Position numbers and translations under genes: made by a program. Shown here piece by piece: positions 1 to 64,000 of a stretch of 64,000 nucleotides of DNA (positions are counted from its first letter, which is position 1; every line of letters begins with the position of its first letter). The stretch spans positions 248,001-312,000 of the forward strand of contig NZ_BMKX01000002.1 of NCBI RefSeq assembly GCF_014644555.1, given 5' to 3'. The stretch is from Glutamicibacter ardleyensis (GTDB lineage Bacteria > Actinomycetota > Actinomycetes > Actinomycetales > Micrococcaceae). The notes under the pieces were generated by a model. That model made no database searches and was not told the origin of the DNA. It saw only the letters and a list, made by a program, of their open reading frames with translations.

Positions 1-566
1 GGAATCGCGTTGTCGGTTACCAGTGCGATCCATGTAGGGTTCGCATCTGCGCTCTGGCGAACATAAACGAAGTTTGTCTCATCCATCACCAAACCGAATT
101 CCCAGTAGGAGACGTCCTGGATCTGGTTGCTCTTCCAGCGAGCGAAGTTTGCGTATTCATCGCCAGAAACCTGTGGCGCAAAAACTTTAAAGTCGGCAAC
201 GCCCGATACCTCGCTGGCCACGGCCTGCAAATCTACCGGATGCTGAAAGGATTCTTCCTTGTTCGCCGGGTTCAGCAGCAACAACGGAATGATCACCGCA
301 ATGGTGAAGCCTACCGATAAGAGCATGCCTTTGAAAGTTTGGTTTGCACGCTTTGACTGCTTTTCGGTCAGCAGCGGCGTGAATGGCAGATCCTCAAAGG
401 TTGCTTCGGGGTCGTTCAAATCACGACGTATCGGCTGTTCGCCTACCGGGACATCATTCTGGGAAGTATTCTCTGGCTGCACAATCCCCATTCTCCCCGA
501 AGTTCCTGTGCAAATCGAACCGAGGTGCCCAATCACACGTAGACGCTTGCTCAGTTTATGCGACAT
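1..566 (-). CDS. DUF4245 domain-containing protein (3' part cut off by window edge)
   Basis: Reading the minus strand from an ATG at 566 gives an open frame that runs off the window start, so only the N-terminal ~188 residues are visible. After a hydrophilic N-terminus there is one hydrophobic segment (about residues 78-92, ending LLLLNPANKEE). A short extracytoplasmic part follows with YANFARWKS and YWEFGLV, typical of the actinobacterial DUF4245 family of single-pass membrane proteins of unknown function. A second start (ATG at 491, MGIVQPEN) is equally plausible because neither start has a well-spaced ribosome binding site. It is divergent from glpX, the usual neighbour of DUF4245 genes. 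Function unknown. Confidence 0.8.
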   Translation of the reverse strand, partial: MSHKLSKRLRVIGHLGSICTGTSGRMGIVQPENTSQNDVPVGEQPIRRDLNDPEATFEDLPFTPLLTEKQSKRANQTFKGMLLSVGFTIAVIIPLLLLNPANKEESFQHPVDLQAVASEVSGVADFKVFAPQVSGDEYANFARWKSNQIQDVSYWEFGLVMDETNFVYVRQSADANPTWIALVTDNAI

Positions 567-637
567 GAATTACAAGCAGAAAAACGATGGGGATATGATG
601 GAGGTGTTTGCATAGGCGCAATGACTACGACTCAGTG

Positions 638-1672
638 ATGGGATCTTTCGTGACCGAAGACAACAATTATGCCCACCTATCTCCGCGACTGTCGGTAACC
701 GACGCGGAACCGGACCGCAACCTCGCACTGGAGCTGGTGCGCGCAACGGAAGCGGCAGCCATCGCTTCATCCCCGTGGGTTGGATTCGGTGACAAGAATG
801 CCGCCGACGGCGCAGCAGTAGATGCCATGCGTGGCCTACTATCCACAGTGAACTTCAACGGCGTCGTGGTAATCGGCGAAGGCGAAAAAGACGAAGCCCC
901 GATGCTGTTCAACGGCGAACAGGTTGGCAACGGCTCCGGAGCCGAATGCGATGTTGCTGTTGACCCAATCGATGGCACCCGTTTGACCGCACTTGGTCTG
1001 AACAACGCCCTGTCGGTTCTGGCTGTGGCCGACCGCGGTTCGATGTTTGATCCTTCTGCCGTGTTCTACATGGAAAAGCTCGTTACCGGTCCCGAAGCGG
1101 CCGACCTGGTTGATCTGCGTTTGCCGGTCAAGCAGAACTTGCACCTGATCGCTAAGGCCAAGGGCAAGAAGATCAGCCAGATCACCGTCACCTTGCTGGA
1201 CCGCCCGCGCCATGCCGGACTCATCGAAGAAATTCGTGCTGCCGGCGCTCGCACCAAGCTTTTGATGGACGGCGACGTTGCAGGCGCCATCGCGGCAACC
1301 CGTGAAGGTACCGGCGTTGATGCCTTGATGGGTATCGGCGGCACTCCTGAGGGTATCGTCACCGCATGTGCCATCAAGGCAATGGGTGGCGTGATTCAGG
1401 GCCGTCTGTGGCCAACCGATGATGACGAGAAGCAGAAGGCGATCGACGCTGGCCACGAACTAGGCCGCGTTTTGACCACCAATGATCTGGTCACTTCCGA
1501 TAACTGCTACTTCGCAGCCACCGGCATCACCGATGGTGATCTGTTGCGCGGAGTACGTTACAAGAATGGTCGCATCCACACCCAGTCGATCGTGACTCGT
1601 GCCAAGTCTGGCACCATCCGCTTTGTTGATGGTGAGCACCAGCAAGACAAGTGGGAAGCTTACACCCGCTAA
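638..1672 (+). CDS. glpX: Class II fructose-1,6-bisphosphatase
   Basis: GlpX hydrolyses fructose 1,6-bisphosphate to fructose 6-phosphate in gluconeogenesis and is the usual FBPase of actinobacteria. The 344-residue product shows the family motifs [11 protein letters not shown], the metal-binding [10 protein letters not shown], and [10 protein letters not shown] near the C-terminus. The frame can also start at a TTG at 608 (MHRRND), where GGAGG (600-604) lies only 3 nt upstream. I prefer the ATG at 638 because family members begin close to the NYxxLSPxL segment. The gene is divergent from the DUF4245 gene and convergent with manA, separated from it by a strong hairpin. Confidence 0.95.
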
Positions 1673-1687
1673 AAACGAGTTAACCAT

Positions 1688-1728
1688 TCAAGCCGCTGGC
1701 TTCCCTCGAGAGGAAGCCAGCGGCTTGA
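1688..1728. terminator. Bidirectional terminator between glpX and manA
   Basis: A perfect 17-bp inverted repeat (arms 1688-1704 and 1712-1728, 7-nt loop) lies between two convergent genes. A short T-rich stretch follows on the plus side. Its symmetry suggests it stops transcription from both sides. Confidence 0.85.
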
Positions 1729-1744
1729 ATTGTTTAATGACTGA

Positions 1745-2959
1745 TTAGTTCGATTTTTCCTGTGCACTGGCGGCAAAAAGTGTGGCTGGTTCGGAACTGC
1801 GAGAAATCGCTCCGACCGGCAAATCTTCGGCAGTGATGAATGCCGAATCACCGCGGGACAGCTGCAAGGACTGCGTGGCAGATTCCAAGGTGAACTCCCC
1901 GGCGGTGCAGAGCACCACCGATGCACCGTGGAGCTGCAACTCGGTACGCACTTGCGCCTGGTGAGTTTGGGTAACCTGCAACTGAAATTCGTCAAAGTTT
2001 GGCTGGAACAATTGCGAATGATCTGAAACCTTGAGGCCTGCCAACAGCGGAGCCGCGGAGGGTTCGGCGATGGAGATCTCCAATAGTTCGGGAACATCGA
2101 TGTGTTTGCTGGTCAGCCCGCCGCGTAACACGTTGTCTGAATTCGCCATCACCTCGATACCAAGCCCGCGCAGGTAAGCGTGGACATTACCGGCGCCGAG
2201 GCTGATCGCCTCGCCAGGCTTTAAGAACACCAAATTCAGTAGCAGCGCCACCAAGACGCCAGCGTCGCCTGGATAGATCTCGTTGATCCTGACCAACTCG
2301 GCAAGCTGGACGTTCTCTTGCAGTGCCGGATCGGCCGAGATAGCGCCACAAAGGTTGAGCACTAGATCGCTGATTCCGCGACCACCGGTAAGCACGTAGC
2401 GCAGCGAGTGCCCCAGCGGTTCGCCACCCTCCAGTAAGCGAATCAGTTCGCTGACAAGTTTTGTGTCGTTGGTAGAAAGTCGGGGCAGGAAAAGCCGTAA
2501 GTCAGCAACGATGTCCTGTGGAACACGGAAGCCTGATAACGCCACAAAATCGGTGAGTGCGTACAGCATTTCCGGTTTGTGGTTGTCATCTTTGTAGTTT
2601 CGATTCGCCGCGTCGCGGGCGACGCCTGCTGCTTCTTCCTTGGCGAAACGTTCACGGGCTTGGTCTAGGGTCGGGTGAACTTGAATCGACAACGGCTGGG
2701 AAGCGGAGAGCACCTTGAACAGGAATGGCAACCGGCCATAGCGTGCTTCGAGGTCCGCACCAAGCATTGCCGCCGAGTTCGCGGCAATAACCTCGTGCAA
2801 TGGCTCGCCACTGTCCAGCACCGTGCTCGGGCACCCGGGGTGGGCGCCGAGCCACAGTTCAGCCTGAGGGCTGATGGTTGCTGGTTGTCCCAACAACTCG
2901 GTGATTTCTTGCGTTGAACCCCAATGGTAATCCCGAATGGAATTTTTCAACTCAAACAC
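1745..2959 (-). CDS. manA: Mannose-6-phosphate isomerase, class I
   Basis: ManA interconverts fructose 6-phosphate and mannose 6-phosphate, feeding GDP-mannose and mannosylation; the window also encodes a Pmt mannosyltransferase. The 404-residue protein is a type I cupin PMI. The zinc ligands are visible in SIQVHP (Q93, H95), KPE (E130) and GNVHAYL (His about 270). It starts at a GTG. It follows the LCP gene on the same strand after an 83-nt gap holding a direct repeat of CGTAACCGTG, so it may have its own promoter. In mycobacteria manA sits near manB and DUF3499; here manB is absent from the window. Confidence 0.95.
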   Translation of the reverse strand: MFELKNSIRDYHWGSTQEITELLGQPATISPQAELWLGAHPGCPSTVLDSGEPLHEVIAANSAAMLGADLEARYGRLPFLFKVLSASQPLSIQVHPTLDQARERFAKEEAAGVARDAANRNYKDDNHKPEMLYALTDFVALSGFRVPQDIVADLRLFLPRLSTNDTKLVSELIRLLEGGEPLGHSLRYVLTGGRGISDLVLNLCGAISADPALQENVQLAELVRINEIYPGDAGVLVALLLNLVFLKPGEAISLGAGNVHAYLRGLGIEVMANSDNVLRGGLTSKHIDVPELLEISIAEPSAAPLLAGLKVSDHSQLFQPNFDEFQLQVTQTHQAQVRTELQLHGASVVLCTAGEFTLESATQSLQLSRGDSAFITAEDLPVGAISRSSEPATLFAASAQEKSN

Positions 2960-3013
2960 GTTTTGTACCCTTAACTTTCACTAACGATCATGGTTTCAAA
3001 ACGGTCGGGGGGT

Positions 3014-3034
3014 CGTAACCGTGGCGTAACCGTG
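3014..3034. promoter_or_regulatory. 11-bp-spaced direct repeat upstream of manA
   Basis: CGTAACCGTG occurs at 3014-3023 and again at 3025-3034, one base apart, giving an 11-bp period on the same helix face. It sits in the short gap between the LCP gene and the GTG of manA. OmpR-family regulators such as MtrA bind tandem half-sites with this spacing; assignment to MtrA is an inference. Confidence 0.35.
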
Positions 3035-3042
3035 AAGGCTCT

Positions 3043-4665
3043 TTATGGAACCGAGCATTCGTCGTTGTTTGCGGCGATCTGAGCCAGACGCGTATTCTGG
3101 CCAATCATTTCAAGCTCTACCAGGTACTGCTCATCGATAGGGGAGCCATCGCGCTTGGTCATTGGTACTTCATCACCGTTGGATAGCTTCGGGGCATCGT
3201 TGATGTCTGTGGCTTCTTCCGGGGCTTCCTCAGTGGGTTCTGCCGAGCCACTAGCCTCGGTAGTCTCCTTGGACTTCTCTGGGTCTTGGGACTTCTTGGA
3301 TTCCTTGGGCTTCTTTGGTGCGTTCTGCTTTTCGATGATTCCGTTGATGCGATCATGAATCTTATCAAAGTCAGGGTACGTGGAGAAGGAACGTTCGAAG
3401 TCCGGAGAACCAAGAGTCAGGCGGCTAAATGGTGTACCAGCGACCTTGTCGGCGACTGAAACGAAGGAACTGAGCTGGCTTGCAGGAATGTTCGTTTCAA
3501 CCAGCTGCTCGCCGGCCTGCATGATGCTGCTGAAGTTTGTCAGGATGGTCTGCGGGGTGAACTGCTTGATAATTGCCTGCTGCAGGCACTGCTGGCGCTT
3601 GATGCGGTGGTAGTCGTCGGTGAAATCACGCGAACGAGCAAACCAGAGTGCGTCCTTGCCGTTGAAGGTCTGCACCCCTGGAGCGAACCAGTGGGTGTTG
3701 ACTAGCGAGTTTTCCCACTTCTTCCCGTTGTAAGGGACCCAGCCACCGGAATCGATGGTTACCCCGCCCAAGGCGTCAACGAAGTTCGCAAAGCCGGCCA
3801 TGTCAACCATGACGTAACCCTGAACCTTGAGATCGGTGGTTCCCGATAGTGCGTCCATGACCGCCTGGGCGCCAACGTTTTTCACCGAGTCTGGGAAAGC
3901 ATCGGCGTGGTTGTCTACCGCATCGCGATAAATGGCGTTGAACAGGCATTCGTCGCCGCAGTCATAACCGTCAGGGTAGACCTCGGCCATCGGGGAATCC
4001 TTGGCGAAGCGGGCCTTCTGGAAGTTACGCGGTACGGAGATCATCAGCGATTTGCCGGTTTTGGCGTCTACCGAAAGCAGCGCTATCGAGTCGGTACGTA
4101 CCCCGTCACGGTTTGAACCGGAGTCTGCGCCGAGCACCGCAATGTTGTAACGCCCGTTGACCGGGTCAAAGGCAGGACCTTCGTCAAAGACTTTAACGAT
4201 GGTTTCGCGACCGGTATTCAGGATGGACGCACCATAAACGAAGATGCCGCTGGTGGCGATGACCGCCGCCAGCGTGAAGATCGTGACGATCGCGCGCATC
4301 CCGGGAGCCAGCATGCGTGGCCTGATGATGAACAGCGTGTTGATGAACATGATCAGCCAGCCCACGGCGAGTACCGAGAGCACCACAATCAGGAACAACT
4401 GGAAGTTAGGATGTGCCGCCCAGCCAAGCAGGATTGAGCGGTTAATAAAGTACAGGGCCGCGAGCAGGATGAGCACTGCCCAGCACAGCATGGTGACCGT
4501 GACCGCGATCCGTCCCAGCTTGCGGTTTCCTGCGATGAGCTGAGCGCTACCGGGGAAAATTATGGTCAGAATGACCAGAATTATGGCGCGTTTGCTCCGG
4601 GCCGGAGAGGAAATGCTCTCCGGGTTCCGAAGCGGACTTGGAGCGCGGTGACTGGCAGAACCCAT
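3043..4665 (-). CDS. LCP family protein (LytR-CpsA-Psr cell-wall glycopolymer ligase)
   Basis: LCP enzymes move lipid-linked glycopolymers onto peptidoglycan outside the membrane; in actinobacteria they attach arabinogalactan or teichoic-acid-like polymers. The 540-residue protein has about four hydrophobic segments in residues 25-150. The LCP core follows, with NIAVLGADSG, a conserved RTDSIALLSVD, SVPRNF and FARSRDFTDDYHRIKRQQ, the Arg/Asp-rich lipid-phosphate-binding elements. The C-terminal ~100 residues are a Lys/Glu/Pro/Ser-rich low-complexity tail. The gene lies 17 nt after purE on the same strand, so purK-purE-LCP probably share a transcript. Confidence 0.92.
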   Translation of the reverse strand: MGSASHRAPSPLRNPESISSPARSKRAIILVILTIIFPGSAQLIAGNRKLGRIAVTVTMLCWAVLILLAALYFINRSILLGWAAHPNFQLFLIVVLSVLAVGWLIMFINTLFIIRPRMLAPGMRAIVTIFTLAAVIATSGIFVYGASILNTGRETIVKVFDEGPAFDPVNGRYNIAVLGADSGSNRDGVRTDSIALLSVDAKTGKSLMISVPRNFQKARFAKDSPMAEVYPDGYDCGDECLFNAIYRDAVDNHADAFPDSVKNVGAQAVMDALSGTTDLKVQGYVMVDMAGFANFVDALGGVTIDSGGWVPYNGKKWENSLVNTHWFAPGVQTFNGKDALWFARSRDFTDDYHRIKRQQCLQQAIIKQFTPQTILTNFSSIMQAGEQLVETNIPASQLSSFVSVADKVAGTPFSRLTLGSPDFERSFSTYPDFDKIHDRINGIIEKQNAPKKPKESKKSQDPEKSKETTEASGSAEPTEEAPEEATDINDAPKLSNGDEVPMTKRDGSPIDEQYLVELEMIGQNTRLAQIAANNDECSVP

Positions 4666-4682
4666 GTACTTAGTGACTTTCC

Positions 4683-5213
4683 TTAGGAAGAGAAGTTCTC
4701 GTTGGCAACCTCGGCACGCAACGCGGCGCCCTTGGCGTAGGCAGACTCGCGCAGCGAGTCTGCAAAGGCTAGCAACTTAACCTGTAACGACTTAGCAAGC
4801 TCATCGGTTCCCGACGCCAGCATACGCACAGCTAACAAGCCGGCATTGCGGGCACCACCGATGGAGACCGTAGCCACCGGAACTCCGGCTGGCATCTGCA
4901 CGATGGACAGCAAAGAATCCATTCCATCAAGCTTGGCTAATGGTACCGGAACACCGACCACCGGAAGTGGCGTCACCGAAGCGAGCATTCCCGGCAGGTG
5001 CGCGGCGCCGCCGGCACCGGCGATGATCACGCGCAGGCCACGAGCGTGGGCCTGCTGGCCGTACTCGATCATTTCGGTCGGCATGCGGTGCGCCGAGACG
5101 ACATCGGCCTCGAAGGGGATGCCGAATTCGGTCAGTGCCTCGGCGGCTAGGCGCATGACGGGCCAGTCCGAGTCTGAGCCCATGACGAGTCCGACAAGTG
5201 GTGCTTGAGTCAT
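4683..5213 (-). CDS. purE: N5-carboxyaminoimidazole ribonucleotide mutase
   Basis: PurE (class I) converts N5-CAIR to CAIR in purine biosynthesis, after PurK. The 176-residue product has the full class I signature: GSDSDWPVM near the N-terminus, SAHRMP, and [11 protein letters not shown], which form the active site. It lies 54 nt downstream of purK in the same direction, the standard purK-purE order. No insertion or truncation is seen. Confidence 0.97.
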
Positions 5214-5267
5214 TTGAATTAAAATCCTTGAATGTCGTGGCCCGGTTCAATGAGCCTAGGTGAAAGC

Positions 5268-6428
5268 CTAAGCGGTCTCGGGCAGACCATCTCGGATTAA
5301 GCTGGCCACTGCGTCGGCGCGTTCGCGTAGTTCGGCGACGCTCTGCGTCTTCGTGCCAACGACGTTCACGTGTCCGATCTTGCGTCCGGGACGCACAGAT
5401 TTCCCGTAGGAATGCACCTTAACTTCGGGTGCGGCAGCCAAAGCGGCTTGGTAGGCGGAGAACAAATCTTGATTTGCTCCACCCAGGAAATTCTTCATTA
5501 CGGTGACCCCGAGCTCGCGGGTTTCGCCCAGTGGCAAATCCAAGACCGCGCGCAGGTGCTGTTCAAACTGGCTGGTGACCGAACCGTTCATGGTCCAGTG
5601 CCCGGTGTTGTGTGGGCGCATGGCCAACTCGTTAATCACGAAGCCGGCACCCTGTCCGGGAGTTTCGAAGAGCTCTGCTGCCATGACGCCAGTAACGCCG
5701 AATTCTTCGGCGATACGTATGGCAGCCTGTGAGGCCGTGGCCGCAGTTTCATCGGAGATGTCTTGGGCGGGGGCAATGACTTCGTCGCAGACGCCTGCCA
5801 CCTGAATGGTGTGGACTACCGGCCAGGCTTTGGTTTCGCCCGAGGGAGTGCGTGCCACCATGGCTGACAGCTCGCGGGTGAATTCCACCTTGTCTTCGGC
5901 CAATAAGGCACCGTGCGCGAACCAGTCCTCGCAGTCTTTGGCCTGTTCTGCGTTATCGAGCATGCGTACGCCCTTGCCGTCGTAACCACCGCGTGGGGTT
6001 TTGAGCACAATCGGCCATCCGGTTTGCTCGCCAAAGGCAAGTAACTGGGCAACATTCTTTACCTTCGCCCACGCTGGATTTGGCAGTCCAAGCTTTTCGA
6101 TTGCCGCACGCATCACCAGCTTGTCCTGGGCATGGATCAGAGCTTCGGGACGTGGCTGGACGTTGACTCCCTCATTGATCAGTGTGGTGAGGAACTCATT
6201 AGGAACATGCTCATGATCAAAGGTCACGACATCTTTACCCTGGGCAAAAGCGCGCAGGGTGGCCAAGTCTTTGTAGTCACCAACGGGCGCATCGGGCACA
6301 CAACGTGCCGCCGATACGTCCGGACCTTCGGCGAGAACATGCAGTTCAAATCCGAGGTTTAGGGCCTCAGGGGCCATCATTCGGGCTAATTGCCCGCCAC
6401 CAATCACACCAATTTTAGGGAAGCTCAC
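5268..6428 (-). CDS. purK: 5-(carboxyamino)imidazole ribonucleotide synthase
   Basis: PurK uses ATP and bicarbonate to carboxylate AIR to N5-CAIR. The 386-residue ATP-grasp protein begins with the Rossmann-like GVIGGGQLARMM. It contains TPRGGYDGKGV (ATP-grasp glycine-rich loop), and FVINELAMRPHNTGHW holds the Mg/ATP ligands. The start is a GTG with AGGAG only 1-2 nt upstream, unusually close. It heads the purK-purE-LCP gene string and is divergent from the GtrA gene. Confidence 0.97.
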   Translation of the reverse strand: MSFPKIGVIGGGQLARMMAPEALNLGFELHVLAEGPDVSAARCVPDAPVGDYKDLATLRAFAQGKDVVTFDHEHVPNEFLTTLINEGVNVQPRPEALIHAQDKLVMRAAIEKLGLPNPAWAKVKNVAQLLAFGEQTGWPIVLKTPRGGYDGKGVRMLDNAEQAKDCEDWFAHGALLAEDKVEFTRELSAMVARTPSGETKAWPVVHTIQVAGVCDEVIAPAQDISDETAATASQAAIRIAEEFGVTGVMAAELFETPGQGAGFVINELAMRPHNTGHWTMNGSVTSQFEQHLRAVLDLPLGETRELGVTVMKNFLGGANQDLFSAYQAALAAAPEVKVHSYGKSVRPGRKIGHVNVVGTKTQSVAELRERADAVASLIRDGLPETA

Positions 6429-6669
6429 TCTCCTAGGTTAGCGAAAGAGTTCCAGCTTCCCGTCTTCGCGTTGACTGATTACTCACGAAATCCGGGGTTT
6501 TGTCAGGAAATGCGGATAAAATAGGTAGCTAGTGTTCCTGCGCCTTGGCGTAAAAGGGCACCACCAAACTACTGACCTAGGGAACTGAACTTCCCAAGAT
6601 TCTGACGATCTTGTGGTCGTATCGATGTCTGCATCGACACGCGAGCCACGTTGATTTGTCTGGAGGAAA

Positions 6670-7227
6670 ATGTTCGAGCGCATTACACAAAAACTAACCG
6701 GACTTATTTCGATGCTGTGGCGCGAAGTGGCAAAGTTCGGCGTTGTCGGCGGAATCGCGTTCATCATCGACTCTGGAATTTATGTCTGGTTGCTTCATGG
6801 CCCAATGAGCGATTCACAGGTTAAAGCGAAGATCATTGCTGGCATCGTGGCGACCCTGTTCTCCTGGGTGGCCAACCGCTATTGGACGTTCCGTCATCGT
6901 CGCCAAGCTAATGTGGCCCGTGAATTGGTGATGTTCCTGATTATGAATGCCATCGGTTTGGGTATCGCCGCAGCCTGTGTTTGGTTCACCAAATACGTAC
7001 TAAATATGACGGACCCGACCAGCGTCTTTATTGCCGGTTCCGTGGTTGGTCTGGTGTTGGGAACAATCTTCCGATTCTTTGCCTACCGCTTCTGGGTCTT
7101 CGGCGCAGAAATGGACCAAGACGCAGAATTCGCCCACGACCACGAACTGCTGACCCTGCGCGAAAACGGAGCCGATACCCAGAGTGTTACTCCGGATACC
7201 GGCACCATTCCTACCGCCAAGAGCTAA
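6670..7227 (+). CDS. GtrA family membrane protein
   Basis: GtrA-like proteins are small four-helix membrane proteins thought to flip polyprenyl-linked sugars for cell-surface glycosylation. The 185-residue product has four hydrophobic segments (about residues 20-45, 55-75, 88-112, 118-142) with the family-typical VANRYWTFRHRR between helices 2 and 3 and FFAYRFWVF after helix 4. The C-terminal ~40 residues are acidic and cytoplasmic. A strong GGAGG ends a few nt before the ATG. The stop codon overlaps the stop of the convergent TIGR03089 gene. GtrA genes next to purK are common in actinobacteria. Confidence 0.88.
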   Translation: MFERITQKLTGLISMLWREVAKFGVVGGIAFIIDSGIYVWLLHGPMSDSQVKAKIIAGIVATLFSWVANRYWTFRHRRQANVARELVMFLIMNAIGLGIAAACVWFTKYVLNMTDPTSVFIAGSVVGLVLGTIFRFFAYRFWVFGAEMDQDAEFAHDHELLTLRENGADTQSVTPDTGTIPTAKS

Positions 7228-7952
7228 ACAGCTGGCACGTAGTCGTGACTGATCTTTTCTCCTTGACGGAGCCGGTCACTGACTTCCATTTGCGCCTCAA
7301 CAAGCACGATGGAGTCTCCAGCCTTCCACTGGGCGACCGCATAGGGCAATAGTTGCAATACCGGGATATCTGCGCGAACCAAGATAGTGCCCAAGGCGTT
7401 GACCTCGGGGGCAAAAAGCTCGGCTAAGGACAGGGCATTGCCTGCGCTGTTGCGCAACGCGGTAGTTTCCCCCGATACTGCCGAGGGGTAAAACTGGTCC
7501 CCGTAAGTGCGCACATTTGCGTTGTAATCCTCGGCGACCGGGCCTAGGTCGGCGCCAAATGACAACGCCATGGCGGCGGGATTAACCGCAAGAATCTCGG
7601 ATGACCCGGGTATGCGTTGATCATTAGGGTCTTGGGTGATCCATAAGGTGGCGTTAGCGGCCTGATCATCATCAGCATCCAGTAGCGTCGCCCCGTGATG
7701 CAATACGGCCAAGCCGAGCACCAGTGATTTCCAATGAGACGGCAAATCTAGAACGATGAGGGACTCTTGTTCAAGATCGAAACACTCGCCCAATAGGTTC
7801 GCACTTTTGGCAACCCAATTGTCAAAGACCTTGCCCGAGAGCTCGATGCGTTCTCCGGATTGTGAGTACCAGGTGAGCCACGGTGTGGCATCGGAGCGGC
7901 GCGGCGCCAGTAAGCCTTCAGCGAAGGTTCCGGTAGCGGAGTTGAACGGCAT
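7224..7952 (-). CDS. TIGR03089 family protein
   Basis: The 242-residue protein matches the actinobacterial TIGR03089 family. It resembles the N-terminal part of an AMP-binding (acyl-CoA synthetase) enzyme, as in TPWLTWYSQSGERIELS and the later LDLPSHWKSLVLGLAVLHHG, but lacks the adenylation P-loop motif and C-terminal domain. Function unknown. In M. tuberculosis a homologue lies beside the LCP gene, consistent with this region. The stop codon overlaps that of gtrA (convergent). It is divergent from whiB. Confidence 0.8.
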   Translation of the reverse strand: MPFNSATGTFAEGLLAPRRSDATPWLTWYSQSGERIELSGKVFDNWVAKSANLLGECFDLEQESLIVLDLPSHWKSLVLGLAVLHHGATLLDADDDQAANATLWITQDPNDQRIPGSSEILAVNPAAMALSFGADLGPVAEDYNANVRTYGDQFYPSAVSGETTALRNSAGNALSLAELFAPEVNALGTILVRADIPVLQLLPYAVAQWKAGDSIVLVEAQMEVSDRLRQGEKISHDYVPAV

Positions 7953-8193
7953 TTTCCACCTTAATTTATTTACTGAGAATTTACCGACAATTCGCGGAAG
8001 TTGCGACTCGCCGGATTCATTGGTGTCTTTTCGTGGCGTGTTGTGCCGGGAGTTTGCTGTGAACCCTCCATAGAATAACCTCCCCGCTTGACTATGACCG
8101 AGTTACACGGCTGTAATTAGATGGTGAGTTCGGCTCGTCCATCATTTCACTACTTCGATGGAATAAAGAGAGACGTATGGATCGGGAGCATTG

Positions 8194-8757
8194 ATGGCTC
8201 GATCTTCTCAAACCAAGCGAAAGGTCAACATCAACATGACGAAGCTGGAGCAGAGGTACTCCGATTTTTCGACATCGGCAGTGGCATCCGCCCAATACGG
8301 GGTTGAAGGCGCACCGTCGGATTGGTTTGTCGATCCACAAGCTGGGGAATCCGCACGGGTAGCGGTAGCCACAGATTTGGAGACAGCTGCAGAGGACTTC
8401 CTCCGTGAGCATGCGCCGGCAGAGACCGAAGGTGGCTCGAGTGCCGGTTCGTGGGCTCCTGAGCTGGATGAAGACGAGCAGGTCCGCGAAAGTATCAAGG
8501 CGGTATGGCTCGGCGTCGGCGGAGAAGTCGACGAAGGTGAGCTGGGTTGGCAGGCCCGTGCCCTGTGTGCACAAACTGACCCCGAAGCATTTTTCCCAGA
8601 AAAGGGCGGTTCGACCCGCGACGCTAAGCGTGTCTGCGGGGCCTGTGTTGTACGTTCAGAATGTTTGGAATACGCGTTGAGCAACGACGAGCGCTTTGGC
8701 ATCTGGGGAGGGCTCTCCGAGCGCGAACGCCGCCGACTACGGAAACGAGCAATCTAA
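8194..8757 (+). CDS. whiB2: WhiB-family [4Fe-4S] transcriptional regulator (WhiB2/WhmD type)
   Basis: WhiB proteins hold an oxygen/NO-sensitive [4Fe-4S] cluster and act with the housekeeping sigma factor; WhiB2/WhmD is needed for septation. The 187-residue protein has the four cluster cysteines at about 125, 148, 151 and 157 (CGACVVRSEC), then the GIWGG turn (169-173) and a basic RRRLRKR tail. It has an unusual ~115-residue N-terminal extension, the second half rich in acidic residues. The ATG at 8194 is chosen for GGGAG at 8184-8188. The position beside GT2, DUF5719 and DUF3499 supports the WhiB2 call. Confidence 0.9.
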   Translation: MARSSQTKRKVNINMTKLEQRYSDFSTSAVASAQYGVEGAPSDWFVDPQAGESARVAVATDLETAAEDFLREHAPAETEGGSSAGSWAPELDEDEQVRESIKAVWLGVGGEVDEGELGWQARALCAQTDPEAFFPEKGGSTRDAKRVCGACVVRSECLEYALSNDERFGIWGGLSERERRRLRKRAI

Positions 8758-11700
8758 TTCGACCGCCAATTCATGTCACCGCCATCGTTGCTGCGCACGA
8801 TGGCGCTGACTTTTTACCACGCACTTTAGCTGCACTGCGAAATCAGTCGCGGCCGATTGAACGGTACCTCGGGGTGGACGCGTCCTCACAAGACGCGTCA
8901 CATCAGGTATTAAAAGCAAATCTTCCTTCTAATGCCACTTTGCTTTCGGCTCCTGCCGGATCATTGGGGCTTTCAGTTCAAGAAGCAGTGGATGCGCTGC
9001 CCGAAGCACGCACCGATCGCGATGAGTGGATATGGATTATCCACGATGATTCGATGCCGGCTCCCGATGCGTTAGAACATCTCACACGCACGGTTGAAGC
9101 CTCCGAATCTGTAAGTATTGCTGGTTGCAAGATTTTAGACATCGACAACCCGCGCCGCTTGGCCGAGGTGGGACTCAGCGTCGACCGTAGGGCACAGCGC
9201 CTGACGATGATCGACATGGACGAGGTTGATCAAGGCCAGTACGACGGACGTAGCGACTACTTCGCCGTGTCCTCTGCCGGAATGTTCATTCGTCGCGAGG
9301 TTTTCGAAGAGCTCGGTGGTTTTGACCCGGCTCTTCCTGGCCGCGGCGACGATGTGGATCTGTGCTGGCGTAACCGACTTGCTGGACACCGCGTAGTAGT
9401 GGTTCCGGCAGCAAAAATTTATCATCAGATCGATGTTGTCGATTCACTGGCCGGACCAGGTGAGGCACGCCGTGCCGAGGTGTTCCAGCGTCTTAAGTTC
9501 GCCTCCCCAATAGGCCTGCCATTTATCTGGTTAGGGATTCTCTTCGGCGGTATTGGGCATTTCCTTTTAGCCTTGTTAGCCAAAGACCCGGGACATGGAT
9601 TTAGCCATTTAGCTGCCACGCTTAAAGGCTTGTTATCTCCGGTGAAGTTGGGTGCGTCGCGGCGTCAGGTCAAGGAAACTCGTCAGGTTCCGCGCCGTCA
9701 GGTGCGCAAGTTGATGACCTCAAATACCGAGGTCCGCGAATACCGTCGCAACATTTCAAGCGGTCAGGACGACTCGCAGGTATTTGGTGATGGCTCCGGG
9801 GCCGAGGGCATGGTGGAACCGAGTGGTGAGAACTTCTCGGACTTCGTTCGTATTGCCCGTCCGCCACGAACCACAGCAGTGCTTTCACTTATTCTTGCCT
9901 TGCTGATCACCACCGCGACCTCACTGATAGCTTGGCGCACGGTGATCGGTGCTAGCGCACTCAGCGGTGGTGCTATCCGCCCACTATCACGCTCACTAAG
10001 TGAGATCGGCGCCAACGCCACATCCTGGTGGCAGAATGTGGGCACCGGCCTGAGCGCCGCACCGGATAACACCGACGTTGTTTATTGGTTACTTTCTGTC
10101 GTGAGTTTCAACCACGCCAACCAAGCCCTCGTGATCCTGTTCATCGCAGCCATGCCGTTGGCTGCGTTGAGCGCCTGGTGGGGTGTAGGTGTCGTTAGCC
10201 GTTCACGAGCCGTACGTTTTTTTGCGGCCGTGATTTGGGCACTGCAACCAGCGCTGTTCTCGGCGTTGGCTTCGGGTCGCGTGGGATCGGTTTTGATTCA
10301 CGTGATGTTGCCATTGTTCTTCCTGGCTATGCTTCGTGCGCTCAACGCCCAGGTGCTTCCCGAAGGTAAACCCGCAGCAACTGAGGGGCAGCGTAAAACG
10401 TCCGCGTGGACCGCTTCGGCTTGCGCAGCATTGATCATGTGGGTTATTTCGACCGGTTCAATGCCGTTCTTCCTCACTCTTTTGGTGCTCATTTACATTC
10501 TGGCGATTTCCGCGCCACGCCGGGCACGCACCCTCTGGTGGGTTCCATTACCAGCAGTGGTGTGGAACCTGCCGTTGCTCTTCGAAGCGTTGGGAAATCC
10601 GCGGCTGTTGTTCACCGAACCCGGAGCGCCTTTGGCGTTTGACCCGGCACCGCTGTGGCAGATGGTTCTAGGTTTTCCCGAGGCTTTTGACGCGATGCTC
10701 AGCCCACTGGGTTGGGGAATTCTACCGGCCGGTCCATGGGCCCTGGGCGCTGCACTTCTTGTTGGTGCACCGCTGGTAATTTTGGCGGTCTTGGGTGCAC
10801 TTGGATCTGCTTTCAGCCTCGATGCCACCATGCGCCGCAACTCGCGCAAACTTATTTGGGCGGCGGCGTTGTCCTTGGTTGCAGGTTGGGGGATTGGGTT
10901 CATCCCGGTCTCGTTGGACTCCTCAACTACCGTCAGTGCGTACACCGCACCATTTGTTTCCTTCGCGATCTTCGCGATGCTTGCCGCCGCGGCCAACGCG
11001 CTAGCGGCTCTGCGACATGAAAATCAGCCACGCGCACTGCGCCGTCCGGCTAATCGTGGTGCGCTGAGCCTGATGAGTGCGTTGAGCGTTGTGAGTTTGC
11101 TGGCCGCCGGTTCGGTGGGTCTGGCTGCGCAATTGAATTCGCAAAATCCGGATGGCGAGTTGACCTCGCTGACTGCTGAACAACGAGTCGCGGCTTCACA
11201 AGAGCGCACGATTCCTGCCACGGCAGCAGACGCAGGACGCTCGGATACCGCGGAGCGTACCTTGGTACTCACTCCACGCTCCTCGGGGGAAATCGATAGC
11301 GTGCTGCTCTCGGGTGCCGGGGAAACTCTGGACTCGATGTCTCGTTCCTCGCAGGTAGCTCAGCTGACCGGTTCGCTGCTGAAACCAGCGCGTAATGAGC
11401 AGTCGGTCACCAACAACCTACAGCGCGAAGCAGCGGCAATGTTGCTCTCCGAATCTGCTTTGGACTCACGTGAGGCATTAGCGGATCTGGGCGTTGGATT
11501 TGTGGTGCTCAACGAAACCGGAGAATCCGTTTCTGCTAGCGTCCGAGTGTTAGACGCTGCGACTGGTTTAGCCGCCGTAGGCCAGACCGATAATGGTTGG
11601 CTATGGCGAGTGAACTATCAGGATTCGGACCAAAATTCCGGAGCAGGTTTCGCTCGCTTGATCGATGAATCTGACCGGGTACAGGTAGTGCCAACACAAC

Positions 11701-12239
11701 GCGGGAAGATTCAGAATCTTGAAATTCCCGCGGCAGACGCCTCGCGAACCCTGGTCTTGTCCACCGCCCAAGATCCTAAAATGCGTGCGAGTATCGATGG
11801 TACTGCGCTGCGTTCGGTAGCTTACCCACAAGACTCGGATACCCGCTGGGCTCAGGCCTACGAGGTCCCTGCCGAGGGTGGAAAACTGACGCTGACACAC
11901 GAAGAACCATTGGCTTTGCCTCTGCTGATCCTTGGCGGATTAGTGTTGCTAGTTGCCATCTTGCTGGCGATACCGGTACCAAGTACACGCCGTCTGGCAA
12001 GCTACCGCAACACTGAGTATCGTTTTCGTGCCGCCGAAGAACCGGTGGATGACAACGAGCTACTAGCCGAGCAGCCCATCGACACCGTTGACGTTGAGCA
12101 AGAGACGGAACCAGCAACCAACTCCACACCGTTGAGTCGTCGCGAAGCACGCGAACGGGATCACGAGATCCGAGAAAACTTGACCCCGAAGCTCGGTGAC
12201 CGTATTTCGGACACCGACACCGAGCAGGAGAAAAAGTAG
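8661..12239 (+). CDS. Very large family 2 glycosyltransferase with multi-pass membrane domain
   Basis: About 1190 residues. The N-terminal 280 residues are a GT-A family 2 domain: VTAIVAAHDGADFLPRTL, IIHDDSMPAPDAL (the metal-binding DD), and GFDPALPGRGDDVDLCWR. A membrane domain with roughly a dozen hydrophobic segments follows (about residues 410-850), then an extracytoplasmic stretch, a last helix near residue 1100 and a charged tail. It probably builds a cell-envelope polysaccharide on a lipid carrier; the sugar is not deducible. The only ATG ahead of the domain (8661) lies inside whiB, overlapping it by 97 bp, with no clear ribosome binding site; see findings. The stop overlaps the next GTG by 1 nt. 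Confidence 0.88.
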   Translation: MFGIRVEQRRALWHLGRALRARTPPTTETSNLIRPPIHVTAIVAAHDGADFLPRTLAALRNQSRPIERYLGVDASSQDASHQVLKANLPSNATLLSAPAGSLGLSVQEAVDALPEARTDRDEWIWIIHDDSMPAPDALEHLTRTVEASESVSIAGCKILDIDNPRRLAEVGLSVDRRAQRLTMIDMDEVDQGQYDGRSDYFAVSSAGMFIRREVFEELGGFDPALPGRGDDVDLCWRNRLAGHRVVVVPAAKIYHQIDVVDSLAGPGEARRAEVFQRLKFASPIGLPFIWLGILFGGIGHFLLALLAKDPGHGFSHLAATLKGLLSPVKLGASRRQVKETRQVPRRQVRKLMTSNTEVREYRRNISSGQDDSQVFGDGSGAEGMVEPSGENFSDFVRIARPPRTTAVLSLILALLITTATSLIAWRTVIGASALSGGAIRPLSRSLSEIGANATSWWQNVGTGLSAAPDNTDVVYWLLSVVSFNHANQALVILFIAAMPLAALSAWWGVGVVSRSRAVRFFAAVIWALQPALFSALASGRVGSVLIHVMLPLFFLAMLRALNAQVLPEGKPAATEGQRKTSAWTASACAALIMWVISTGSMPFFLTLLVLIYILAISAPRRARTLWWVPLPAVVWNLPLLFEALGNPRLLFTEPGAPLAFDPAPLWQMVLGFPEAFDAMLSPLGWGILPAGPWALGAALLVGAPLVILAVLGALGSAFSLDATMRRNSRKLIWAAALSLVAGWGIGFIPVSLDSSTTVSAYTAPFVSFAIFAMLAAAANALAALRHENQPRALRRPANRGALSLMSALSVVSLLAAGSVGLAAQLNSQNPDGELTSLTAEQRVAASQERTIPATAADAGRSDTAERTLVLTPRSSGEIDSVLLSGAGETLDSMSRSSQVAQLTGSLLKPARNEQSVTNNLQREAAAMLLSESALDSREALADLGVGFVVLNETGESVSASVRVLDAATGLAAVGQTDNGWLWRVNYQDSDQNSGAGFARLIDESDRVQVVPTQRGKIQNLEIPAADASRTLVLSTAQDPKMRASIDGTALRSVAYPQDSDTRWAQAYEVPAEGGKLTLTHEEPLALPLLILGGLVLLVAILLAIPVPSTRRLASYRNTEYRFRAAEEPVDDNELLAEQPIDTVDVEQETEPATNSTPLSRREARERDHEIRENLTPKLGDRISDTDTEQEKK

Positions 12240-14404
12240 TGAGTGACGAGAAGACCCCGGCCGCCGATGATGCTGCAAACCAACCCGCACCTCATGGAAC
12301 CCATGCTGCCAAACCGGAATCGGAGCCGGGCACTTCCTCGGCTGACAAAACGGTAAAGCCCGAAGATGCCAAGCCGGGAACAGACTCCGCCACGGAGCCT
12401 GAGAAACCTGCGCCACAACCGGTAGCCGCCCAGACACCGCCAGCTTCTGCAGCTAAAGAACCTGCTCGCGCGGATGGTCGCGCGAAGAGCAAGTCGGATC
12501 TTCGTGCTGAGGCCAAGGCAGAGAAAGAAGCTGCAGCAGAGGCCAAAGCCGCTGCAAAGGCTTCAGCCAAAGCTGACGCCAAAACGGCGGCTGACGCCAA
12601 GGCCACAGCCAAGGCAGAGGCCAAGGATCGGAACAAAACCCGGCCTAAGACCGATGCGATGGCCACCGCGGCTACTAAAACGGAACCTAGTGAGGACCAC
12701 AAGGCTGAGCCTGTACCGGTGGCTACCGGCGCTATAGCAAGCACAGTGGAACCGACCGCGACGGACGCCACGGCGAACCGTCGACGCCGTAAGTTAGCCC
12801 AAGCCACCAAGGCTGCGCGTAAGGACCAAGAATCCGCCGTGGTGCGCCGCCGTACCGGTGCCGTATTGCTCGGAGTGGTAGCCGTCGTAGCTGCCGGCGC
12901 AGTGGTCGCTGCCGGTTCGGTTCTTGCCCCGCAACCAGCTCAAACTGCACTGCCGGCCGCGGTAACCAGCCTCCCGGCCGGTGATGCCCAAGCAGTTTGC
13001 GCCGCCACACCGCAGCTGTTGAAGGGTGTCGACGGCACCGATCCACAGTTCGCCGCCGGTGCGAAGAAGATTTCAAGCAATATCCGTGTGGCCGTGATCT
13101 CTGATTTAGGCAAGCGAATTCCCGGAGCCACGCTCAGTGAGCTCGGAAGTTCAGAAGCAAACGAGCTGACTAAGCGGATCGCCGAAGATGAAGCCAGTAA
13201 ATCGTTGGGAGCCGACGAACAAGGCCTAACCGGTCGAGTTGGCAAAGTTGATACTTCCAACGGCCGAGACAAGGCGCAAATATTGGCACTTCAGCCACTG
13301 GGCGAACTGCCGTCGTGGGGCAGTGCGATGCGTAGCTTCCTTGCCAAGGACGGAGACCTAGCCGGTCTTGCGGCAGCAACCTGCCAGGCACCAGCCTCAA
13401 ATTGGCGCTTCACCGGCTTACAGACCCATACCGGGGCAACCAGCGTCTTGCACCTGTCGAACCCCACACATACGACGGCTCAAGTCTCCGTAGATTTGCG
13501 TGGTCCAGAAGGAATGATAGATACCTCCACCTTGCAAAATGTGGTGCTCGCCCCGGGCACTTCGCGTGCACTAGTGCTTGGCGGATACGCCCAGAACCTA
13601 GATTCGGTCTCCGCAGATATCACGAGCTTAGGCGGAAAGATCACCGCTTCGGTACAACAAGCTGCCCTGCGTGGTTTGATCCCGGCTGGCGTGGACTTGG
13701 TTGCTGCGAATGCTTCGGCCTCCAATACCCAGGTGATTCCCGGCGTATGGATTGGTAACAAGAATGACCGAGACAAGTTGAGCAAAGCCGATAAGAAACT
13801 TGTTCCGCAACTCCATGTCTCGGCCACTGGCGCGCAGGGTGCAGGATTTAAGGTGAAAATATTAGGTGCCGACGGTGAAGTCGCCGCAGACCTAGGTTCT
13901 AACCTCGCAGTCTCCTCCGACGCCACCAGCATCATCAGCCTCAACGGCTTGGACGCTGGCGCGTATTCAGTGGTCGTAGAAGCCGATGCCCCAGTGACCA
14001 GCAGCGTGCGTATGGTGCGTGGCGCAGATCCAAAGCAGTCCTCGGATACTGCCTGGGCAGCAAGCACGATGCCACTTGCTGGCACGCAGGTCGCACCGAT
14101 TTCGGCCAACGGTACCGGTGAATTTAGTATTGCGGCCCCAACGGCCGATGCTTCGGTAGAGGCAGTTGTTGTTGATAAGGATGGCAAGCTGTCCAAACCA
14201 ACCAAACTCACGGTCAAGACCGGGCAGAGCATGGTCTTCAAGCCCAAGGATGTCAGCGCAGAGGCCCAAGCGGTGATCTTCTCATCAGATGCCAACGCCT
14301 ACATCGGTCAGTTGATTTTCGGTTCGGATCGTTCGCTGGCTTGGGCCGCGATGCCACCGGCAAATGCCGGTCGTGACGGCATTGTGGTCAACGTCGGAGG
14401 CTGA
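12239..14404 (+). CDS. DUF5719 family protein (membrane-anchored, extracytoplasmic)
   Basis: The 721-residue protein has an Ala/Lys/Glu-rich low-complexity N-terminus (about residues 1-200, with many AKA repeats). A single transmembrane helix (about 204-228, LLGVVAVVAAGAVVAAG) and a ~490-residue outer domain matching DUF5719 follow. Function unknown; in actinobacteria the family follows the large GT2 gene, suggesting a joint role in surface glycoconjugate assembly. It starts at a GTG overlapping the GT2 stop by one base, with AGGAG at 12225-12229, so the two are translationally coupled. Confidence 0.8.
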   Translation: MSDEKTPAADDAANQPAPHGTHAAKPESEPGTSSADKTVKPEDAKPGTDSATEPEKPAPQPVAAQTPPASAAKEPARADGRAKSKSDLRAEAKAEKEAAAEAKAAAKASAKADAKTAADAKATAKAEAKDRNKTRPKTDAMATAATKTEPSEDHKAEPVPVATGAIASTVEPTATDATANRRRRKLAQATKAARKDQESAVVRRRTGAVLLGVVAVVAAGAVVAAGSVLAPQPAQTALPAAVTSLPAGDAQAVCAATPQLLKGVDGTDPQFAAGAKKISSNIRVAVISDLGKRIPGATLSELGSSEANELTKRIAEDEASKSLGADEQGLTGRVGKVDTSNGRDKAQILALQPLGELPSWGSAMRSFLAKDGDLAGLAAATCQAPASNWRFTGLQTHTGATSVLHLSNPTHTTAQVSVDLRGPEGMIDTSTLQNVVLAPGTSRALVLGGYAQNLDSVSADITSLGGKITASVQQAALRGLIPAGVDLVAANASASNTQVIPGVWIGNKNDRDKLSKADKKLVPQLHVSATGAQGAGFKVKILGADGEVAADLGSNLAVSSDATSIISLNGLDAGAYSVVVEADAPVTSSVRMVRGADPKQSSDTAWAASTMPLAGTQVAPISANGTGEFSIAAPTADASVEAVVVDKDGKLSKPTKLTVKTGQSMVFKPKDVSAEAQAVIFSSDANAYIGQLIFGSDRSLAWAAMPPANAGRDGIVVNVGG

Positions 14405-14409
14405 ACAAA

Positions 14410-14868
14410 CTAAAAATCCGGGTCTTTGGGAAAATATTCGGGATCAACATCGTGGGGCGTCAGCATCCACAAATTAGCGACCTCGTGCACCACACACTGG
14501 TGTACGAGGTCGACTAGTTCCGTGTGATTGTGACTGGCTTGCTCTAAGGGCAACCGGTAAACGGATATCCGCGCTCGGCGTTGCGCGGTGGCTGGGCGAG
14601 CTGAAGACAACGGCATCCGGTCTCCGACGGCCGCCGCCTGCGTCATCACTTTTTCGCCCGGCACCGGAATGATACGAAAATCGATGATTGCAAGTTTGCT
14701 GCCCCAGCGTTCACCCAAGCGTTGCGCGCTGGCCATCACCGCGTCATCGAAGCGTTCAGGACGAGTTCGATAGGCCGGTAAATGCATGGGCATCAGCGGA
14801 CCTCGCCGTCCACGGCCATGCCGGTTACGCCGTGAACGTTGCGGCGGTGTGTGCTGGTTGTGCTCCAT
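14410..14868 (-). CDS. Metallopeptidase family protein (Rv3259-like)
   Basis: The 152-residue protein matches the small actinobacterial family annotated as metallopeptidase and represented by Rv3259. Shared features are RGPLMPMHLPAYRTRPERFD, a central RARISVYRLPLE, and VHQCVVHEVANLW followed by DVDP near the C-terminus. The HE of the zincin helix is present, but the second zinc-binding His is absent here and, as I recall, in Rv3259 as well, so peptidase activity is doubtful. The start at 14868 is preferred over the ATG at 14793 because RGPL is conserved. Convergent with DUF5719, divergent from DUF3499. Confidence 0.75.
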   Translation of the reverse strand: MEHNQHTPPQRSRRNRHGRGRRGPLMPMHLPAYRTRPERFDDAVMASAQRLGERWGSKLAIIDFRIIPVPGEKVMTQAAAVGDRMPLSSARPATAQRRARISVYRLPLEQASHNHTELVDLVHQCVVHEVANLWMLTPHDVDPEYFPKDPDF

Positions 14869-14957
14869 GGCTCCAGAGTAATGGTTCGTGCTGGCGAACG
14901 TGGCCGTTGGGTCCAGATTACCGAGCTCGGGACCGATACGAGAGTAGACTTGAAGCC

Positions 14958-15326
14958 GTGGAAAGTCTTCGTCTTTGCTCTCGCCCTGCGTGCCGTGAAT
15001 CGGCCCGCGCAACGCTTACCTACAACTATGCCGACTCGACGGCAGTGCTTGGCCCGTTGGCGCAATACCCTGAGCCGCACTGTTATGACTTGTGTGCTCG
15101 GCACGCTAACCGATTGACCGTGCCCAGTGGCTGGAATTTATTGCGTGGCGCGTTGCCAGACGTGATTGAAAATGAAGATGAACTGCATGCCTTGATGAAC
15201 GCGGTGCGCGAGGACCGAAAGCCTCGAGAAGCGACAGAAACTCCTGCTCCGCGTGAGCTACGTGGAACCCGATTTGATGCGCGTCCGCGTCTGGCGATGC
15301 TTCCACCTGAAACCGATGAGCGCTAA
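14958..15326 (+). CDS. DUF3499 domain-containing protein
   Basis: The 122-residue protein carries the DUF3499 core right at its start: RLCSRPACRESARATLTYNYADSTAVLGPL, with CYDLCARHANRLTVPSGWN soon after. Paired cysteines (CSRPAC and CYDLC) suggest a small zinc-binding fold. Function unknown. It starts at a GTG placed so that the conserved ESLRLCSR segment is N-terminal, as in the family. In mycobacteria the homologue (Rv3258c) lies between manB and whiB2. Here manB is not adjacent. Confidence 0.85.
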   Translation: MESLRLCSRPACRESARATLTYNYADSTAVLGPLAQYPEPHCYDLCARHANRLTVPSGWNLLRGALPDVIENEDELHALMNAVREDRKPREATETPAPRELRGTRFDARPRLAMLPPETDER

Positions 15327-15582
15327 GCCAAGAAATCGGTAGCGAACGGTAAGCGGCTAGAACTATTTGAAGCCGCGACGTTAATTCTCGAAAAAGACTG
15401 CCTTCCTACCAATCGGATGAGAATGGTGCAATAAGCCGTTTCCCGCACCACGGTCCTAATTTAGGTGTGGTAATGCGCGGATTGACACGGCTTGCTGGAT
15501 AAGCTGAAACCGCGGAGCCTGTACTGCAGGTTTCGTCTATTGATGTTAATCAGAAATCGCGCGATTTGCAGGAGGACTCCTC

Positions 15583-17154
15583 ATGGCTGAGGCGGCGAAG
15601 AACACCCCCGGTGCTAAGGGGCCAGAAGGTTCAGATAAGCCCATCGCGGCCACTCTTTCGGAATCGAGCGACCAAGCCAGTAAAGGCTCACTGAGCCAGC
15701 GGGCCGAGGAATTGTCGGCACGTTTAGAAGAGCACAAAAAACAGGCTAAGGCTGCTCAAGATGAGCGTGCCGCCAAGGCTGCAGCTGCCGCGAAGGCCGC
15801 ATTTTTGAATCCCACAGGGGCTACGCCTGCGCAGTCCAAAACGGCAGAAACTAAGCCGGCTGAAAATAAATCAGCAGCAACCGTTGCCCAGCCGAGCCCC
15901 GCCGCACCTCCAACCACGGTTCAACCTGCCAGTAAGCCAGTTGCCGCTAAACCTGCCGTCAGCAAACCTGCTGCGGTTAAGCCTGCGACCGCTCCTGCTG
16001 CTGCGCCGGCTAAACCTGCTGCGGATAAGCCTGCAACCGCTCCTGCCGCTTCCAAACCGGCGGTGAAGAAGCCTGTTGCCGCGAAGCCTGCTGCTACCAA
16101 ACCTGCACCTTCTAAGCCGGTAGCAGCCAGCGCGGCCAAGCCAAAGGTTGAGGAACCTGTAGAAGATGTCATCCGTGCGATCAAACTTCCGCATGAGATT
16201 GAGGCAGAAAAAAAGGTGGCTACGCCAGATTCGAAGCCTGCAGCCACCGCTAAAGCACCGGTCGCGCAGGCCAAACAAGGCGTCCCTCCGGTGAGCGCAG
16301 CACCGCAAAAGGACAACCCAGAGACTTCCTCGGCAGCTGTGGCCCAAGCTCGTACTCGCGTCTTTGGTAATTACACCCCCGAGCCCGTGCCCTCGGAAGC
16401 CGCGGTAAAGCGTCGTGTCGCCCGGGAACGTGCGTTGAACTCCAAACCACCGATGGCGCGTACCGCCCAGGTGCTTCTCGCCATCATCTTTCCCGTACTT
16501 ACCTTAATCGTGGCGATTCGTTTGGTCGCCACCCCGGCATTCTTGGCCATGGCTTACGCACGTCCCGGTTTCCCAAGCGATCGGTTTGGCTTCACAGACC
16601 CCGAACGGTTGACCTACGGTAGCTACGGGGTGGACTACCTCAATAACTTTGCTGGTCCTGAATACCTGTCCGGACTCAAATTGCCCACCGGTTCAAGTAT
16701 GTTCAGTAGCCAAGAAGTTCAGCACATGCTAGACGTGAAGAACTTAATCGGACTGGGCTATGTGATCGGAGCGGTGCTTGCTGTCTTAGCAATAGTTTTC
16801 ATCGTGTACCTAGCTAACCGATACGCCGGGGGAGTTCGCCGTGCACTGTTCGCCGGGGCTATCGTGACGGTGGTGCTCTTCGCAGCGGTCGCGGCCCTTG
16901 CAATTACCGGGTGGAACACCTTCTTCTCAGGATTCCACAGCCTGTTCTTCGCCGAAGGGACTTGGACCTTCAGCGTCAGTGACACGCTCATTCGACTCTA
17001 CCCAGAACAATTTTGGATGGACTCGGCCGTGGCTATTGGTGTGCTGATGGTGCTGACCGTGCTCATGGTGCTCATTACCTGCTGGCCAACGGCACGTCGT
17101 CGCGAAGGCTCACGTCTACGCCAAGAAGCTAGGGTCTTCGGACTAAGCAACTAA
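15583..17154 (+). CDS. TIGR01906 (DUF1461) family membrane protein with Lys-Pro-Ala-rich N-terminal extension
   Basis: The C-terminal ~240 residues are a TIGR01906 integral membrane domain. A helix (about 293-315) is followed by an extracytoplasmic part with FGFTDPERLTYGSYGVDYL, three more helices and the family signature RLYPEQFWMDS. The first ~280 residues are an extension: a charged helical start (residues 40-75), then about 100 residues of irregular KPA/KPV repeats, then a linker. Family members are usually only the membrane domain. Function unknown. GGAGG at 15571-15575 fixes the ATG. The stop codon lies in an 8-bp tandem repeat. Confidence 0.82.
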   Translation: MAEAAKNTPGAKGPEGSDKPIAATLSESSDQASKGSLSQRAEELSARLEEHKKQAKAAQDERAAKAAAAAKAAFLNPTGATPAQSKTAETKPAENKSAATVAQPSPAAPPTTVQPASKPVAAKPAVSKPAAVKPATAPAAAPAKPAADKPATAPAASKPAVKKPVAAKPAATKPAPSKPVAASAAKPKVEEPVEDVIRAIKLPHEIEAEKKVATPDSKPAATAKAPVAQAKQGVPPVSAAPQKDNPETSSAAVAQARTRVFGNYTPEPVPSEAAVKRRVARERALNSKPPMARTAQVLLAIIFPVLTLIVAIRLVATPAFLAMAYARPGFPSDRFGFTDPERLTYGSYGVDYLNNFAGPEYLSGLKLPTGSSMFSSQEVQHMLDVKNLIGLGYVIGAVLAVLAIVFIVYLANRYAGGVRRALFAGAIVTVVLFAAVAALAITGWNTFFSGFHSLFFAEGTWTFSVSDTLIRLYPEQFWMDSAVAIGVLMVLTVLMVLITCWPTARRREGSRLRQEARVFGLSN

Positions 17155-17182
17155 GCAACTAAGCAACTAAGCAACTAAGCGA
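17143..17182. repeat. Tandem repeat of CTAAGCAA, five copies
   Basis: Four exact copies of the octamer CTAAGCAA (17143-17174) and a fifth with one change (CTAAGCGA, 17175-17182) follow without gaps. The first copies include the last codons and the stop of the TIGR01906 gene. Because 8 is not a multiple of 3, the array places TAA in all three forward frames. It looks like a recent slippage expansion. Confidence 0.9.
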
Positions 17183-17192
17183 GAAACAACTA

Positions 17193-17231
17193 AACCTCGG
17201 GTTCCGTTTGATGCGGGACCCGAGGTTTTGT
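17193..17231 (+). terminator. Rho-independent terminator after the TIGR01906 gene
   Basis: Arms AACCTCGGGT (17193-17202) and ACCCGAGGTT (17218-17227) pair perfectly, and the stem continues with one mismatch and two more pairs. A T-rich run follows directly. Confidence 0.85.
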
Positions 17232-17818
17232 TCATGCTACGGTCTTCCGACGCCGCTAAAATTCCTGATTCTCGATTCAGAGTCCGAGAGTAGCCTTGCT
17301 GTTTGGCGAAGGCACGGCTAGCTTGCGCAGGATTTTTCGATATCTATTGTCGTGAATTCGTCTCCGGATAGTGGATGTTCTAGGGCTCCACGAGTCCAAT
17401 GCGATTGGTTGCCGGTGACTGGTGTGGTGCTTTCGGTTAGCTGTACCGGTCGGTGCCTCACCAGTTGTGTACCGGGGGAGGAACAGCGCAGCTTCAACTG
17501 CGGAGGCTATTTGATTCTTCTCGTCAGAGCCTGTGCCTGGTCTACTAAAACTGTCGGAACCCACCGTTGTCCAACGGAGCCGTTAGCTTCAGAACCTAGA
17601 GAAACGCTTCTGCACCCGTCCCGTACTGTCCGAGGGCGTGACAGCATGGGCTGGGGTTCTTTAGGGAAGGAAGGCTACAGCTAAAGCATCAGGACAGTAG
17701 CTTTCGTTTCAGGGCAGAAGCCAGGCGGATGCCTGACGGTTAACTAATGCCTGAACCCTCTTAAAAATCTGAAGAGGGGCCGCCGACTGTAGAGCGCTAG
17801 ACACCGTCGCGCGAAGGT
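17232..17818. other. Intergenic stretch without recognisable gene
   Basis: About 590 bp between the terminator of the TIGR01906 gene and the stop of pmt. Short open frames on both strands have no ribosome binding site and no family resemblance. The only structure noted is a weak 7-bp hairpin (17756-17762 with 17772-17778) that could help end pmt transcription. Confidence 0.5.
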
Positions 17819-19429
17819 TTATCCCCAGCTTGGGATCCATACGTGCATGCGGTAATAGTCATCCGAAGTGAGCTCTCCAGACCAGACCGACCAGAAGAAG
17901 GCTGAAACTAGCAACAGCAAGGCTAACGACACAGCGACTAAAATGATCCTCGTTCGATAGCCCGCGTCGGAGCGCGGTTTGCGAGGAATGAACCTGCCAA
18001 TCATATAGGTCAATGCGAGCACCATAAATGGCACCAGCGGCAGGGTGTAGAAGAAAAACATGGTGCGTTCGGGGTACATCAGCCACGGAAGGAAACCGGC
18101 GACAACGCTAGAAAGAAGCGCGCCAGCGCGCCAATCGCGGGCACCAAGCCACCAGAAAACTAATAGGATCATGCTGATCGTGCAGGCCCACCACATCACC
18201 GGGTTGGGCATGTCCATGATCACTTCGGTGCAGCGATCCAGTGCACACCCATTTTGGCCGTTGTCGTAGCCCTCGAAATACATCAGTACGGGGCGTCCAG
18301 AAAATAACCAAGTCCACGGGGCCGAAGCCCAACCATGTTCGGAGCTCAGACCCGAATGGAAGTCATATGCTGCCTGATGGTAGTGCCAGAGGCTACGCAG
18401 CGTCGCAGGCAACCAAGTAACACCCTCACCAGGGTTTTCCACGGCCCACTGGCGGTAACGGCCTCCTGCGGTGATCAGCCACCCGGTCCACGTGGCCAGG
18501 TAGGTCAGGAGCACTACCGGCATCATGGTCACGAAGGAGTAGATACCATCACGTGTGAATGCGGCAGACTGCCAACGCTGGATTCCCGCGGTACGTCGCG
18601 CGCCAAAGTCCCACAACACTGCCATGAGACAGAACACCGCAACGAAGGCTAAGGCCGACCATTTGATACCTACCGCGCCACCGAGCATGAGAGCTGCGAC
18701 TAAACGCCACGGCCGCCACCAAAGCATGGGGCCAAGATCCAGCAAAAATTCATCGGGTCGGTTCCCTAAAGGAACCGAGAGTTTTTTGGCCAATTGGGTA
18801 CGCCCGTGGACCCGGTCTTTGAGCAGTGCGTAAAAAGCAGCGAGCACGAAGAACATCAAGAAGATGTCCAACAATGCCGTGCGCGACATGACAATTGAGT
18901 GTCCATCGATAGCGATCAACAGCCCCGCGATACCTGCTAACAGGTGTGACCCGAACAGCAACCGTGCACAGAGTGTGGTCAAAAGCACCGCGAGCGTACC
19001 AAATAATGCGGTGGCAAAACGCCAACCAAACCCGTCAAATTCCCCAAAAGCCATCATGCCAAAGGCGATGAGCCATTTACCTAGGGGCGGGTGCACCACA
19101 AAGGAAGCGGTGTCTTTGAGTTGTGGGTCTCCTGCAACAAACTGGTCATTGCTATCGTCCACCCATTCCATTTCATAACCGAAATGCATCAATGAGTAGG
19201 CGTCCTTGACATAGTAAGTCTCGTCAAAGATCAACATATTCGGGTGGGACAGATGCACGAACCGCAACAAGCCGCCGATGATTGTCACCACCAGCGGCAC
19301 AATCCACATCAACGCACCCGAGGGTGCTGCCACCGGTAATAACCGTTGTTTCAGGCTCTCAAAGGTGAAGGCAACGCGCGCAGAGCGCACGTGGCCGGTG
19401 TCTGGGGTCTTTGCTGCAGTGGTGCTCAT
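17819..19429 (-). CDS. pmt: Polyprenyl-phosphate-mannose protein O-mannosyltransferase
   Basis: Actinobacterial Pmt transfers mannose from polyprenyl-phosphate mannose to Ser/Thr of secreted proteins at the membrane. The 536-residue protein is a GT39 (GT-C fold) enzyme with about ten transmembrane helices. The catalytic acidic motif is in LIFDETYYVKDAYS (about residues 67-80), followed by FVVHPPLGKWLIAFGM in the first loop region. It is divergent from rsmI, the same arrangement as Rv1002c/Rv1003 in M. tuberculosis. Its donor pathway begins with ManA, also in this window. Confidence 0.93.
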   Translation of the reverse strand: MSTTAAKTPDTGHVRSARVAFTFESLKQRLLPVAAPSGALMWIVPLVVTIIGGLLRFVHLSHPNMLIFDETYYVKDAYSLMHFGYEMEWVDDSNDQFVAGDPQLKDTASFVVHPPLGKWLIAFGMMAFGEFDGFGWRFATALFGTLAVLLTTLCARLLFGSHLLAGIAGLLIAIDGHSIVMSRTALLDIFLMFFVLAAFYALLKDRVHGRTQLAKKLSVPLGNRPDEFLLDLGPMLWWRPWRLVAALMLGGAVGIKWSALAFVAVFCLMAVLWDFGARRTAGIQRWQSAAFTRDGIYSFVTMMPVVLLTYLATWTGWLITAGGRYRQWAVENPGEGVTWLPATLRSLWHYHQAAYDFHSGLSSEHGWASAPWTWLFSGRPVLMYFEGYDNGQNGCALDRCTEVIMDMPNPVMWWACTISMILLVFWWLGARDWRAGALLSSVVAGFLPWLMYPERTMFFFYTLPLVPFMVLALTYMIGRFIPRKPRSDAGYRTRIILVAVSLALLLLVSAFFWSVWSGELTSDDYYRMHVWIPSWG

Positions 19430-19496
19430 CGTTGTTCATGCTACCGGCGTAACCACCAGAATGTGTGCTTTTGGTACTTCGCGTAGGCTAAAGGGT

Positions 19497-20357
19497 GTGC
19501 AGAATTCAGACGAAGAGGGCGTAATCGTCCTGGGCGCCACCCCAATAGGCAACTTGTCAGATGCATCCCCGCGGCTACGCGAGATCATGCAAAGCGCAGA
19601 TGTGATCGCCGCGGAGGACACTCGCAACTTCCATCACTTGGCGCACGCGCTGGGAATCAAACCCTCAGGGCGAGTAATGAGCCTGCATGAACACAATGAG
19701 GCGCATAAGCTCGGCGAGGTCATCGAATTGGCCCGCCAAGGCTCCACAGTGCTTGTGGTCTCCGATGCCGGCATGCCAGCAGTCTCAGATCCGGGATACC
19801 CGTTGGTGGCAGCGGCAATGCAAGAGGGCATCCGAGTGACGGCGGTACCGGGCCCCTCTGCGGTATTAACCGCGTTGGCTCTCTCCGGGCTTCCCACCGG
19901 ACGGTTCACCTTTGAAGGATTCTTGCCGCGTAAAGCGGGAGAACGACGTAAACGTCTGAACGCCTTGCTGCATGAGGAGCGCACCATGGTGTTCTTCGAA
20001 TCCCCTCACCGAGTCGCTGAATTTTTGGGCTCTGCCGTCGAGGTTTTCGGCGCCCAACGCCAGGCCGCCGTGGCACGCGAGCTCACTAAAAAGTTCGAAG
20101 AGGTGCGCCGCGATGAACTTGGTGTACTCAAAGTCTGGGCAGATGAAGGGGTGCGCGGTGAGATTGTGGTGGTAATTTCGGGAGCTTCTGCTCCTCAAGC
20201 TCCTTCCATTGATGATTTACTTCCTCAGGTATCTGCACTGATTGGCGAAGGGATGCGGATGAAACAAGCGGTCGCTGAAGTAGCCGAGTCCGCTGGCGTG
20301 AAGAAGCGCGAGCTGTATGAAGCGGTCCTTGCCGAACGTCATGAAGCGAAAAAATAG
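19497..20357 (+). CDS. rsmI: 16S rRNA (cytidine(1402)-2'-O)-methyltransferase
   Basis: RsmI methylates the ribose of C1402 in the decoding centre of 16S rRNA. The 286-residue protein is a tetrapyrrole-methylase-fold enzyme: VLGATPIGNLSDASPR at the N-terminus, AEDTRNFHHL, SDAGMPAVSDPG, and VPGPSAVLTALALSGLP. I start it at the GTG at 19497, 8 residues before the conserved LGATPIGN. The frame is open further upstream but would then overlap the start of divergent pmt. AAAGGG lies immediately before the GTG. Confidence 0.95.
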   Translation: MQNSDEEGVIVLGATPIGNLSDASPRLREIMQSADVIAAEDTRNFHHLAHALGIKPSGRVMSLHEHNEAHKLGEVIELARQGSTVLVVSDAGMPAVSDPGYPLVAAAMQEGIRVTAVPGPSAVLTALALSGLPTGRFTFEGFLPRKAGERRKRLNALLHEERTMVFFESPHRVAEFLGSAVEVFGAQRQAAVARELTKKFEEVRRDELGVLKVWADEGVRGEIVVVISGASAPQAPSIDDLLPQVSALIGEGMRMKQAVAEVAESAGVKKRELYEAVLAERHEAKK

Positions 20358-20495
20358 CCGCAATCATTTAGGCTGAATGCACAATGAAACAACCAAGTTG
20401 TAGTGCACCGGGCGATATACAGTCCGTTGGATCCAGCACTAGCGTTGTGATCAACGAAGATTTTTTTCATTTACGAATTTCAGGAGAACCGCGTT

Positions 20496-21983
20496 ATGTC
20501 GATTACCGCTGAGCGCGAAGCAGAACTGCTCGCCAAGGTACCTACCGGATTACTTATTAACGGTGAATGGCGAGATTCCTCAGACGGCAGCACCTTTGAC
20601 GTGTTGGACCCTGCCACCGGTGAAAAGCTGGCGACGCTGGCTAGTGCTACCAGTGAAGACGCGCTAGCTGCTTTGGACGCGGCAGATGCCGTACAGGCCG
20701 AATGGGCTTTGACCGCGCCACGTGAACGCGCCGAAATCCTGCGCCGCGGTTTTGACCTGGTCACCTCGCGTGCCGATGATTTTGCGCTATTAATGAGCCT
20801 TGAAATGGGTAAGCCACTGGCCGAGGCCCGCGGCGAGGTTACCTATGGCGCCGAATTCCTGCGCTGGTTCTCCGAAGAGACCGTGCGCCACTACGGCCGC
20901 TACATCACCTCTCCAGAAGGCAAAAATAAGCTTCTGGTGCACCACAAGCCGGTAGGCCCGTGCCTGTTAATCACCCCGTGGAACTTCCCACTGGCTATGG
21001 CAACTCGCAAGGTCGGCCCGGCCATTGCTGCCGGTTGCACCATGGTGCTCAAACCAGCGAAGCTCACCCCGCTGACCACCCAGCTTTTCGCAGCAACCAT
21101 GATGGAAGCTGGTCTTCCAGCAGGCGTGCTCAACGTGGTGTCGGGTGCTTCTGCTTCGAAGATCTCCGGACCATTGATGAAAGATAGCCGTCTGCGTAAA
21201 GTCTCCTTCACCGGCTCCACCCCAGTGGGTAAGCAGTTAATGAAGGATGCTACGGAGAATGTTCTGCGCACCTCGATGGAATTGGGCGGTAACGCACCAT
21301 TCCTGGTCTTTGAGGATGCAGACCTCGACGCAGCGGTTGAAGGCGCCATGGCTGCGAAGATGCGCAACATGGGCGAGGCCTGCACCGCGGCTAACCGATT
21401 CTTAGTGCACGAGGACGTTGCCGAGGAATTCACCGCAAAGTTCGCAGCAGCTATGAAGACCCTGAAGCCAGGCCGAGGCACCGACCCAAGCTCCACCGTG
21501 GGCCCACTGGTTGAGGAAAAGGCACGCGACGAAGTCCACGCACTGGTTGAAGCTGCAATCGCCGATGGCGCAACCGCCGTTACCGGTGGCGCCCCGGTGG
21601 ATGGCCCTGGCTACTTCTACCAGCCAACCGTGTTGGCCAATGTGGCTAATGATGCCAAGATCCTCACACAGGAGATCTTCGGCCCGGTTGCCCCGGTGAC
21701 CACGTTTAAGGATGAAGCCGACGCAATTCGTCTGGCCAACGCCAGCGAGTACGGTCTGGCATCATACATTTACTCGCGTGACTTCAACCGGATGTTCCGC
21801 GTCTCGGAGCAGATTGAGTTTGGTCTGGTTGGCTTTAACGCTGGGGTCATCTCCAACGCTGCAGCACCATTCGGTGGCGTGAAGCAGTCCGGATTGGGCC
21901 GCGAAGGCGGCGCCGAAGGACTGGGCGAATACACCACCGTGCAGTACATCGGTATTGCCGATCCATACGCACCGGTAAAGTAA
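20496..21983 (+). CDS. gabD: NAD(P)-dependent succinate-semialdehyde dehydrogenase
   Basis: An aldehyde dehydrogenase superfamily enzyme of 495 residues, best matching succinate-semialdehyde dehydrogenase (last step of GABA degradation to succinate). Visible are TPWNFPLAMATRKVGPA (cofactor site), FTGSTPVGKQLM, the catalytic Glu in MELGGNAPF, and the catalytic Cys in GEACTAANRF. SRDFNRMFRVSEQIEFGLVGFN is characteristic of GabD-like members. A GGAG precedes the ATG. It stands alone, closed by a strong hairpin. Exact substrate is inferred from family resemblance. Confidence 0.88.
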   Translation: MSITAEREAELLAKVPTGLLINGEWRDSSDGSTFDVLDPATGEKLATLASATSEDALAALDAADAVQAEWALTAPRERAEILRRGFDLVTSRADDFALLMSLEMGKPLAEARGEVTYGAEFLRWFSEETVRHYGRYITSPEGKNKLLVHHKPVGPCLLITPWNFPLAMATRKVGPAIAAGCTMVLKPAKLTPLTTQLFAATMMEAGLPAGVLNVVSGASASKISGPLMKDSRLRKVSFTGSTPVGKQLMKDATENVLRTSMELGGNAPFLVFEDADLDAAVEGAMAAKMRNMGEACTAANRFLVHEDVAEEFTAKFAAAMKTLKPGRGTDPSSTVGPLVEEKARDEVHALVEAAIADGATAVTGGAPVDGPGYFYQPTVLANVANDAKILTQEIFGPVAPVTTFKDEADAIRLANASEYGLASYIYSRDFNRMFRVSEQIEFGLVGFNAGVISNAAAPFGGVKQSGLGREGGAEGLGEYTTVQYIGIADPYAPVK

Positions 21984-22025
21984 TACCAACGCAAGACTAA
22001 CCGCTGAGCTCAGCGGTAGGACAGT

Positions 22026-22069
22026 AAGCTGTGGCCCCAACATCTGACTAGATGTTGGGGCCACAGCTT
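22026..22069. terminator. Bidirectional terminator between gabD and the transglutaminase gene
   Basis: A perfect 19-bp inverted repeat (22026-22044 and 22051-22069, 6-nt loop) is followed by TTTACATT on the plus side. It lies between convergent genes. Confidence 0.9.
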
Positions 22070-22083
22070 TTACATTGGATAAC

Positions 22084-24492
22084 TCAGCGAACTGTTTGAG
22101 CCGACGCCACCTGACGTAACCGCCGCTGACGTAATGACGCAGGGAAACAGAAGCCCAGCATGCGTTTGCCGAGCGGAAGCTCATGGTGTAACTGTGTGCG
22201 CACCTGCGCTAACGCCTCGACGAAAGCCGGTGTATCTTCTGGATCTGGGTGCCGCTGAGCGTAAAAGCTCGCTTCGATGACCGACCTCAGCAGTTGCAAT
22301 TGCTGGCCGTGCTGCGGGTGAGTGGAGCTCAGGCGTCTGGTGTAGTCGCCAACCGATTCATGTTCTGTAGCGGGGGTGCCCGTATCGGCACCGACCGCAC
22401 ACAATTCATCCCATAGTGCTTGGGCAGCTGATTGACCGCCAGCTCTGACCCGATCTATTCGGCGGTGACGCAAACGTGTGCGCTGCCAAGGGATAGCCGC
22501 AAGAATAAGCGCGATGATCAGCAGGCCGGCGAAAATAAACCAACCATAATCCTGCGCCGTATCTGCCATGGGCTCCTCGACGTTGGCTCCCGGGCTTTCT
22601 TGGGTTTCGGGATCATCCACGGTCGGAGCGCCTGTCGGGTTCTGTTCCTCGGGTACTTCAGCCGGCGGCTGACTGGAAGTGGGCTCCGGGGCATAATCTG
22701 GGGCTTGGCCTTGCCCGGGGGTAGGTTCAAAAGGTACCCAGCCGATACCTGGCAGGAATAGTTCCGGCCAGGCGTGGGCCTGCTGCCCGGTCACCTCAAA
22801 TTTGGTCAGCTCTGTATCTGCCGGAAGTCCGTTCCCTGCGAAGCCCGGCAGATCTCCAGCCTCCAGTGTTTCTCCCGTAGGCTCACCCGGCGCATATCCG
22901 ACAACGATGCGTGAGGGGATTCCCGCGGCCCGAGCCAGTAGGGCCATCGTGGACGCAAAATGCACGCAGTAGCCTTGACGGCGTTCTAAGAATGCCTTGA
23001 CCACCTGACGGTTGGCTCCGTCATAGCCTTCGCGTAGGGGAGTACGTTCGGAATACCCAAAAGTTGCCGAGCGCAGGAAATCTTGAATCGCAACGGCAAT
23101 GTCAAAATCATTGGTCGGCGGTCCCTGGAGTGGCTCGTAAGCCTCCGCGAGAGTGCGTTGAAGTAACTGGCCGAACTGTCCATCCAAATCTTCTGGCATT
23201 GACAGGTACACGTCATCGATCTCTGACTGCATGCCGTCGCCGTAGTAGCCAAGGCTACGCGCGATCTGCGGACTCAAATTCATTTGTGTGTGCCCGACAG
23301 TCACTTCTTCGGTGTTTGATAACGCGTCACCGCCAAGTCGCGCCACAGAAGTTTCCTTGGTCCAATTCCACGGGCCATTAATGCCGGAAATGAAAAAACT
23401 TCGATCCGGTATCGGCAGACTCGGACTGCTCACCCGGTCGTTCCAGCGTAGTTGGGTGACCTGTGCGCTGCCGTTAAAAACATCGGAGTCCGTGTCCATT
23501 GCGGTGTCACCAAAGTAAGCCGATTTCAGTAGCCCCTCGTCCGGTTCCCACCGGGTGGCGCTTAGATCCTCGATCACCGAGGTACGCAGATATACCGGCT
23601 CGTTAGAGGTCGTCAGGTAGCTAAAAGCCACGGAGCCATTATTTGCTCGCAGGTCTCGTCCGAGATTCAGCAATGGATCGACGTTACTTGCTAGAAGGTC
23701 TCCTGAGGGCCGAGTACCTTCAGGGAGCATGCCTTTGCGAAACCCCGGCATGAACGCACTGCTAAGTACCATCACCAAGGCGCAGACCATCGCGGTGAGC
23801 AACAAAATATTCAACTGACGTTTGGAAGGAAGCCCGGGGCCCGTACCCTTCGCCGGAAAGATGTAGGGGAGTAACGCAAAATAACCGAGCAGCGCGAGTA
23901 TCAGCAGAACCACATACCCGATCCCGGCGCCCTCTTGTTTGAACAAGGAAGCGATCACCGGTGCAAAAGATATCGGTAAGAGCACTAACGGTGCCAAACG
24001 TCTGAAGGTCGCCAAAACCTCCACCATGACGCTGAGTAAGACCGCAAGCAGCAACAGTACAAACTCGACATAACGTGAGTAAGCAACCGGTGGAACCTGC
24101 GTGGAGAACTGCAACGTGCCCTCGGAAAGCACCGCGCCGAACCAATCAAAAATACCCAACCCCGGGATGGTGGTGCGCATGGTTGGATGCAAAAATACCG
24201 CACCACCAGCAATGAGCACTGCAACCGGTAGCGCAAGCCAGCGCACCCGATGCACCCCACGGAGCAATCCGGCACAGAAATGAATTAAAAAGACCGGCCA
24301 AATCAGCGCCTGCAACCAAGCAGCACCTTGAACCACACCACTAAGCGACGCGAAACCCGCGAGCATTGCGAGCGCTAAGGTGCTGGCAGCAAGTAAACGC
24401 GCAGTGAGATTATTTGTCGCCTCCGGGACCACAGGCTCTTTCGCCTTCGGCGGTGGGCTCGAAGCAGGAATGTCAGTGATCGTGGCGCTCAT
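22084..24492 (-). CDS. Transglutaminase-like membrane protein (TgpA-type, DUF3488/transglutaminase core/DUF4129)
   Basis: About 802 residues. The N-terminal ~240 residues hold seven or eight hydrophobic segments (DUF3488). The extracytoplasmic transglutaminase-like core has its catalytic Cys in RRQGYCVHFASTMALLARAAGIP and catalytic His in QQAHAWPELFLPGIGWVPFEPTP. A Pro/Glu-rich linker, one more helix (about 650-675) and a cytoplasmic DUF4129-like tail follow. The start ATG overlaps the TGA of the DUF58 gene (ATGA), indicating coupled translation. The third gene of a moxR-DUF58-transglutaminase operon, a widespread set linked to envelope function; the substrate is unknown. Confidence 0.9.
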   Translation of the reverse strand: MSATITDIPASSPPPKAKEPVVPEATNNLTARLLAASTLALAMLAGFASLSGVVQGAAWLQALIWPVFLIHFCAGLLRGVHRVRWLALPVAVLIAGGAVFLHPTMRTTIPGLGIFDWFGAVLSEGTLQFSTQVPPVAYSRYVEFVLLLLAVLLSVMVEVLATFRRLAPLVLLPISFAPVIASLFKQEGAGIGYVVLLILALLGYFALLPYIFPAKGTGPGLPSKRQLNILLLTAMVCALVMVLSSAFMPGFRKGMLPEGTRPSGDLLASNVDPLLNLGRDLRANNGSVAFSYLTTSNEPVYLRTSVIEDLSATRWEPDEGLLKSAYFGDTAMDTDSDVFNGSAQVTQLRWNDRVSSPSLPIPDRSFFISGINGPWNWTKETSVARLGGDALSNTEEVTVGHTQMNLSPQIARSLGYYGDGMQSEIDDVYLSMPEDLDGQFGQLLQRTLAEAYEPLQGPPTNDFDIAVAIQDFLRSATFGYSERTPLREGYDGANRQVVKAFLERRQGYCVHFASTMALLARAAGIPSRIVVGYAPGEPTGETLEAGDLPGFAGNGLPADTELTKFEVTGQQAHAWPELFLPGIGWVPFEPTPGQGQAPDYAPEPTSSQPPAEVPEEQNPTGAPTVDDPETQESPGANVEEPMADTAQDYGWFIFAGLLIIALILAAIPWQRTRLRHRRIDRVRAGGQSAAQALWDELCAVGADTGTPATEHESVGDYTRRLSSTHPQHGQQLQLLRSVIEASFYAQRHPDPEDTPAFVEALAQVRTQLHHELPLGKRMLGFCFPASLRQRRLRQVASAQTVR

Positions 24493-25811
24493 GAGCGGGA
24501 CCATAAGTCGTCAATATTTGTGTTGGCTGCCAGGCAGTGCACCTTCCAACCGGTGTGCGACAGAATATGTTGCATTTCTTGGTAGCGCTCCGGGTGAGAA
24601 ACGAGAAGGAATAGTTCTACATGTCTGACCGACCGTGAAAGTGTTGCTAGCCAAGCAGCCTGCGTGCTGTGAATTTCCCCAAGAATCATGATGACCGGTT
24701 CATCAGGCAATCCCTGCAGTAACTTGCGAAGTTCTTCGCCCAAGATCTCAGCTCCTGGGACGACGGTGCTCGGCGCACTTAAGGACATCTGCGCGCTCGC
24801 CGAGTGAAAGTCTTCAAATCCACTGCGCGCGGAAGCCCCGGACAGTGAGGCGCTGGTAGCGTCTAAGAGTTGCTCGCCGGACAAATCTCGAAAGAGCAGC
24901 TGATAGCCGTTGGACGCGTAACGCTGACCGATGCTGCACGCTAGGCTCAATGCTGTTTCGAAGCGGCGGCTGCTTTGAAGTGCGGGCTTCTCACCCTGCG
25001 GAATGCTTAGCCGTAGATCTGCGCCGTTGCTGTGCCAGTGTTCAAAGGTTCGGTCTAAGACCAACAGCGCTTGGGCTGTGGCCACATGGTTTTCTTGGCG
25101 GACCATGAGTTTTCCTTGGCGGGCGGTAGCCTTCCAATGCACCTGGCGAATTGAGTCACCCTGCTGGTATTCACGGGTGGCCACATCGTAGTAGTCGGCG
25201 GTGGTGCTGCGGGAGAAACGAGCATCGCCGGTGAGCATCTTTTCACCCAGTGCGGCAAAGCGTTCCAACGGGTGGATTTGGGCACAGACGGGTATCGGCG
25301 TGGCCTGACCGGTGTCGACCAGACCGTAGATCAGGCCTAAAGGGTCTGCCAAGATCTGTTTTGCTGGACCCACCAGGTGGAAGCCTCGGTTGCGGAAGAC
25401 CAATTCGTAGGTGCTTCCACCGGGACCGGTAAATTCTGGGCCCGGTCCGAATTCCTCTGGTAGCCCCTCTTGAACGGTGGCCTGATCCGCGCAACTTAGT
25501 TGCACTCTGGTGATGTCTCCAACTACCGGGTTTGGGCTGAGCAGCGTGCGCGTCAGGGTGGAAGAATTTCGCAAACGCAATACCAACAACCAACTAACCA
25601 GAACCAAGGCAATGAGCCCGGTTCCGAGAGCCATCATTTCGTGACGTCCCAGAATGTAGGCAAGAAAAATGAGAGCGGCCCCGCCCAATACGGTGCACCA
25701 ACCACGCCGGGTGAGTAAGTCCAGGCGGAACTTTTTTAAGTTTTGTGGTGCCGAGACGGTACGCGCCCACGACAGTGAGTCTTTGGAATCGAACCGTGGT
25801 ATCTGAGCCAT
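24489..25811 (-). CDS. DUF58 domain-containing protein
   Basis: The 440-residue protein has two close transmembrane helices (about residues 38-75) and then the DUF58 region. The conserved DYYDVATREYQQGDSIRQVHWKATARQGKLMVRQ is followed by a von Willebrand A-like fold with VLDRTFEHW. DUF58 proteins are partners of MoxR ATPases, probably acting as metal-dependent adaptor or binding proteins. It begins 12 nt after moxR and its TGA overlaps the transglutaminase ATG, fixing it as the middle gene of the operon. Confidence 0.9.
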   Translation of the reverse strand: MAQIPRFDSKDSLSWARTVSAPQNLKKFRLDLLTRRGWCTVLGGAALIFLAYILGRHEMMALGTGLIALVLVSWLLVLRLRNSSTLTRTLLSPNPVVGDITRVQLSCADQATVQEGLPEEFGPGPEFTGPGGSTYELVFRNRGFHLVGPAKQILADPLGLIYGLVDTGQATPIPVCAQIHPLERFAALGEKMLTGDARFSRSTTADYYDVATREYQQGDSIRQVHWKATARQGKLMVRQENHVATAQALLVLDRTFEHWHSNGADLRLSIPQGEKPALQSSRRFETALSLACSIGQRYASNGYQLLFRDLSGEQLLDATSASLSGASARSGFEDFHSASAQMSLSAPSTVVPGAEILGEELRKLLQGLPDEPVIMILGEIHSTQAAWLATLSRSVRHVELFLLVSHPERYQEMQHILSHTGWKVHCLAANTNIDDLWSRS

Positions 25812-25823
25812 GAGAAAACTCAG

Positions 25824-26786
25824 CTATCCGACAGGTGTAGTGGACACGAGATCTTGGATCAATGCCAGCGGTTCCACACCCTCTGATAATGCCCTGCGGG
25901 TGAGGATCAGACGGTGGGACAAAATCATCGGTGCTACTGCTCGCACGTCTTCGGGCAGAACATGGTCGCGTCCGTTAATAGCAGCATGGGATTTTGCGGC
26001 TCGAACCCACTGCACGAGTGCTCGGGGTGATGCACCGAGGGAAATATATGGGTGTTCACGGGTGGCACGGCCCAAATCGACGATATAGCTGCTCAGCCGC
26101 TGGGTAACGGTAACCTGTTTTACTTGCTCAATCATCTGATGAAGCTGATCAAGTTCGAGAACTGGGGTGAGCGCATCTAGCGGTTCGGAGATGTGATGGG
26201 TGGAAAGCATTGAGATTTCCGCTTCCCTGTCGGGGTAGCCCAATGAAATCCGACCCATAAATCTGTCTCGTTGCGCCTCGGGCAACGCGAAGGTTCCTTC
26301 GGAATCGATTGGGTTTTGCGTAGCTACGACCATAAATGGTTTTTGCAGCGGATGGGTGATGGAATCGACCGTTACCTGTTGTTCTTCCATGCATTCAAGC
26401 AGCGCGGATTGCGTCTTGGCGTTGGCACGGTTGATCTCGTCTGCGATTACGATATTTGCGAAAATGGGGCCCGGGTGAAAAGTGAACTTATGATCCTGCG
26501 GGGAGAACACCGAAACTCCGGTGACGTCGCTAGGTAATAGGTCCGGGGTGAACTGAATTCGATGCACGCTTCCATTAACACTACGCGCCAGTGATTTGGC
26601 GAGCATCGTTTTGCCAACCCCGGGCACGTCCTCCAGCAGCAGATGGCCCTGGGCAAGCAGCACCACGATGGTGTTCGTAATCGCCTCCGGTTTGCCGGTG
26701 ATGACTTCTTGAATTGCATCAAACATCCGCTGGTAATTCGACCTAAAGGTCGAATCAACTGAGGGCAGTGTTGGGTGGGCACTCAT
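25824..26786 (-). CDS. moxR: MoxR family AAA+ ATPase
   Basis: MoxR ATPases are chaperone-like AAA+ proteins that mature or assemble their operon partners. The 320-residue protein has Walker A in EDVPGVGKTMLAKSLA, Walker B in IVIADEINRANAKTQSALLE, sensor residues in VVATQNPIDSEGTFALPEAQRDRF, and a C-terminal helical lid with ASPRALVQWVRAAK. The ATG at 26786 is chosen because AGGAGG lies six bases upstream; the frame is open to 26852. First gene of the moxR-DUF58-transglutaminase operon and divergent from tatD. Confidence 0.94.
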   Translation of the reverse strand: MSAHPTLPSVDSTFRSNYQRMFDAIQEVITGKPEAITNTIVVLLAQGHLLLEDVPGVGKTMLAKSLARSVNGSVHRIQFTPDLLPSDVTGVSVFSPQDHKFTFHPGPIFANIVIADEINRANAKTQSALLECMEEQQVTVDSITHPLQKPFMVVATQNPIDSEGTFALPEAQRDRFMGRISLGYPDREAEISMLSTHHISEPLDALTPVLELDQLHQMIEQVKQVTVTQRLSSYIVDLGRATREHPYISLGASPRALVQWVRAAKSHAAINGRDHVLPEDVRAVAPMILSHRLILTRRALSEGVEPLALIQDLVSTTPVG

Positions 26787-26989
26787 GCGCATCCTCCTGG
26801 CTGGGCAACTTATCGTGCCGAGGTTGTCGTTGACACGCCAAGCGATTTCCATAGCTTGTGTTCACATCATATGGGGTTCTTTTCTCCACCAACAGCATCT
26901 TAATGTATTGATTCTTTGCTGCTAAGGCGGTGGTGGAAGAATTAGACCCAAGAACTGACAGCATTTTGATGAAAGATATCGGTGAGCAG

Positions 26990-27937
26990 ATGAGCGATTC
27001 AGATTTTTCGGCAATTCCGGAGGGCTATCGTCCGCTCCCGGAGGGTGACAGCACACTGTTGAATGACCGTACCCGCTCACCTAAGAATGAAAAGGGCGGC
27101 AATAAAAGGAACACCCGCTATCCGGACGCACCGGAGCCTTTGCCGTATCCAGTGATTGATAACCACACTCATTTAGACTTCCGGGATGGTTCGCTCAACG
27201 TCACTGTGCAACAAGCGCTTGATGCTGCGGCTGCGGTGGGTGTCGAAGGGCTGATCCAAGTGGGGTGCGATGTTGAATCCTCACGCTTTGCGGTGCAAGC
27301 AGCAAAGGAATATCCAAATGTTCTGGCTGCTATTGCTATCCACCCCAATGATGCTGCCCGACTTGCCGAGGCTGGAGAACTTCAAACCGCAATCGAACAA
27401 ATCGAGGCTTTGGCATCTGAAGAGCGGGTGCGGGCCATTGGTGAGACCGGCCTGGACTATTTCCGTACCGGAGAAGAAGGTCACCAAGCTCAGGAAGATT
27501 CCTTCCGTGAGCACCTGTGGATTGCGGTGGAGCATGGAAATGCCGTACAAATTCATGACCGTGACGCACACAGCGATGTAGTGCGAGTGCTCAAAGATGC
27601 GGTGTTACCAGAGCGCGTGGTCTTCCATTGCTTTTCGGGTGACGCAGAATTGGCGCGGATCTGCAATGACAACGGGTGGTACATGTCGTTCTCGGGAACT
27701 GTTACCTTCAAAAACTCGATTGACCTGCAGGAGGCCTTACGCTTAGCGGACCCACAGCTCCTGCTAGTGGAGACCGACGCACCATTTTTGACCCCTCACC
27801 CATTTAGGGGAAGGCCTAATGCGAGTTACATGATCCCGTATACGACTCGTTTTATGGCTGAGGCCCGAGCGATGGATCTCGCGCAGTTCTGTGAGCAGAT
27901 TTCTCAGAATACCGGCGCAGTTTACGGAGAATTGTAG
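26990..27937 (+). CDS. tatD: TatD family metal-dependent DNase/hydrolase
   Basis: TatD enzymes are TIM-barrel amidohydrolases, with 3'-5' exonuclease activity in characterised members. The product (~315 residues) shows the metal-site motifs in order: NHTHLDF, GETGLDYFR, VQIHDRDAH, VVFHCFSGD, and ETDAPFLTPHPFRG. It carries an extra ~60-residue polar N-terminus before the barrel. The frame is open from 26930; I start at the ATG at 26990 (MSDSDF). It is followed by the rpfB-like gene, the conserved tatD-rpfB-ksgA-ispE order of actinobacteria. Confidence 0.92.
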   Translation: MSDSDFSAIPEGYRPLPEGDSTLLNDRTRSPKNEKGGNKRNTRYPDAPEPLPYPVIDNHTHLDFRDGSLNVTVQQALDAAAAVGVEGLIQVGCDVESSRFAVQAAKEYPNVLAAIAIHPNDAARLAEAGELQTAIEQIEALASEERVRAIGETGLDYFRTGEEGHQAQEDSFREHLWIAVEHGNAVQIHDRDAHSDVVRVLKDAVLPERVVFHCFSGDAELARICNDNGWYMSFSGTVTFKNSIDLQEALRLADPQLLLVETDAPFLTPHPFRGRPNASYMIPYTTRFMAEARAMDLAQFCEQISQNTGAVYGEL

Positions 27938-27980
27938 TACCGCCGGATGTGCTTTCGGCCATATAAAGGTTGCGCCAATT

Positions 27981-27996
27981 ATTACAATTCGGTTAC
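27981..27996. promoter_or_regulatory. 11-bp-spaced GTAA repeat upstream of the rpf gene
   Basis: On the minus strand GTAAC (27992-27996) and GTAAT (27981-27985) repeat with an 11-bp period, and a further GTTAAC overlaps at about 27998-28003. The same spacing and half-site occur upstream of manA. Cell-wall hydrolase genes including rpfB are known MtrA targets in actinobacteria; identification as MtrA boxes is an inference. Confidence 0.35.
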
Positions 27997-28119
27997 GGTT
28001 AACAGAATGCGTTGAGTTGCGAGCGCGCCTTCGTGTCGTTCGCACTATAAAGAGTTGCCCTATCGGCGGACCACGTCCTTTGGTCTGAAGGTCGAGCAAA
28101 GCCAACACCAAATTTTAGA

Positions 28120-28139
28120 TTGGCGGAATTGTCCGCCAA
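28120..28139 (+). promoter_or_regulatory. Hairpin in the leader of the rpf gene
   Basis: A perfect 8-bp stem (28120-28127 with 28132-28139) closes on a 4-nt loop, about 70 nt before the rpf start codon. There is no T-run, so it is not an ordinary terminator. It may structure the 5' untranslated region. I did not recognise the ydaO (c-di-AMP) riboswitch known upstream of some actinobacterial rpf genes. Confidence 0.4.
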
Positions 28140-28210
28140 GGTTGAGCAAGATGTACCGGGATCATCTCCTCGGCGTTCAACCTACAAACGATGGAGACCT
28201 CACTACCGTG

Positions 28211-29386
28211 ATGCACTTGCTCAAAAAAAGCTGGGTCAAATATCTGGCCCAGGCCGTAGCTGTTGCTGTGGTTATCGCCGGAGCAGTATTTTATATTTCC
28301 GGCCAGAAGTCCGTGACTGTTGCCATCGATGGGCAGGATCAGAGCTTCACCACTCGCGCCGCTACCGTGCAGGCTGCCCTTGAGCAAGAAGGTATCAGTG
28401 TAGATGCTCGCGACGAGTTGAATGTTCCTGCGGACTCGGAACTTTCCGATGACCAGCGCATCGAGATCAACCGAAATAAGTCGGTTCAGGTCAGTATCGA
28501 CGGAACAGACCGCGTTGTACACACCACCGGGATGACCGTGGCGGATGTAATGGACGAACTGAAGGTTGATGCGAAATCTGAGATTTCACTCGGTGAAGAA
28601 ATTCAGCTTGTGAGCCTCAGCGAAGAAATCGAAATCATCACCCCCAAGGCCATCACGCTGGTTGCGGATAAGAAAAAGCAGAAGATTTCGACCACCGCGC
28701 AGACCGTCAAGGAACTACTTGACGAACAGAAGGTCACGCTAGATAAGGACGATGAGGTCAACGTTCAGATCGGTAAGGATACCGATAAGAACGCGAAGAC
28801 CAGCACCAAGATCGAGGAAGATGCCAAGATCGAGGTCATTGAAGTTTCGGTGAAGACCTGGGATGAAACCCGAAAGATCGATTTTGAGACCGAGAAGGTC
28901 AAGGATTCGAAGCTTGAAAAGGGCAAGACCAAGGTAAAGACCGAGGGTGAGAAGGGTGAACGAGAACTCACTCTTCGCCAAGAAACTCGAAACGGCAAAA
29001 AGGGCGAGGAAGAAGTCCTGAAGTCGAAGGTCACCAAGAAACCGGTCGCCGAGATCATCAAGGTTGGTACCAAGAAGGAAGAATCGAAGTCGGATTCTAA
29101 GAGCTCTGATTCTAAGTCAAAGGCACCAACCGGAAGTATCTCCTCCACATGGGCAGCCTTGGCCAAGTGCGAGTCGGGTGGCAACTGGTCAATCAACACC
29201 GGTAATGGTTACTACGGTGGCCTACAGTTCTCCGCTTCCTCATGGCGTGGAGCCGGCGGTACAAAGTACGCGCCGTTGCCACACCAGGCAAGTGCCCAGG
29301 AGCAGATTGCAACCGCAGAGAAGCTACGCGCTAACGGCGGATGGGGTCACTGGCCACACTGCTCGTCCAAGCTTGGACTGCGCTAA
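28211..29386 (+). CDS. rpfB: Resuscitation-promoting factor, RpfB type
   Basis: Rpf proteins are secreted peptidoglycan muralytic enzymes that wake dormant cells. From the ATG at 28211 the protein is 391 residues. It has a Lys-rich start and signal anchor (about 10-29), three DUF348 repeats (about 33-200, e.g. VTVAIDGQDQSFTTRAATVQ), a G5 domain (about 205-285), a Ser/Lys linker, and the C-terminal Rpf domain (about 312-391). Its catalytic Glu is in AKCESGGNW (E321). The ATG chosen puts the signal anchor first; GTG at 28208 is also possible. It sits between tatD and rsmA as in M. tuberculosis. Confidence 0.94.
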   Translation: MHLLKKSWVKYLAQAVAVAVVIAGAVFYISGQKSVTVAIDGQDQSFTTRAATVQAALEQEGISVDARDELNVPADSELSDDQRIEINRNKSVQVSIDGTDRVVHTTGMTVADVMDELKVDAKSEISLGEEIQLVSLSEEIEIITPKAITLVADKKKQKISTTAQTVKELLDEQKVTLDKDDEVNVQIGKDTDKNAKTSTKIEEDAKIEVIEVSVKTWDETRKIDFETEKVKDSKLEKGKTKVKTEGEKGERELTLRQETRNGKKGEEEVLKSKVTKKPVAEIIKVGTKKEESKSDSKSSDSKSKAPTGSISSTWAALAKCESGGNWSINTGNGYYGGLQFSASSWRGAGGTKYAPLPHQASAQEQIATAEKLRANGGWGHWPHCSSKLGLR

Positions 29387-29403
29387 GCCCTGAAATAACT
29401 TTT

Positions 29404-29445
29404 GACGCGACGCGTCCACCCTCACCGGGGTGGGCGCGTCGCGTC
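29404..29445 (+). terminator. Terminator-like hairpin after rpfB
   Basis: GC-rich 18-bp arms (29404-29421 and 29428-29445) pair with a single G-U wobble around a 6-nt loop. No T-run follows, so termination may be partial or the hairpin may stabilise the rpf mRNA end. Confidence 0.65.
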
Positions 29446-29487
29446 GCGTTCGCAGTGCTCGCGGACTGAACTAGAATTGTAGCTGTG

Positions 29488-30369
29488 ATGTCTAAGGAAT
29501 CTTTGCCACTGCTTGGGGCTACCGAAATCCGTCGACTGGCCGAGGAACTTGGGATTCGTCCCACTAAAACTCTCGGGCAGAACTTTGTGATTGATGGAAA
29601 CACGATCCGCAGGATCGTAGCCACCGCGAATGTCTCGCCAGACGAGACAGTTCTTGAGGTCGGTCCGGGCCTCGGTTCGTTGACCCTCGGCATCATGGAC
29701 GCCGCCGCAAAGGTGGTGGCAGTCGAGATCGATCCGCCGCTTGCTAAACGGTTGCCACAGACCATAGCGGAAATGCGCCCGGGCCGTGAGGAAGACCTAA
29801 CGGTGATCCTCAACGATGCCATGAAGATCAGCGAACTTCCCGGAAACCCAACCGCGTTGGTTGCCAACTTGCCATATAACGTCGCGGTGCCTGTGGTGCT
29901 GCACCTGATGGAACACTTTGAATCCATCAAACACGGTCTGGTAATGGTCCAAGACGAGGTTGCAGACCGAATGTGCGCTGCGCCCGGTAATAAGACCTAC
30001 GGCGTCCCTTCGGTGAAGGGCGCCTGGTATGGCACCATGCGCAAAGCTGGCGTCATTGGTATGAACGTCTTTTGGCCAGCACCTAAGATTCATTCTGGAC
30101 TGGTGGCTTTCACCCGCGATAAAGACCGCAGTGAAGCGCCAGACCGCAAAGAAGTTTTTGCCATTATTGATGCGGCTTTTGCCCAACGTCGCAAGACTTT
30201 GCGTGCTGCGTTGTCTGGCTGGGCAGGTTCAGGTGCTCGCGCCGAACAAATTTTGCTGGCCGCGGGTATTGATCCGAAGGAACGTGGCGAGAAGCTGGAC
30301 GTTGAAGGCTTCATCTTGATCGCTCGGGCCGCCCACACAGTGCCGGCGCTAGAAAAGACCGAAAAATAA
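29488..30369 (+). CDS. rsmA: 16S rRNA (adenine(1518)-N6/adenine(1519)-N6)-dimethyltransferase
   Basis: RsmA (KsgA) dimethylates two adjacent adenines at the 3' end of 16S rRNA using SAM. The 293-residue protein has the family N-terminus [17 protein letters not shown] motif [15 protein letters not shown], the catalytic NLPYNV (motif IV), and a C-terminal domain with [16 protein letters not shown] precedes the ATG in frame; either may be used. ispE begins 2 nt after its stop, so the pair is co-transcribed. Confidence 0.97.
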
Positions 30370-30371
30370 TA

Positions 30372-31304
30372 ATGGTCAAACAACGTGTCATCACTACTGC
30401 CCCAGGGAAGATCAACTGTTACTTCCGGGTGGGACCGCCTCGTGAAGATGGCTACCACGAGGTCGCTAGCCTCTATGTGGCGGTCTCCTTGCTGGAGCAG
30501 ATTGAAGCGACGCTGCGTGAAGACGGCGAATTACAGCTGAGCCTTGAACCTGGTTCTCCTGTGGTCTCTGATCCTGATAATTTCCCGTTGGGCCCAAACA
30601 ACCTAGTGTGGAAAGCTGCGCAGCTTCTGCGCGAGCATACCGGGTGCACTTTGGGAGCTAATCTGCACATCACCAAACGCGTTCCCATTGCCGGGGGTAT
30701 GGGTGGTGGTTCCGCAGATGCGGCAGCCGCATTGGTGGCTTGCAATGAGTTGTGGGGGACCGGGCTAGACCGCGAGGAACTTGGACGACTGGGAGCGCGA
30801 CTAGGAGCCGACGTTCCCTTCGCCCTGATGGGTGGGGCCGCTATTGGTTTGGGTATCGGTGACCAGCTTGCCCCCTTGCTCACCCGAGCAAAAACTCAAT
30901 GGGTATTGATTCCCGCAAGCTTTGGACTGTCTACTCCTCGGGTCTACTCGATGCTAGACCGATTGCGCGCAGGGCAAGACGTTGAGGTCCCGCAAGAGAT
31001 AGATCCGCAGGTGATCAAGGCGCTGATGGCCTCAGATGCCGAAGCGCTGTCGCAATTGCTGGTCAATGATCTGACTCAAGCTTCGTTGGCTTTGGCTCCC
31101 GAGTTAGGAACTGTGCGAGACCTCGCCGAAGGCGCGGGAGCGCTGCGCGCAATGGTCTCCGGTTCGGGCCCAACCCTCGCGTTACTGGTGCGAGATTCAG
31201 ACCATGCCCAGCAGGTGATGACGCAGCTTGGCGACGAGGTAGGCGTTGCTACACTGATGGTCACTGCCCCTGCTCCGGGCGCTCGGGTGGAACTTTCCGA
31301 GTAA
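30372..31304 (+). CDS. ispE: 4-(cytidine 5'-diphospho)-2-C-methyl-D-erythritol kinase
   Basis: IspE phosphorylates CDP-methylerythritol in the non-mevalonate isoprenoid pathway, feeding polyprenyl carriers and menaquinone. The 310-residue GHMP kinase shows APGKINCYFRVGPPREDGYHEV at the N-terminus, the ATP-binding PIAGGMGGGSADAAAAL, and MVSGSGPTLALLV near the C-terminus. It follows rsmA directly. In related genomes the conserved string then continues toward glmU/prs/pth/mfd; here an accessory block intervenes. Confidence 0.96.
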   Translation: MVKQRVITTAPGKINCYFRVGPPREDGYHEVASLYVAVSLLEQIEATLREDGELQLSLEPGSPVVSDPDNFPLGPNNLVWKAAQLLREHTGCTLGANLHITKRVPIAGGMGGGSADAAAALVACNELWGTGLDREELGRLGARLGADVPFALMGGAAIGLGIGDQLAPLLTRAKTQWVLIPASFGLSTPRVYSMLDRLRAGQDVEVPQEIDPQVIKALMASDAEALSQLLVNDLTQASLALAPELGTVRDLAEGAGALRAMVSGSGPTLALLVRDSDHAQQVMTQLGDEVGVATLMVTAPAPGARVELSE

Positions 31305-31403
31305 AAGTCCAGAGCCTTGCCAGAGTATCGGGCTGACCCTAGAGTGATTCCAGAACCATAAAGTGAGCGTGGTTCATTTATTCGTTGCGGACGAAAGAAT
31401 CAC

Positions 31404-32774
31404 ATGATCAATGGCCAGGTTTCTCATTGGTGGGAACAAATTGGGTTGCCCGCCGCCCGCCCAACGCTGAACGAATCGCTCGAAGTTGATGTAGCGATCG
31501 TAGGCGCTGGATTTACCGGTCTATGGACCGCTTATTATTTGAAGCAGGCGGATCCATCCCTGCGAATCGCAATTTTGGAACAACGGCACGTTGGTTATGG
31601 TGCCTCGGGACGGAACGGTGGTTGGTTAACCAACACTATTACCGGCGGGCGCGAACAATATCTCAAATCCCATGGCCGTCAGGCGGCTACAGACTTTCAG
31701 TTGACTATGAACCGAACCGTCGCTGAAGTGATCCGGGTCTGCCAGTCTGAGCAAATCGAGGCAGATATCTTGCCTGGTGGTGAATTTGAAGTCGCCTACA
31801 ACGCAGCACAATTTACCCGACTGCGTGAATTCGTCAAGGACGAAAATTCCTGGGAACACACCGACGTACAACTGCTGACGCAAAGTGATGCAACAGAGAG
31901 AATCGGTGTGGAAGGTGCTCTGGGTGCTGCCTGGCATCCTCATGCCGCACGGATTCAACCGGCGAAACTGGTCAGTGGCTTAGCGCGGGTAGTCGAGTCT
32001 CTTGGCATAGAAATTTATGAGAATACCCGTGTGACCGAAATTCGACCCCATCAACTAGATTTTGTGGGCGGTCAGGTGACTGCGGAATTTGTCATCCGAG
32101 CGACAGAGGGTTTTACTGCCGGGCTCAAGGGGCATAAGCGGCTCTGGCTTCCGATGAATTCGTCAATGATCGCCACCGAGCCTTTAGGGGCAGATTTTTG
32201 GGATGAAGTGAACTGGAGCCAAGGCGAAGTACTTGGCGACTTCGCCCACGTTTACATGTACGCGCAACGCACGGCGGATGACCGCATTGCCATCGGCGGG
32301 CGCGGCGTCCCATACAAATATGGTTCCCGCACGGATCTTGATGGCCAGACGCCAGAAGCGAGCGTTAAAGGGTTACAAGAAATTTTGCATACTCTCTTCC
32401 CGCAAACACGGCTTACCAATATCGATCATGCCTGGTCCGGGGTGCTTGGGGTTCCGCGTGATTGGGCGGCAACTGTTGGGCTCGATTCACACAGCGGAAT
32501 CGCGTGGGCAGGAGGATATGTGGGCACCGGGGTGGCCACCACTAATCTTGCGGGTCGTACCTTGCGAGACTTGGTGTTAGGGCGGAATTCTGACCTAGTT
32601 GACCTGCCGTGGGTAAACCATCAAGCAAGACTATGGGAACCCGAACCTTTGCGATGGATTGCCACAAAAGGGCTCTATGCCGCATATGGGCTGGCGGACC
32701 GGCAAGAGGCTAAAGGTAGTTCGCATACTTCGCCGATTGCTCATTTCGCGGATCTGGTGACAGGTAAGCGCTAA
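31404..32774 (+). CDS. NAD(P)/FAD-dependent oxidoreductase (DAO family)
   Basis: The 456-residue protein is a D-amino-acid-oxidase-fold flavoenzyme. It has the dinucleotide motif VAIVGAGFTGLWTAYYL (about residues 31-47), then EQRHVGYGASGRNGGW, where FAD binds, and a C-terminal GYVGTGVATTNLAGRTLRDL. Members such as PuuB/OrdL-like enzymes oxidise amines or amino acids; the substrate here cannot be read from sequence. It stands alone in its strand group, 99 nt after ispE, and ends at a small hairpin. First gene of the accessory block. Confidence 0.85.
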   Translation: MINGQVSHWWEQIGLPAARPTLNESLEVDVAIVGAGFTGLWTAYYLKQADPSLRIAILEQRHVGYGASGRNGGWLTNTITGGREQYLKSHGRQAATDFQLTMNRTVAEVIRVCQSEQIEADILPGGEFEVAYNAAQFTRLREFVKDENSWEHTDVQLLTQSDATERIGVEGALGAAWHPHAARIQPAKLVSGLARVVESLGIEIYENTRVTEIRPHQLDFVGGQVTAEFVIRATEGFTAGLKGHKRLWLPMNSSMIATEPLGADFWDEVNWSQGEVLGDFAHVYMYAQRTADDRIAIGGRGVPYKYGSRTDLDGQTPEASVKGLQEILHTLFPQTRLTNIDHAWSGVLGVPRDWAATVGLDSHSGIAWAGGYVGTGVATTNLAGRTLRDLVLGRNSDLVDLPWVNHQARLWEPEPLRWIATKGLYAAYGLADRQEAKGSSHTSPIAHFADLVTGKR

Positions 32775-32780
32775 AGCTTT

Positions 32781-32807
32781 GCCCTGGCACCCTAGTCGTG
32801 CCAGGGC
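32781..32807. terminator. Hairpin after the FAD oxidoreductase gene
   Basis: A perfect 10-bp GC-rich stem (32781-32790 with 32798-32807) and a 7-nt loop, 6 bp after the stop codon. No T-run follows. Confidence 0.6.
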
Positions 32808-32917
32808 GCTCCGAGCATAACTGGTTCTAGATTAAGGACCGGGGTCTCATTTCTGTGCACTTTTTACCCAGTCTGGTTTCGCGGATGCGACCTGATTGGT
32901 CATTCGCGACTCTTCTA

Positions 32918-32932
32918 TACCCTCAGGGGGTA
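32918..32932. promoter_or_regulatory. TACCC-N5-GGGTA operator 1 upstream of copZ
   Basis: TACCC (32918-32922) and GGGTA (32928-32932) form an inverted repeat with a 5-bp G/C-containing spacer, matching the form of operators of CsoR/RicR copper repressors. It lies upstream of the promoter-embedded second site. Confidence 0.7.
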
Positions 32933-32933
32933 C

Positions 32934-32962
32934 TTGAAATATACCCACTAGGGGTATATGCT
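32934..32962 (+). promoter_or_regulatory. copZ-copA promoter with embedded operator 2
   Basis: A -35-like TTGAAA (32934-32939) and a -10-like TATGCT (32957-32962) are 17 bp apart. A second TACCC-N5-GGGTA operator (32942-32956) fills almost the whole spacer. A repressor bound there would block RNA polymerase directly, the arrangement typical of CsoR-controlled copper genes. Confidence 0.65.
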
Positions 32963-33062
32963 CTGGATGTTGGCAAGCTGGTGAGTATTCGTCTCCGGTT
33001 GCCAAGGTTAGGACTCGTAATACGAAGAAACTACGAGCAAAATACAACTTACGGAGGAAGTC

Positions 33063-33290
33063 ATGAGCTCCAGCATCACTTTGAAAATTGACGGCTTGAC
33101 CTGTGGACACTGTGTCTCTTCGGTCACTGAGGAGCTGCAGGAAATAGCCGGGGTCAGCGCGGTCGAGGTTGACCTTGTGGTCGGTGGAACATCTACTGCG
33201 ACGGTTGCTACCGAGACGCAGGTGGAGAATTCTGCATTCGAAGCAGCTATTTCCGAGGCCGGATATAACCTCATCTCTGTTGACGCCTAA
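33063..33290 (+). CDS. copZ: Copper chaperone / heavy-metal-associated domain protein
   Basis: A 75-residue single HMA domain protein. The Cu(I)-binding cysteines are in GLTCGHCVSSV (C14 and C17), with the ferredoxin-like fold pattern of CopZ. It would carry Cu(I) in the cytoplasm to the exporter CopA encoded 67 nt downstream. A strong GGAGG precedes the ATG. The upstream promoter carries two CsoR-type operators, so copper or thiol stress probably induces the pair. Confidence 0.93.
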   Translation: MSSSITLKIDGLTCGHCVSSVTEELQEIAGVSAVEVDLVVGGTSTATVATETQVENSAFEAAISEAGYNLISVDA

Positions 33291-33357
33291 AGGGTGGCCC
33301 CGCGGGGCGAGGTCCAGTGCTTTAAGCCCCAGCCAGACGTGAGAAAGAAATGGAATC

Positions 33358-35649
33358 ATGAGTAACGACACTGCATTCCCCACTAACCAGCGCATAGTCG
33401 AGTTGGACATTCAGGGAATGACCTGCGCCTCCTGTGTGGGTCGAGTCGAGCGCAAACTGGGCAAGATTGAAGGCGTTGAAGCCTTGGTCAACTTGCCGTT
33501 GGAATCAGCGCGCATCACCGTTCCGCAAGACGTGAGCGACGAAATATTGATCTCAACCGTGGAATCGGCCGGTTATAAGGCCAGCCTCAAGGTTGACCAG
33601 TACGCGAAGCCATCGGTTCCAACGCTGGATGACGGTGATCAAGACGTTTCCGAATCTCCGGCACAGCTTGAACCAATTCCAGTGAAAGCAGCGCCTGCGG
33701 TCGGTGCGGACCTGAAGAAACGGCTGATTGTAGCTGCCATCTTCACCACTCCGCTCTTTGTCATTTCCATGATTCCCGGTGCCCAATTCCCGCACTGGGG
33801 TTGGGTAGCGCTGGTCCTGGCTACGCCGGTCACCTTCTGGTCGGCCTGGCCATTTCACCGAGCAGCCGCGATCAATGCACGCCACTTCGCCTCCACCATG
33901 GATACCTTGGTGTCCATCGGTGTCCTGGCCGCTTACTTCTATTCGCTGTGGCAGTTGATTGCAGATCCTAATATCACCGCCCACATTGGCATGTCGATGA
34001 GCGAGCATGCCTTGTACTTTGAAACTGCCGGCGTGGTAGCGACTTTCCTACTGCTTGGCCGATGGCTGGAAGCACGCGCTAAAGCCCGCGCGGGTGACGC
34101 ATTAAAAACGCTGCTGGATCTGGGAGCCAAAGAAGCTACCCTGATCCGCGACGGTGTGGAAACGAAGGTTTCGGCCGCTACTCTGGTGCCCGGAGATGAA
34201 TTCATTGTGCGTCCAGGGGAAAAGATCGCCACAGACGGCTTTGTGGTCTCTGGACACTCGGCGGTAGATACCGCGCTGGTGACAGGTGAATCGGTCCCCG
34301 TAGAGGTTGGCCCGGATGACACGGTCACCGGAGCTACGATCAATACTTCAGGTGCGCTAATCATTCGCGCTACCCGAGTGGGTCAGGACACCACGTTGGC
34401 GCAAATGGGACGCTTGGTCTCCGAAGCGCAGACCGGCAAGGCTCCGATTGCCCGGCTGGCGGACAGGATCTCCTCGGTATTCGTACCTATTGTGCTGGTT
34501 ATCGCTCTCGGGACTTTTGTGACCTGGTTGCTTGTCGCCGGAGATATGGGCGCGGCTGTTGCTGCCTCCGTTGCGGTACTGGTTATCGCTTGCCCCTGTG
34601 CATTAGGTCTGGCAACGCCTATTGGATTGCTGGTTGGTACTGGGCGAGGAGCCCAGCTAGGTATCCTGATTCGCGGTCCGCAAGTTCTGGAGGACACGCG
34701 GAAGGTTGACACGGTTCTGCTGGATAAGACCGGAACCGTTACCGAGGGAAACCTTGCGGTCACCTCCACCACCGCGGCTGACGGGTTTGCTGAAAGCACT
34801 GTTTTGGCACTGGCAGGCGCTGCCGAGTCCAACTCCGAGCATCCAATCGCCCAGGCGATTGTCGCGGCCGCAAAAGCTGATGGCGACCTGTTGGGATCAA
34901 GCGATTTCAGCTCGGCCGCTGGCGGAGGCGTTCGCGCGGTAGTTGACGGACAGACGGTGGTAGCAGGGCGCGTCAGCTGGTTGAAAGAGAACGGTATTGA
35001 GCTGACCGAGGGGCAGCATGCGGACCTGGCTGCTGCGCAGCAAGCCGGTGCTACCTCGATCATGGTTGGCGTTGATGGGGTCTTCGCGGGGTTGGTCAAC
35101 TTGACCGATACGATCAAGGAATCCTCTGTGGCCGCTATCGCCAGGCTCAAGGATTTGGGACTGCGCCCGGTGCTGCTCACCGGTGACAATAGGGCGGTGG
35201 CCGAACTCGTGGCGGCCAAGGTAGGCATTGCACCCGAAGATGTCTTTGCAGATGTCTTCCCCGAGGGCAAAGCCGAGGCCGTGCGTAAGCTCCAGGCGCA
35301 AGGCAAGGTTGTGGCCATGGTGGGTGACGGTGTTAATGATGCCCCTGCGTTGGCTCAGGCTGACCTGGGCATCGCGATGGGATCCGGCACTGATGTCGCT
35401 ATCGAGGCTGCGGATGTGACCATTATGGGCAACGATATCGATCAGGTAGCCCACTCCATTGAACTGTCCCGCAAGACTTTGGGAACCATCAAGATGAACC
35501 TTTTCTGGGCGTTCATCTACAACACCGCCGGCATCCCGGTGGCAGCTCTGGGGTTCCTGAATCCGATGATTGCAGGCGCTGCCATGGCTGCCAGCTCCGT
35601 GCTGGTTGTGGCCAATTCGCTACGACTGCGTGGGTTTGGACGTAAGTAA
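33358..35649 (+). CDS. copA: Copper-translocating P-type (P1B) ATPase
   Basis: A Cu(I)-export ATPase of 763 residues. It has an N-terminal HMA domain with GMTCASCVGRVE (C23, C26), eight transmembrane helices, the actuator TGES, the membrane metal site CPC in VIACPCALGLATPIG, the phosphorylated Asp in DKTGTVTEG, SEHPIA, and the hinge MVGDGVNDAPAL. The last helices carry the YN and MxxS elements expected of P1B-1 Cu(I) pumps (FIYNTAGIP, MAASSVLVV). It follows copZ in the same operon and ends at a bidirectional hairpin. Confidence 0.95.
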   Translation: MSNDTAFPTNQRIVELDIQGMTCASCVGRVERKLGKIEGVEALVNLPLESARITVPQDVSDEILISTVESAGYKASLKVDQYAKPSVPTLDDGDQDVSESPAQLEPIPVKAAPAVGADLKKRLIVAAIFTTPLFVISMIPGAQFPHWGWVALVLATPVTFWSAWPFHRAAAINARHFASTMDTLVSIGVLAAYFYSLWQLIADPNITAHIGMSMSEHALYFETAGVVATFLLLGRWLEARAKARAGDALKTLLDLGAKEATLIRDGVETKVSAATLVPGDEFIVRPGEKIATDGFVVSGHSAVDTALVTGESVPVEVGPDDTVTGATINTSGALIIRATRVGQDTTLAQMGRLVSEAQTGKAPIARLADRISSVFVPIVLVIALGTFVTWLLVAGDMGAAVAASVAVLVIACPCALGLATPIGLLVGTGRGAQLGILIRGPQVLEDTRKVDTVLLDKTGTVTEGNLAVTSTTAADGFAESTVLALAGAAESNSEHPIAQAIVAAAKADGDLLGSSDFSSAAGGGVRAVVDGQTVVAGRVSWLKENGIELTEGQHADLAAAQQAGATSIMVGVDGVFAGLVNLTDTIKESSVAAIARLKDLGLRPVLLTGDNRAVAELVAAKVGIAPEDVFADVFPEGKAEAVRKLQAQGKVVAMVGDGVNDAPALAQADLGIAMGSGTDVAIEAADVTIMGNDIDQVAHSIELSRKTLGTIKMNLFWAFIYNTAGIPVAALGFLNPMIAGAAMAASSVLVVANSLRLRGFGRK

Positions 35650-35681
35650 CGATTTCCAGTATTGGTGAACTGCAGTGGAGG

Positions 35682-35720
35682 GTGCCGGTTTTTTCCTGGG
35701 GGAAAGAAACCGGCACTTTT
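35682..35720. terminator. Bidirectional terminator between copA and the CsoR-type gene
   Basis: GTGCCGGTTT (35682-35691) pairs with AAACCGGCAC (35707-35716); the stem continues inward with a bulge. TTTT follows on the plus side, so it ends copA transcription and, symmetrically, that of the convergent regulator. Confidence 0.85.
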
Positions 35721-35765
35721 ACGTCTACTCATATCAGGTAAATCAGGAAGCTCACGGCTGCATGA

Positions 35766-36035
<270 letters not shown>

Positions 36036-36060
36036 TCATGTTGAAATTTCTTCAATCCTA

Positions 36061-36076
36061 TACCCCAGGGGGTTTA
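36061..36076. promoter_or_regulatory. Degenerate TACCC/GGG operator upstream of the CsoR-type gene
   Basis: TACCC (36061-36065) is followed after 4 bp by GGGTT (36070-36074), one base off the GGGTA half-site. It lies 38 bp upstream of the regulator's start codon, fit for autoregulation. Confidence 0.45.
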
Positions 36077-36100
36077 TTTGATTATGGTAATATTATTTCT

Positions 36101-36116
36101 ATACCCCTAGGGGTAT
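36101..36116. promoter_or_regulatory. 16-bp perfect palindromic operator between CsoR-type gene and small Cys-rich gene
   Basis: ATACCCCTAGGGGTAT is a perfect palindrome with the same TACCC/GGGTA half-sites as the copZ operators but a 4-bp spacer. It sits in the divergent promoter region between the regulator and the 58-residue protein and could control both. Confidence 0.7.
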
Positions 36117-36178
36117 TCTGATGTAGGCTAATTTCGTAGTTTGCATACGGATGAATCATTGAGTTTAGGGAGCATAAA

Positions 36179-36355
36179 ATGTGTCGTGCCGTGAAATGTA
36201 GCAAGTGCCAAAAAACCACCTGGGCAGGGTGCGGGCAGCACGTTGAGCAAGTTATGGCTAACGTTCCACGCAATTCACGCTGTGCTTGCGACCCGAACGC
36301 GGCTCAAGAAAATAAGTCGGGCAAGGGCTTTTTCGCACGTCTTTTCGGCAGGTAA
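36179..36355 (+). CDS. Small cysteine-rich putative zinc-binding protein (58 aa)
   Basis: An ATG with GGGAG 6 nt upstream (36168-36172) opens a 58-residue frame. The N-terminus is MCRAVKCSKCQKTTWAGCGQ, then HVEQVM, CAC, and the C-terminus FFARLFGR. Seven cysteines and one His in the first 37 residues suggest one or two structural metal sites. I recognise the MCRxVxCxxCxKTTWAGCGQHV signature from uncharacterised small proteins in many bacteria; no function is established to my knowledge. Its position under a CsoR-type operator and divergent from the regulator suggests a metal- or thiol-stress role. Confidence 0.85.
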   Translation: MCRAVKCSKCQKTTWAGCGQHVEQVMANVPRNSRCACDPNAAQENKSGKGFFARLFGR

Positions 36356-36463
36356 CCCTGAACCAAGGATTGATGATCCGTACCGAACGTGGCCGGGGCC
36401 AGCGACCTTTACAGTGCAATTCTGGATAAGGGAAAGCAGTGCCTGATCGGTATAGAAAGCGGA

Positions 36464-37093
36464 CTAGTCGCAGCGTGATGCGAGTAGAGATGGCCCGCTT
36501 CCGGACAGTTCGGAGCAGTACGCTTTCCTTCCGGTCATCGCCATGATTAGTGCCAGAGTTCTGCCACGAACGGGCAGGCCATGCCCAATGGTGATGCCGC
36601 TTTCGAGGCTCTCTAATTGCAAGCCCTTGATTCTTTTCTTGGCGACAACAATTTGGTCGCTGCCTGCGTAGTATCGAAGTAAAGCATCAAGGGTTTCTTG
36701 CCGGTGAGTATGATGCAACCCGAGCGGTTGCCGAATATCATTGCCGTGGACGATCATTTCTCCGAGTAAAGCTAATTTAGGAATCGGGGGAGAGGTCCTA
36801 CTGCCGATGGTTGCACAAAAACGTTTCAGCGTATCGTCCGGGGTAGAACCGAGCTGTTCTCTGAGCCGGTCCGCCACTTGTTGATCAAAATCAAAGCGTG
36901 CTCGCAGGACACCAAGAAACCAAGCTGTCCCTGACAAGGTGCCGCTGGCGGTCAAGTGTGCCAATACCTCCCGAACTGTCAGCTCGGTACAGAGCGATTG
37001 GGCTTGCCACTGCGGCGCATTGATGAATGCTAATTGATGAGCCAAGGCAGTACGCTCGGTATCGATCTCTGACCAGATGCTAGGTCGATCCAT
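36464..37093 (-). CDS. Maleylpyruvate isomerase family mycothiol-dependent-type protein
   Basis: About 209 residues from the ATG at 37093 (MDRPSIWSEID). It has the DinB-like four-helix layout of the TIGR03083 family: LTVREVLAHLTASG with the first metal-binding His, and GEMIVHGNDIRQPLG with the Glu and His of the E-x3-H site. Members are mycothiol S-transferases or isomerases, in keeping with an actinobacterial host. The frame is open to 37450, but the extra residues do not resemble the family. No strong ribosome binding site is seen. The substrate is unknown. Confidence 0.8.
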   Translation of the reverse strand: MDRPSIWSEIDTERTALAHQLAFINAPQWQAQSLCTELTVREVLAHLTASGTLSGTAWFLGVLRARFDFDQQVADRLREQLGSTPDDTLKRFCATIGSRTSPPIPKLALLGEMIVHGNDIRQPLGLHHTHRQETLDALLRYYAGSDQIVVAKKRIKGLQLESLESGITIGHGLPVRGRTLALIMAMTGRKAYCSELSGSGPSLLASRCD

Positions 37094-37470
37094 AAGGTCA
37101 TGATCGCACGGAAAGATTAAATTGGGAGAGCAGAATTGAAGGATGATACGTTTTGGCGCTTCTCCGTAGTCTCGATAGTGGCAAGACGGACCCGAGCGAT
37201 ACTGGGCCGTGGCTATTGGTATCAGGAACCACTTATGTAATCCAGTGCCATTTTTATTCCTCATCGCGCCCCATGGAATCGCCTTGAATGTTTGGCAGTT
37301 GCGCCGGAGGAGACATCTTAATGCATGAGTATTGAACTCATCCATTGGCAGGAAGAGGCTGCGCGTCTTGCAGTTAGGAAAGCACATGCCGATGACGGCT
37401 AGTGCTGTGTTGAAGATTTGAATATGGATTTTTGGCAAGCTGAATGCCAAGAGCGAAAGAACAGTTGATA
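37094..37470. other. Divergent intergenic region with a possible gene remnant
   Basis: This region separates the mycothiol-enzyme-like gene from grpB. A good GGAGGAG (37306-37312) precedes ATGs at 37321 and 37325; the latter opens only 25 codons (MSIELIHWQEEAARLAVRKA, then a stop at 37400-37402). This could be the broken start of a lost gene or a tiny peptide. Nothing else is recognised. Confidence 0.35.
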
Positions 37471-38091
37471 ATGGTTGTCATGCCCCAACTTGTCGAAATT
37501 ACCTCATTCCACGAACCTGTACCGCCCGAAGGGCAATCTCCGTACCTACCTGGAGCTGGACCATTGCAAGGTGTTGAGATTGCCGAGTGGAACGACAAGT
37601 GGGCAGGACAATTCCAGTTTCTTGCTACGCAAATCAGAAACGGCTTGGGATGGCGGGCTCTGGCGATTGAGCATGTCGGTTCGACATCTGTGCAGGAACT
37701 CCCTGCGAAACCAATCATCGACATAGATTTGGTGGTTGCTGATCCAAATGAAGAACAGCTCTATGTTCCGTCGCTCGAAAAAGTCGGCTTTCACCTAGTT
37801 GTCCGCGAACCTTGGTGGTATGGACATCGCGTACTGCGGCACTCGAACCCAGCATGCAACTTACATGTCTTCGGGTATGACAGTCCAGAATTAATCAAAC
37901 ATCGCATTTTCCGTGATTGGTTGCGTGCGCACCCAAACGAGCGACGGGTGTACGCAGAAGCGAAACGGATAGCCGCAGCGCAGGCTACGGCAGCAGACGA
38001 ACACACTATGCAATACAACGCCCGTAAAGAATCCGTGATCAAAGAAATCTATCACCGAGCCTTTACGGCTATGGGTCTTGTCAAAAATTAG
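37471..38091 (+). CDS. GrpB family nucleotidyltransferase-like protein
   Basis: The ~206-residue protein matches the GrpB/UPF0157 family, which has a nucleotidyltransferase-like fold. The core is AIEHVGSTSVQELPAKPIIDIDLVV (the GST...D-x-D pattern), followed by HRVLRHSNPACNLHVF and HRIFRDWLRAHPNERRVYAEAKR. The biochemical role is unknown; some members are fused to dephospho-CoA kinase. Two ATGs (37471, 37480) are possible and ribosome binding sites are weak. It stands alone in the accessory block. Confidence 0.85.
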   Translation: MVVMPQLVEITSFHEPVPPEGQSPYLPGAGPLQGVEIAEWNDKWAGQFQFLATQIRNGLGWRALAIEHVGSTSVQELPAKPIIDIDLVVADPNEEQLYVPSLEKVGFHLVVREPWWYGHRVLRHSNPACNLHVFGYDSPELIKHRIFRDWLRAHPNERRVYAEAKRIAAAQATAADEHTMQYNARKESVIKEIYHRAFTAMGLVKN

Positions 38092-38620
38092 GCCGTGTAC
38101 GTTCCCAAGGTGTTGCTTGTCTGCATGTTTAGAAGTTCCGCGACGATGTCCAATTCTGCGGGCAGTCGGGCGACGGGATTTTCCGCAGGCGCATTAGGAA
38201 TCCAGTTACTGGATTCTTCAGTGTGAACGACAGTCTTTTAGGAACGTAACTTTGCCGTGTCATCATAGATTCCAAAATGGTTCTTATAGCTATCGGCAAG
38301 GACTAACCCAGAGCAGGAATGTTCGTCCATCACGCCAAGGGGTTCGAAACTTTTCTCGTCGCAGAGTGGCCGAAACTTGGGTGAGTATCTTGTCGCTGAG
38401 AGTGGCAATTTGGCCTGATTTTAAGTGCTCCGTATAAGGTCCCTTCACCGGGCATTTTCTCGGGCGGGGTATACGGGAATCTTAAATCTTTGAAAACTCG
38501 GAGTTTTGAAAATTTACCAAGTCAACGGATCGAATGTCCCGTATGACGACCGGCTTGCGGGACACTTTTCATCTCCAGGAAATTCGGAGCAGTGGATAAC
38601 AAGAATCTGGGCACTTAAGA
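38092..38620. other. Gene-free stretch between grpB and a membrane protein gene
   Basis: About 530 bp with no supported gene. On the minus strand a ~47-codon open stretch (around 38095-38240) reads like coding sequence at its end but has no start codon or ribosome binding site and is preceded by a stop. It may be a decayed gene fragment. Confidence 0.4.
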
Positions 38621-38677
38621 CAGCAAAAGCACTGTCTGTCCATTGAACGATCGCATGGACTGACAGTGCTTTTGCTG
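38621..38677 (-). terminator. Long inverted repeat downstream of the PH-like membrane protein gene
   Basis: Arms of 23 bp (38621-38643 and 38655-38677) pair with one mismatch around an 11-nt loop. It is 48 bp beyond the stop of the minus-strand gene at 38725, so it probably ends that transcript. The arms contain AGCAAAAGCACTGTC and its complement, so the base of the hairpin carries a short T-run on either strand. Confidence 0.75.
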
Positions 38678-38724
38678 GTTCAGGGGTTCCCTTTTGTTCT
38701 GCCCAGAACCCCCGACGCGGTGAA

Positions 38725-39240
38725 CTAGCCCGCGTTTTTTGCTGCAATCTGATTCAGCGTCTTAGCCATTTGCTGTCCATCTGTTTCGGTCGCTACCGAG
38801 TAGATACGAGGCGCACCGTGCTTCCGCTCCACCACCAGACCCGGACCTTCCTTGAGGATGAATGCCGTTCCGGCCCCGGACACGCGTAGGCCCCAGCCAC
38901 CGTATTCTGCGGGGCTGATGTCTTTCGCTTCTGCCGAGGTGACGTCTTCAGCCTTCACGCCGAGCATCTTGACGACTCCGCCGCCGTAAACTCGTACTCC
39001 TGAATCGTCTACGACGACTTTTCCACGGCTGAAGCACCATCCTGCAAACAATGAGAAAACAGCCGTTGGCCCCATAGTCCAGGTCGTGACCGGATCCTTG
39101 ACAACTACAACCATCACTACGGCGAACACAGCCACACCAATGAGCAACAACCAGATCCAAGATCCGGCGCGAGCTACAGAAACGACGCCGGCTCCCTGCG
39201 CCCCAGTCGGGATAGAAGATGAACCGTTCGAGGTACTCAC
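38725..39240 (-). CDS. Membrane protein with PH-like domain, unknown function
   Basis: 171 residues from a GTG at 39240, selected by GGAG 7 nt upstream. Two transmembrane helices (about residues 28-48 and 57-75) are followed by a ~90-residue soluble domain: KVVVDDSGVRVYGGGVVKM, then SPAEYGGWGLRV and a C-terminal helix with MAKTLNQIA. The strand pattern with YGGWGLR resembles the PH-like C-terminal domain seen after DUF1648-type membrane segments in actinobacteria. Function unknown. It is divergent from another small two-helix protein of the same general layout (39608). Confidence 0.7.
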   Translation of the reverse strand: MSTSNGSSSIPTGAQGAGVVSVARAGSWIWLLLIGVAVFAVVMVVVVKDPVTTWTMGPTAVFSLFAGWCFSRGKVVVDDSGVRVYGGGVVKMLGVKAEDVTSAEAKDISPAEYGGWGLRVSGAGTAFILKEGPGLVVERKHGAPRIYSVATETDGQQMAKTLNQIAAKNAG

Positions 39241-39607
39241 GAAAAAACTCCTTGATGCACCCGAGTCATGGGTCGCATAGATGGTCCGGCAAAAATTCAA
39301 GGTTAACAGATAACCAATCGAGTTATGGTTTTGATTAAGTGCTCAACGCGCGAAATATCAACTTCAAGGCCTCAGTCGCGCAACTTTTAAAGCCTAGAAA
39401 CAGGCAAGATTCGGGAGAAGTGAGTGCGTCCCGGTGAAGGTTCCTTTATCGGTACTATCCAGGCCGGCGATGGCCAGGACGCCCTACCGTGTCGTTCCTC
39501 CACCTACTATGTAAATATTTTGTGTGAAGCCAGCACGTCGGGCTAGGGTTCATCTGGTGAGGCTGGAGACCTTGGGCCTCCGACCAAATCACAATGAGAG
39601 AAGCACA
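39241..39607. other. Divergent region between two PH-like membrane protein genes, with a possible short ORF
   Basis: Contains the upstream regions of both membrane protein genes. A GTG at 39424 with GGGAG at 39413-39417 (6-nt spacing) opens 40 codons ending at 39546 (VRPGEGSFIGTIQAG...). No family is recognised, so I do not call it a gene. Confidence 0.35.
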
Positions 39608-40090
39608 ATGACACCTCAGACAGTGAATGAAAATCTCAGATTCGCGGAACGCTTGCCAAATTGGCAGCGATGGGTCGGCTCCCTCATTTCTGCAGTCCTT
39701 GTAGTTGTTTTCGTCGTGGAAGCTGTCATTGAATCACTTTGGTGGTTCCACCTGATCGCTGCTGCCCTGATATTTGCTGCCGTGTGGTGCTGGCTGCTGG
39801 CACGGATCACGGTGACGGTTGACGAGAGAGCGGTCACTCTCACTGGCCCTGCATGGAAACGGGTCGTGCCACGACAGGACGTGCATACGATTTCGGTTGC
39901 ACCTGATAACGGTATGAACCTTGGTTTGGTCAACTGGCCCGTGACGACGCATGAACGCGGCTCGCTCACGAGATTGAACATGGGCGGATCCGCCTCCGTG
40001 ACCTTCTCGGATTCCAATGGCCACCGGTACCAGTTCGTCTTGGCCAACTCTCAAGACGCCGAGCTAGTTGCGGAAGCGATCGCTAGTTAA
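39608..40090 (+). CDS. Membrane protein with PH-like domain, unknown function
   Basis: The 160-residue protein has two hydrophobic helices (about residues 22-42 and 48-67) and a soluble C-terminal domain with ITVTVDERAVTLTGPAWKRVVPRQDVHTISVAP, a beta-rich PH-like pattern, ending in a short helix (DAELVAEAIAS). It mirrors the divergent gene at 38725 in size and layout. GAGAG upstream of the ATG is an acceptable ribosome binding site. No enzymatic motif is visible; function unknown. Confidence 0.7.
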   Translation: MTPQTVNENLRFAERLPNWQRWVGSLISAVLVVVFVVEAVIESLWWFHLIAAALIFAAVWCWLLARITVTVDERAVTLTGPAWKRVVPRQDVHTISVAPDNGMNLGLVNWPVTTHERGSLTRLNMGGSASVTFSDSNGHRYQFVLANSQDAELVAEAIAS

Positions 40091-40204
40091 TCCTCATTCC
40101 CCCGCCGGAATGAATCATAAGGCAGAGGGACGCCTGCGCTTATGCTGAGCAGTCCCGCAAAGGGTTCCCCTAACGGGCGGTGTGACTCAACCTTAGAAGG
40201 CCTA

Positions 40205-40588
40205 TCAGATCTTGACTTCGTGCGGAACAACGACGATCTGCACCGTATCCTCGTAGATGATTTGCCCTGGATCAGCGCTGATGAGTTTCACAACCTGAAC
40301 GTCGTGCCGTTTGAGCAGTTCCAGATACGGTTCGATGCGTTCTAGCAAATGCGTAGCAGTGTCCTTGAACCAAGCTGCCGCGTGCGGGTTCACTTGAGAA
40401 TCGTAAACAGCGGGATTCGTTTTGCACGGATCGGGGTACGCCGCGTTGTACCAGTCGTTGCCTGACCTCCAAGTGGCCCAGTCTGTATCGCTCAGTTTTC
40501 CATTGTGGGCCAGCGTATTGGCAAGACCGAAAATCCCAGGGTATATTCCACGATGATTAGGAACACTCGATTGGTACCGAATAAGCAT
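40205..40588 (-). CDS. Conserved hypothetical protein
   Basis: The 127-residue soluble protein begins MLIRYQSSVPNHRGIYPGIFG and contains DWATWRSGNDWYNAAYPDP and HAAAWFKDTATHLLERIEPYLELL, then a beta-rich end with IIYEDTVQIVVVP. I recall similar unnamed proteins in other actinobacteria, but no function is known. It has no signal peptide, transmembrane helix or clear catalytic motif. It is isolated from its neighbours. Confidence 0.7.
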   Translation of the reverse strand: MLIRYQSSVPNHRGIYPGIFGLANTLAHNGKLSDTDWATWRSGNDWYNAAYPDPCKTNPAVYDSQVNPHAAAWFKDTATHLLERIEPYLELLKRHDVQVVKLISADPGQIIYEDTVQIVVVPHEVKI

Positions 40589-40752
40589 TTGCTACCTTGG
40601 TTTCTCGTACTTAACTGCATTGCGCTCTTCTCAGCCAACCAGATCTAGGAATCGAAGCACGACTGTCGAGCACGTACGACGTGAGCTTTTCTCCGCAGAT
40701 AAGTAGACCCGATCAAGCGAGCCGCACAAAGTCCGCTGGCGGACGGTTAGCG

Positions 40753-41166
40753 TCAAGCAGATTTATCTTCAGCCACAACAGACTGATGGAAGCGTTCCCA
40801 GGCTGACTGGCGGGACATTCCTAGAGATTCTCCGATGCTGGCCCAACTGATTTTCCGGCTCCTCGCTGCCCCGACCCAAATTCTAAGGTGATTTTCAACG
40901 TCATCTCGGGCTTTCGCGACCTTGGGTAGCTGGCGTAGGAGCTCTTCGTTATCCAAAGCGTCCCATGGAGCTCGCTGCATCGGCCCTGCTTCAGGAACGG
41001 AATTCTGGAAAAGGACCACCGCAGCTTCTGTGCACTTACGGCAGATACCCACCGCGGGAGCACCCACGAGCACGCCGGTTTCCTCACGAGGTCGAAGGCA
41101 GAATGAACACATGAATGGCTGATCTGCTGAAGCAATCTCTCTGACACCTTTAGCGCTCTGTTCCAT
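40753..41166 (-). CDS. ClpX-type C4 zinc finger protein with C-terminal helix-turn-helix
   Basis: The 137-residue protein has a ClpX-like C4 zinc finger near the N-terminus: C20-x2-C23 (FMCSFCLRPREET) and C42-x2-C45 (GICRKCTEA). The C-terminal 35 residues (KISWASIGESLGMSRQSAWERFHQ) form a helix-turn-helix common in actinobacterial proteins. There is no AAA+ domain, so it is not ClpX. The combination suggests a DNA-binding regulator. It is divergent from an MFS transporter across a 72-bp gap holding a large double palindrome, the likely shared control site. No ribosome binding site is seen; it may be leaderless. Confidence 0.75.
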   Translation of the reverse strand: MEQSAKGVREIASADQPFMCSFCLRPREETGVLVGAPAVGICRKCTEAAVVLFQNSVPEAGPMQRAPWDALDNEELLRQLPKVAKARDDVENHLRIWVGAARSRKISWASIGESLGMSRQSAWERFHQSVVAEDKSA

Positions 41167-41195
41167 GGTGCCCAGTCTACGGGAGGCACTTGACC

Positions 41196-41236
41196 TGTAA
41201 GGTAGTACCTGACATTCTGTCAGGTATTACCTTACA
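41196..41236. promoter_or_regulatory. 41-bp double palindromic operator between zinc-finger/HTH gene and MFS gene
   Basis: Four half-sites TGTAAGGTA, TACCTGACA, TGTCAGGTA and TACCTTACA occur in order, separated by 1, 3 and 1 bp. Outer and inner pairs are each perfect inverted repeats, and each neighbouring pair forms a 19-bp TGTMAGGTA-N-TACCTKACA operator. The block ends 2 bp before the first MFS start codon. Two dimers of one regulator could bind side by side. Confidence 0.85.
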
Positions 41237-41253
41237 GAATGTTGAGTTGCATC

Positions 41254-42501
41254 ATGACTTCGAATGAAACACCAGCGCTGCGCACACTCACGCCGGAAAA
41301 ACTCCCCAGGTCTTTCCGATTCATCTTGGCCACCACTGCTGCCGAAGGGTTCGGAGACGCGATGGCGCGCACGCTCATGCCCTTGCTCGCAGTCACCGTC
41401 TTGGGATACGGAACCGGATTTGTCGGTGTCATCAACTCAATCGGCTTGGGTGCGTTCCTGCTGCTGGGGATGCCGATCGGCATGCTCATCGACCGTCTTC
41501 GGGACCGGCGCAGGGCCATGGGTGCCGCAAGTCTCGCCCGCTTTTTGGCCCTAGGGATACTTGCTGCCACCTTTTTCGCTGGCTGGCTTTCGGGGCCAGT
41601 TGTCGTTGGAGTTGCAGTAGTCATCGGAATGGCCGATGTCGTTTTCACCACGGCCCAGGGTCCTGTCATCCAAGGGATTGTTCCCAAAGAAGGGCTGAAG
41701 CTTGCGTACTCTCGTATGACGATTACTGATCAGAGCGCTGGTACAACAGCATCCGCTATCGGAAGCGCTATGCTCGGTCTCTGGGGCCTGCCAGGTTTGT
41801 TGTGGCTAGCGATCAGCTCCTATGCTGTCTCCTTCTTGCTGCAACGCGGGATTCCACCGAAAGTAGCTTCTTCCAATCTGAATCGACGAGAACGCAGAAA
41901 GTTTTCCGATGGGTTTCGTACCCTGCGGCGGAATCCTGCGCTGTGGTCATTGACGATTTCCAGCGCGCTAGTCAATGCTGGGGTGATGCTCGGCAACACG
42001 GTACTTCCTGTCTTCCTGTTGCGGGATCTGGGTATCGCTCCGGCGTTTTTCGCTGCTTTGGGAATTGTCTCGGCCGTCGGGGCGATACTTGGCGCAGCGG
42101 TCGCTCCGCGATTGTCGGCGAAATTAGGGCTCCGGATTTTGCGGACTGCTGCTGCGCTGCTGTCGATGCCAGTGGTCGCCATGGCTATTGCTTGCCAACA
42201 GCTTCCTGGACACGAATTGATTTGGCTTGCTGCGCAGTCGATGAGTTGGAGTTTCTTGGTGGCTATAGCTTCGGTTGCTGGGGCGGAGGTCTTGCCTCGT
42301 GCCATTCCTGCTGAGACTCTGGCTTCTGTAGGTTCCGCCCAGCGCACTATCACCTTGGGTGTTATGCCGGTCGCTGCGCTGCTTGGTGGAGTCTTGGCTG
42401 TTTTCACAGGGCCGGTGTTATTGCTGTGGATTTGGGCTCTGTTGGCTGGGTGCGCTGCGTTGCCGATCATCTGTACTGCTGAGCTGGATGCTTATCGCTA
42501 G
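41254..42501 (+). CDS. MFS transporter
   Basis: A 415-residue major facilitator with 12 predicted helices. The conserved loop 2-3 motif appears as GMPIGMLIDRLRDRRRAMG. It resembles MFS exporters of the macrolide/enterobactin-exporter group, so drug or metabolite efflux is likely, but the substrate is unknown. An earlier in-frame ATG at 41239 would place the start almost on the operator and lacks a ribosome binding site; I use 41254. The double palindrome just upstream suggests tight repression relieved by a ligand. Confidence 0.87.
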   Translation: MTSNETPALRTLTPEKLPRSFRFILATTAAEGFGDAMARTLMPLLAVTVLGYGTGFVGVINSIGLGAFLLLGMPIGMLIDRLRDRRRAMGAASLARFLALGILAATFFAGWLSGPVVVGVAVVIGMADVVFTTAQGPVIQGIVPKEGLKLAYSRMTITDQSAGTTASAIGSAMLGLWGLPGLLWLAISSYAVSFLLQRGIPPKVASSNLNRRERRKFSDGFRTLRRNPALWSLTISSALVNAGVMLGNTVLPVFLLRDLGIAPAFFAALGIVSAVGAILGAAVAPRLSAKLGLRILRTAAALLSMPVVAMAIACQQLPGHELIWLAAQSMSWSFLVAIASVAGAEVLPRAIPAETLASVGSAQRTITLGVMPVAALLGGVLAVFTGPVLLLWIWALLAGCAALPIICTAELDAYR

Positions 42502-42586
42502 TCTAGTAGGGGTGTTGCGTATAGAAATTGGGAGTAGCCAAAGGAGTCCGTTTGGCTTTCGTAGAACGTCCCAGTAGAGGTTCGCC

Positions 42587-43057
42587 TTATGAAACCAAGA
42601 CTAGCCTGCGGACGAGGATGAGCGTCGGTCCTGACCAGTCAAGGTTGCGGTGCTCTTCCAAGGGATAGAAATCGGTCGCCCGATAGAAGGACCGAGTCTG
42701 GGCGTACGAATCGCTGTCGAAGGACGGCCCTACCGTATGAACAGATAGCAGCACGCATCCGTCTTCCGCAAGGTCGGCGGCGACGCCGTCGATAAGTGCA
42801 CGCCCAGCTCCTTGGCCTCTCACTTCCGGGGAGATTGCGATGAGGTGCAATTCTGCGGATTCAGGAAAATGCCGACGGACAAGGGCAACACCAATCGTAG
42901 TTCCAGATTCGCGCGCGAGCATGCTCACAAAGTCGTCGTTGGCGGCATCGGCAACGTACTCGTCGATCGCTTCCGGATCTCCGAACCACTCCGGCAGCGC
43001 CTCCAGGATGCGGCGGACAGCAGATGGGTCTCGTGCGTATTCGATCTGGAATGTCAT
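42587..43057 (-). CDS. GNAT family N-acetyltransferase
   Basis: A 156-residue GNAT acetyltransferase from the ATG at 43057 (MTFQIEYARDPS). The acetyl-CoA-binding motif A is visible as LHLIAISPEVRGQGAGRALIDG. A late FYRATDFYPLEEHRNLDW covers the usual C-terminal strand. The acceptor is unknown. The frame is open to 43207, but residues before MTFQ do not resemble the family. One of three GNAT genes in the accessory block. Confidence 0.87.
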   Translation of the reverse strand: MTFQIEYARDPSAVRRILEALPEWFGDPEAIDEYVADAANDDFVSMLARESGTTIGVALVRRHFPESAELHLIAISPEVRGQGAGRALIDGVAADLAEDGCVLLSVHTVGPSFDSDSYAQTRSFYRATDFYPLEEHRNLDWSGPTLILVRRLVLVS

Positions 43058-43273
43058 GCGGTTTATTCTCTCACTTCGTATGTTGATTCGCCCGCGAATC
43101 CCAGGTGGCGCCCATTGCTTGGCATTGCGCCAAACACTCGAAGGTCGAGTCTCACATACCCTCTTGATTCGACACCGCACTTCACGCTGTTGGTCATGCC
43201 TGGTCAAGGTTCCTCTTGCGGGCGCTCTTCTAGGAGGTCGGTCTAAGTGACAGTTGTAGGTTCAAGGTTCCTA

Positions 43274-43759
43274 CTAGCGGATGGGACGCTGCAAAATACG
43301 TTCAACGATTTGCTCAGGAGTTTCATCAGCAACAATTCGCATCTCTGATACGAACGGAAGAGGTTGCCATCCGTGGTACCAACCGCGCATTTCTTTATCG
43401 CTGATTTCAGTAGCTTGCGGTCTCGTCGAATGTCGAATGACAGTCTCTTCGAAAGCGAGATCGAATGAATAAAATCTGGCATCAGCAGTATGCTCTGCCA
43501 CGCGCTCCAACATCCCCCCGTATCTGGAGGCGTTAAAGATCCCTTCCAGGATTACGTTGTGTCCACGGTTGAGACAATGAATGGCAGCAATTTCGAGTAG
43601 GTCTGCGTAAGCTAGGCTTTTCCGCTCTCGCTCATGGTAAATAACTCTGCGAAAGTGATCCTGCTGAAGCACCGCTGTAAGTTTCCCGAGTTTGGTTTGC
43701 AGCATGCGCGCGATCGTGCTTTTCCCTGAGCCTGAATTTCCACGAATCACTATCAACAT
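43274..43759 (-). CDS. P-loop kinase-like protein (AAA family / zeta-toxin-like)
   Basis: About 161 residues starting MLIVIRGNSGSGKSTIARML, whose GNSGSGKST is a Walker A P-loop. VLQQDHFRR corresponds to the DxxxR substrate region of small kinases, NVILEGIF to the second strand, and STRPQATEISDKEMRGWY to a lid. It resembles the chloramphenicol phosphotransferase/zeta/shikimate-kinase-like group. No antitoxin-like gene is adjacent, so a toxin role is not supported. The exact start is uncertain (43759, 43765 or 43774). Confidence 0.8.
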   Translation of the reverse strand: MLIVIRGNSGSGKSTIARMLQTKLGKLTAVLQQDHFRRVIYHERERKSLAYADLLEIAAIHCLNRGHNVILEGIFNASRYGGMLERVAEHTADARFYSFDLAFEETVIRHSTRPQATEISDKEMRGWYHGWQPLPFVSEMRIVADETPEQIVERILQRPIR

Positions 43760-44013
43760 ACACATCACCCGCATTCCTTAAGATCCAAAGATATGAAACC
43801 TTTACGCATCGCTGCACGCAGATGACCTCATTCTAGCTCTGGAATAAATGACGGCGTCCCACGGAGCCTTCACCTATCGGGCGCAGTGCGTCGTGCCATG
43901 CCGTGCATGTCGCCGGTCAACCCTTCGCGGCATCGGCTTAAGCCATGATCGCAAGAGGATCGTCCTCAGGGCGATGCCAAGCAATGCCGTGTTTGTTGCA
44001 ACGCCGCACTCGG

Positions 44014-44367
44014 TTAGAGCCCGAGGTCCTTCCGCGAGGTGACCGCGAGCCGTTCGATGAGGTCGTAAGGAATGGGGTTGTTCGCGGGAAATGTGATCCC
44101 GGTCTTGGTGGCCTTCAGCCCGGCGGCGGCGATGTCTTCGGCATGGGCGATGATGGCGCCTGGGGAGAGATAGAGGCCGCATTGCTTACTGAAGGCGGCG
44201 TAGCTCGCGACGATCGATCGTCCGATCTGGAACCCGGGCATGTTGTATTTGATGATCTCCTCCGCGTCCGGCAGGGTGCGCGCGAGCTGTGCGCGCAACG
44301 TGGCCAACAGTGGGCGGAACTGTTCTGGAGCCGCAGCGATGTATGCGTCGTGGTCGGAGAGCGTCAT
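44014..44367 (-). CDS. DUF1801 / iron-chaperone-like family protein
   Basis: The 117-residue protein matches the YdhG/DUF1801 fold: FRPLLATLRAQLARTLPDAEEIIKYNMPGF, CGLYLSPGA, and TKTGITFPANNPIPYDLIERL. The TxxTIxFPxxxPIP segment is characteristic. Bacillus members have been called frataxin-like iron chaperones; the role here is unproven. The region has higher GC than its surroundings. A second, more distant DUF1801 protein is encoded at 55641-56066. Confidence 0.83.
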   Translation of the reverse strand: MTLSDHDAYIAAAPEQFRPLLATLRAQLARTLPDAEEIIKYNMPGFQIGRSIVASYAAFSKQCGLYLSPGAIIAHAEDIAAAGLKATKTGITFPANNPIPYDLIERLAVTSRKDLGL

Positions 44368-44603
44368 CCCTCCATTTTTCCACAGTGAGGCCTCGTCGAG
44401 TGACTTCCGGTTCGGTAGTGGCCGCGCCCGGTAGGGCTCGATGGCAGATTCACCTGCACCTTCTCGCGCATCCCGATGCGCTATCGCGTGCCCTTAAGCC
44501 GATGCGCTCTCGGGACGCTCACCGCGTCCCGGTAGAAGTTCGGCTTACGGGACGCCAGCTTGGGTTCACTGGATTTGACCTCGCTGCGGTAGAGAATTGA
44601 CGA

Positions 44604-45137
44604 ATGAGAATTATCAACAGCGAGCGACTAATCATGCGGCCGTGGGAACTGGACGACGCGGACTTTCTATTCGACCTTGAATCCCGCTGGGATACGGTTA
44701 GATTTCTTGGGCCTCATGCAAAGAAGATGACTACTCGCTGCGAAGCTGTGGAATCAATTATTCGCCGACGCGCCATTGATGACCCGATTCACGGGATATG
44801 GGCAGTTACCACCCGCGAAACTGGTCACTTACTGGGGAATGTCCTGCTCAAACATATCCCGCTCTCAGCAAGTGCAACGAGTGAACCTCCGGTGGAAATC
44901 GGCTGGCATCTACACCCTGATGCCCAAGGCGCGGGCTACGCCACTGAAGCTGCCAGTGCTGTCATGACGGACGCTGCAACCAGCGGGCTTCAGACCGTTA
45001 TTGCCGTCACTGATCCACTCAATGTCGCCTCCCAGAGGGTTTGCGAGCGCCTTGGGATGAGGTTACTCGGAGTCACTGAAACATACTACGATGAACGCAA
45101 TCTGCTATTCGAGAAGGATCTGTCCAAAGCCAGGTAA
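44604..45137 (+). CDS. GNAT family N-acetyltransferase (RimJ/RimL type)
   Basis: The 177-residue protein begins MRIINSERLIMRPWELDDAD, the opening typical of RimJ/RimL-like GNATs. It continues with EIGWHLHPDAQGAGYATEAASAVM (acetyl-CoA loop) and NVASQRVCERLGMRLLG. Such proteins acetylate N-termini of ribosomal proteins or small molecules; the substrate is unknown. It follows a ~240-bp non-coding stretch and is convergent with the HD-domain gene. Confidence 0.88.
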   Translation: MRIINSERLIMRPWELDDADFLFDLESRWDTVRFLGPHAKKMTTRCEAVESIIRRRAIDDPIHGIWAVTTRETGHLLGNVLLKHIPLSASATSEPPVEIGWHLHPDAQGAGYATEAASAVMTDAATSGLQTVIAVTDPLNVASQRVCERLGMRLLGVTETYYDERNLLFEKDLSKAR

Positions 45138-45163
45138 CTACCGTGCCCTCTTATCGGTCAAAT

Positions 45164-45802
45164 TCACTCCGGCCAAGGATTGTTTCGAATAACCTCAACA
45201 AAGTCTCCGCGCTTGAAACCGGGCAAGAAGTGTTGGAGCACATCGGCCTTGACATTGCCGAACGTAGTGTCCGGACGGTCCTTGAGTCCGTCGGTGAAAG
45301 CGGCCAAGACCTGGTTCTTGAAGTCTGGGCGTGGATGGGCATGGACTACTGCTTGACGCTGGTCATCGGTGATCGCGTCATATCCAATGCCCAACACGTC
45401 CAGTTCCACTCCGCGAGTCACGAGAGCGACGACGGGGTCCATATGCAGTGGAATTTCCGGAGTGGTGTGCAAAGCGATCGCGTTCCAAACCTTGTCGCTG
45501 GCCTCACTGTCAATACCATGCTCGCTGAGAAAGCCGCGGGCCACGTCAGCGGCGTCGATCTCGAAACGCTGATCGGTGCGGCGATACTTTTCGGTCAAGC
45601 CGAGGTCGTGGAACATTGCTCCGACGTACAGCAGCTCAGGATCGTAATCGAGCCCTCGTTCTTGCCCCCGCAAAGAACCGAAGAGAAACACCCGACGAGA
45701 ATGATCAAACACCAGCTCGGTGGCGACATCTCGCAGTAGGTCGGTGGCGTCTCGGACCATTTTACTGTCGGGAATTCTCACGCCTGCAATGATTTCAGTC
45801 AT
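45164..45802 (-). CDS. HD domain-containing hydrolase
   Basis: The 212-residue protein has an HD metal site: a first His in VFDHSRRVFLFG (about residue 34), the paired HD in VGAMFHDLGLTEKYR, and later NAIALHTTPEIP. The family resembles cyanamide-hydratase-like HD proteins that often lie beside GlxA-type regulators, as here (divergent, 150 bp apart). Co-regulation by that neighbour is likely. The substrate is unknown. Confidence 0.85.
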   Translation of the reverse strand: MTEIIAGVRIPDSKMVRDATDLLRDVATELVFDHSRRVFLFGSLRGQERGLDYDPELLYVGAMFHDLGLTEKYRRTDQRFEIDAADVARGFLSEHGIDSEASDKVWNAIALHTTPEIPLHMDPVVALVTRGVELDVLGIGYDAITDDQRQAVVHAHPRPDFKNQVLAAFTDGLKDRPDTTFGNVKADVLQHFLPGFKRGDFVEVIRNNPWPE

Positions 45803-45952
45803 GGTCTATGGTGCCTCTCAGTTGTTTTACTCCGGGTTCCTGCCACTCGGGAACAATTTCCGGCTGCAAAAAGGTTTGCCTGCTTCCAATTTTTGCGCAA
45901 CGAGGTAGGGTGAAGCCATGTCTTTACTGTCACATAACCCTCGGTTTCGGAC

Positions 45953-46903
45953 ATGAGCCATCGAATCGGAATCCTTGTCTTCGATGGAATGACGCTACTT
46001 GATGCCAGCGGGCCAGCCGAGGTTTTCCACTTGGCCGACCCCTCCCGCCAGCACTACGAGCTGATCTTTGTCTCGATCGAGGGAGGGTCGGTGACCGCAT
46101 CGTCGGGTCTCGTGCTGGCTGACACGGTTGCCGTATCAGAGGCTGGATCGTGTGACACCGTGTTGGTCACCGGCGGAGAGGCGCTGGTTACTCCACGGCA
46201 GGACGCCGAATTGATGGCCGCCGTGCAGTCCCTGTCCGCTCCGGCACAGCGGGTGGCTTCGGTGTGCACGGGAGCGTTCGTCTTGGCGGCCCTGGGATAT
46301 CTCAATGGTCGTCGCGTCACGACACACTGGCGTCACGCGAACCTGCTGGCGCGGTGGTACCCGCAAATCCTCGTGGAGCCTGACGTGATCCATCTCCAGG
46401 ACGGACGCTTTCTGACCTCCGCGGGGGTGACAGCGGGAATCGATTTGGCCCTGGCAATTGTCGAAGATGATCTAGGGGTCGAAGTGGCACGGAATGTGGC
46501 GCGTGAGCTGGTGATGTTCATGCACCGCCCCGGTGGGCAGAGCCAGTTCTCCCACGCGTTGAGTCGTCCTGCGGCGAAGAACGAGTTACTGCGCACCGTG
46601 CTGGAAAAGGTCGCATCAGATCTTCCCGGGGACCACACGGTAACCTCGATGGCCACGGCAGCCGGGGTGAGCGTGCGTCACCTCAACAGAATCTTCCATG
46701 CCGAGCTCGGGACCAGTCCCGCGCGCTGGGTGGAGCAGATCCGGCTCGATGCTGCGCAAACCCTGATCCTTCAAGGCCACCCCGTCACCCGCGTAGCCCA
46801 GCTAAGTGGGATAGGTACAGATGAGACTCTTCGGCGAGCCTTTGCCCGCCAGCTGGGGACGACGCCGACGGCTTTCAGAGAGAGATTTTCTACGACGCGA
46901 TAA
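45953..46903 (+). CDS. GlxA family transcriptional regulator (DJ-1/PfpI domain with AraC-type HTH)
   Basis: The 316-residue protein has an N-terminal DJ-1/PfpI domain with the nucleophile-elbow Cys in VASVCTGAFVLAALGYLNG and the following TTHWRHANLL. A C-terminal AraC/XylS double HTH follows (about residues 215-314), with TSMATAAGVSVRHLNRIFHAELGTSPARWVEQIR. Such regulators usually act on a neighbouring gene; the divergent HD-domain gene is the obvious candidate. The ATG at 45953 lacks a clear Shine-Dalgarno. Confidence 0.9.
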   Translation: MSHRIGILVFDGMTLLDASGPAEVFHLADPSRQHYELIFVSIEGGSVTASSGLVLADTVAVSEAGSCDTVLVTGGEALVTPRQDAELMAAVQSLSAPAQRVASVCTGAFVLAALGYLNGRRVTTHWRHANLLARWYPQILVEPDVIHLQDGRFLTSAGVTAGIDLALAIVEDDLGVEVARNVARELVMFMHRPGGQSQFSHALSRPAAKNELLRTVLEKVASDLPGDHTVTSMATAAGVSVRHLNRIFHAELGTSPARWVEQIRLDAAQTLILQGHPVTRVAQLSGIGTDETLRRAFARQLGTTPTAFRERFSTTR

Positions 46904-47140
46904 TTCGTTGTCTTCGGCAACATATCTGACGGTTTCGAGAGCATTCTCCGCTCGGGAGAAAACAATGCGCGTATTGGTCTTAATTAGCTTCGCGGCCAGA
47001 ATCTGACACGTTTAACGCCTATAATCCCTACGGTGGGCCGTGGTGCGCCGGACTCATGCTGATGCACCGTTGCCAAGCACGTTCTACTGGTCAAGATCAT
47101 AGATGCTCAACCTGCGTCGCCAGCACCGGCATTACTAGAA

Positions 47141-47653
47141 CTAGGCGGAATCTTTGCCGCCATGCCACTGACCCGGTGAGGTCTTCCTAGACACTGCCTT
47201 GGTCAGCGGTACAGCCAATGCTCCCATAGCGATCAGGAACGAGAATCCGCTGGCCGCATACAAGGGCGCTTCCAGCACGAATGCCGCCCCGGAATTCCAC
47301 TCGGCATAGGTATCGCCTACAGAATTCAGGTTGGCGAACGAGGCGAAAAAGTATGCCGGCGCGCCCAGTGCCAGGATTCCGGCTCCCAGTGACAAAGCCG
47401 CCCAAACTGGCAGCTCGGCCCGGCACCACATCGTTATGGCACCCCACACAAGTGCCATCAGGATACCCAGCGCTGCGAAGCCCAGCCCCGGAATGGTGCT
47501 GTACTGCTGATCCGCTGCCTTCATGTCAGCGATCGTCGTATCCAGCGGCAACCCGCTCGCGACCACTACAGCCCAATCGTTCATCAGTAATGTCCCGAGA
47601 AGGGAGTACGCGACGATTGCAACGATTCCGAGAAAGGTAAGCAGCATCCGCAT
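47141..47653 (-). CDS. Hypothetical membrane protein
   Basis: About 170 residues from the ATG at 47653 (MRMLLTFLG), with four hydrophobic segments (about 3-30, 52-75, 80-105, 125-150) and the phrase TIADMKAADQQYSTIPGLGFAALGILMALVWG. It has a basic C-terminus and no recognised domain. The frame is open to 47794, but the extension is Arg-rich and lies in the upstream region of the divergent peroxidase gene, so a start at 47653 or 47647 is preferred. Function unknown. Confidence 0.6.
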   Translation of the reverse strand: MRMLLTFLGIVAIVAYSLLGTLLMNDWAVVVASGLPLDTTIADMKAADQQYSTIPGLGFAALGILMALVWGAITMWCRAELPVWAALSLGAGILALGAPAYFFASFANLNSVGDTYAEWNSGAAFVLEAPLYAASGFSFLIAMGALAVPLTKAVSRKTSPGQWHGGKDSA

Positions 47654-47796
47654 GATGAAAGGGTAGCACCGGTGCCCATCCCCGAAGTCTCCGGCTCGCA
47701 TACCCGGGCACCAAACACGTCCCGACCTCCGCACGGTGCCATCGATCAATCTAGTCCGCCGGGAATGTAACAAGAGCGCGGATTGCTGAATCAAGT

Positions 47797-48279
47797 ATGA
47801 ACATCAATGTCATTCCCATCGTGAAGATGGACGGAACCACGACCTCCCTGACCGACTACCAAGGTCAGGTCATCCTCGTCGTGAACGTTGCTTCCCGCTG
47901 TGGCCTCGCACCCCAATATGCCACCCTTGAAACACTTCAACGCACCTACAAGGATCGCGGCTTCACCGTCCTGGGATTCCCCAGCAACCAGTTCCTGCAG
48001 GAACTGGGCAGCAACGAGGCGATTGAGGAATTCTGCTCCACCACTTACGGGGTGAGCTTCCCGGTCTTCGACCGCATTCGCGTCAACGGCAGGAACGAGC
48101 ACCCGCTGTACACCGAACTAAAGAAGACCAAGGATGTCGCGGGGAAATCAGGCCGCGTCAGCTGGAACTTCGAGAAGTTCCTGATCCTGCCTTCCGGTGA
48201 AATGATGCGTTTCCGCCCGCGGACGCTGCCTAATGATCCTGCCATCATTAACGCCATTGAGGACAATCTGCCTGGTTAG
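47797..48279 (+). CDS. Glutathione peroxidase family protein (thiol peroxidase)
   Basis: The 160-residue protein is a GPx-fold peroxidase: NVASRCGLAPQYATLE holds the peroxidatic Cys (not selenocysteine), GFPSNQFLQELGS the catalytic Gln, and SWNFEKFLI the catalytic Trp and Asn. A second Cys in EEFCSTTYGVSFPVF matches the resolving Cys of thioredoxin-dependent members, so thioredoxin or mycothiol rather than glutathione is the likely reductant in an actinobacterium. It stands alone. Confidence 0.92.
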   Translation: MNINVIPIVKMDGTTTSLTDYQGQVILVVNVASRCGLAPQYATLETLQRTYKDRGFTVLGFPSNQFLQELGSNEAIEEFCSTTYGVSFPVFDRIRVNGRNEHPLYTELKKTKDVAGKSGRVSWNFEKFLILPSGEMMRFRPRTLPNDPAIINAIEDNLPG

Positions 48280-48547
48280 GGCCGCGCCGTCCCAAGGCGT
48301 TGGCTTCTCCACCCATATCAAATCAGTCTCCAGTCTTGGCTAGCCGTAGCGGGTAGCCGGCCGGTTGCGTCAACTCACTAGTGCAAAGACTCATTGCTGT
48401 TCGCGTCGGGCAATCTTTGCAGTGGGTGCAGGCGATGTCTAGCTAATCCAGATTGCACTGCGTGGTGGACGTGGCCGCTGACTGGCAAGCCTAGCGCTCG
48501 TGGTTGGATATGCCATTGCAGCCTTTGACTACCGTTAGGATTTCTAA

Positions 48548-49084
48548 ATGGTCCCTTTGAATCAGCCCGTTTTGGATGCCTTGGATTATCGTCTGCGCCC
48601 ATTCGAGGCGAAGGATGCTGAGTTGGTTCGAGAAGCGTCGATCGATCCATTAATTCCTTTGATTACGACCGTTCCAAGCAACGGCGTGGACGAGGAAATA
48701 CTCGATTTCATCGAACGGCAGCGCCTCCGGCTTGTGGATCAATCCGGATATTCATTCGCCATCGCGGATGCAGGCTCCGATCAAGCAGTGGGCCAAATTG
48801 GACTCTGGCTGAAGAATTCAGGTCAAGGCCGCGCCAGTGCCGGTTATTGGATTGGCCCTTCTCATCGAAACAAGGGAATAGCCTCCGCCGCCCTGGACGC
48901 CTTATCGCGGTGGGGTCTTGAACTGCCCGAGATTCACCGGCTGGAACTTTACATTGAGCCTTGGAACGAAGGTTCTTGGCGAGCTGCGGAGCGCTGCGGC
49001 TACATACGTGAGGGGTTGCTGCGTAGTTGGCAGGAAGTCGGTGGTCAGCGAAAAGACATGTATATGTATTCGCGCCTCAGATGA
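48548..49084 (+). CDS. GNAT family N-acetyltransferase (RimJ/RimL type)
   Basis: The 178-residue protein starts DALDYRLRPFEAKDAELV and carries the acetyl-CoA motif RASAGYWIGPSHRNKGIASAALDALS, followed by RLELYIEPWNEGSWRAAERCGYIREGLLRSW, the classical RimJ/RimL C-terminal signature. AGGAT lies 7 nt before the ATG. The acceptor is unknown; homologues acetylate ribosomal protein N-termini or small amines. Third GNAT of the accessory block. Confidence 0.9.
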   Translation: MVPLNQPVLDALDYRLRPFEAKDAELVREASIDPLIPLITTVPSNGVDEEILDFIERQRLRLVDQSGYSFAIADAGSDQAVGQIGLWLKNSGQGRASAGYWIGPSHRNKGIASAALDALSRWGLELPEIHRLELYIEPWNEGSWRAAERCGYIREGLLRSWQEVGGQRKDMYMYSRLR

Positions 49085-49284
49085 AGCAATTGTGAACTGA
49101 GGCATGCCGAATGTCGCTGAATTTGGGTGGCGTACCCGGTGCCCGCAGAAGGTTCACTATTAGGGCCAGAAAACGGCCAGCGCAGTTCGATAGCAACCGC
49201 CAAGTAGATCTTGCAATGAAAGGCAACTTCCATCTGGCACCCTAAAACTTACGAAGACCGCCTGCGCAAGGTACCTTCTTTGCT

Positions 49285-50145
49285 TCATTTGCAGGCGAGA
49301 TTTTCAGCGATCCATCTATTTGCCCTGCCGATAGCAGCTGAGATTTCCGCTTCCGGCCTTTGCGCGACGATCAAAAAACCGAGTTGTTGGAGCCGAAAGG
49401 TATTTCGCCGGATGCCGGCCCGAATAACCTGATGAGGGCTGGCGATTTTTGAGAGCTTCTCCCAGCCGTGCCACACACCCAAAGACGCGAGGTCGGTAGA
49501 CCGATCGCTCATGGAGGACAAATCCCAATCGAGAATCCCCGTGGCCCGACCCCGATGCCACATGACGTTGTATCCGCCTAGATCGCCGTGGGAGAACACC
49601 TGCTCTTCGGGTTCAAGATGTGACAGTGCCTCAATGGCCTCGCGGGCAAGACTTCTAAATTGCTGATAAATTCTTGGAATGACCTCTTCAATTTGAATGG
49701 AATACCAATTCGCGCCGCCGCAGAAGTATAACGGCTCGTTGAGCATCCGCTGAAGTGGGACGGGGTCGATTGAAGAAACTGCTTCCAGCAGTCGCTGAAG
49801 TTCCTCCGGTTCACCTTCACCGGCAGGGCAAGGAGCGCCGGCGACGAATTCCGTAGCCACCGCCGCATATCCCTCGATTTCGGCTACCGGTCCGAGCGAA
49901 CGTGGCACGGTTAAGCCAATGCCGCTTGGAAGTGAATCAACGAGCTGTTGCCTTTGGCGAAGCCTACTAGCAGTGAACCTATCGCGGGTCACTCGTACGG
50001 CCGCGTAGTCCTCCAGCAGAACAACGAGATGAGCCGAACCCTCGTTGATCGTTGTTCGTTGGGCGCGTCGAATCCGAAGCGGCAGCCCTGATACGGCTGT
50101 CTGCACTATCGTCTCCAGCGAGACCGAACGTTCTGCTGTGTGCAT
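49285..50145 (-). CDS. APH family phosphotransferase (aminoglycoside/choline kinase-like)
   Basis: The 286-residue protein has the APH kinase fold: an N-terminal lobe with VVLLEDYAAVRVTRDR, the catalytic loop FSHGDLGGYNVMWH (Asp and Asn of the HGDxxxxN motif), and the metal-binding GILDWDLSSMSDRSTDLAS. Members phosphorylate antibiotics, choline, sugars or amino-sugars; nothing here points to a given substrate, so resistance is not claimed. Last gene of the accessory block, divergent from the ABC-F terminator side. Confidence 0.85.
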   Translation of the reverse strand: MHTAERSVSLETIVQTAVSGLPLRIRRAQRTTINEGSAHLVVLLEDYAAVRVTRDRFTASRLRQRQQLVDSLPSGIGLTVPRSLGPVAEIEGYAAVATEFVAGAPCPAGEGEPEELQRLLEAVSSIDPVPLQRMLNEPLYFCGGANWYSIQIEEVIPRIYQQFRSLAREAIEALSHLEPEEQVFSHGDLGGYNVMWHRGRATGILDWDLSSMSDRSTDLASLGVWHGWEKLSKIASPHQVIRAGIRRNTFRLQQLGFLIVAQRPEAEISAAIGRANRWIAENLACK

Positions 50146-50240
50146 TTACCGGAGCCTACGTGGATAGCCGAGAATTAGTGATACCTTCACTAGCCTAGTG
50201 GCAGATGAACCGAATCAAGTGGAGTACTCGTCAATGAAAA

Positions 50241-50278
50241 AAGTGGTGGTCCAGAAATAACATTCTGGACCACCACTT
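50241..50278 (-). terminator. Rho-independent terminator of the ABC-F gene
   Basis: A perfect 16-bp stem (50241-50256 with 50263-50278, 6-nt loop) is followed on the minus strand by a run of T (complement of the A-run at 50237-50242). Confidence 0.88.
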
Positions 50279-50315
50279 CATTCGAATTGCCTAGTTATTG
50301 CACGACTCGCTCTGG

Positions 50316-52109
50316 CTAGCTGAGGATTTCGGTGAGCTCCAGCCAGCGTTCTTCGAGTTCATCAATCTGGGATTCAAGGTCGTTGATTCTGGCAGTGAGT
50401 TTGCCTAAGGCCTCGTAGTCGCTCTGGTCGTGTGCGGCCATCTTGGTATGGGTCTTCTCAACCTTGTCGCGCAGCTGACCGACCTTGCGCTCGTTAGCGT
50501 TCAATTCCTTCTGTGTGGCGCGAAGCTCCGCGGCGCTCAGACCCTTGGTGTTGGCGGAACTGCCGTTGGAGGACGCAGCGGCCGGATTGCCTGACCCCTT
50601 GACCCCTTCGGCGCTGCGCAACTTCAAGTACTCATCGACGCCGCCGGGCACATGCCGGAAATTGCCGTCCAGGATCGCGTACTGCTGATCGGTGACACGT
50701 TCCAGCAGGTAGCGGTCGTGCGACACGACGATCAGCGTGCCAGGCCAGGAGTCAAGCAGATCTTCCAAAGCAGCGAGCATGTCGGTATCGACGTCGTTCG
50801 TTGGCTCATCGAGGATCATGACGTTCGGTTCATTCATCAAGATCATCAGCAACTGCAAGCGGCGGCGCTGGCCACCGGAAAGTTCGTTGATCTTGGTGGA
50901 CAGGTGCGCGGAGGAGAATCCCAGACGTTCCAGCAGCTGCGCTGGGGTCAGATCCTTGCCGTCCACATTAAAAGTGGTGCGGAATCCAGCCAGGACTTCG
51001 CGGACGCGGTCTTCGCCGATCTTCTCCAACTCACGGAACTGCTGATCAAGCACCGCGAGCTTCACCGTCTGGCCGCGCTTGATGGTACCGCCGGTAGGTA
51101 CTACGGTGCCTGCAATCAACCCCAACAAGGTTGATTTACCAGCACCATTGGCACCGAGCAGTCCGGTACGTTCACCCGGAGCAATACGCCAGGTGAATGG
51201 CTTCAAGATGCGCTTGTCGCCGAAGCTGACCTCGGTATCCAGCAAATCCACCACGTCTTTGCCCAAACGGGTGGTGGCCATCTTCTTCAATTCCAACGGG
51301 TTACGAACCGGAGGAACGTCGGCAATCAGCTGGTTGGCTGCCTCAATACGGAACTTTGGTTTGGCCGTACGTGCAGGGGCACCACGACGCAGCCAAGCAA
51401 GTTCCTTCTTCATCATGTTCTGGCGCTTGCCTTCGGTGACCGCCGCAATGCGGTCACGCTCCACACGCTGTAGTACGTAGGCCGCGTAGCCGCCTTCGAA
51501 AGGCTCGACTAAGCGGTCGTGCACCTCCCAGGTATTGGTGCAGACTTCGTCGAGGAACCAACGGTCGTGAGTGACAACCATCAGTCCGCCGGAGCTTTTG
51601 GACCAACGATTGTTCAGGTGCGTCGCCAGCCAGGAGATACCTTCGACGTCCAAATGGTTAGTTGGCTCGTCGAGGATGACCACATCCCAGTCTTGAACTA
51701 GCAGTGCAGCCAAGGCGACACGGCGTCGCTGTCCACCGGAGAGCGTTGAAATCTGTGCTTCCCAATCCAGGTCTGCAACAAGTCCACCGATGACATCACG
51801 AATGCGAGCCTCACCGGCCCATTCATGAGCTTCCATGTCTCCTACCAGTGCGTAATGCACGGTGGAGTCTGAATCGAGGGTGTCACTCTGATCGAGTACC
51901 CCGACGGTTACGTCTCCACGTCGGGTCACACGCCCTGAGTGAGGTTCGATTTTGCCCGCGAGCATGCGTAGTAGCGAGGATTTGCCTTCGCCATTGCGTC
52001 CCACCAGACCGATACGGTCGCCTTCGGAAATACCGATGGTGACCGAGTCAAATACGACGTGGGTGGGATATTCGAGATGGAGGGCTTCGCCTCCGAGTAA
52101 ATGAGCCAC
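50316..52109 (-). CDS. ABC-F family ATP-binding protein (Uup type)
   Basis: The 597-residue soluble protein has two ABC ATPase domains without membrane segments. Walker A motifs are GLVGRNGEGKSSLL (about 34-47) and GLLGANGAGKSTLLG (about 320), the signature is LSGGQRRRVALAALL and LSGGQRRRLQLLMIL, and the Walker B regions are VVILDEPTNHLD and VMILDEPTNDVD. The C-terminal ~80 residues form a coiled coil after a low-complexity linker, the layout of Uup. ABC-F proteins act on the ribosomal E-site; Uup is linked to ribosome assembly or DNA maintenance. It is divergent from the tRNA-Gln/glmU segment. Confidence 0.93.
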   Translation of the reverse strand: MAHLLGGEALHLEYPTHVVFDSVTIGISEGDRIGLVGRNGEGKSSLLRMLAGKIEPHSGRVTRRGDVTVGVLDQSDTLDSDSTVHYALVGDMEAHEWAGEARIRDVIGGLVADLDWEAQISTLSGGQRRRVALAALLVQDWDVVILDEPTNHLDVEGISWLATHLNNRWSKSSGGLMVVTHDRWFLDEVCTNTWEVHDRLVEPFEGGYAAYVLQRVERDRIAAVTEGKRQNMMKKELAWLRRGAPARTAKPKFRIEAANQLIADVPPVRNPLELKKMATTRLGKDVVDLLDTEVSFGDKRILKPFTWRIAPGERTGLLGANGAGKSTLLGLIAGTVVPTGGTIKRGQTVKLAVLDQQFRELEKIGEDRVREVLAGFRTTFNVDGKDLTPAQLLERLGFSSAHLSTKINELSGGQRRRLQLLMILMNEPNVMILDEPTNDVDTDMLAALEDLLDSWPGTLIVVSHDRYLLERVTDQQYAILDGNFRHVPGGVDEYLKLRSAEGVKGSGNPAAASSNGSSANTKGLSAAELRATQKELNANERKVGQLRDKVEKTHTKMAAHDQSDYEALGKLTARINDLESQIDELEERWLELTEILS

Positions 52110-52272
52110 ACCTCTAGTTTACGAAGCGACGCAAATCGAGAACTATTTAGTACCGATCTGAACGCCGCAGAGGAGATTATCTTTTGTTAACGTGTTGTGC
52201 GATTTCACTCAGACTCTAGATCGTGGCAGAATAATTAGCGTGCTTAACGGGTGATGCTCGTCAGGTACGTTT

Positions 52273-52347
52273 TCCGCCCTGGTGTAATGGCAACACGCCA
52301 GCCTTTGGAGCTGTGCATTGTAGGTTCGAATCCTACGGGCGGAACCA
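52273..52347 (+). tRNA. tRNA-Gln (anticodon TTG)
   Basis: A full cloverleaf can be drawn. The acceptor stem TCCGCCC (52273-52279) pairs with GGGCGGA (52337-52343), the D-stem is GTGT/ACAC, the anticodon loop CTTTGGA contains TTG, and the T-stem GTAGG/CCTAC encloses TTCGAAT. The discriminator base is A (52344) and CCA is encoded (52345-52347). The top pair of the anticodon stem is a C-U mismatch. A tRNA-Gln just upstream of glmU is the usual order in related genomes. Confidence 0.93.
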
Positions 52348-52484
52348 TTTAGCTCTCAGCGCCCCTCGTGGGCGCTTTTCTTTTTGAACGCCAGTTAAGC
52401 CGATCTTCCTCATCGCGATAGACTGTCAGCGGGGTTTTATTTTGATGCCAGAAATCTCATACTCGACTTCGCAGGAGAAAGCAC

Positions 52485-53936
52485 TTGAGCGATCAGGTCA
52501 ACGCACCAGTAGCCGTTATCGTCCTCGCCGCAGGCGCAGGAACCCGGATGAAATCGGCTAAGCCGAAGATCATGCACGAAATTGCAGGTCGTTCAATGAT
52601 TTCTCACGCATTGCACGCCGCTTCCGCGCTGGAACCGAAGAGCTTGGTCGCCGTGGTGCGTCACCAACGTGACCTCGTTGCAGCTCATATCGTTGAGCAG
52701 TTCCCAAGCATCACCATCGCCGATCAGGATGACATTCCTGGCACCGGCCGTGCTGTGCAGCAGGGCCTCGACGCAGTAGATCCAGACCTCGAAGGCACCG
52801 TCGTCGTGACCTATGGCGATGTGCCATTGCTCACCAGTGAAGTGCTGGCAGGCCTTGTGGTCACCCACGAAGCGAGCGGTAACGCTGTCACCGTGTTGAC
52901 CACCGAGCTGGATGACCCATCGGGTTACGGTCGAATCTTGCGTGATGAGAACGGTGAAGTTTCCGGGATCCGCGAGCAGAAGGATGCCAACGAGGCTGAA
53001 CTTGCGGTCAAGGAAATCAACTCCGGTATTTATGCCTTTGATGCAGCCATGCTGCGTTCGGCGCTGACCGAGGTCACCACCGACAACGCGCAGGGCGAAA
53101 TGTACCTGACCGATGTACTGGCCATTGCCCGTGCCCGCGGTGGCCGAGTCGCGTCCTCGCAGATTGCCGACCGCTGGCAGATCGAGGGAGCGAACGATCG
53201 CGTTCAGGTTTCCAACCTGGCCCGCATCTACAACGAGCGCAAGACCGAATCCTGGATGCGCCAAGGTGTGACCATCATTGACCCGGCGACCACGTGGATC
53301 GACGCCACGGTCATCATCGGCCAAGATGTCACTCTGAAGCCAGGTACCCAGCTACACGGCGAAACCATCATCGGCAGCAACGCCGTGGTTGGTCCAGACA
53401 CCACCTTGACCAACGTGGTGGTTGGCCAGAACGCTACGGTCAAGCGCACCGACGCTACCGACTCGCGGATCTCCGAAGGCGCCAGCGTTGGTCCCTTCGC
53501 TTACCTGCGTCCCGGAACCGACTTGGGTCCGGACGGCAAGATTGGCGCTTTCTACGAAACCAAGAACGTGACCATTGGTCGCGGCTCTAAGCTCTCGCAC
53601 CTGGGTTATGCCGGGGATGCTGAAATCGGTGAGTACACCAATATTGGGTGTGGCAATATCACCGCAAACTACGACGGTGAAAAGAAGCACCGAACCAAGA
53701 TTGGTTCACATGTACGCACCAGCTCGAACACCGTGTTCATCGCACCGGTGGAACTCGGGGACGGCGCATACACCGGTGCTGGTGCCATCGTCCGTAAAAA
53801 CGTCCCGGCTGGCGCACTAGCGTTGTCCGTGGCTCCGCAGCGGAACACCGAAGGTTGGACGCTGGAAAAGCGTCCAGGCACCCCTTCGGCCGATGCCGCA
53901 TTCAAGTCCTCGTTGAATAACTCGGCTTCCGAATAA
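52485..53936 (+). CDS. glmU: Bifunctional UDP-N-acetylglucosamine pyrophosphorylase / glucosamine-1-phosphate N-acetyltransferase
   Basis: GlmU makes UDP-GlcNAc for peptidoglycan. The 483-residue protein has the N-terminal uridylyltransferase with VLAAGAGTRMKSAKPKIMHEIAG and VTYGDVPLLT. The C-terminal left-handed beta-helix follows, with hexapeptide repeats, the acetyltransferase segment FAYLRPGTDLG and GCGNITANYDGEKKHRTKIG. It starts at a TTG with GGAG about nine bases upstream. prs follows 70 nt later, the conserved glmU-prs pair. Confidence 0.97.
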   Translation: MSDQVNAPVAVIVLAAGAGTRMKSAKPKIMHEIAGRSMISHALHAASALEPKSLVAVVRHQRDLVAAHIVEQFPSITIADQDDIPGTGRAVQQGLDAVDPDLEGTVVVTYGDVPLLTSEVLAGLVVTHEASGNAVTVLTTELDDPSGYGRILRDENGEVSGIREQKDANEAELAVKEINSGIYAFDAAMLRSALTEVTTDNAQGEMYLTDVLAIARARGGRVASSQIADRWQIEGANDRVQVSNLARIYNERKTESWMRQGVTIIDPATTWIDATVIIGQDVTLKPGTQLHGETIIGSNAVVGPDTTLTNVVVGQNATVKRTDATDSRISEGASVGPFAYLRPGTDLGPDGKIGAFYETKNVTIGRGSKLSHLGYAGDAEIGEYTNIGCGNITANYDGEKKHRTKIGSHVRTSSNTVFIAPVELGDGAYTGAGAIVRKNVPAGALALSVAPQRNTEGWTLEKRPGTPSADAAFKSSLNNSASE

Positions 53937-54006
53937 TTCATTCGAGGAATTCATTTCCTCAGACCACCTCATACGTGCTAGCGAAGCGAGCGAGAAAGCA
54001 AACCCC

Positions 54007-54987
54007 ATGAGTGAAATCAGCCATAATGTCGATAAAAAGCTGGTCCTGGCCACCGGCCGGGCACACCCGGAACTAGCAGCAGAAGTTGCTAAGGAACTGG
54101 ACACCGAACTGCTCCCGCTGAACGCCTACGACTTCGCTAACGGCGAGATCTATGTGCGTTCGGACGAGTCGGTACGTGGCAAGGAAGTCTTCTTGTTGCA
54201 GTCCTACCCAGCCCCACTAAACAATTGGCTGATGGAACAGCTGATCATGATTGATTCGATGAAGCGTGCCTCGGCGCGTCGTATCACCGTGGTTGCACCG
54301 TTCTACCCATACGCTCGTCAGGACAAGAAGGGCCGTGGCCGCGAGCCAATCTCGGCTCGTCTGGTAGCGGACCTGTTCAAGACCGCTGGTGCCGACCGTA
54401 TTATTTCTTGCGATCTGCACACCGCGCAGATCCAGGGCTTCTTTGATGGTCCGGTGGACCACCTATTCGCCTTCCCACTGTTGGCGGACTACATCCGTGA
54501 CCGTGTCGGCGATGACCCAATCACCGTGGTCTCACCAGACACCGGTCGTGTGCGTGTGGCTGAGCAGTGGGCCGAACGCCTCGGCGGCGCCCCACTAGCA
54601 TTCGTGCACAAGTCCCGTGACTTGACCGTGCCTAATATGGCCGAGTCCAAGACCGTAGTAGGCCAGGTTGCCGGCCGTACCGCGGTACTGATCGATGACA
54701 TGATCGACACCGGTGGAACCATTGCAGGCGCAGTGCGCGTGTTGAAGGAAGCCGGCGCGAAGGATGTCATCATCGCGGCGACTCACGCAGTCTTCTCAGA
54801 CCCTGCCGCGCAGCGTCTGGCCGAGTGCGGTGCCACCGAAGTTGTGGTCACCAATACCCTGCCAATCCCAGAAGAGAAGCGCTTCGCAAACCTCACGGTT
54901 CTTTCGATCGCTCCGATGTTGGCACGCGCCATCTCCGAGGTCTTCCACGAGGGTTCTGTCACGAACCTATTCGACGGTCGCGCCTAG
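54007..54987 (+). CDS. prs: Ribose-phosphate diphosphokinase (PRPP synthetase)
   Basis: Prs makes phosphoribosyl pyrophosphate from ribose 5-phosphate and ATP for nucleotide, histidine and decaprenylphosphoryl-arabinose synthesis. The 326-residue protein shows the class I motifs YARQDKKGRGREPISARLVAD (catalytic flexible loop), DLHTAQIQGFFDGPVDHLFA, and the PRPP loop VLIDDMIDTGGTIAGA. It follows glmU, and the product of ManA/PurE pathways meets it in nucleotide metabolism. Confidence 0.97.
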   Translation: MSEISHNVDKKLVLATGRAHPELAAEVAKELDTELLPLNAYDFANGEIYVRSDESVRGKEVFLLQSYPAPLNNWLMEQLIMIDSMKRASARRITVVAPFYPYARQDKKGRGREPISARLVADLFKTAGADRIISCDLHTAQIQGFFDGPVDHLFAFPLLADYIRDRVGDDPITVVSPDTGRVRVAEQWAERLGGAPLAFVHKSRDLTVPNMAESKTVVGQVAGRTAVLIDDMIDTGGTIAGAVRVLKEAGAKDVIIAATHAVFSDPAAQRLAECGATEVVVTNTLPIPEEKRFANLTVLSIAPMLARAISEVFHEGSVTNLFDGRA

Positions 54988-55096
54988 TAGTTCTCGTTTC
55001 GCAAGCTAATGGCCGGCACCTTCGGGTGCCGGCCATTGGTCATTTAACGGGATTCTGAAAACACTGATTCCCGGCGGTCATTCCGTGATGATCGGG

Positions 55097-55600
55097 CTAA
55101 CTGCCTGCGACAAAAATAAAATGGTCGTCGGCGGAGAAAAGGTGTTCGTCGGTGCATCGGTAACCGCGTAGCCACTGTTGGTCATCGACTGTACGAAGAT
55201 AAAATCCTTTGGGGAATTCATCGTCGCCTAGTGCCACAGAAGCTACCGTGAGCGAGCTATTCGGAGCTTTCCCAACGTTGAGCACGCTGTGCTTAGACAT
55301 GGGCTGGTTCGTATAGGCCAGGCGTAAATATGGCCCCGCGGTTACCGGGCACAAACTCAGCTGTTGGCGTTGTGCGGCAGAAAAAACCTCAGACAAGGAT
55401 GCTCCGTCGTTCAAGCCCAGATCCGCGAGCCTGCGGATGGCAAAGTGCTTCACTATCGGAGCTTGCACGTTATTGAATACCGGATGCTGCACTAACTGGT
55501 TGGCAAAGTCGTTAAGCTGAATTCCTCGGTCGCGTAATTTAGATTTCAGTGCGCTCCGGCTCAAACCGCCAATAGCGACCGTATGCAGACTAGCGTTCAT
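55097..55600 (-). CDS. Conserved hypothetical protein
   Basis: The 167-residue soluble protein starts MNASLHTVAIGGLSRSALKSKLRDRGIQLND, continues with LSLCPVTAGPYLRLAYTNQP, and ends GFYLRTVDDQQWLRGYRCTDEHLFSADDHFIFV. The end resembles uncharacterised proteins of other Gram-positive bacteria. No catalytic motif, signal or membrane segment is visible. A GGGGAG 6 nt before the ATG supports expression. It follows convergent prs and is 40 bp beyond the DUF1801 gene on the same strand, so they may be co-transcribed. Confidence 0.7.
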   Translation of the reverse strand: MNASLHTVAIGGLSRSALKSKLRDRGIQLNDFANQLVQHPVFNNVQAPIVKHFAIRRLADLGLNDGASLSEVFSAAQRQQLSLCPVTAGPYLRLAYTNQPMSKHSVLNVGKAPNSSLTVASVALGDDEFPKGFYLRTVDDQQWLRGYRCTDEHLFSADDHFIFVAGS

Positions 55601-55640
55601 CTGATCTCCCCGTTTTGGCTAATGCGCCACCACAAGTAAG

Positions 55641-56066
55641 TTACTGACCGGCTTCGGTGAGGGCCAAGGCGTAGGAAGCCGCCAGTAGCTCGCGCAGTGC
55701 TTCCAGATTAACTTTGGACAAGCGGCCTAGATAAAGGCATGCTTTGCTGGCCTTGTGCGGGCCAAGCGCGCCAAGAAGCTCGGGCCATTTTACCGCGAAA
55801 TCACTTTGCAGATAAATAGTGTGTTTTGCAGAGCCTGGCGCAAACGCCATCAACGGGGCGTGTCCACTATGTCCGCTGTCGTAACGGTATTCGTAGTCAC
55901 CGAAGCCGATGATGCGCTCCGCCCAGACGACCGGGGGTAAGCCAGTGATTTCCTGGAAGAGTGCCAGTAGCTGCTCGGCTTCGTCACGACGTGTGCCCGG
56001 GGCACGGGAGAGTACCTCGGCAACGGGCATTTCGGACGGTGACATCGCTGGTTGTTTGACGCTCAT
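55641..56066 (-). CDS. DUF1801 domain-containing protein
   Basis: The 141-residue protein fits DUF1801: RDEAEQLLALFQEITGLPPVVWAERIIGFGDYEYRY, then APLMAFAPGSAKHTIYL and GPHKASKACLYLGRLSKVNLEALREL. The ATG at 56066 (MSVKQ) has GGAG at the proper distance; the longer frame to 56135 is not needed. Function unknown; distant relatives are iron-chaperone-like. It is divergent from the L25 gene. Confidence 0.83.
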   Translation of the reverse strand: MSVKQPAMSPSEMPVAEVLSRAPGTRRDEAEQLLALFQEITGLPPVVWAERIIGFGDYEYRYDSGHSGHAPLMAFAPGSAKHTIYLQSDFAVKWPELLGALGPHKASKACLYLGRLSKVNLEALRELLAASYALALTEAGQ

Positions 56067-56366
56067 TTGTACTCCTTTATATCGGATGGCTTGACGCCAC
56101 CGAAGAATGATCTTTCGTGCCACACTACCGGGCATTGTTGCTAACGCCGCCGGGGTCTTTCAGGGTTGTGGCGTAGGGTACAGATTTTTTACTCTCGCCC
56201 GCTTGCTGGTAGAATTTCTACTTGTGCTCAGGCGAGGGAATCATCATTTTTGATGTGACCGTTATCGACAAGGCCGGAAAAGCTCTTTCATCTCCAGATG
56301 ATGGATGCTTCCCAGGTCCACGCAGGGCGTAAAAAGAAGCATTCAATCACTATAAGGAGATTCATC

Positions 56367-56651
56367 ATGGCATCTGTCAACCTTGACGCCGTAGTTCGTT
56401 CCGATTTCGGCAAGGGCGCAGCCCGTCAGGCTCGTCGCGACGGCCTGATCCCAGCAGTAATCTACGGTGCAGGCTCCGAGCCACAGCACATCTTGCTGCC
56501 AATCCACGAGACCACCTTGGCTATCCGTGACCGCGGCGTTCAGCTGGTTCTGAACATCGATGGCAAGGAAGTTAAGACCTCCATCAAGGACATCCAGATC
56601 CACGCAATCAACCGCACCGTTGATCACATGGACCTACTGATCGCTGCGTAA
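56367..56651 (+). CDS. rplY: 50S ribosomal protein L25, single-domain form
   Basis: L25 binds 5S rRNA in the large subunit. The 94-residue protein spans just the N-terminal 5S-binding domain: VVRSDFGKGAARQARRDGLIPAVIYGAG through IKDIQIHAINRTVDHMDLLIAA, ending where E. coli L25 ends. Actinobacterial homologues are usually 190-220 residues with a second TL5/CTC-type domain, which is absent here. The next 43 bp to pth contain no remnant. AAGGAGA precedes the ATG. pth follows as in the conserved prs-rplY-pth order. Confidence 0.93.
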   Translation: MASVNLDAVVRSDFGKGAARQARRDGLIPAVIYGAGSEPQHILLPIHETTLAIRDRGVQLVLNIDGKEVKTSIKDIQIHAINRTVDHMDLLIAA

Positions 56652-56694
56652 GTTCGGTCTTCGGAGCGAATACAGCTTTTAGTAGCTAAAACAT

Positions 56695-57276
56695 ATGAGT
56701 AGTGATACTTGGCTGGTAGCCGGGCTCGGGAATCCTGGGCCCGGCTACGCTGGCAATAGACACAATGTCGGGCAGATGGTGCTCGACGAATTGGCCAAAC
56801 GCGTCGGGTCGAAATTTAAGACGCATCCATCGCGTGCCCAGATCATTCAGGGACGAATAAACGTTGGTGGACCACGTGTGGTGCTGGCCAAACCTATGAC
56901 CTACATGAACCTTTCCGGTGGCCCGGTTGCGAATCTTGCAAAATTTTTCGGCATCGGTGTCGAGAATTTGATCGTGGTGCACGATGAAATCGACATTGCT
57001 TTTGACACCGTCAAGCTCAAGCGAGGCGGGGGAGAAAGCGGCCACAACGGACTGCGCGATATCTCTAAAGCCATGGGCTCTAAAGACTACTTGCGAGTTC
57101 GCGCAGGTGTTGGACGGCCTACCGGTCGTATGGATACTGCCGACTGGGTATTACAAGACTTCTCCAAATTAGAGAAACAAAATTTGCCTTTCCTGATCGA
57201 TAATTCGGCTGACGCCGTCGAACTGTTGATTTCCTCCGGTTTAGAAACCGCACAGGGCAAATTTCACACTTCGTAA
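56695..57276 (+). CDS. pth: Peptidyl-tRNA hydrolase
   Basis: Pth frees tRNA from stalled peptidyl-tRNA. The 193-residue protein has GLGNPGPGYAGNRHNVGQMV, with the catalytic-region Asn and His; AKPMTYMNLSGGPVANL; VVHDEIDIAFDTVKLKRGGGESGHNGLRDI; and LRVRAGVGRPTG, all hallmarks of the bacterial Pth family. It lies 43 nt after rplY and ends at a strong terminator, so prs-rplY-pth or rplY-pth forms the unit. Confidence 0.97.
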   Translation: MSSDTWLVAGLGNPGPGYAGNRHNVGQMVLDELAKRVGSKFKTHPSRAQIIQGRINVGGPRVVLAKPMTYMNLSGGPVANLAKFFGIGVENLIVVHDEIDIAFDTVKLKRGGGESGHNGLRDISKAMGSKDYLRVRAGVGRPTGRMDTADWVLQDFSKLEKQNLPFLIDNSADAVELLISSGLETAQGKFHTS

Positions 57277-57289
57277 AGTTAACTTAGAC

Positions 57290-57342
57290 ACAGCGCCCGT
57301 GCACTTCCCCTAGTGGGCAGTGCACCGGGCGCTGTTCTTTTT
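57290..57342 (+). terminator. Rho-independent terminator after pth
   Basis: A long stem pairs 57290-57305 with 57320-57335 (one bulged C) plus an inner CCC/GGG, and a T-run follows directly (57336-57342). Confidence 0.9.
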
Positions 57343-57475
57343 GGATGAGGCATTGCTTACTAAGGCCTAACTTAGATGAGATTCGGGATCTAGAGTGGAA
57401 TAATTAGCTAATGTACCCATTGCCTAATCGCTAAATCTGAGCGGGCAAATCATATCCATCACCTCGGAGGACCAA

Positions 57476-58777
57476 GTGCACACGGTAATCGGTCACCCAG
57501 AAGCAACCGAGGCGCTCTCTCTTTCAGAGGTTGAGCGCATCAAAGCAGACTTCGAAATCCTGGAGCACCAAGTCAACGGCACGGATCTCGTATATCTGGA
57601 TTCTGGAGCGACGAGCCAAAAGCCTCGTTGTGTTTACGAAGCCGAACAGCACTACTACGAGAATGCCAACTCTGCGGTGCATCGTGGGGCTCATAGCCTT
57701 GCGGTGGAAGCCACCGATATTTTTGAACAGGCCCGTGAAACGGTAGCGAAGTTCATCGGTGCGCGCAGCAATGAACTGGTGTGGACCTCCAACGCCACCG
57801 AAGCGTTAAATCTCATCTCGTACTCCATGTCCAACGCGTCGCTCGGCCGCGGTGGGGACGAAGCGCAACGCTTCCGTTTGGGGGCTGGCGATGAAATTTT
57901 AGTCACCGAACTTGAACACCACGCAAACCTCATCCCCTGGCAGGAACTGGCTTTTCGCACCGGAGCAACGCTGCGTTACGTCCCGGTCGATGAACAGGGC
58001 GCACTACGCTACGAGATGCTTGATGAACTAATTAACAGCAGGACTAAGTTGGTGGCCTTCACCCACGTATCGAACGTTTTGGGCACCATCACCGATGTAG
58101 CACGATTTGTTTCCGCCGCTAAAGCGGTCGGCGCATTGACTGTATTGGACGGGTGCCAGTCGGTCCCGCATATGCCGATCGATGTGAAATCTTTGGACGT
58201 AGACTTCATGGCGTTCTCCGGTCACAAGATGCTAGGCCCCACAGGCATCGGCGCCTTGTATGGCCGTGCTGAACTGTTGGACGCTATGCCACCGTTCCTC
58301 ACCGGTGGTTCGATGATCACCGTCGTTGATATGGAACATGCAGAATTCCTCCCCTCTCCGCAGCGTTTCGAAGCAGGAACCCAGCGTGTGGCACAGGCTC
58401 ACGGATTGGCTACCGCCGCCAGCTACCTGGATGAGGTCGGCATGGATCGCATTGCCAGCTGGGAAGAACACCTCGGCGCGATGCTCTTTGAAGGACTCTC
58501 CAACATCGAGGGGGTCCGCGTTTTTGGACCCTCAGACATTGCACGTATTGGCACGGTGCCTTTTGAAGTGATCGGAGTGCACCCGCATGATGTGGGGCAA
58601 TACCTGGATTCGCGCGGTATCGCGGTGCGTGTGGGACACCATTGCGCCCAGCCGTTGCACCGAGCCTTAGGCGTTTCGGCTACAACTCGTGCGAGCACCT
58701 ACCTTTACAACACCGAGCAAGACATTACTGCACTGATCGAGGCAGTTGCCTCCGTGCGTGAATACTTTGGAGTCTAA
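57476..58777 (+). CDS. sufS: SufS-family cysteine desulfurase
   Basis: SufS takes sulfur from cysteine with PLP for Fe-S cluster assembly. The 433-residue fold-type I aminotransferase has VYLDSGATSQKP near the N-terminus, HHANLIPWQEL, the PLP lysine in FSGHKMLGPTGIGALYG, and the persulfide Cys in VRVGHHCAQPLHRALG. It starts at a GTG with GGAGG 5 nt upstream. sufU follows immediately. No sufBCD genes are adjacent in the window. Confidence 0.95.
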   Translation: MHTVIGHPEATEALSLSEVERIKADFEILEHQVNGTDLVYLDSGATSQKPRCVYEAEQHYYENANSAVHRGAHSLAVEATDIFEQARETVAKFIGARSNELVWTSNATEALNLISYSMSNASLGRGGDEAQRFRLGAGDEILVTELEHHANLIPWQELAFRTGATLRYVPVDEQGALRYEMLDELINSRTKLVAFTHVSNVLGTITDVARFVSAAKAVGALTVLDGCQSVPHMPIDVKSLDVDFMAFSGHKMLGPTGIGALYGRAELLDAMPPFLTGGSMITVVDMEHAEFLPSPQRFEAGTQRVAQAHGLATAASYLDEVGMDRIASWEEHLGAMLFEGLSNIEGVRVFGPSDIARIGTVPFEVIGVHPHDVGQYLDSRGIAVRVGHHCAQPLHRALGVSATTRASTYLYNTEQDITALIEAVASVREYFGV

Positions 58778-59230
58778 ATGAATGAATTAGATCAGCTGTA
58801 CCAGCAAGTAATTCTCGATCACGCCAAGAGGCGCATTGGGTCACCTCTGGTGGACCCTGCCGCCGGTGAGCTGCATGGTGAATCGCACCAGCACAACCCA
58901 ATCTGCGGTGACCAGATTCGAGTCCGGGTGGCAGTCGGCGAAAATGATCATTTCACCGCGATGAGTTGGGAAGGCGACGGCTGTTCGATCTCTATGGCTT
59001 CCGCCTCGGTGCTCAGCGAGATGCTTCCGGAACTTACCAAAGACGAGTTTTTGGACAAGCTGGAAGTCTTCCGTGAAATGATGCGTTCGCGTGGGGCCAT
59101 GGTGCCCGATGAAGAGGTGCTCGAAGACGCTGCGGCCTTTGTGGGGGTCTCTAAATTCCCTGCACGAGTCAAGTGCGCAATGCTCGCTTGGGTTGCGGCA
59201 GAGGCCGCTATGCTCGGTGCAAGCGCCTAA
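58778..59230 (+). CDS. sufU: Fe-S cluster assembly sulfur-transfer protein SufU
   Basis: SufU accepts sulfur from SufS by a zinc-dependent Cys exchange. The 150-residue protein has the zinc ligands in HNPICGDQIRVRV (Asp and Cys), EGDGCSISMASASVLSEML (Cys), and ARVKCAMLAW (Cys), and includes the SufU-type insertion relative to IscU (about residues 75-110). Its ATG directly follows the sufS stop, so the two are translated together. Confidence 0.95.
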   Translation: MNELDQLYQQVILDHAKRRIGSPLVDPAAGELHGESHQHNPICGDQIRVRVAVGENDHFTAMSWEGDGCSISMASASVLSEMLPELTKDEFLDKLEVFREMMRSRGAMVPDEEVLEDAAAFVGVSKFPARVKCAMLAWVAAEAAMLGASA

Positions 59231-59264
59231 ACAGGCCAAGACCTAGCAACTTAGTATTTAGAAT

Positions 59265-59308
59265 AAAACGGCTTGGGCCTTCACTTGTGTGAAGGCCCAA
59301 GCCGTTTT
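59265..59308. terminator. Bidirectional terminator between sufU and nhaA
   Basis: A perfect 20-bp stem (59265-59284 with 59289-59308) with a 4-nt loop. The stem begins with AAAA and ends with TTTT, so it serves as a terminator on both strands for the convergent genes. Confidence 0.93.
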
Positions 59309-59321
59309 CGTAGTCAGTGGG

Positions 59322-60668
59322 TTATTTGTCGTCCGACTGATAAACATCAGGAATGCCGTCTTGGTCATCATCACGCGATTCTCGCGCGGCGATCTCCTTA
59401 TAGCGGCGGTTACGTGGAACCAACCAGATGGCACCTAGGATCGCGGCTAAAAATGAACCGGCCAAAATCGCGACCTTCGCATGCTCGTAATGCGCCGACT
59501 CCAAGCCGAATGATAGCTCGGAGACCAACAACGAGACGGTGAAACCGATACCGGCCAGCAGCGTCACCCCGAAGAGGTCACCCCATCGTGCGTCCTTATC
59601 CAACGAAGCCTTAGTGAACTTGGTCAAGAGCCAGGTAGAGCCCATGATGCCTATCGGCTTGCCGAAGATCAGGCCCAAGACAATTCCCCAGAAGACTGGA
59701 TCTGTTAGTAACCCTCCGCTGCCCTTGTCGGGAGAAATGACGGTGACTCCGGCGGCGAAGAAGGCGAAGATGGGGATACAGAAGCCCGAGGACAATGGTC
59801 GGAATCGGTGTTCAAAGCGTTCGGCTAGACCTATTCCTTCGCGACCATCGGTGCGTTTCACCGGCACACAGAAGCCCAAAACTACACCGGCAATTGTTGC
59901 GTGAATACCCGAACCAAAGACGAAGATCCAGGTCAAAATGCCCAGCGGCAACAGGATCAGCCATGCGGCCCAGGCTCGCTTTGCGAAGAACTTGCCAAGG
60001 TAACGGGCAAGAATCGTGAAGAGAATAATCGGAATGATGGCCAGCCCGAGGTATTCAAATTTCAGGTCATCGGTGAAAACAAAGGCGATAATGACGATCG
60101 CGATCAGGTCATCGACCACGGCGAGAGTCAGCAGGAAAATACGCAGGGAGGCTGGTAGCGCCGAACCGATTACCGCGAGGACCGCGACGGCAAAGGCAAT
60201 ATCCGTTGCCGTGGGAATAGCCCAGCCACGAAGTAGCTCGGTGCCTCCGCCGGACCCGGCGGCAATGGCCACGAAGATCAGTGCCGGAACTAAAACACCG
60301 CCAAAGGCAGCGGCCACTGGAACGGCAGCGGTTTTGATGTTGTGCAGGTCGCCAATGGCGAATTCTTTCTTCAACTCCAAACCGGTCAGGAAGAAGAACA
60401 CTGCTAAGAGGGCGTCCGCGGCCCAGTGGCCGATGGAGAGATTCAGATCCACACCGAATAAGGTGGGTCCGAAGTGGAAATCACGCAACGCAAAATAAGA
60501 ATCTCGCATTGGAGTGTTGGCCCAGATCAGGGCCAGGATTGCACCGGCAATGAGAACCATGCCGCCGACTGTTTCTTTGCGTAGGATATCTCCGATACGC
60601 ACAGATTCTTTGTAACTTGGGCGCGAAAACAGGTTCTTTGGCGAACCCGAAGATGGCGTTTGAGTCAT
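59322..60668 (-). CDS. nhaA: Na+/H+ antiporter NhaA
   Basis: NhaA exports Na+ in exchange for protons. The 448-residue protein has about 12 helices. The motif with the ion-binding aspartates is [12 protein letters not shown], preceded by [17 protein letters not shown] (the TDI unwound helix), plus [13 protein letters not shown] ~40-residue charged C-terminal tail with DDDQDGIPD follows. Its stop is 14 bp from the shared hairpin with sufU. Confidence 0.95.
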
Positions 60669-60764
60669 AGCTAAACTCGCTTACTTCGTTAAATGACAAA
60701 TTGTTCGCCGACCAGACTTCCCGGCACACCTAAGTTCCACCCTAACGTGAAAAGTGGTTGGAAC

Positions 60765-60811
60765 CACAAATCCCGGGCCAGTGCATCTTCACACTGTCCC
60801 GGGAATTTGTG
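60765..60811 (-). terminator. Terminator after the DUF2505 gene
   Basis: Arms 60765-60783 and 60792-60811 pair through CACAAAT, CCCGGG and CAGTG with one mismatch and one bulge. It lies just downstream of the minus-strand DUF2505 stop, and the complement carries a short T-run. Confidence 0.75.
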
Positions 60812-60827
60812 CTGAACTACGGCTTGC

Positions 60828-61322
60828 TTACTTAGAAAGCCATTCGTTGACCTGTGCGGCCTGCATGTTCAGTGCCTTGCCCAGGTAGGGCTCGGCTGCC
60901 GAAGCAATTTTGCCGCCAATGAAGGGAATCGACGAAGAAACTTTCGCATCAATTGCGAAGTTGGTGCTCTCGCCTGCCGCTTTTAAAGATTCAGTTCCGG
61001 AAACAGTCACCGGGACACCTGCCACGGTGATCTTCACTGTCGCCGAACGGTTTCCTGCAGCATCCGGTGCGCTCCACTGCTCAACCTGCGTGACGTCGAT
61101 GGAGGCACCAACAAACTTGCGGGCGAAGTCTGGTACGCGGTCGGTGGGTAGCGCACGGACCGTGGTCAGGGTAAATGCCCCTGCGGTGTCACCGTCCACG
61201 GTGAAGCTGCTTAAGCTGCCCTTGGCGAGCGAGGTGAGGTGCTCGGCGAAACCACGGTCGGCTAGGGTCGCAATGACCTGGTCCGCGCGGTGGGCGATCT
61301 GCGTGCTTGCGTTCAATGCCAT
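60828..61322 (-). CDS. DUF2505 domain-containing protein
   Basis: The 164-residue protein from the ATG at 61322 (MALNASTQIAH) matches DUF2505, an actinobacterial family with a SRPBCC/START-like beta-sheet fold, with FAEHLTSLAKGSLSSFTVDGD, VEQWSAP, and a C-terminal helix KALNMQAAQVNEWLSK. No signal peptide. Function unknown. It is divergent from mfd, as often seen for this family in Micrococcaceae. Confidence 0.85.
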   Translation of the reverse strand: MALNASTQIAHRADQVIATLADRGFAEHLTSLAKGSLSSFTVDGDTAGAFTLTTVRALPTDRVPDFARKFVGASIDVTQVEQWSAPDAAGNRSATVKITVAGVPVTVSGTESLKAAGESTNFAIDAKVSSSIPFIGGKIASAAEPYLGKALNMQAAQVNEWLSK

Positions 61323-61549
61323 GAATGCGAATCCCAATCTAAAAAGGTTCGGCGGTCGTGCGGAACATACTTAGGTTCCGTGCCGTTTCTGGTCGGTATT
61401 AACCCTATCTGCTCTCACCGGTTAGGTAGGCTAGGAAGGCAACATAAAACAACATATTGGCATTGCGCCGACCGCGGAAAGATTTTGCGGTTGCTGTTTG
61501 TGGTGCGCCACGTAGCTGTTTTGCCTTCAGTGAGAGGAACTTTTGCAAC

Positions 61550-64000
61550 ATGAGCCTATCCGGACTTCATGACTTCCTGCGCGAGGAACCGTCATTTAGG
61601 CGAATCCAGCAAAGCGCCTCCCAACCCTTCGCAATGCGTAGCGAAGAATTAGAGATTGCTGCGCCGCAGGGCATGCGCGCCATTCTTGGGGCGCACGCAA
61701 CCGAAGGACTTATCGCGGGGAACAACCACGCGGTGATGCTCATTGTCACGGCCACGGGACGCGAAGCAGAAGAAGTGTCGGCCTCACTGAGCGCCTATAT
61801 GCCACAATCTCAGATCGCCGAGTTCCCCTCCTGGGAGACTTTGCCGCATGAAAGGCTCTCACCACGCAGCGATACGGTGGGACGTCGATTGGAGGTTTTA
61901 CGTAGGCTCAACGATCAAGACCCGGACCTGAAGGTCATCATCGCCCCCATTCGCGCCGTACTCCAGCCCTTGGTGGCCGGACTCGGCCAGCTGCGTCCGG
62001 TGCTGCTGGAACTAGACGCCGAGCCGGGTTTCGAAAAAGTCATCCGGGATTTGGCGGCGGCCGCCTATGCACGCGTGGATATGGTGACCCACCGTGGCGA
62101 ATTTGCCGTACGCGGTGGCATTATCGATGTGTTCCCGCCGACGCTCGAGCATCCGATACGTATCGATTTCTTCGGTGAACAAATCGACTCCATGCGCTAC
62201 TTCTCTATCGCTGATCAACGTTCGCTAGATGGCGCGGGCCCAACAAAAATTATTGCTACCCCCTGCCGTGAAATGCTGATCACCCCACAGGTGATGGGCC
62301 GTGCGGCAAACCTAAAAGCACATTTCCCAGCGGCCACCGAGATGCTCACTAAAATTGCCGGCGGTATCGCGGTAGAGGGAATGGAATCGTTGGCCCCGCT
62401 GCTGGTCGATGAAATGGTCCCACTGCTGTCATTACTTCCACAGTCCTCCATTGCCTTGGTAATGGAACCCGAGCGCGTGCGCACCCGTGCCCACGACCTC
62501 AATGAGACTAACGCCGAGTTCCTCGCCGCCGCCTGGGCTTCGGCTTCCGATGGGGCTGCCGCGCCTTTAGATTTAAGTACCGCCGAGTCGGGGCGCAAGC
62601 TCGCATCCGGTGATTTTGCGTCACTTGCGCAAACAGTGGAAAATGCCAAAAACGCGCAGGTCTCCTGGTGGTCATTAACCTCATTGGGTGCCGATGAGGA
62701 TCTGGACCTGGGCGCGGCAATAATCCGCGTCGAGGCACGCGAACCGCGCGGTTACCAAGGTGATGTCGAGGCGATGATGGAATTCATCTCCGGCCGCATC
62801 AAAGACCAATGGCGGATTGTTGTTGCCACCGAAGGTCCAGGCCCGGCGGCCCGGCTCTCCGAGCTATTCCAGGAATACCAGATCCCTGCGCACCGGGTAG
62901 AACTGCTCACTGAAGCCCCCACCGCCGGCCTGATCGAAATCACCCAGGCGACCGCCGGACGCGGGTTCGTCTTCGAAGCACTGAAATTTGGGTTGCTCAC
63001 CGAGGCCGACCTGCTAGGCCGCTCCAGTGCCTACGGAAACCGTAAAACCCGTAAGCTCAGTGCCAAGCGCAAGCGTAACGCCGTGGACCCGCTGTCGTTG
63101 CAGACCGGGGACTACATCGTGCATGAACAGCACGGTATCGGTAAGTTCGTGGAATTGGTCGCCCGTAAGGTCTCAGGTTCGTCCAAGGATTCAAAGCGCG
63201 AATACCTGGTGGTGGAATACGCGCCGTCCAAACGTGGGGCACCGGGGGACCGACTCTTTGTCCCCATGGAACAGCTGGATCTCATTACCCGATATGTGGG
63301 TGGTGAAGCCCCGAGCATGTCCAAGATGGGTGGTTCAGATTGGGCGAGCACTAAGTCCAAGGCGCGCAAGGCGGTCAAGGAGATCGCAGGGGATCTGATC
63401 AAGCTGTATTCGGCGCGTATGGCCAGCCGTGGTCACGCCTTTGGTCCGGACACCCCGTGGCAGAACGAGCTGGAAGAAGCTTTCGCCTATGTCGAAACCC
63501 CGGACCAGCTGACGGCTATTAATGAAGTTAAGCAGGATATGGAACGCGAGGTCCCGATGGACCGGCTCATCTCCGGCGACGTCGGCTTCGGCAAAACCGA
63601 AATTGCGGTGCGTGCGGCGTTTAAGGCAGTACAGGATTCAAAACAGGTTGCCATCTTGGTACCCACCACGCTGCTTGCCTCACAGCACCACCAAACATTC
63701 ACTGAAAGGTACTCGGGTTTCCCACTGCGCGTACGCACTCTTTCACGTTTCCAAACCGCCAAGGAATCCAAGGAAATCCTTGCCGGACTTAAGGACGGTT
63801 CGGTAGACATCGTCATCGGTACCCACCGGTTGCTGTCCAAGACCGTGCAGTTTAAGAACCTTGGGTTGGTGATTATCGATGAGGAACAGCGCTTCGGTGT
63901 AGAGCACAAGGAAGAGCTGAAAAAGATGCGCACCAACGTGGACGTGTTGGCCATGAGCGCCACCCCGATTCCGCGCACCCTAGAAATGAGCCTTACCGGC
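61550..64000 (+). CDS. mfd: Transcription-repair coupling factor (3' end beyond window)
   Basis: Mfd removes RNA polymerase stalled at DNA damage and recruits UvrA. The first 817 residues are present. They comprise the UvrB-like N-terminal domains with TREFAV-type HRGEFAVRGGIIDVFPP, the RNA-polymerase-interacting domain (about 500-590, GDYIVHEQHGIGKFVEL), and the RecG-like translocase with Walker A GDVGFGKTEIAVRAAFKA, VPTTLLASQHHQTF, the DEEQ box IIDEEQRFGVEHKE and SATPIPRTLEMSLTG. The remaining translocation and UvrA-masking domains lie outside. AGAGGA precedes the ATG at a long distance. Confidence 0.97.
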   Translation, partial: MSLSGLHDFLREEPSFRRIQQSASQPFAMRSEELEIAAPQGMRAILGAHATEGLIAGNNHAVMLIVTATGREAEEVSASLSAYMPQSQIAEFPSWETLPHERLSPRSDTVGRRLEVLRRLNDQDPDLKVIIAPIRAVLQPLVAGLGQLRPVLLELDAEPGFEKVIRDLAAAAYARVDMVTHRGEFAVRGGIIDVFPPTLEHPIRIDFFGEQIDSMRYFSIADQRSLDGAGPTKIIATPCREMLITPQVMGRAANLKAHFPAATEMLTKIAGGIAVEGMESLAPLLVDEMVPLLSLLPQSSIALVMEPERVRTRAHDLNETNAEFLAAAWASASDGAAAPLDLSTAESGRKLASGDFASLAQTVENAKNAQVSWWSLTSLGADEDLDLGAAIIRVEAREPRGYQGDVEAMMEFISGRIKDQWRIVVATEGPGPAARLSELFQEYQIPAHRVELLTEAPTAGLIEITQATAGRGFVFEALKFGLLTEADLLGRSSAYGNRKTRKLSAKRKRNAVDPLSLQTGDYIVHEQHGIGKFVELVARKVSGSSKDSKREYLVVEYAPSKRGAPGDRLFVPMEQLDLITRYVGGEAPSMSKMGGSDWASTKSKARKAVKEIAGDLIKLYSARMASRGHAFGPDTPWQNELEEAFAYVETPDQLTAINEVKQDMEREVPMDRLISGDVGFGKTEIAVRAAFKAVQDSKQVAILVPTTLLASQHHQTFTERYSGFPLRVRTLSRFQTAKESKEILAGLKDGSVDIVIGTHRLLSKTVQFKNLGLVIIDEEQRFGVEHKEELKKMRTNVDVLAMSATPIPRTLEMSLTG

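Follow-up and report, generated by a model that had tools for sequence, protein, structure and literature searches.

Comparison of genes, regulators and operators at the sequence level places a small cysteine-rich protein of 58 residues, here named P58, very probably in a CstR-type (persulfide) regulon, of which it is probably a component undescribed so far. The P58 gene lies at 36179..36355 on the forward strand of the window (the whole 64,000-nucleotide stretch of Glutamicibacter ardleyensis DNA analysed here), divergent from the gene for an 85-residue PF02583 regulator at 35766..36023 on the reverse strand. On balance, we favour the reading that the two genes constitute a CstR-type sulfane-sulfur unit with P58 as sulfur acceptor. 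In Streptomyces, sulfane-sulfur handling is presented, in the sections of the report consulted, as a four-gene circuit (PMC7533328); if our reading is true, regulons of this kind include one more protein that has gone unnoticed in many actinobacteria. P58 is short enough for gene callers to miss, and its role is directly testable.

The P58 open reading frame comprises 58 codons, starts with ATG, and is preceded by a GGGAG Shine-Dalgarno-like site read from the sequence (36168..36172, forward strand, 6 nt before the ATG), just as a preliminary description of this DNA had it. The product, MCRAVKCSKCQKTTWAGCGQHVEQVMANVPRNSRCACDPNAAQENKSGKGFFARLFGR (translation of 36179-36355, forward strand), contains six cysteines, C2, C7, C10, C18, C35 and C37, and not the seven counted in that description. 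The nearest named relative among the matches listed, in Arthrobacter sp. MYb213 (L159), whose locus is arranged in the same way, differs at 11 bases, 10 of them at third codon positions. Because the resulting codon differences are 10 synonymous and 1 non-synonymous, P58 is, by sequence comparison, a real gene under purifying selection. The frame, whose conservation in relatives had been proposed as a check, is conserved, with homologues in 90 of the 149 genomes drawn from the window's family. Furthermore, C2, C7, C10, W15, G17, C18, G19, H21 and C35 are invariant in 48 aligned members.

The divergent regulator belongs to PF02583 (E 7.5e-21; 74.8 bits against a gathering score of 22.8). Copper CsoR proteins bind Cu(I) through a Cys-His-Cys ligand set, with the histidine four residues before the second cysteine. 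In the printed alignments, the window regulator has glycine where MtCsoR (2hh7) has this histidine and 7mq1 has asparagine; the copper ligand set is thus lacking, and the protein retains the CstR-type pattern of two conserved cysteines and no ligand histidine. The same pattern recurs in every readable relative encoded near P58: of 72 regulators found, 71 are readable, all 71 carry a cysteine 29 residues before the second cysteine, and the position of the CsoR histidine is occupied by glycine in 44, alanine in 26 and serine in 1. The best PDB matches of the window regulator are 7mq1/7mq2 and 7mq3 (E about 7e-9), which carry the PDB label CsoR and which we take to be pneumococcal CstR, followed by 6ahx (E 3.6e-8) and MtCsoR 2hh7 (E 8.1e-8). 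Because these E values are close together, PDB scores alone separate little between CsoR and CstR, and the NCBIfam matches, led by FrmR and copper-sensing RicR, fall far below cut-off. Judged by its ligand residues, the regulator is of a non-copper, CstR-like kind; the CsoR-type regulator noted earlier is present and divergent, under a label that was too broad. Sulfane-sulfur sensing we infer by analogy with the characterised Streptomyces relative ScCsoR, a protein to which the window regulator was not aligned, and we hold the effector at the level of inference because a Thermus CsoR-family sulfur regulator, in the part of the report consulted, gave no response to NaHS (PMC10318464).

Two palindromes with a two-base centre (N2, 16 bp) lie between the two genes. 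The first, ATACCCCTAGGGGTAT at 36101..36116, matches all 14 specified bases, and its description as a perfect palindrome was exact; the second, ATACCCCAGGGGGTTT at 36060..36075, scores 13 of 14, with one mismatch from ATACCCCNNGGGGTAT. Searching the window for the ATACCCCTAGGGGTAT palindrome at up to three mismatches returns 2 matches, against a shuffle mean of 0.13. Genome-wide, all nine sites within one mismatch of ATACCCCNNGGGGTAT fall at three cstR-like loci; at two mismatches there are six more sites, including one at the locus near 479 kb discussed below, and a reversed control pattern gives 2 sites. Across these three loci, nine two-base-centre sites score 13 or 14 of 14 and one scores 12. 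Compared with L159, the half-sites of the P58 operator are kept and the centre is different. In the portion of the report consulted, the S. coelicolor sulfane-sulfur sensor ScCsoR binds a 16-bp ATACC-N6-GGTAT operator and has PDO, TauE and rhodanese genes under its control (PMC7533328).

The genome holds four PF02583 genes, three of which, in the window, at C1:164801 and at C1:479777, are much alike. A P58 paralogue, 74% identical to P58, lies at C1:479413-479586 between a gene for a CstB-like MBL-rhodanese and the cstR paralogue C1:479777, from which it is divergent; rhodanese-YgaP, rhodanese and TauE genes complete the locus. The C1:164801 locus holds the same kinds of sulfur genes plus a DsrE gene. 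Both paralogous loci therefore show the association with persulfide dioxygenase, rhodanese and TauE genes that marks a CstR regulon, while the window locus itself has P58 only besides its regulator and no dioxygenase, rhodanese or TauE gene. The sulfur-gene cluster around the paralogous copy, together with the missing ligand histidine and the sulfur-form operator spacing, supports the link to persulfide stress that had been suggested among others. The two similar cst clusters (CstB-like, rhodaneses, TauE, cstR) span C1:160500-168500 and C1:473500-484500, with P58 in the second alone, the own-genome P58 search finding no copy at C1:164801. Two further own-genome matches, C2:305847 and C2:433470, were taken as chance (E 0.013 and 0.075).

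A survey of the window's family gives the association its numerical basis. We examined 114 P58 matches, which reduce to 111 unique loci after removal of two duplicates and one broken, motif-less copy, and counted a gene as near P58 if its midpoint lay no more than 4.5 kb away; the stretches mostly extend to 4 kb, flanks are 1.5 kb or shorter in 14 of the 114, and others are cut at contig ends. An N2 operator scoring at least 13 of 14 occurs within 400 bp upstream of P58 at 78 of 111 loci, compared with 13 of 633 random windows, themselves taken from loci of all four survey sets, which hold other cst operators. Shuffled P58 upstream regions never reach that score, the best being 12 (114 regions, 20 shuffles each). 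Linkage to the regulator in other genomes, also proposed as a check, is found, with CstR near P58 at 71 of the 111 loci, alongside CstB (60), rhodanese (37), TauE (33), thioredoxin (18) and CoA-disulfide-reductase-like (7) genes. Altogether, 100 loci have the operator or CstR, and 110 have the operator or any sulfur or thiol gene. A scan of named genomes, of which the best 80 of at least 587 confirmed relatives were taken, added 59 new loci after removal of 21 that repeat counted ones; among these 59, the operator is present at 34 and CstR at 32, either of the two at 48, and the operator or any sulfur or thiol gene at 53.

Gene order around P58 varies widely across the 170 unique loci (111 + 59), and 36 of them carry the operator but lack a sulfur gene in both the 0.7 kb upstream and the 0.9 kb downstream; the operator therefore follows the P58 gene. 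Ten of the 170 have neither operator nor such a sulfur neighbour, and at eight the divergent upstream neighbour of P58 is a thioredoxin gene. Four stretches (L193, L221, L229 and L231) carry a second P58 copy 0.2-2.6 kb from the first, at the same locus. In three others (L134 and L136, about 3513-4117; L138, about 4049-4654), a tail-less P58 of 38 residues is preceded by operator-like sites scoring 11-12 of 14 and is divergent from a gene for a WCGPC thioredoxin.

P58 falls outside the named families searched: no Pfam model reaches cut-off, a scan of NCBIfam with the window protein alone gives zero matches, the single protein matches no PDB sequence, and the family profile has 1 weak, irrelevant PDB match (E 0.075). 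Among 51 members, 11 resemble Pfam zf-CCCH_Mcm10 below significance (best E 0.2). Four of the 51 match NRIP1_repr_3 (best E 5e-4), which was taken as chance, this being a eukaryotic family. The AlphaFold model of P58 comprises a hairpin, a knuckle and a short helix (mean pLDDT 75). Two invariant pairs, C7-x2-C10 and C18-x2-H21, have the spacing of metal ligands, and in the model C7, C10, C18 and H21 most likely form a putative CCCH zinc-knuckle-like core; zinc binding by P58 itself is possible. The C-terminal tail, GFFxRLFGR-like, is conserved.

From these features we propose that P58 and its divergent regulator would act as a minimal CstR-type unit. With its two cysteines, the CsoR-fold repressor would sense sulfane sulfur in the form of persulfide or polysulfide; it would occupy the two 16-bp operators and repress both genes until reactive sulfur frees it and P58 is made. 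P58 would be co-induced with the regulon at the two other loci, that is, with the persulfide dioxygenase-like MBL-rhodanese, the rhodaneses and the TauE sulfite exporter. It may accept or buffer sulfane sulfur through the zinc-knuckle-like core together with invariant C2 and C35, and either hand the sulfur to rhodanese or dioxygenase or be reduced by thioredoxin, with the conserved tail as a potential docking element. We advance this acceptor or carrier role, zinc knuckle included, only tentatively. More speculative still is the suggestion that P58 is the first member of a hitherto undescribed family of small proteins dedicated to accepting sulfane sulfur. These zinc-knuckle mini-proteins, induced by persulfide via CstR, would carry it on invariant cysteines to rhodanese/dioxygenase or thioredoxin, and some copies would be stand-alone, operator-only members of the regulon.

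The same structural features would suit a somewhat different protein, whose zinc site has a structural role or gives up its metal upon persulfidation. P58 would then not carry sulfur but act on partners such as CstR, CstB or thioredoxin, either as an adaptor or as a regulator. The invariant ligand spacing, the predicted knuckle, hairpin and helix, the conserved tail and the weak likeness of some members to eukaryotic zinc motifs (zf-CCCH_Mcm10) all agree with such a protein; however, the Pfam zinc-motif matches are not significant and a four-ligand site leaves invariant C2 and C35 unexplained, and we regard this role as possible but rather unlikely.

Beyond the family, P58 occurs in 48 of 396 genomes drawn from the phylum. 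The operator or CstR accompanies it at 13 of the 29 best new phylum loci (1.5-kb flanks) and at 2 of 15 among the remaining matches, the latter set comprising 20 stretches that cover 18 of 24 remaining matches, less two that repeat earlier loci and three without the motif. Because of these figures, we consider the link between P58 and the CstR regulon, as drawn from sequence, to be firm for the window's family and for most of the near relatives examined, and to weaken in distant classes. Greater distance, short flanks and diverged operators could each play a part in this weakening. Such a gradient is what one would see if P58 were a generic small redox protein, serving as a thioredoxin substrate under broad thiol stress, and had been recruited by CstR in the window's family and in lineages close to it, and the thioredoxin and CoA-disulfide-reductase-like neighbours also speak for it. 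This explanation sits poorly with the operator or CstR at 100 of 111 loci of the window's own family, and we think it improbable. Clustering of the neighbours of distant and solo members yielded no common new partner beyond thioredoxin, CoA-disulfide-reductase-like and rhodanese genes.

Copper stress was another of those proposed for this locus, whose neighbours, identified by family profile matches, are a copZ-like HMA protein gene (33063..33290, forward strand) and a copA-like P-type ATPase gene (33358..35649, forward strand). Were P58 a copper or general metal buffer of metallothionein type, it would be induced together with copZA by a copper CsoR, and the adjoining copZ-copA, the richness of P58 in cysteine and the resemblance of its operator to CsoR operators in general all lend themselves to that idea. 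The copZA genes, however, have their own three-base-centre (N3, 17-bp) copper-type operators upstream of copZ and outside the P58 unit, at 32917..32933 (12 of 14) and 32941..32957 (13 of 14), and both are kept in L159 with the same scores. A separate CsoR is encoded elsewhere in the genome: the fourth PF02583 protein, C1:517853, has a Cys ... His-x3-Cys pattern, lies beside a second copZ-like gene, has one N3 palindrome of 14 of 14, and is plausibly, from these residues, the copper sensor. The regulator divergent from P58 lacks the ligand histidine, no CsoR lies near P58 at any of the 111 family loci or the 59 further loci, and copper genes are near it at 6 and 3 of them. We therefore reject the copper reading, which we consider very improbable, on operator spacing, ligand residues, the PF02583 inventory of the genome and neighbour counts. 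Metallothioneins are short and cysteine-rich. P58 shares both traits; unlike them, it has six cysteines in 58 residues, a conserved W-x-G-C-G-x-H core, a partly folded prediction and no family match.

The spacing of the operators draws the same line. In the sections consulted, the S. lividans copper CsoR has the consensus ATATACCCCTNAGGGGTATAT, with TAC-N9-GTA over 17 bp, and its CsoR-copZA system resembles the P58 unit in regulator fold and in a similar G-tract palindrome (PMC3902906); both its 17-bp operator and the copper-ligand histidine are absent from the P58 unit, where the palindromes at 36060 and 36101 are N2. In the window's genome, the copper-type operator is found at copZA and csoR and the ligand histidine in the C1:517853 regulator. 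The sulfur loci thus have N2 spacing, whereas the true csoR and both copZ genes examined, the window's and a relative's, have N3 spacing, and because this division matches the ScCsoR and copper CsoR forms, the regulator and P58 share a sulfur-type operator that the adjoining copZA lacks. A simple sequence rule is suggested, in which a 16- or a 17-bp operator separates sulfur from copper regulation; it held at all eight site-holding stretches examined for spacing.

Among known systems, the S. aureus CstR/cst operon is alike in having a CsoR-fold persulfide sensor over sulfur-oxidation genes. We know of no P58 in that operon. The S. coelicolor circuit (ScCsoR, ScPDO, rhodanese and TauE) is alike in its two-cysteine CsoR-like repressor, its 16-bp operators and its PDO-rhodanese and TauE targets, and unlike in that the four genes set out for it in the sections consulted do not include P58, whereas the window unit consists of regulator and P58 only (PMC7533328). 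In open-licence literature, the titles and abstracts of the matches listed contain no treatment of the P58 family, and the sole full-text match to P58 peptide words is a paper that is malarial by title.

That P58 is a spurious ORF, for which one might cite its shortness and the lack of a gene at the match in most plasmid rows, is refuted by the 10:1 synonymous excess, the 90 of 149 genomes and the invariant columns. Of 72,556 plasmid records, 66 carry a P58 relative, and the ten genera shown, with one more beyond the display, are actinobacterial (Rhodococcus 34, Clavibacter 16 among the ten); in 50 of 60 listed rows, no gene is annotated at the match in a gene table that is incomplete. Viral contigs yielded 3 stretches with the P58 pattern and 1 relative at a contig edge. 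In the viral-labelled contig L288, a 52%-identical P58 lies at the very end, which may be host flank.
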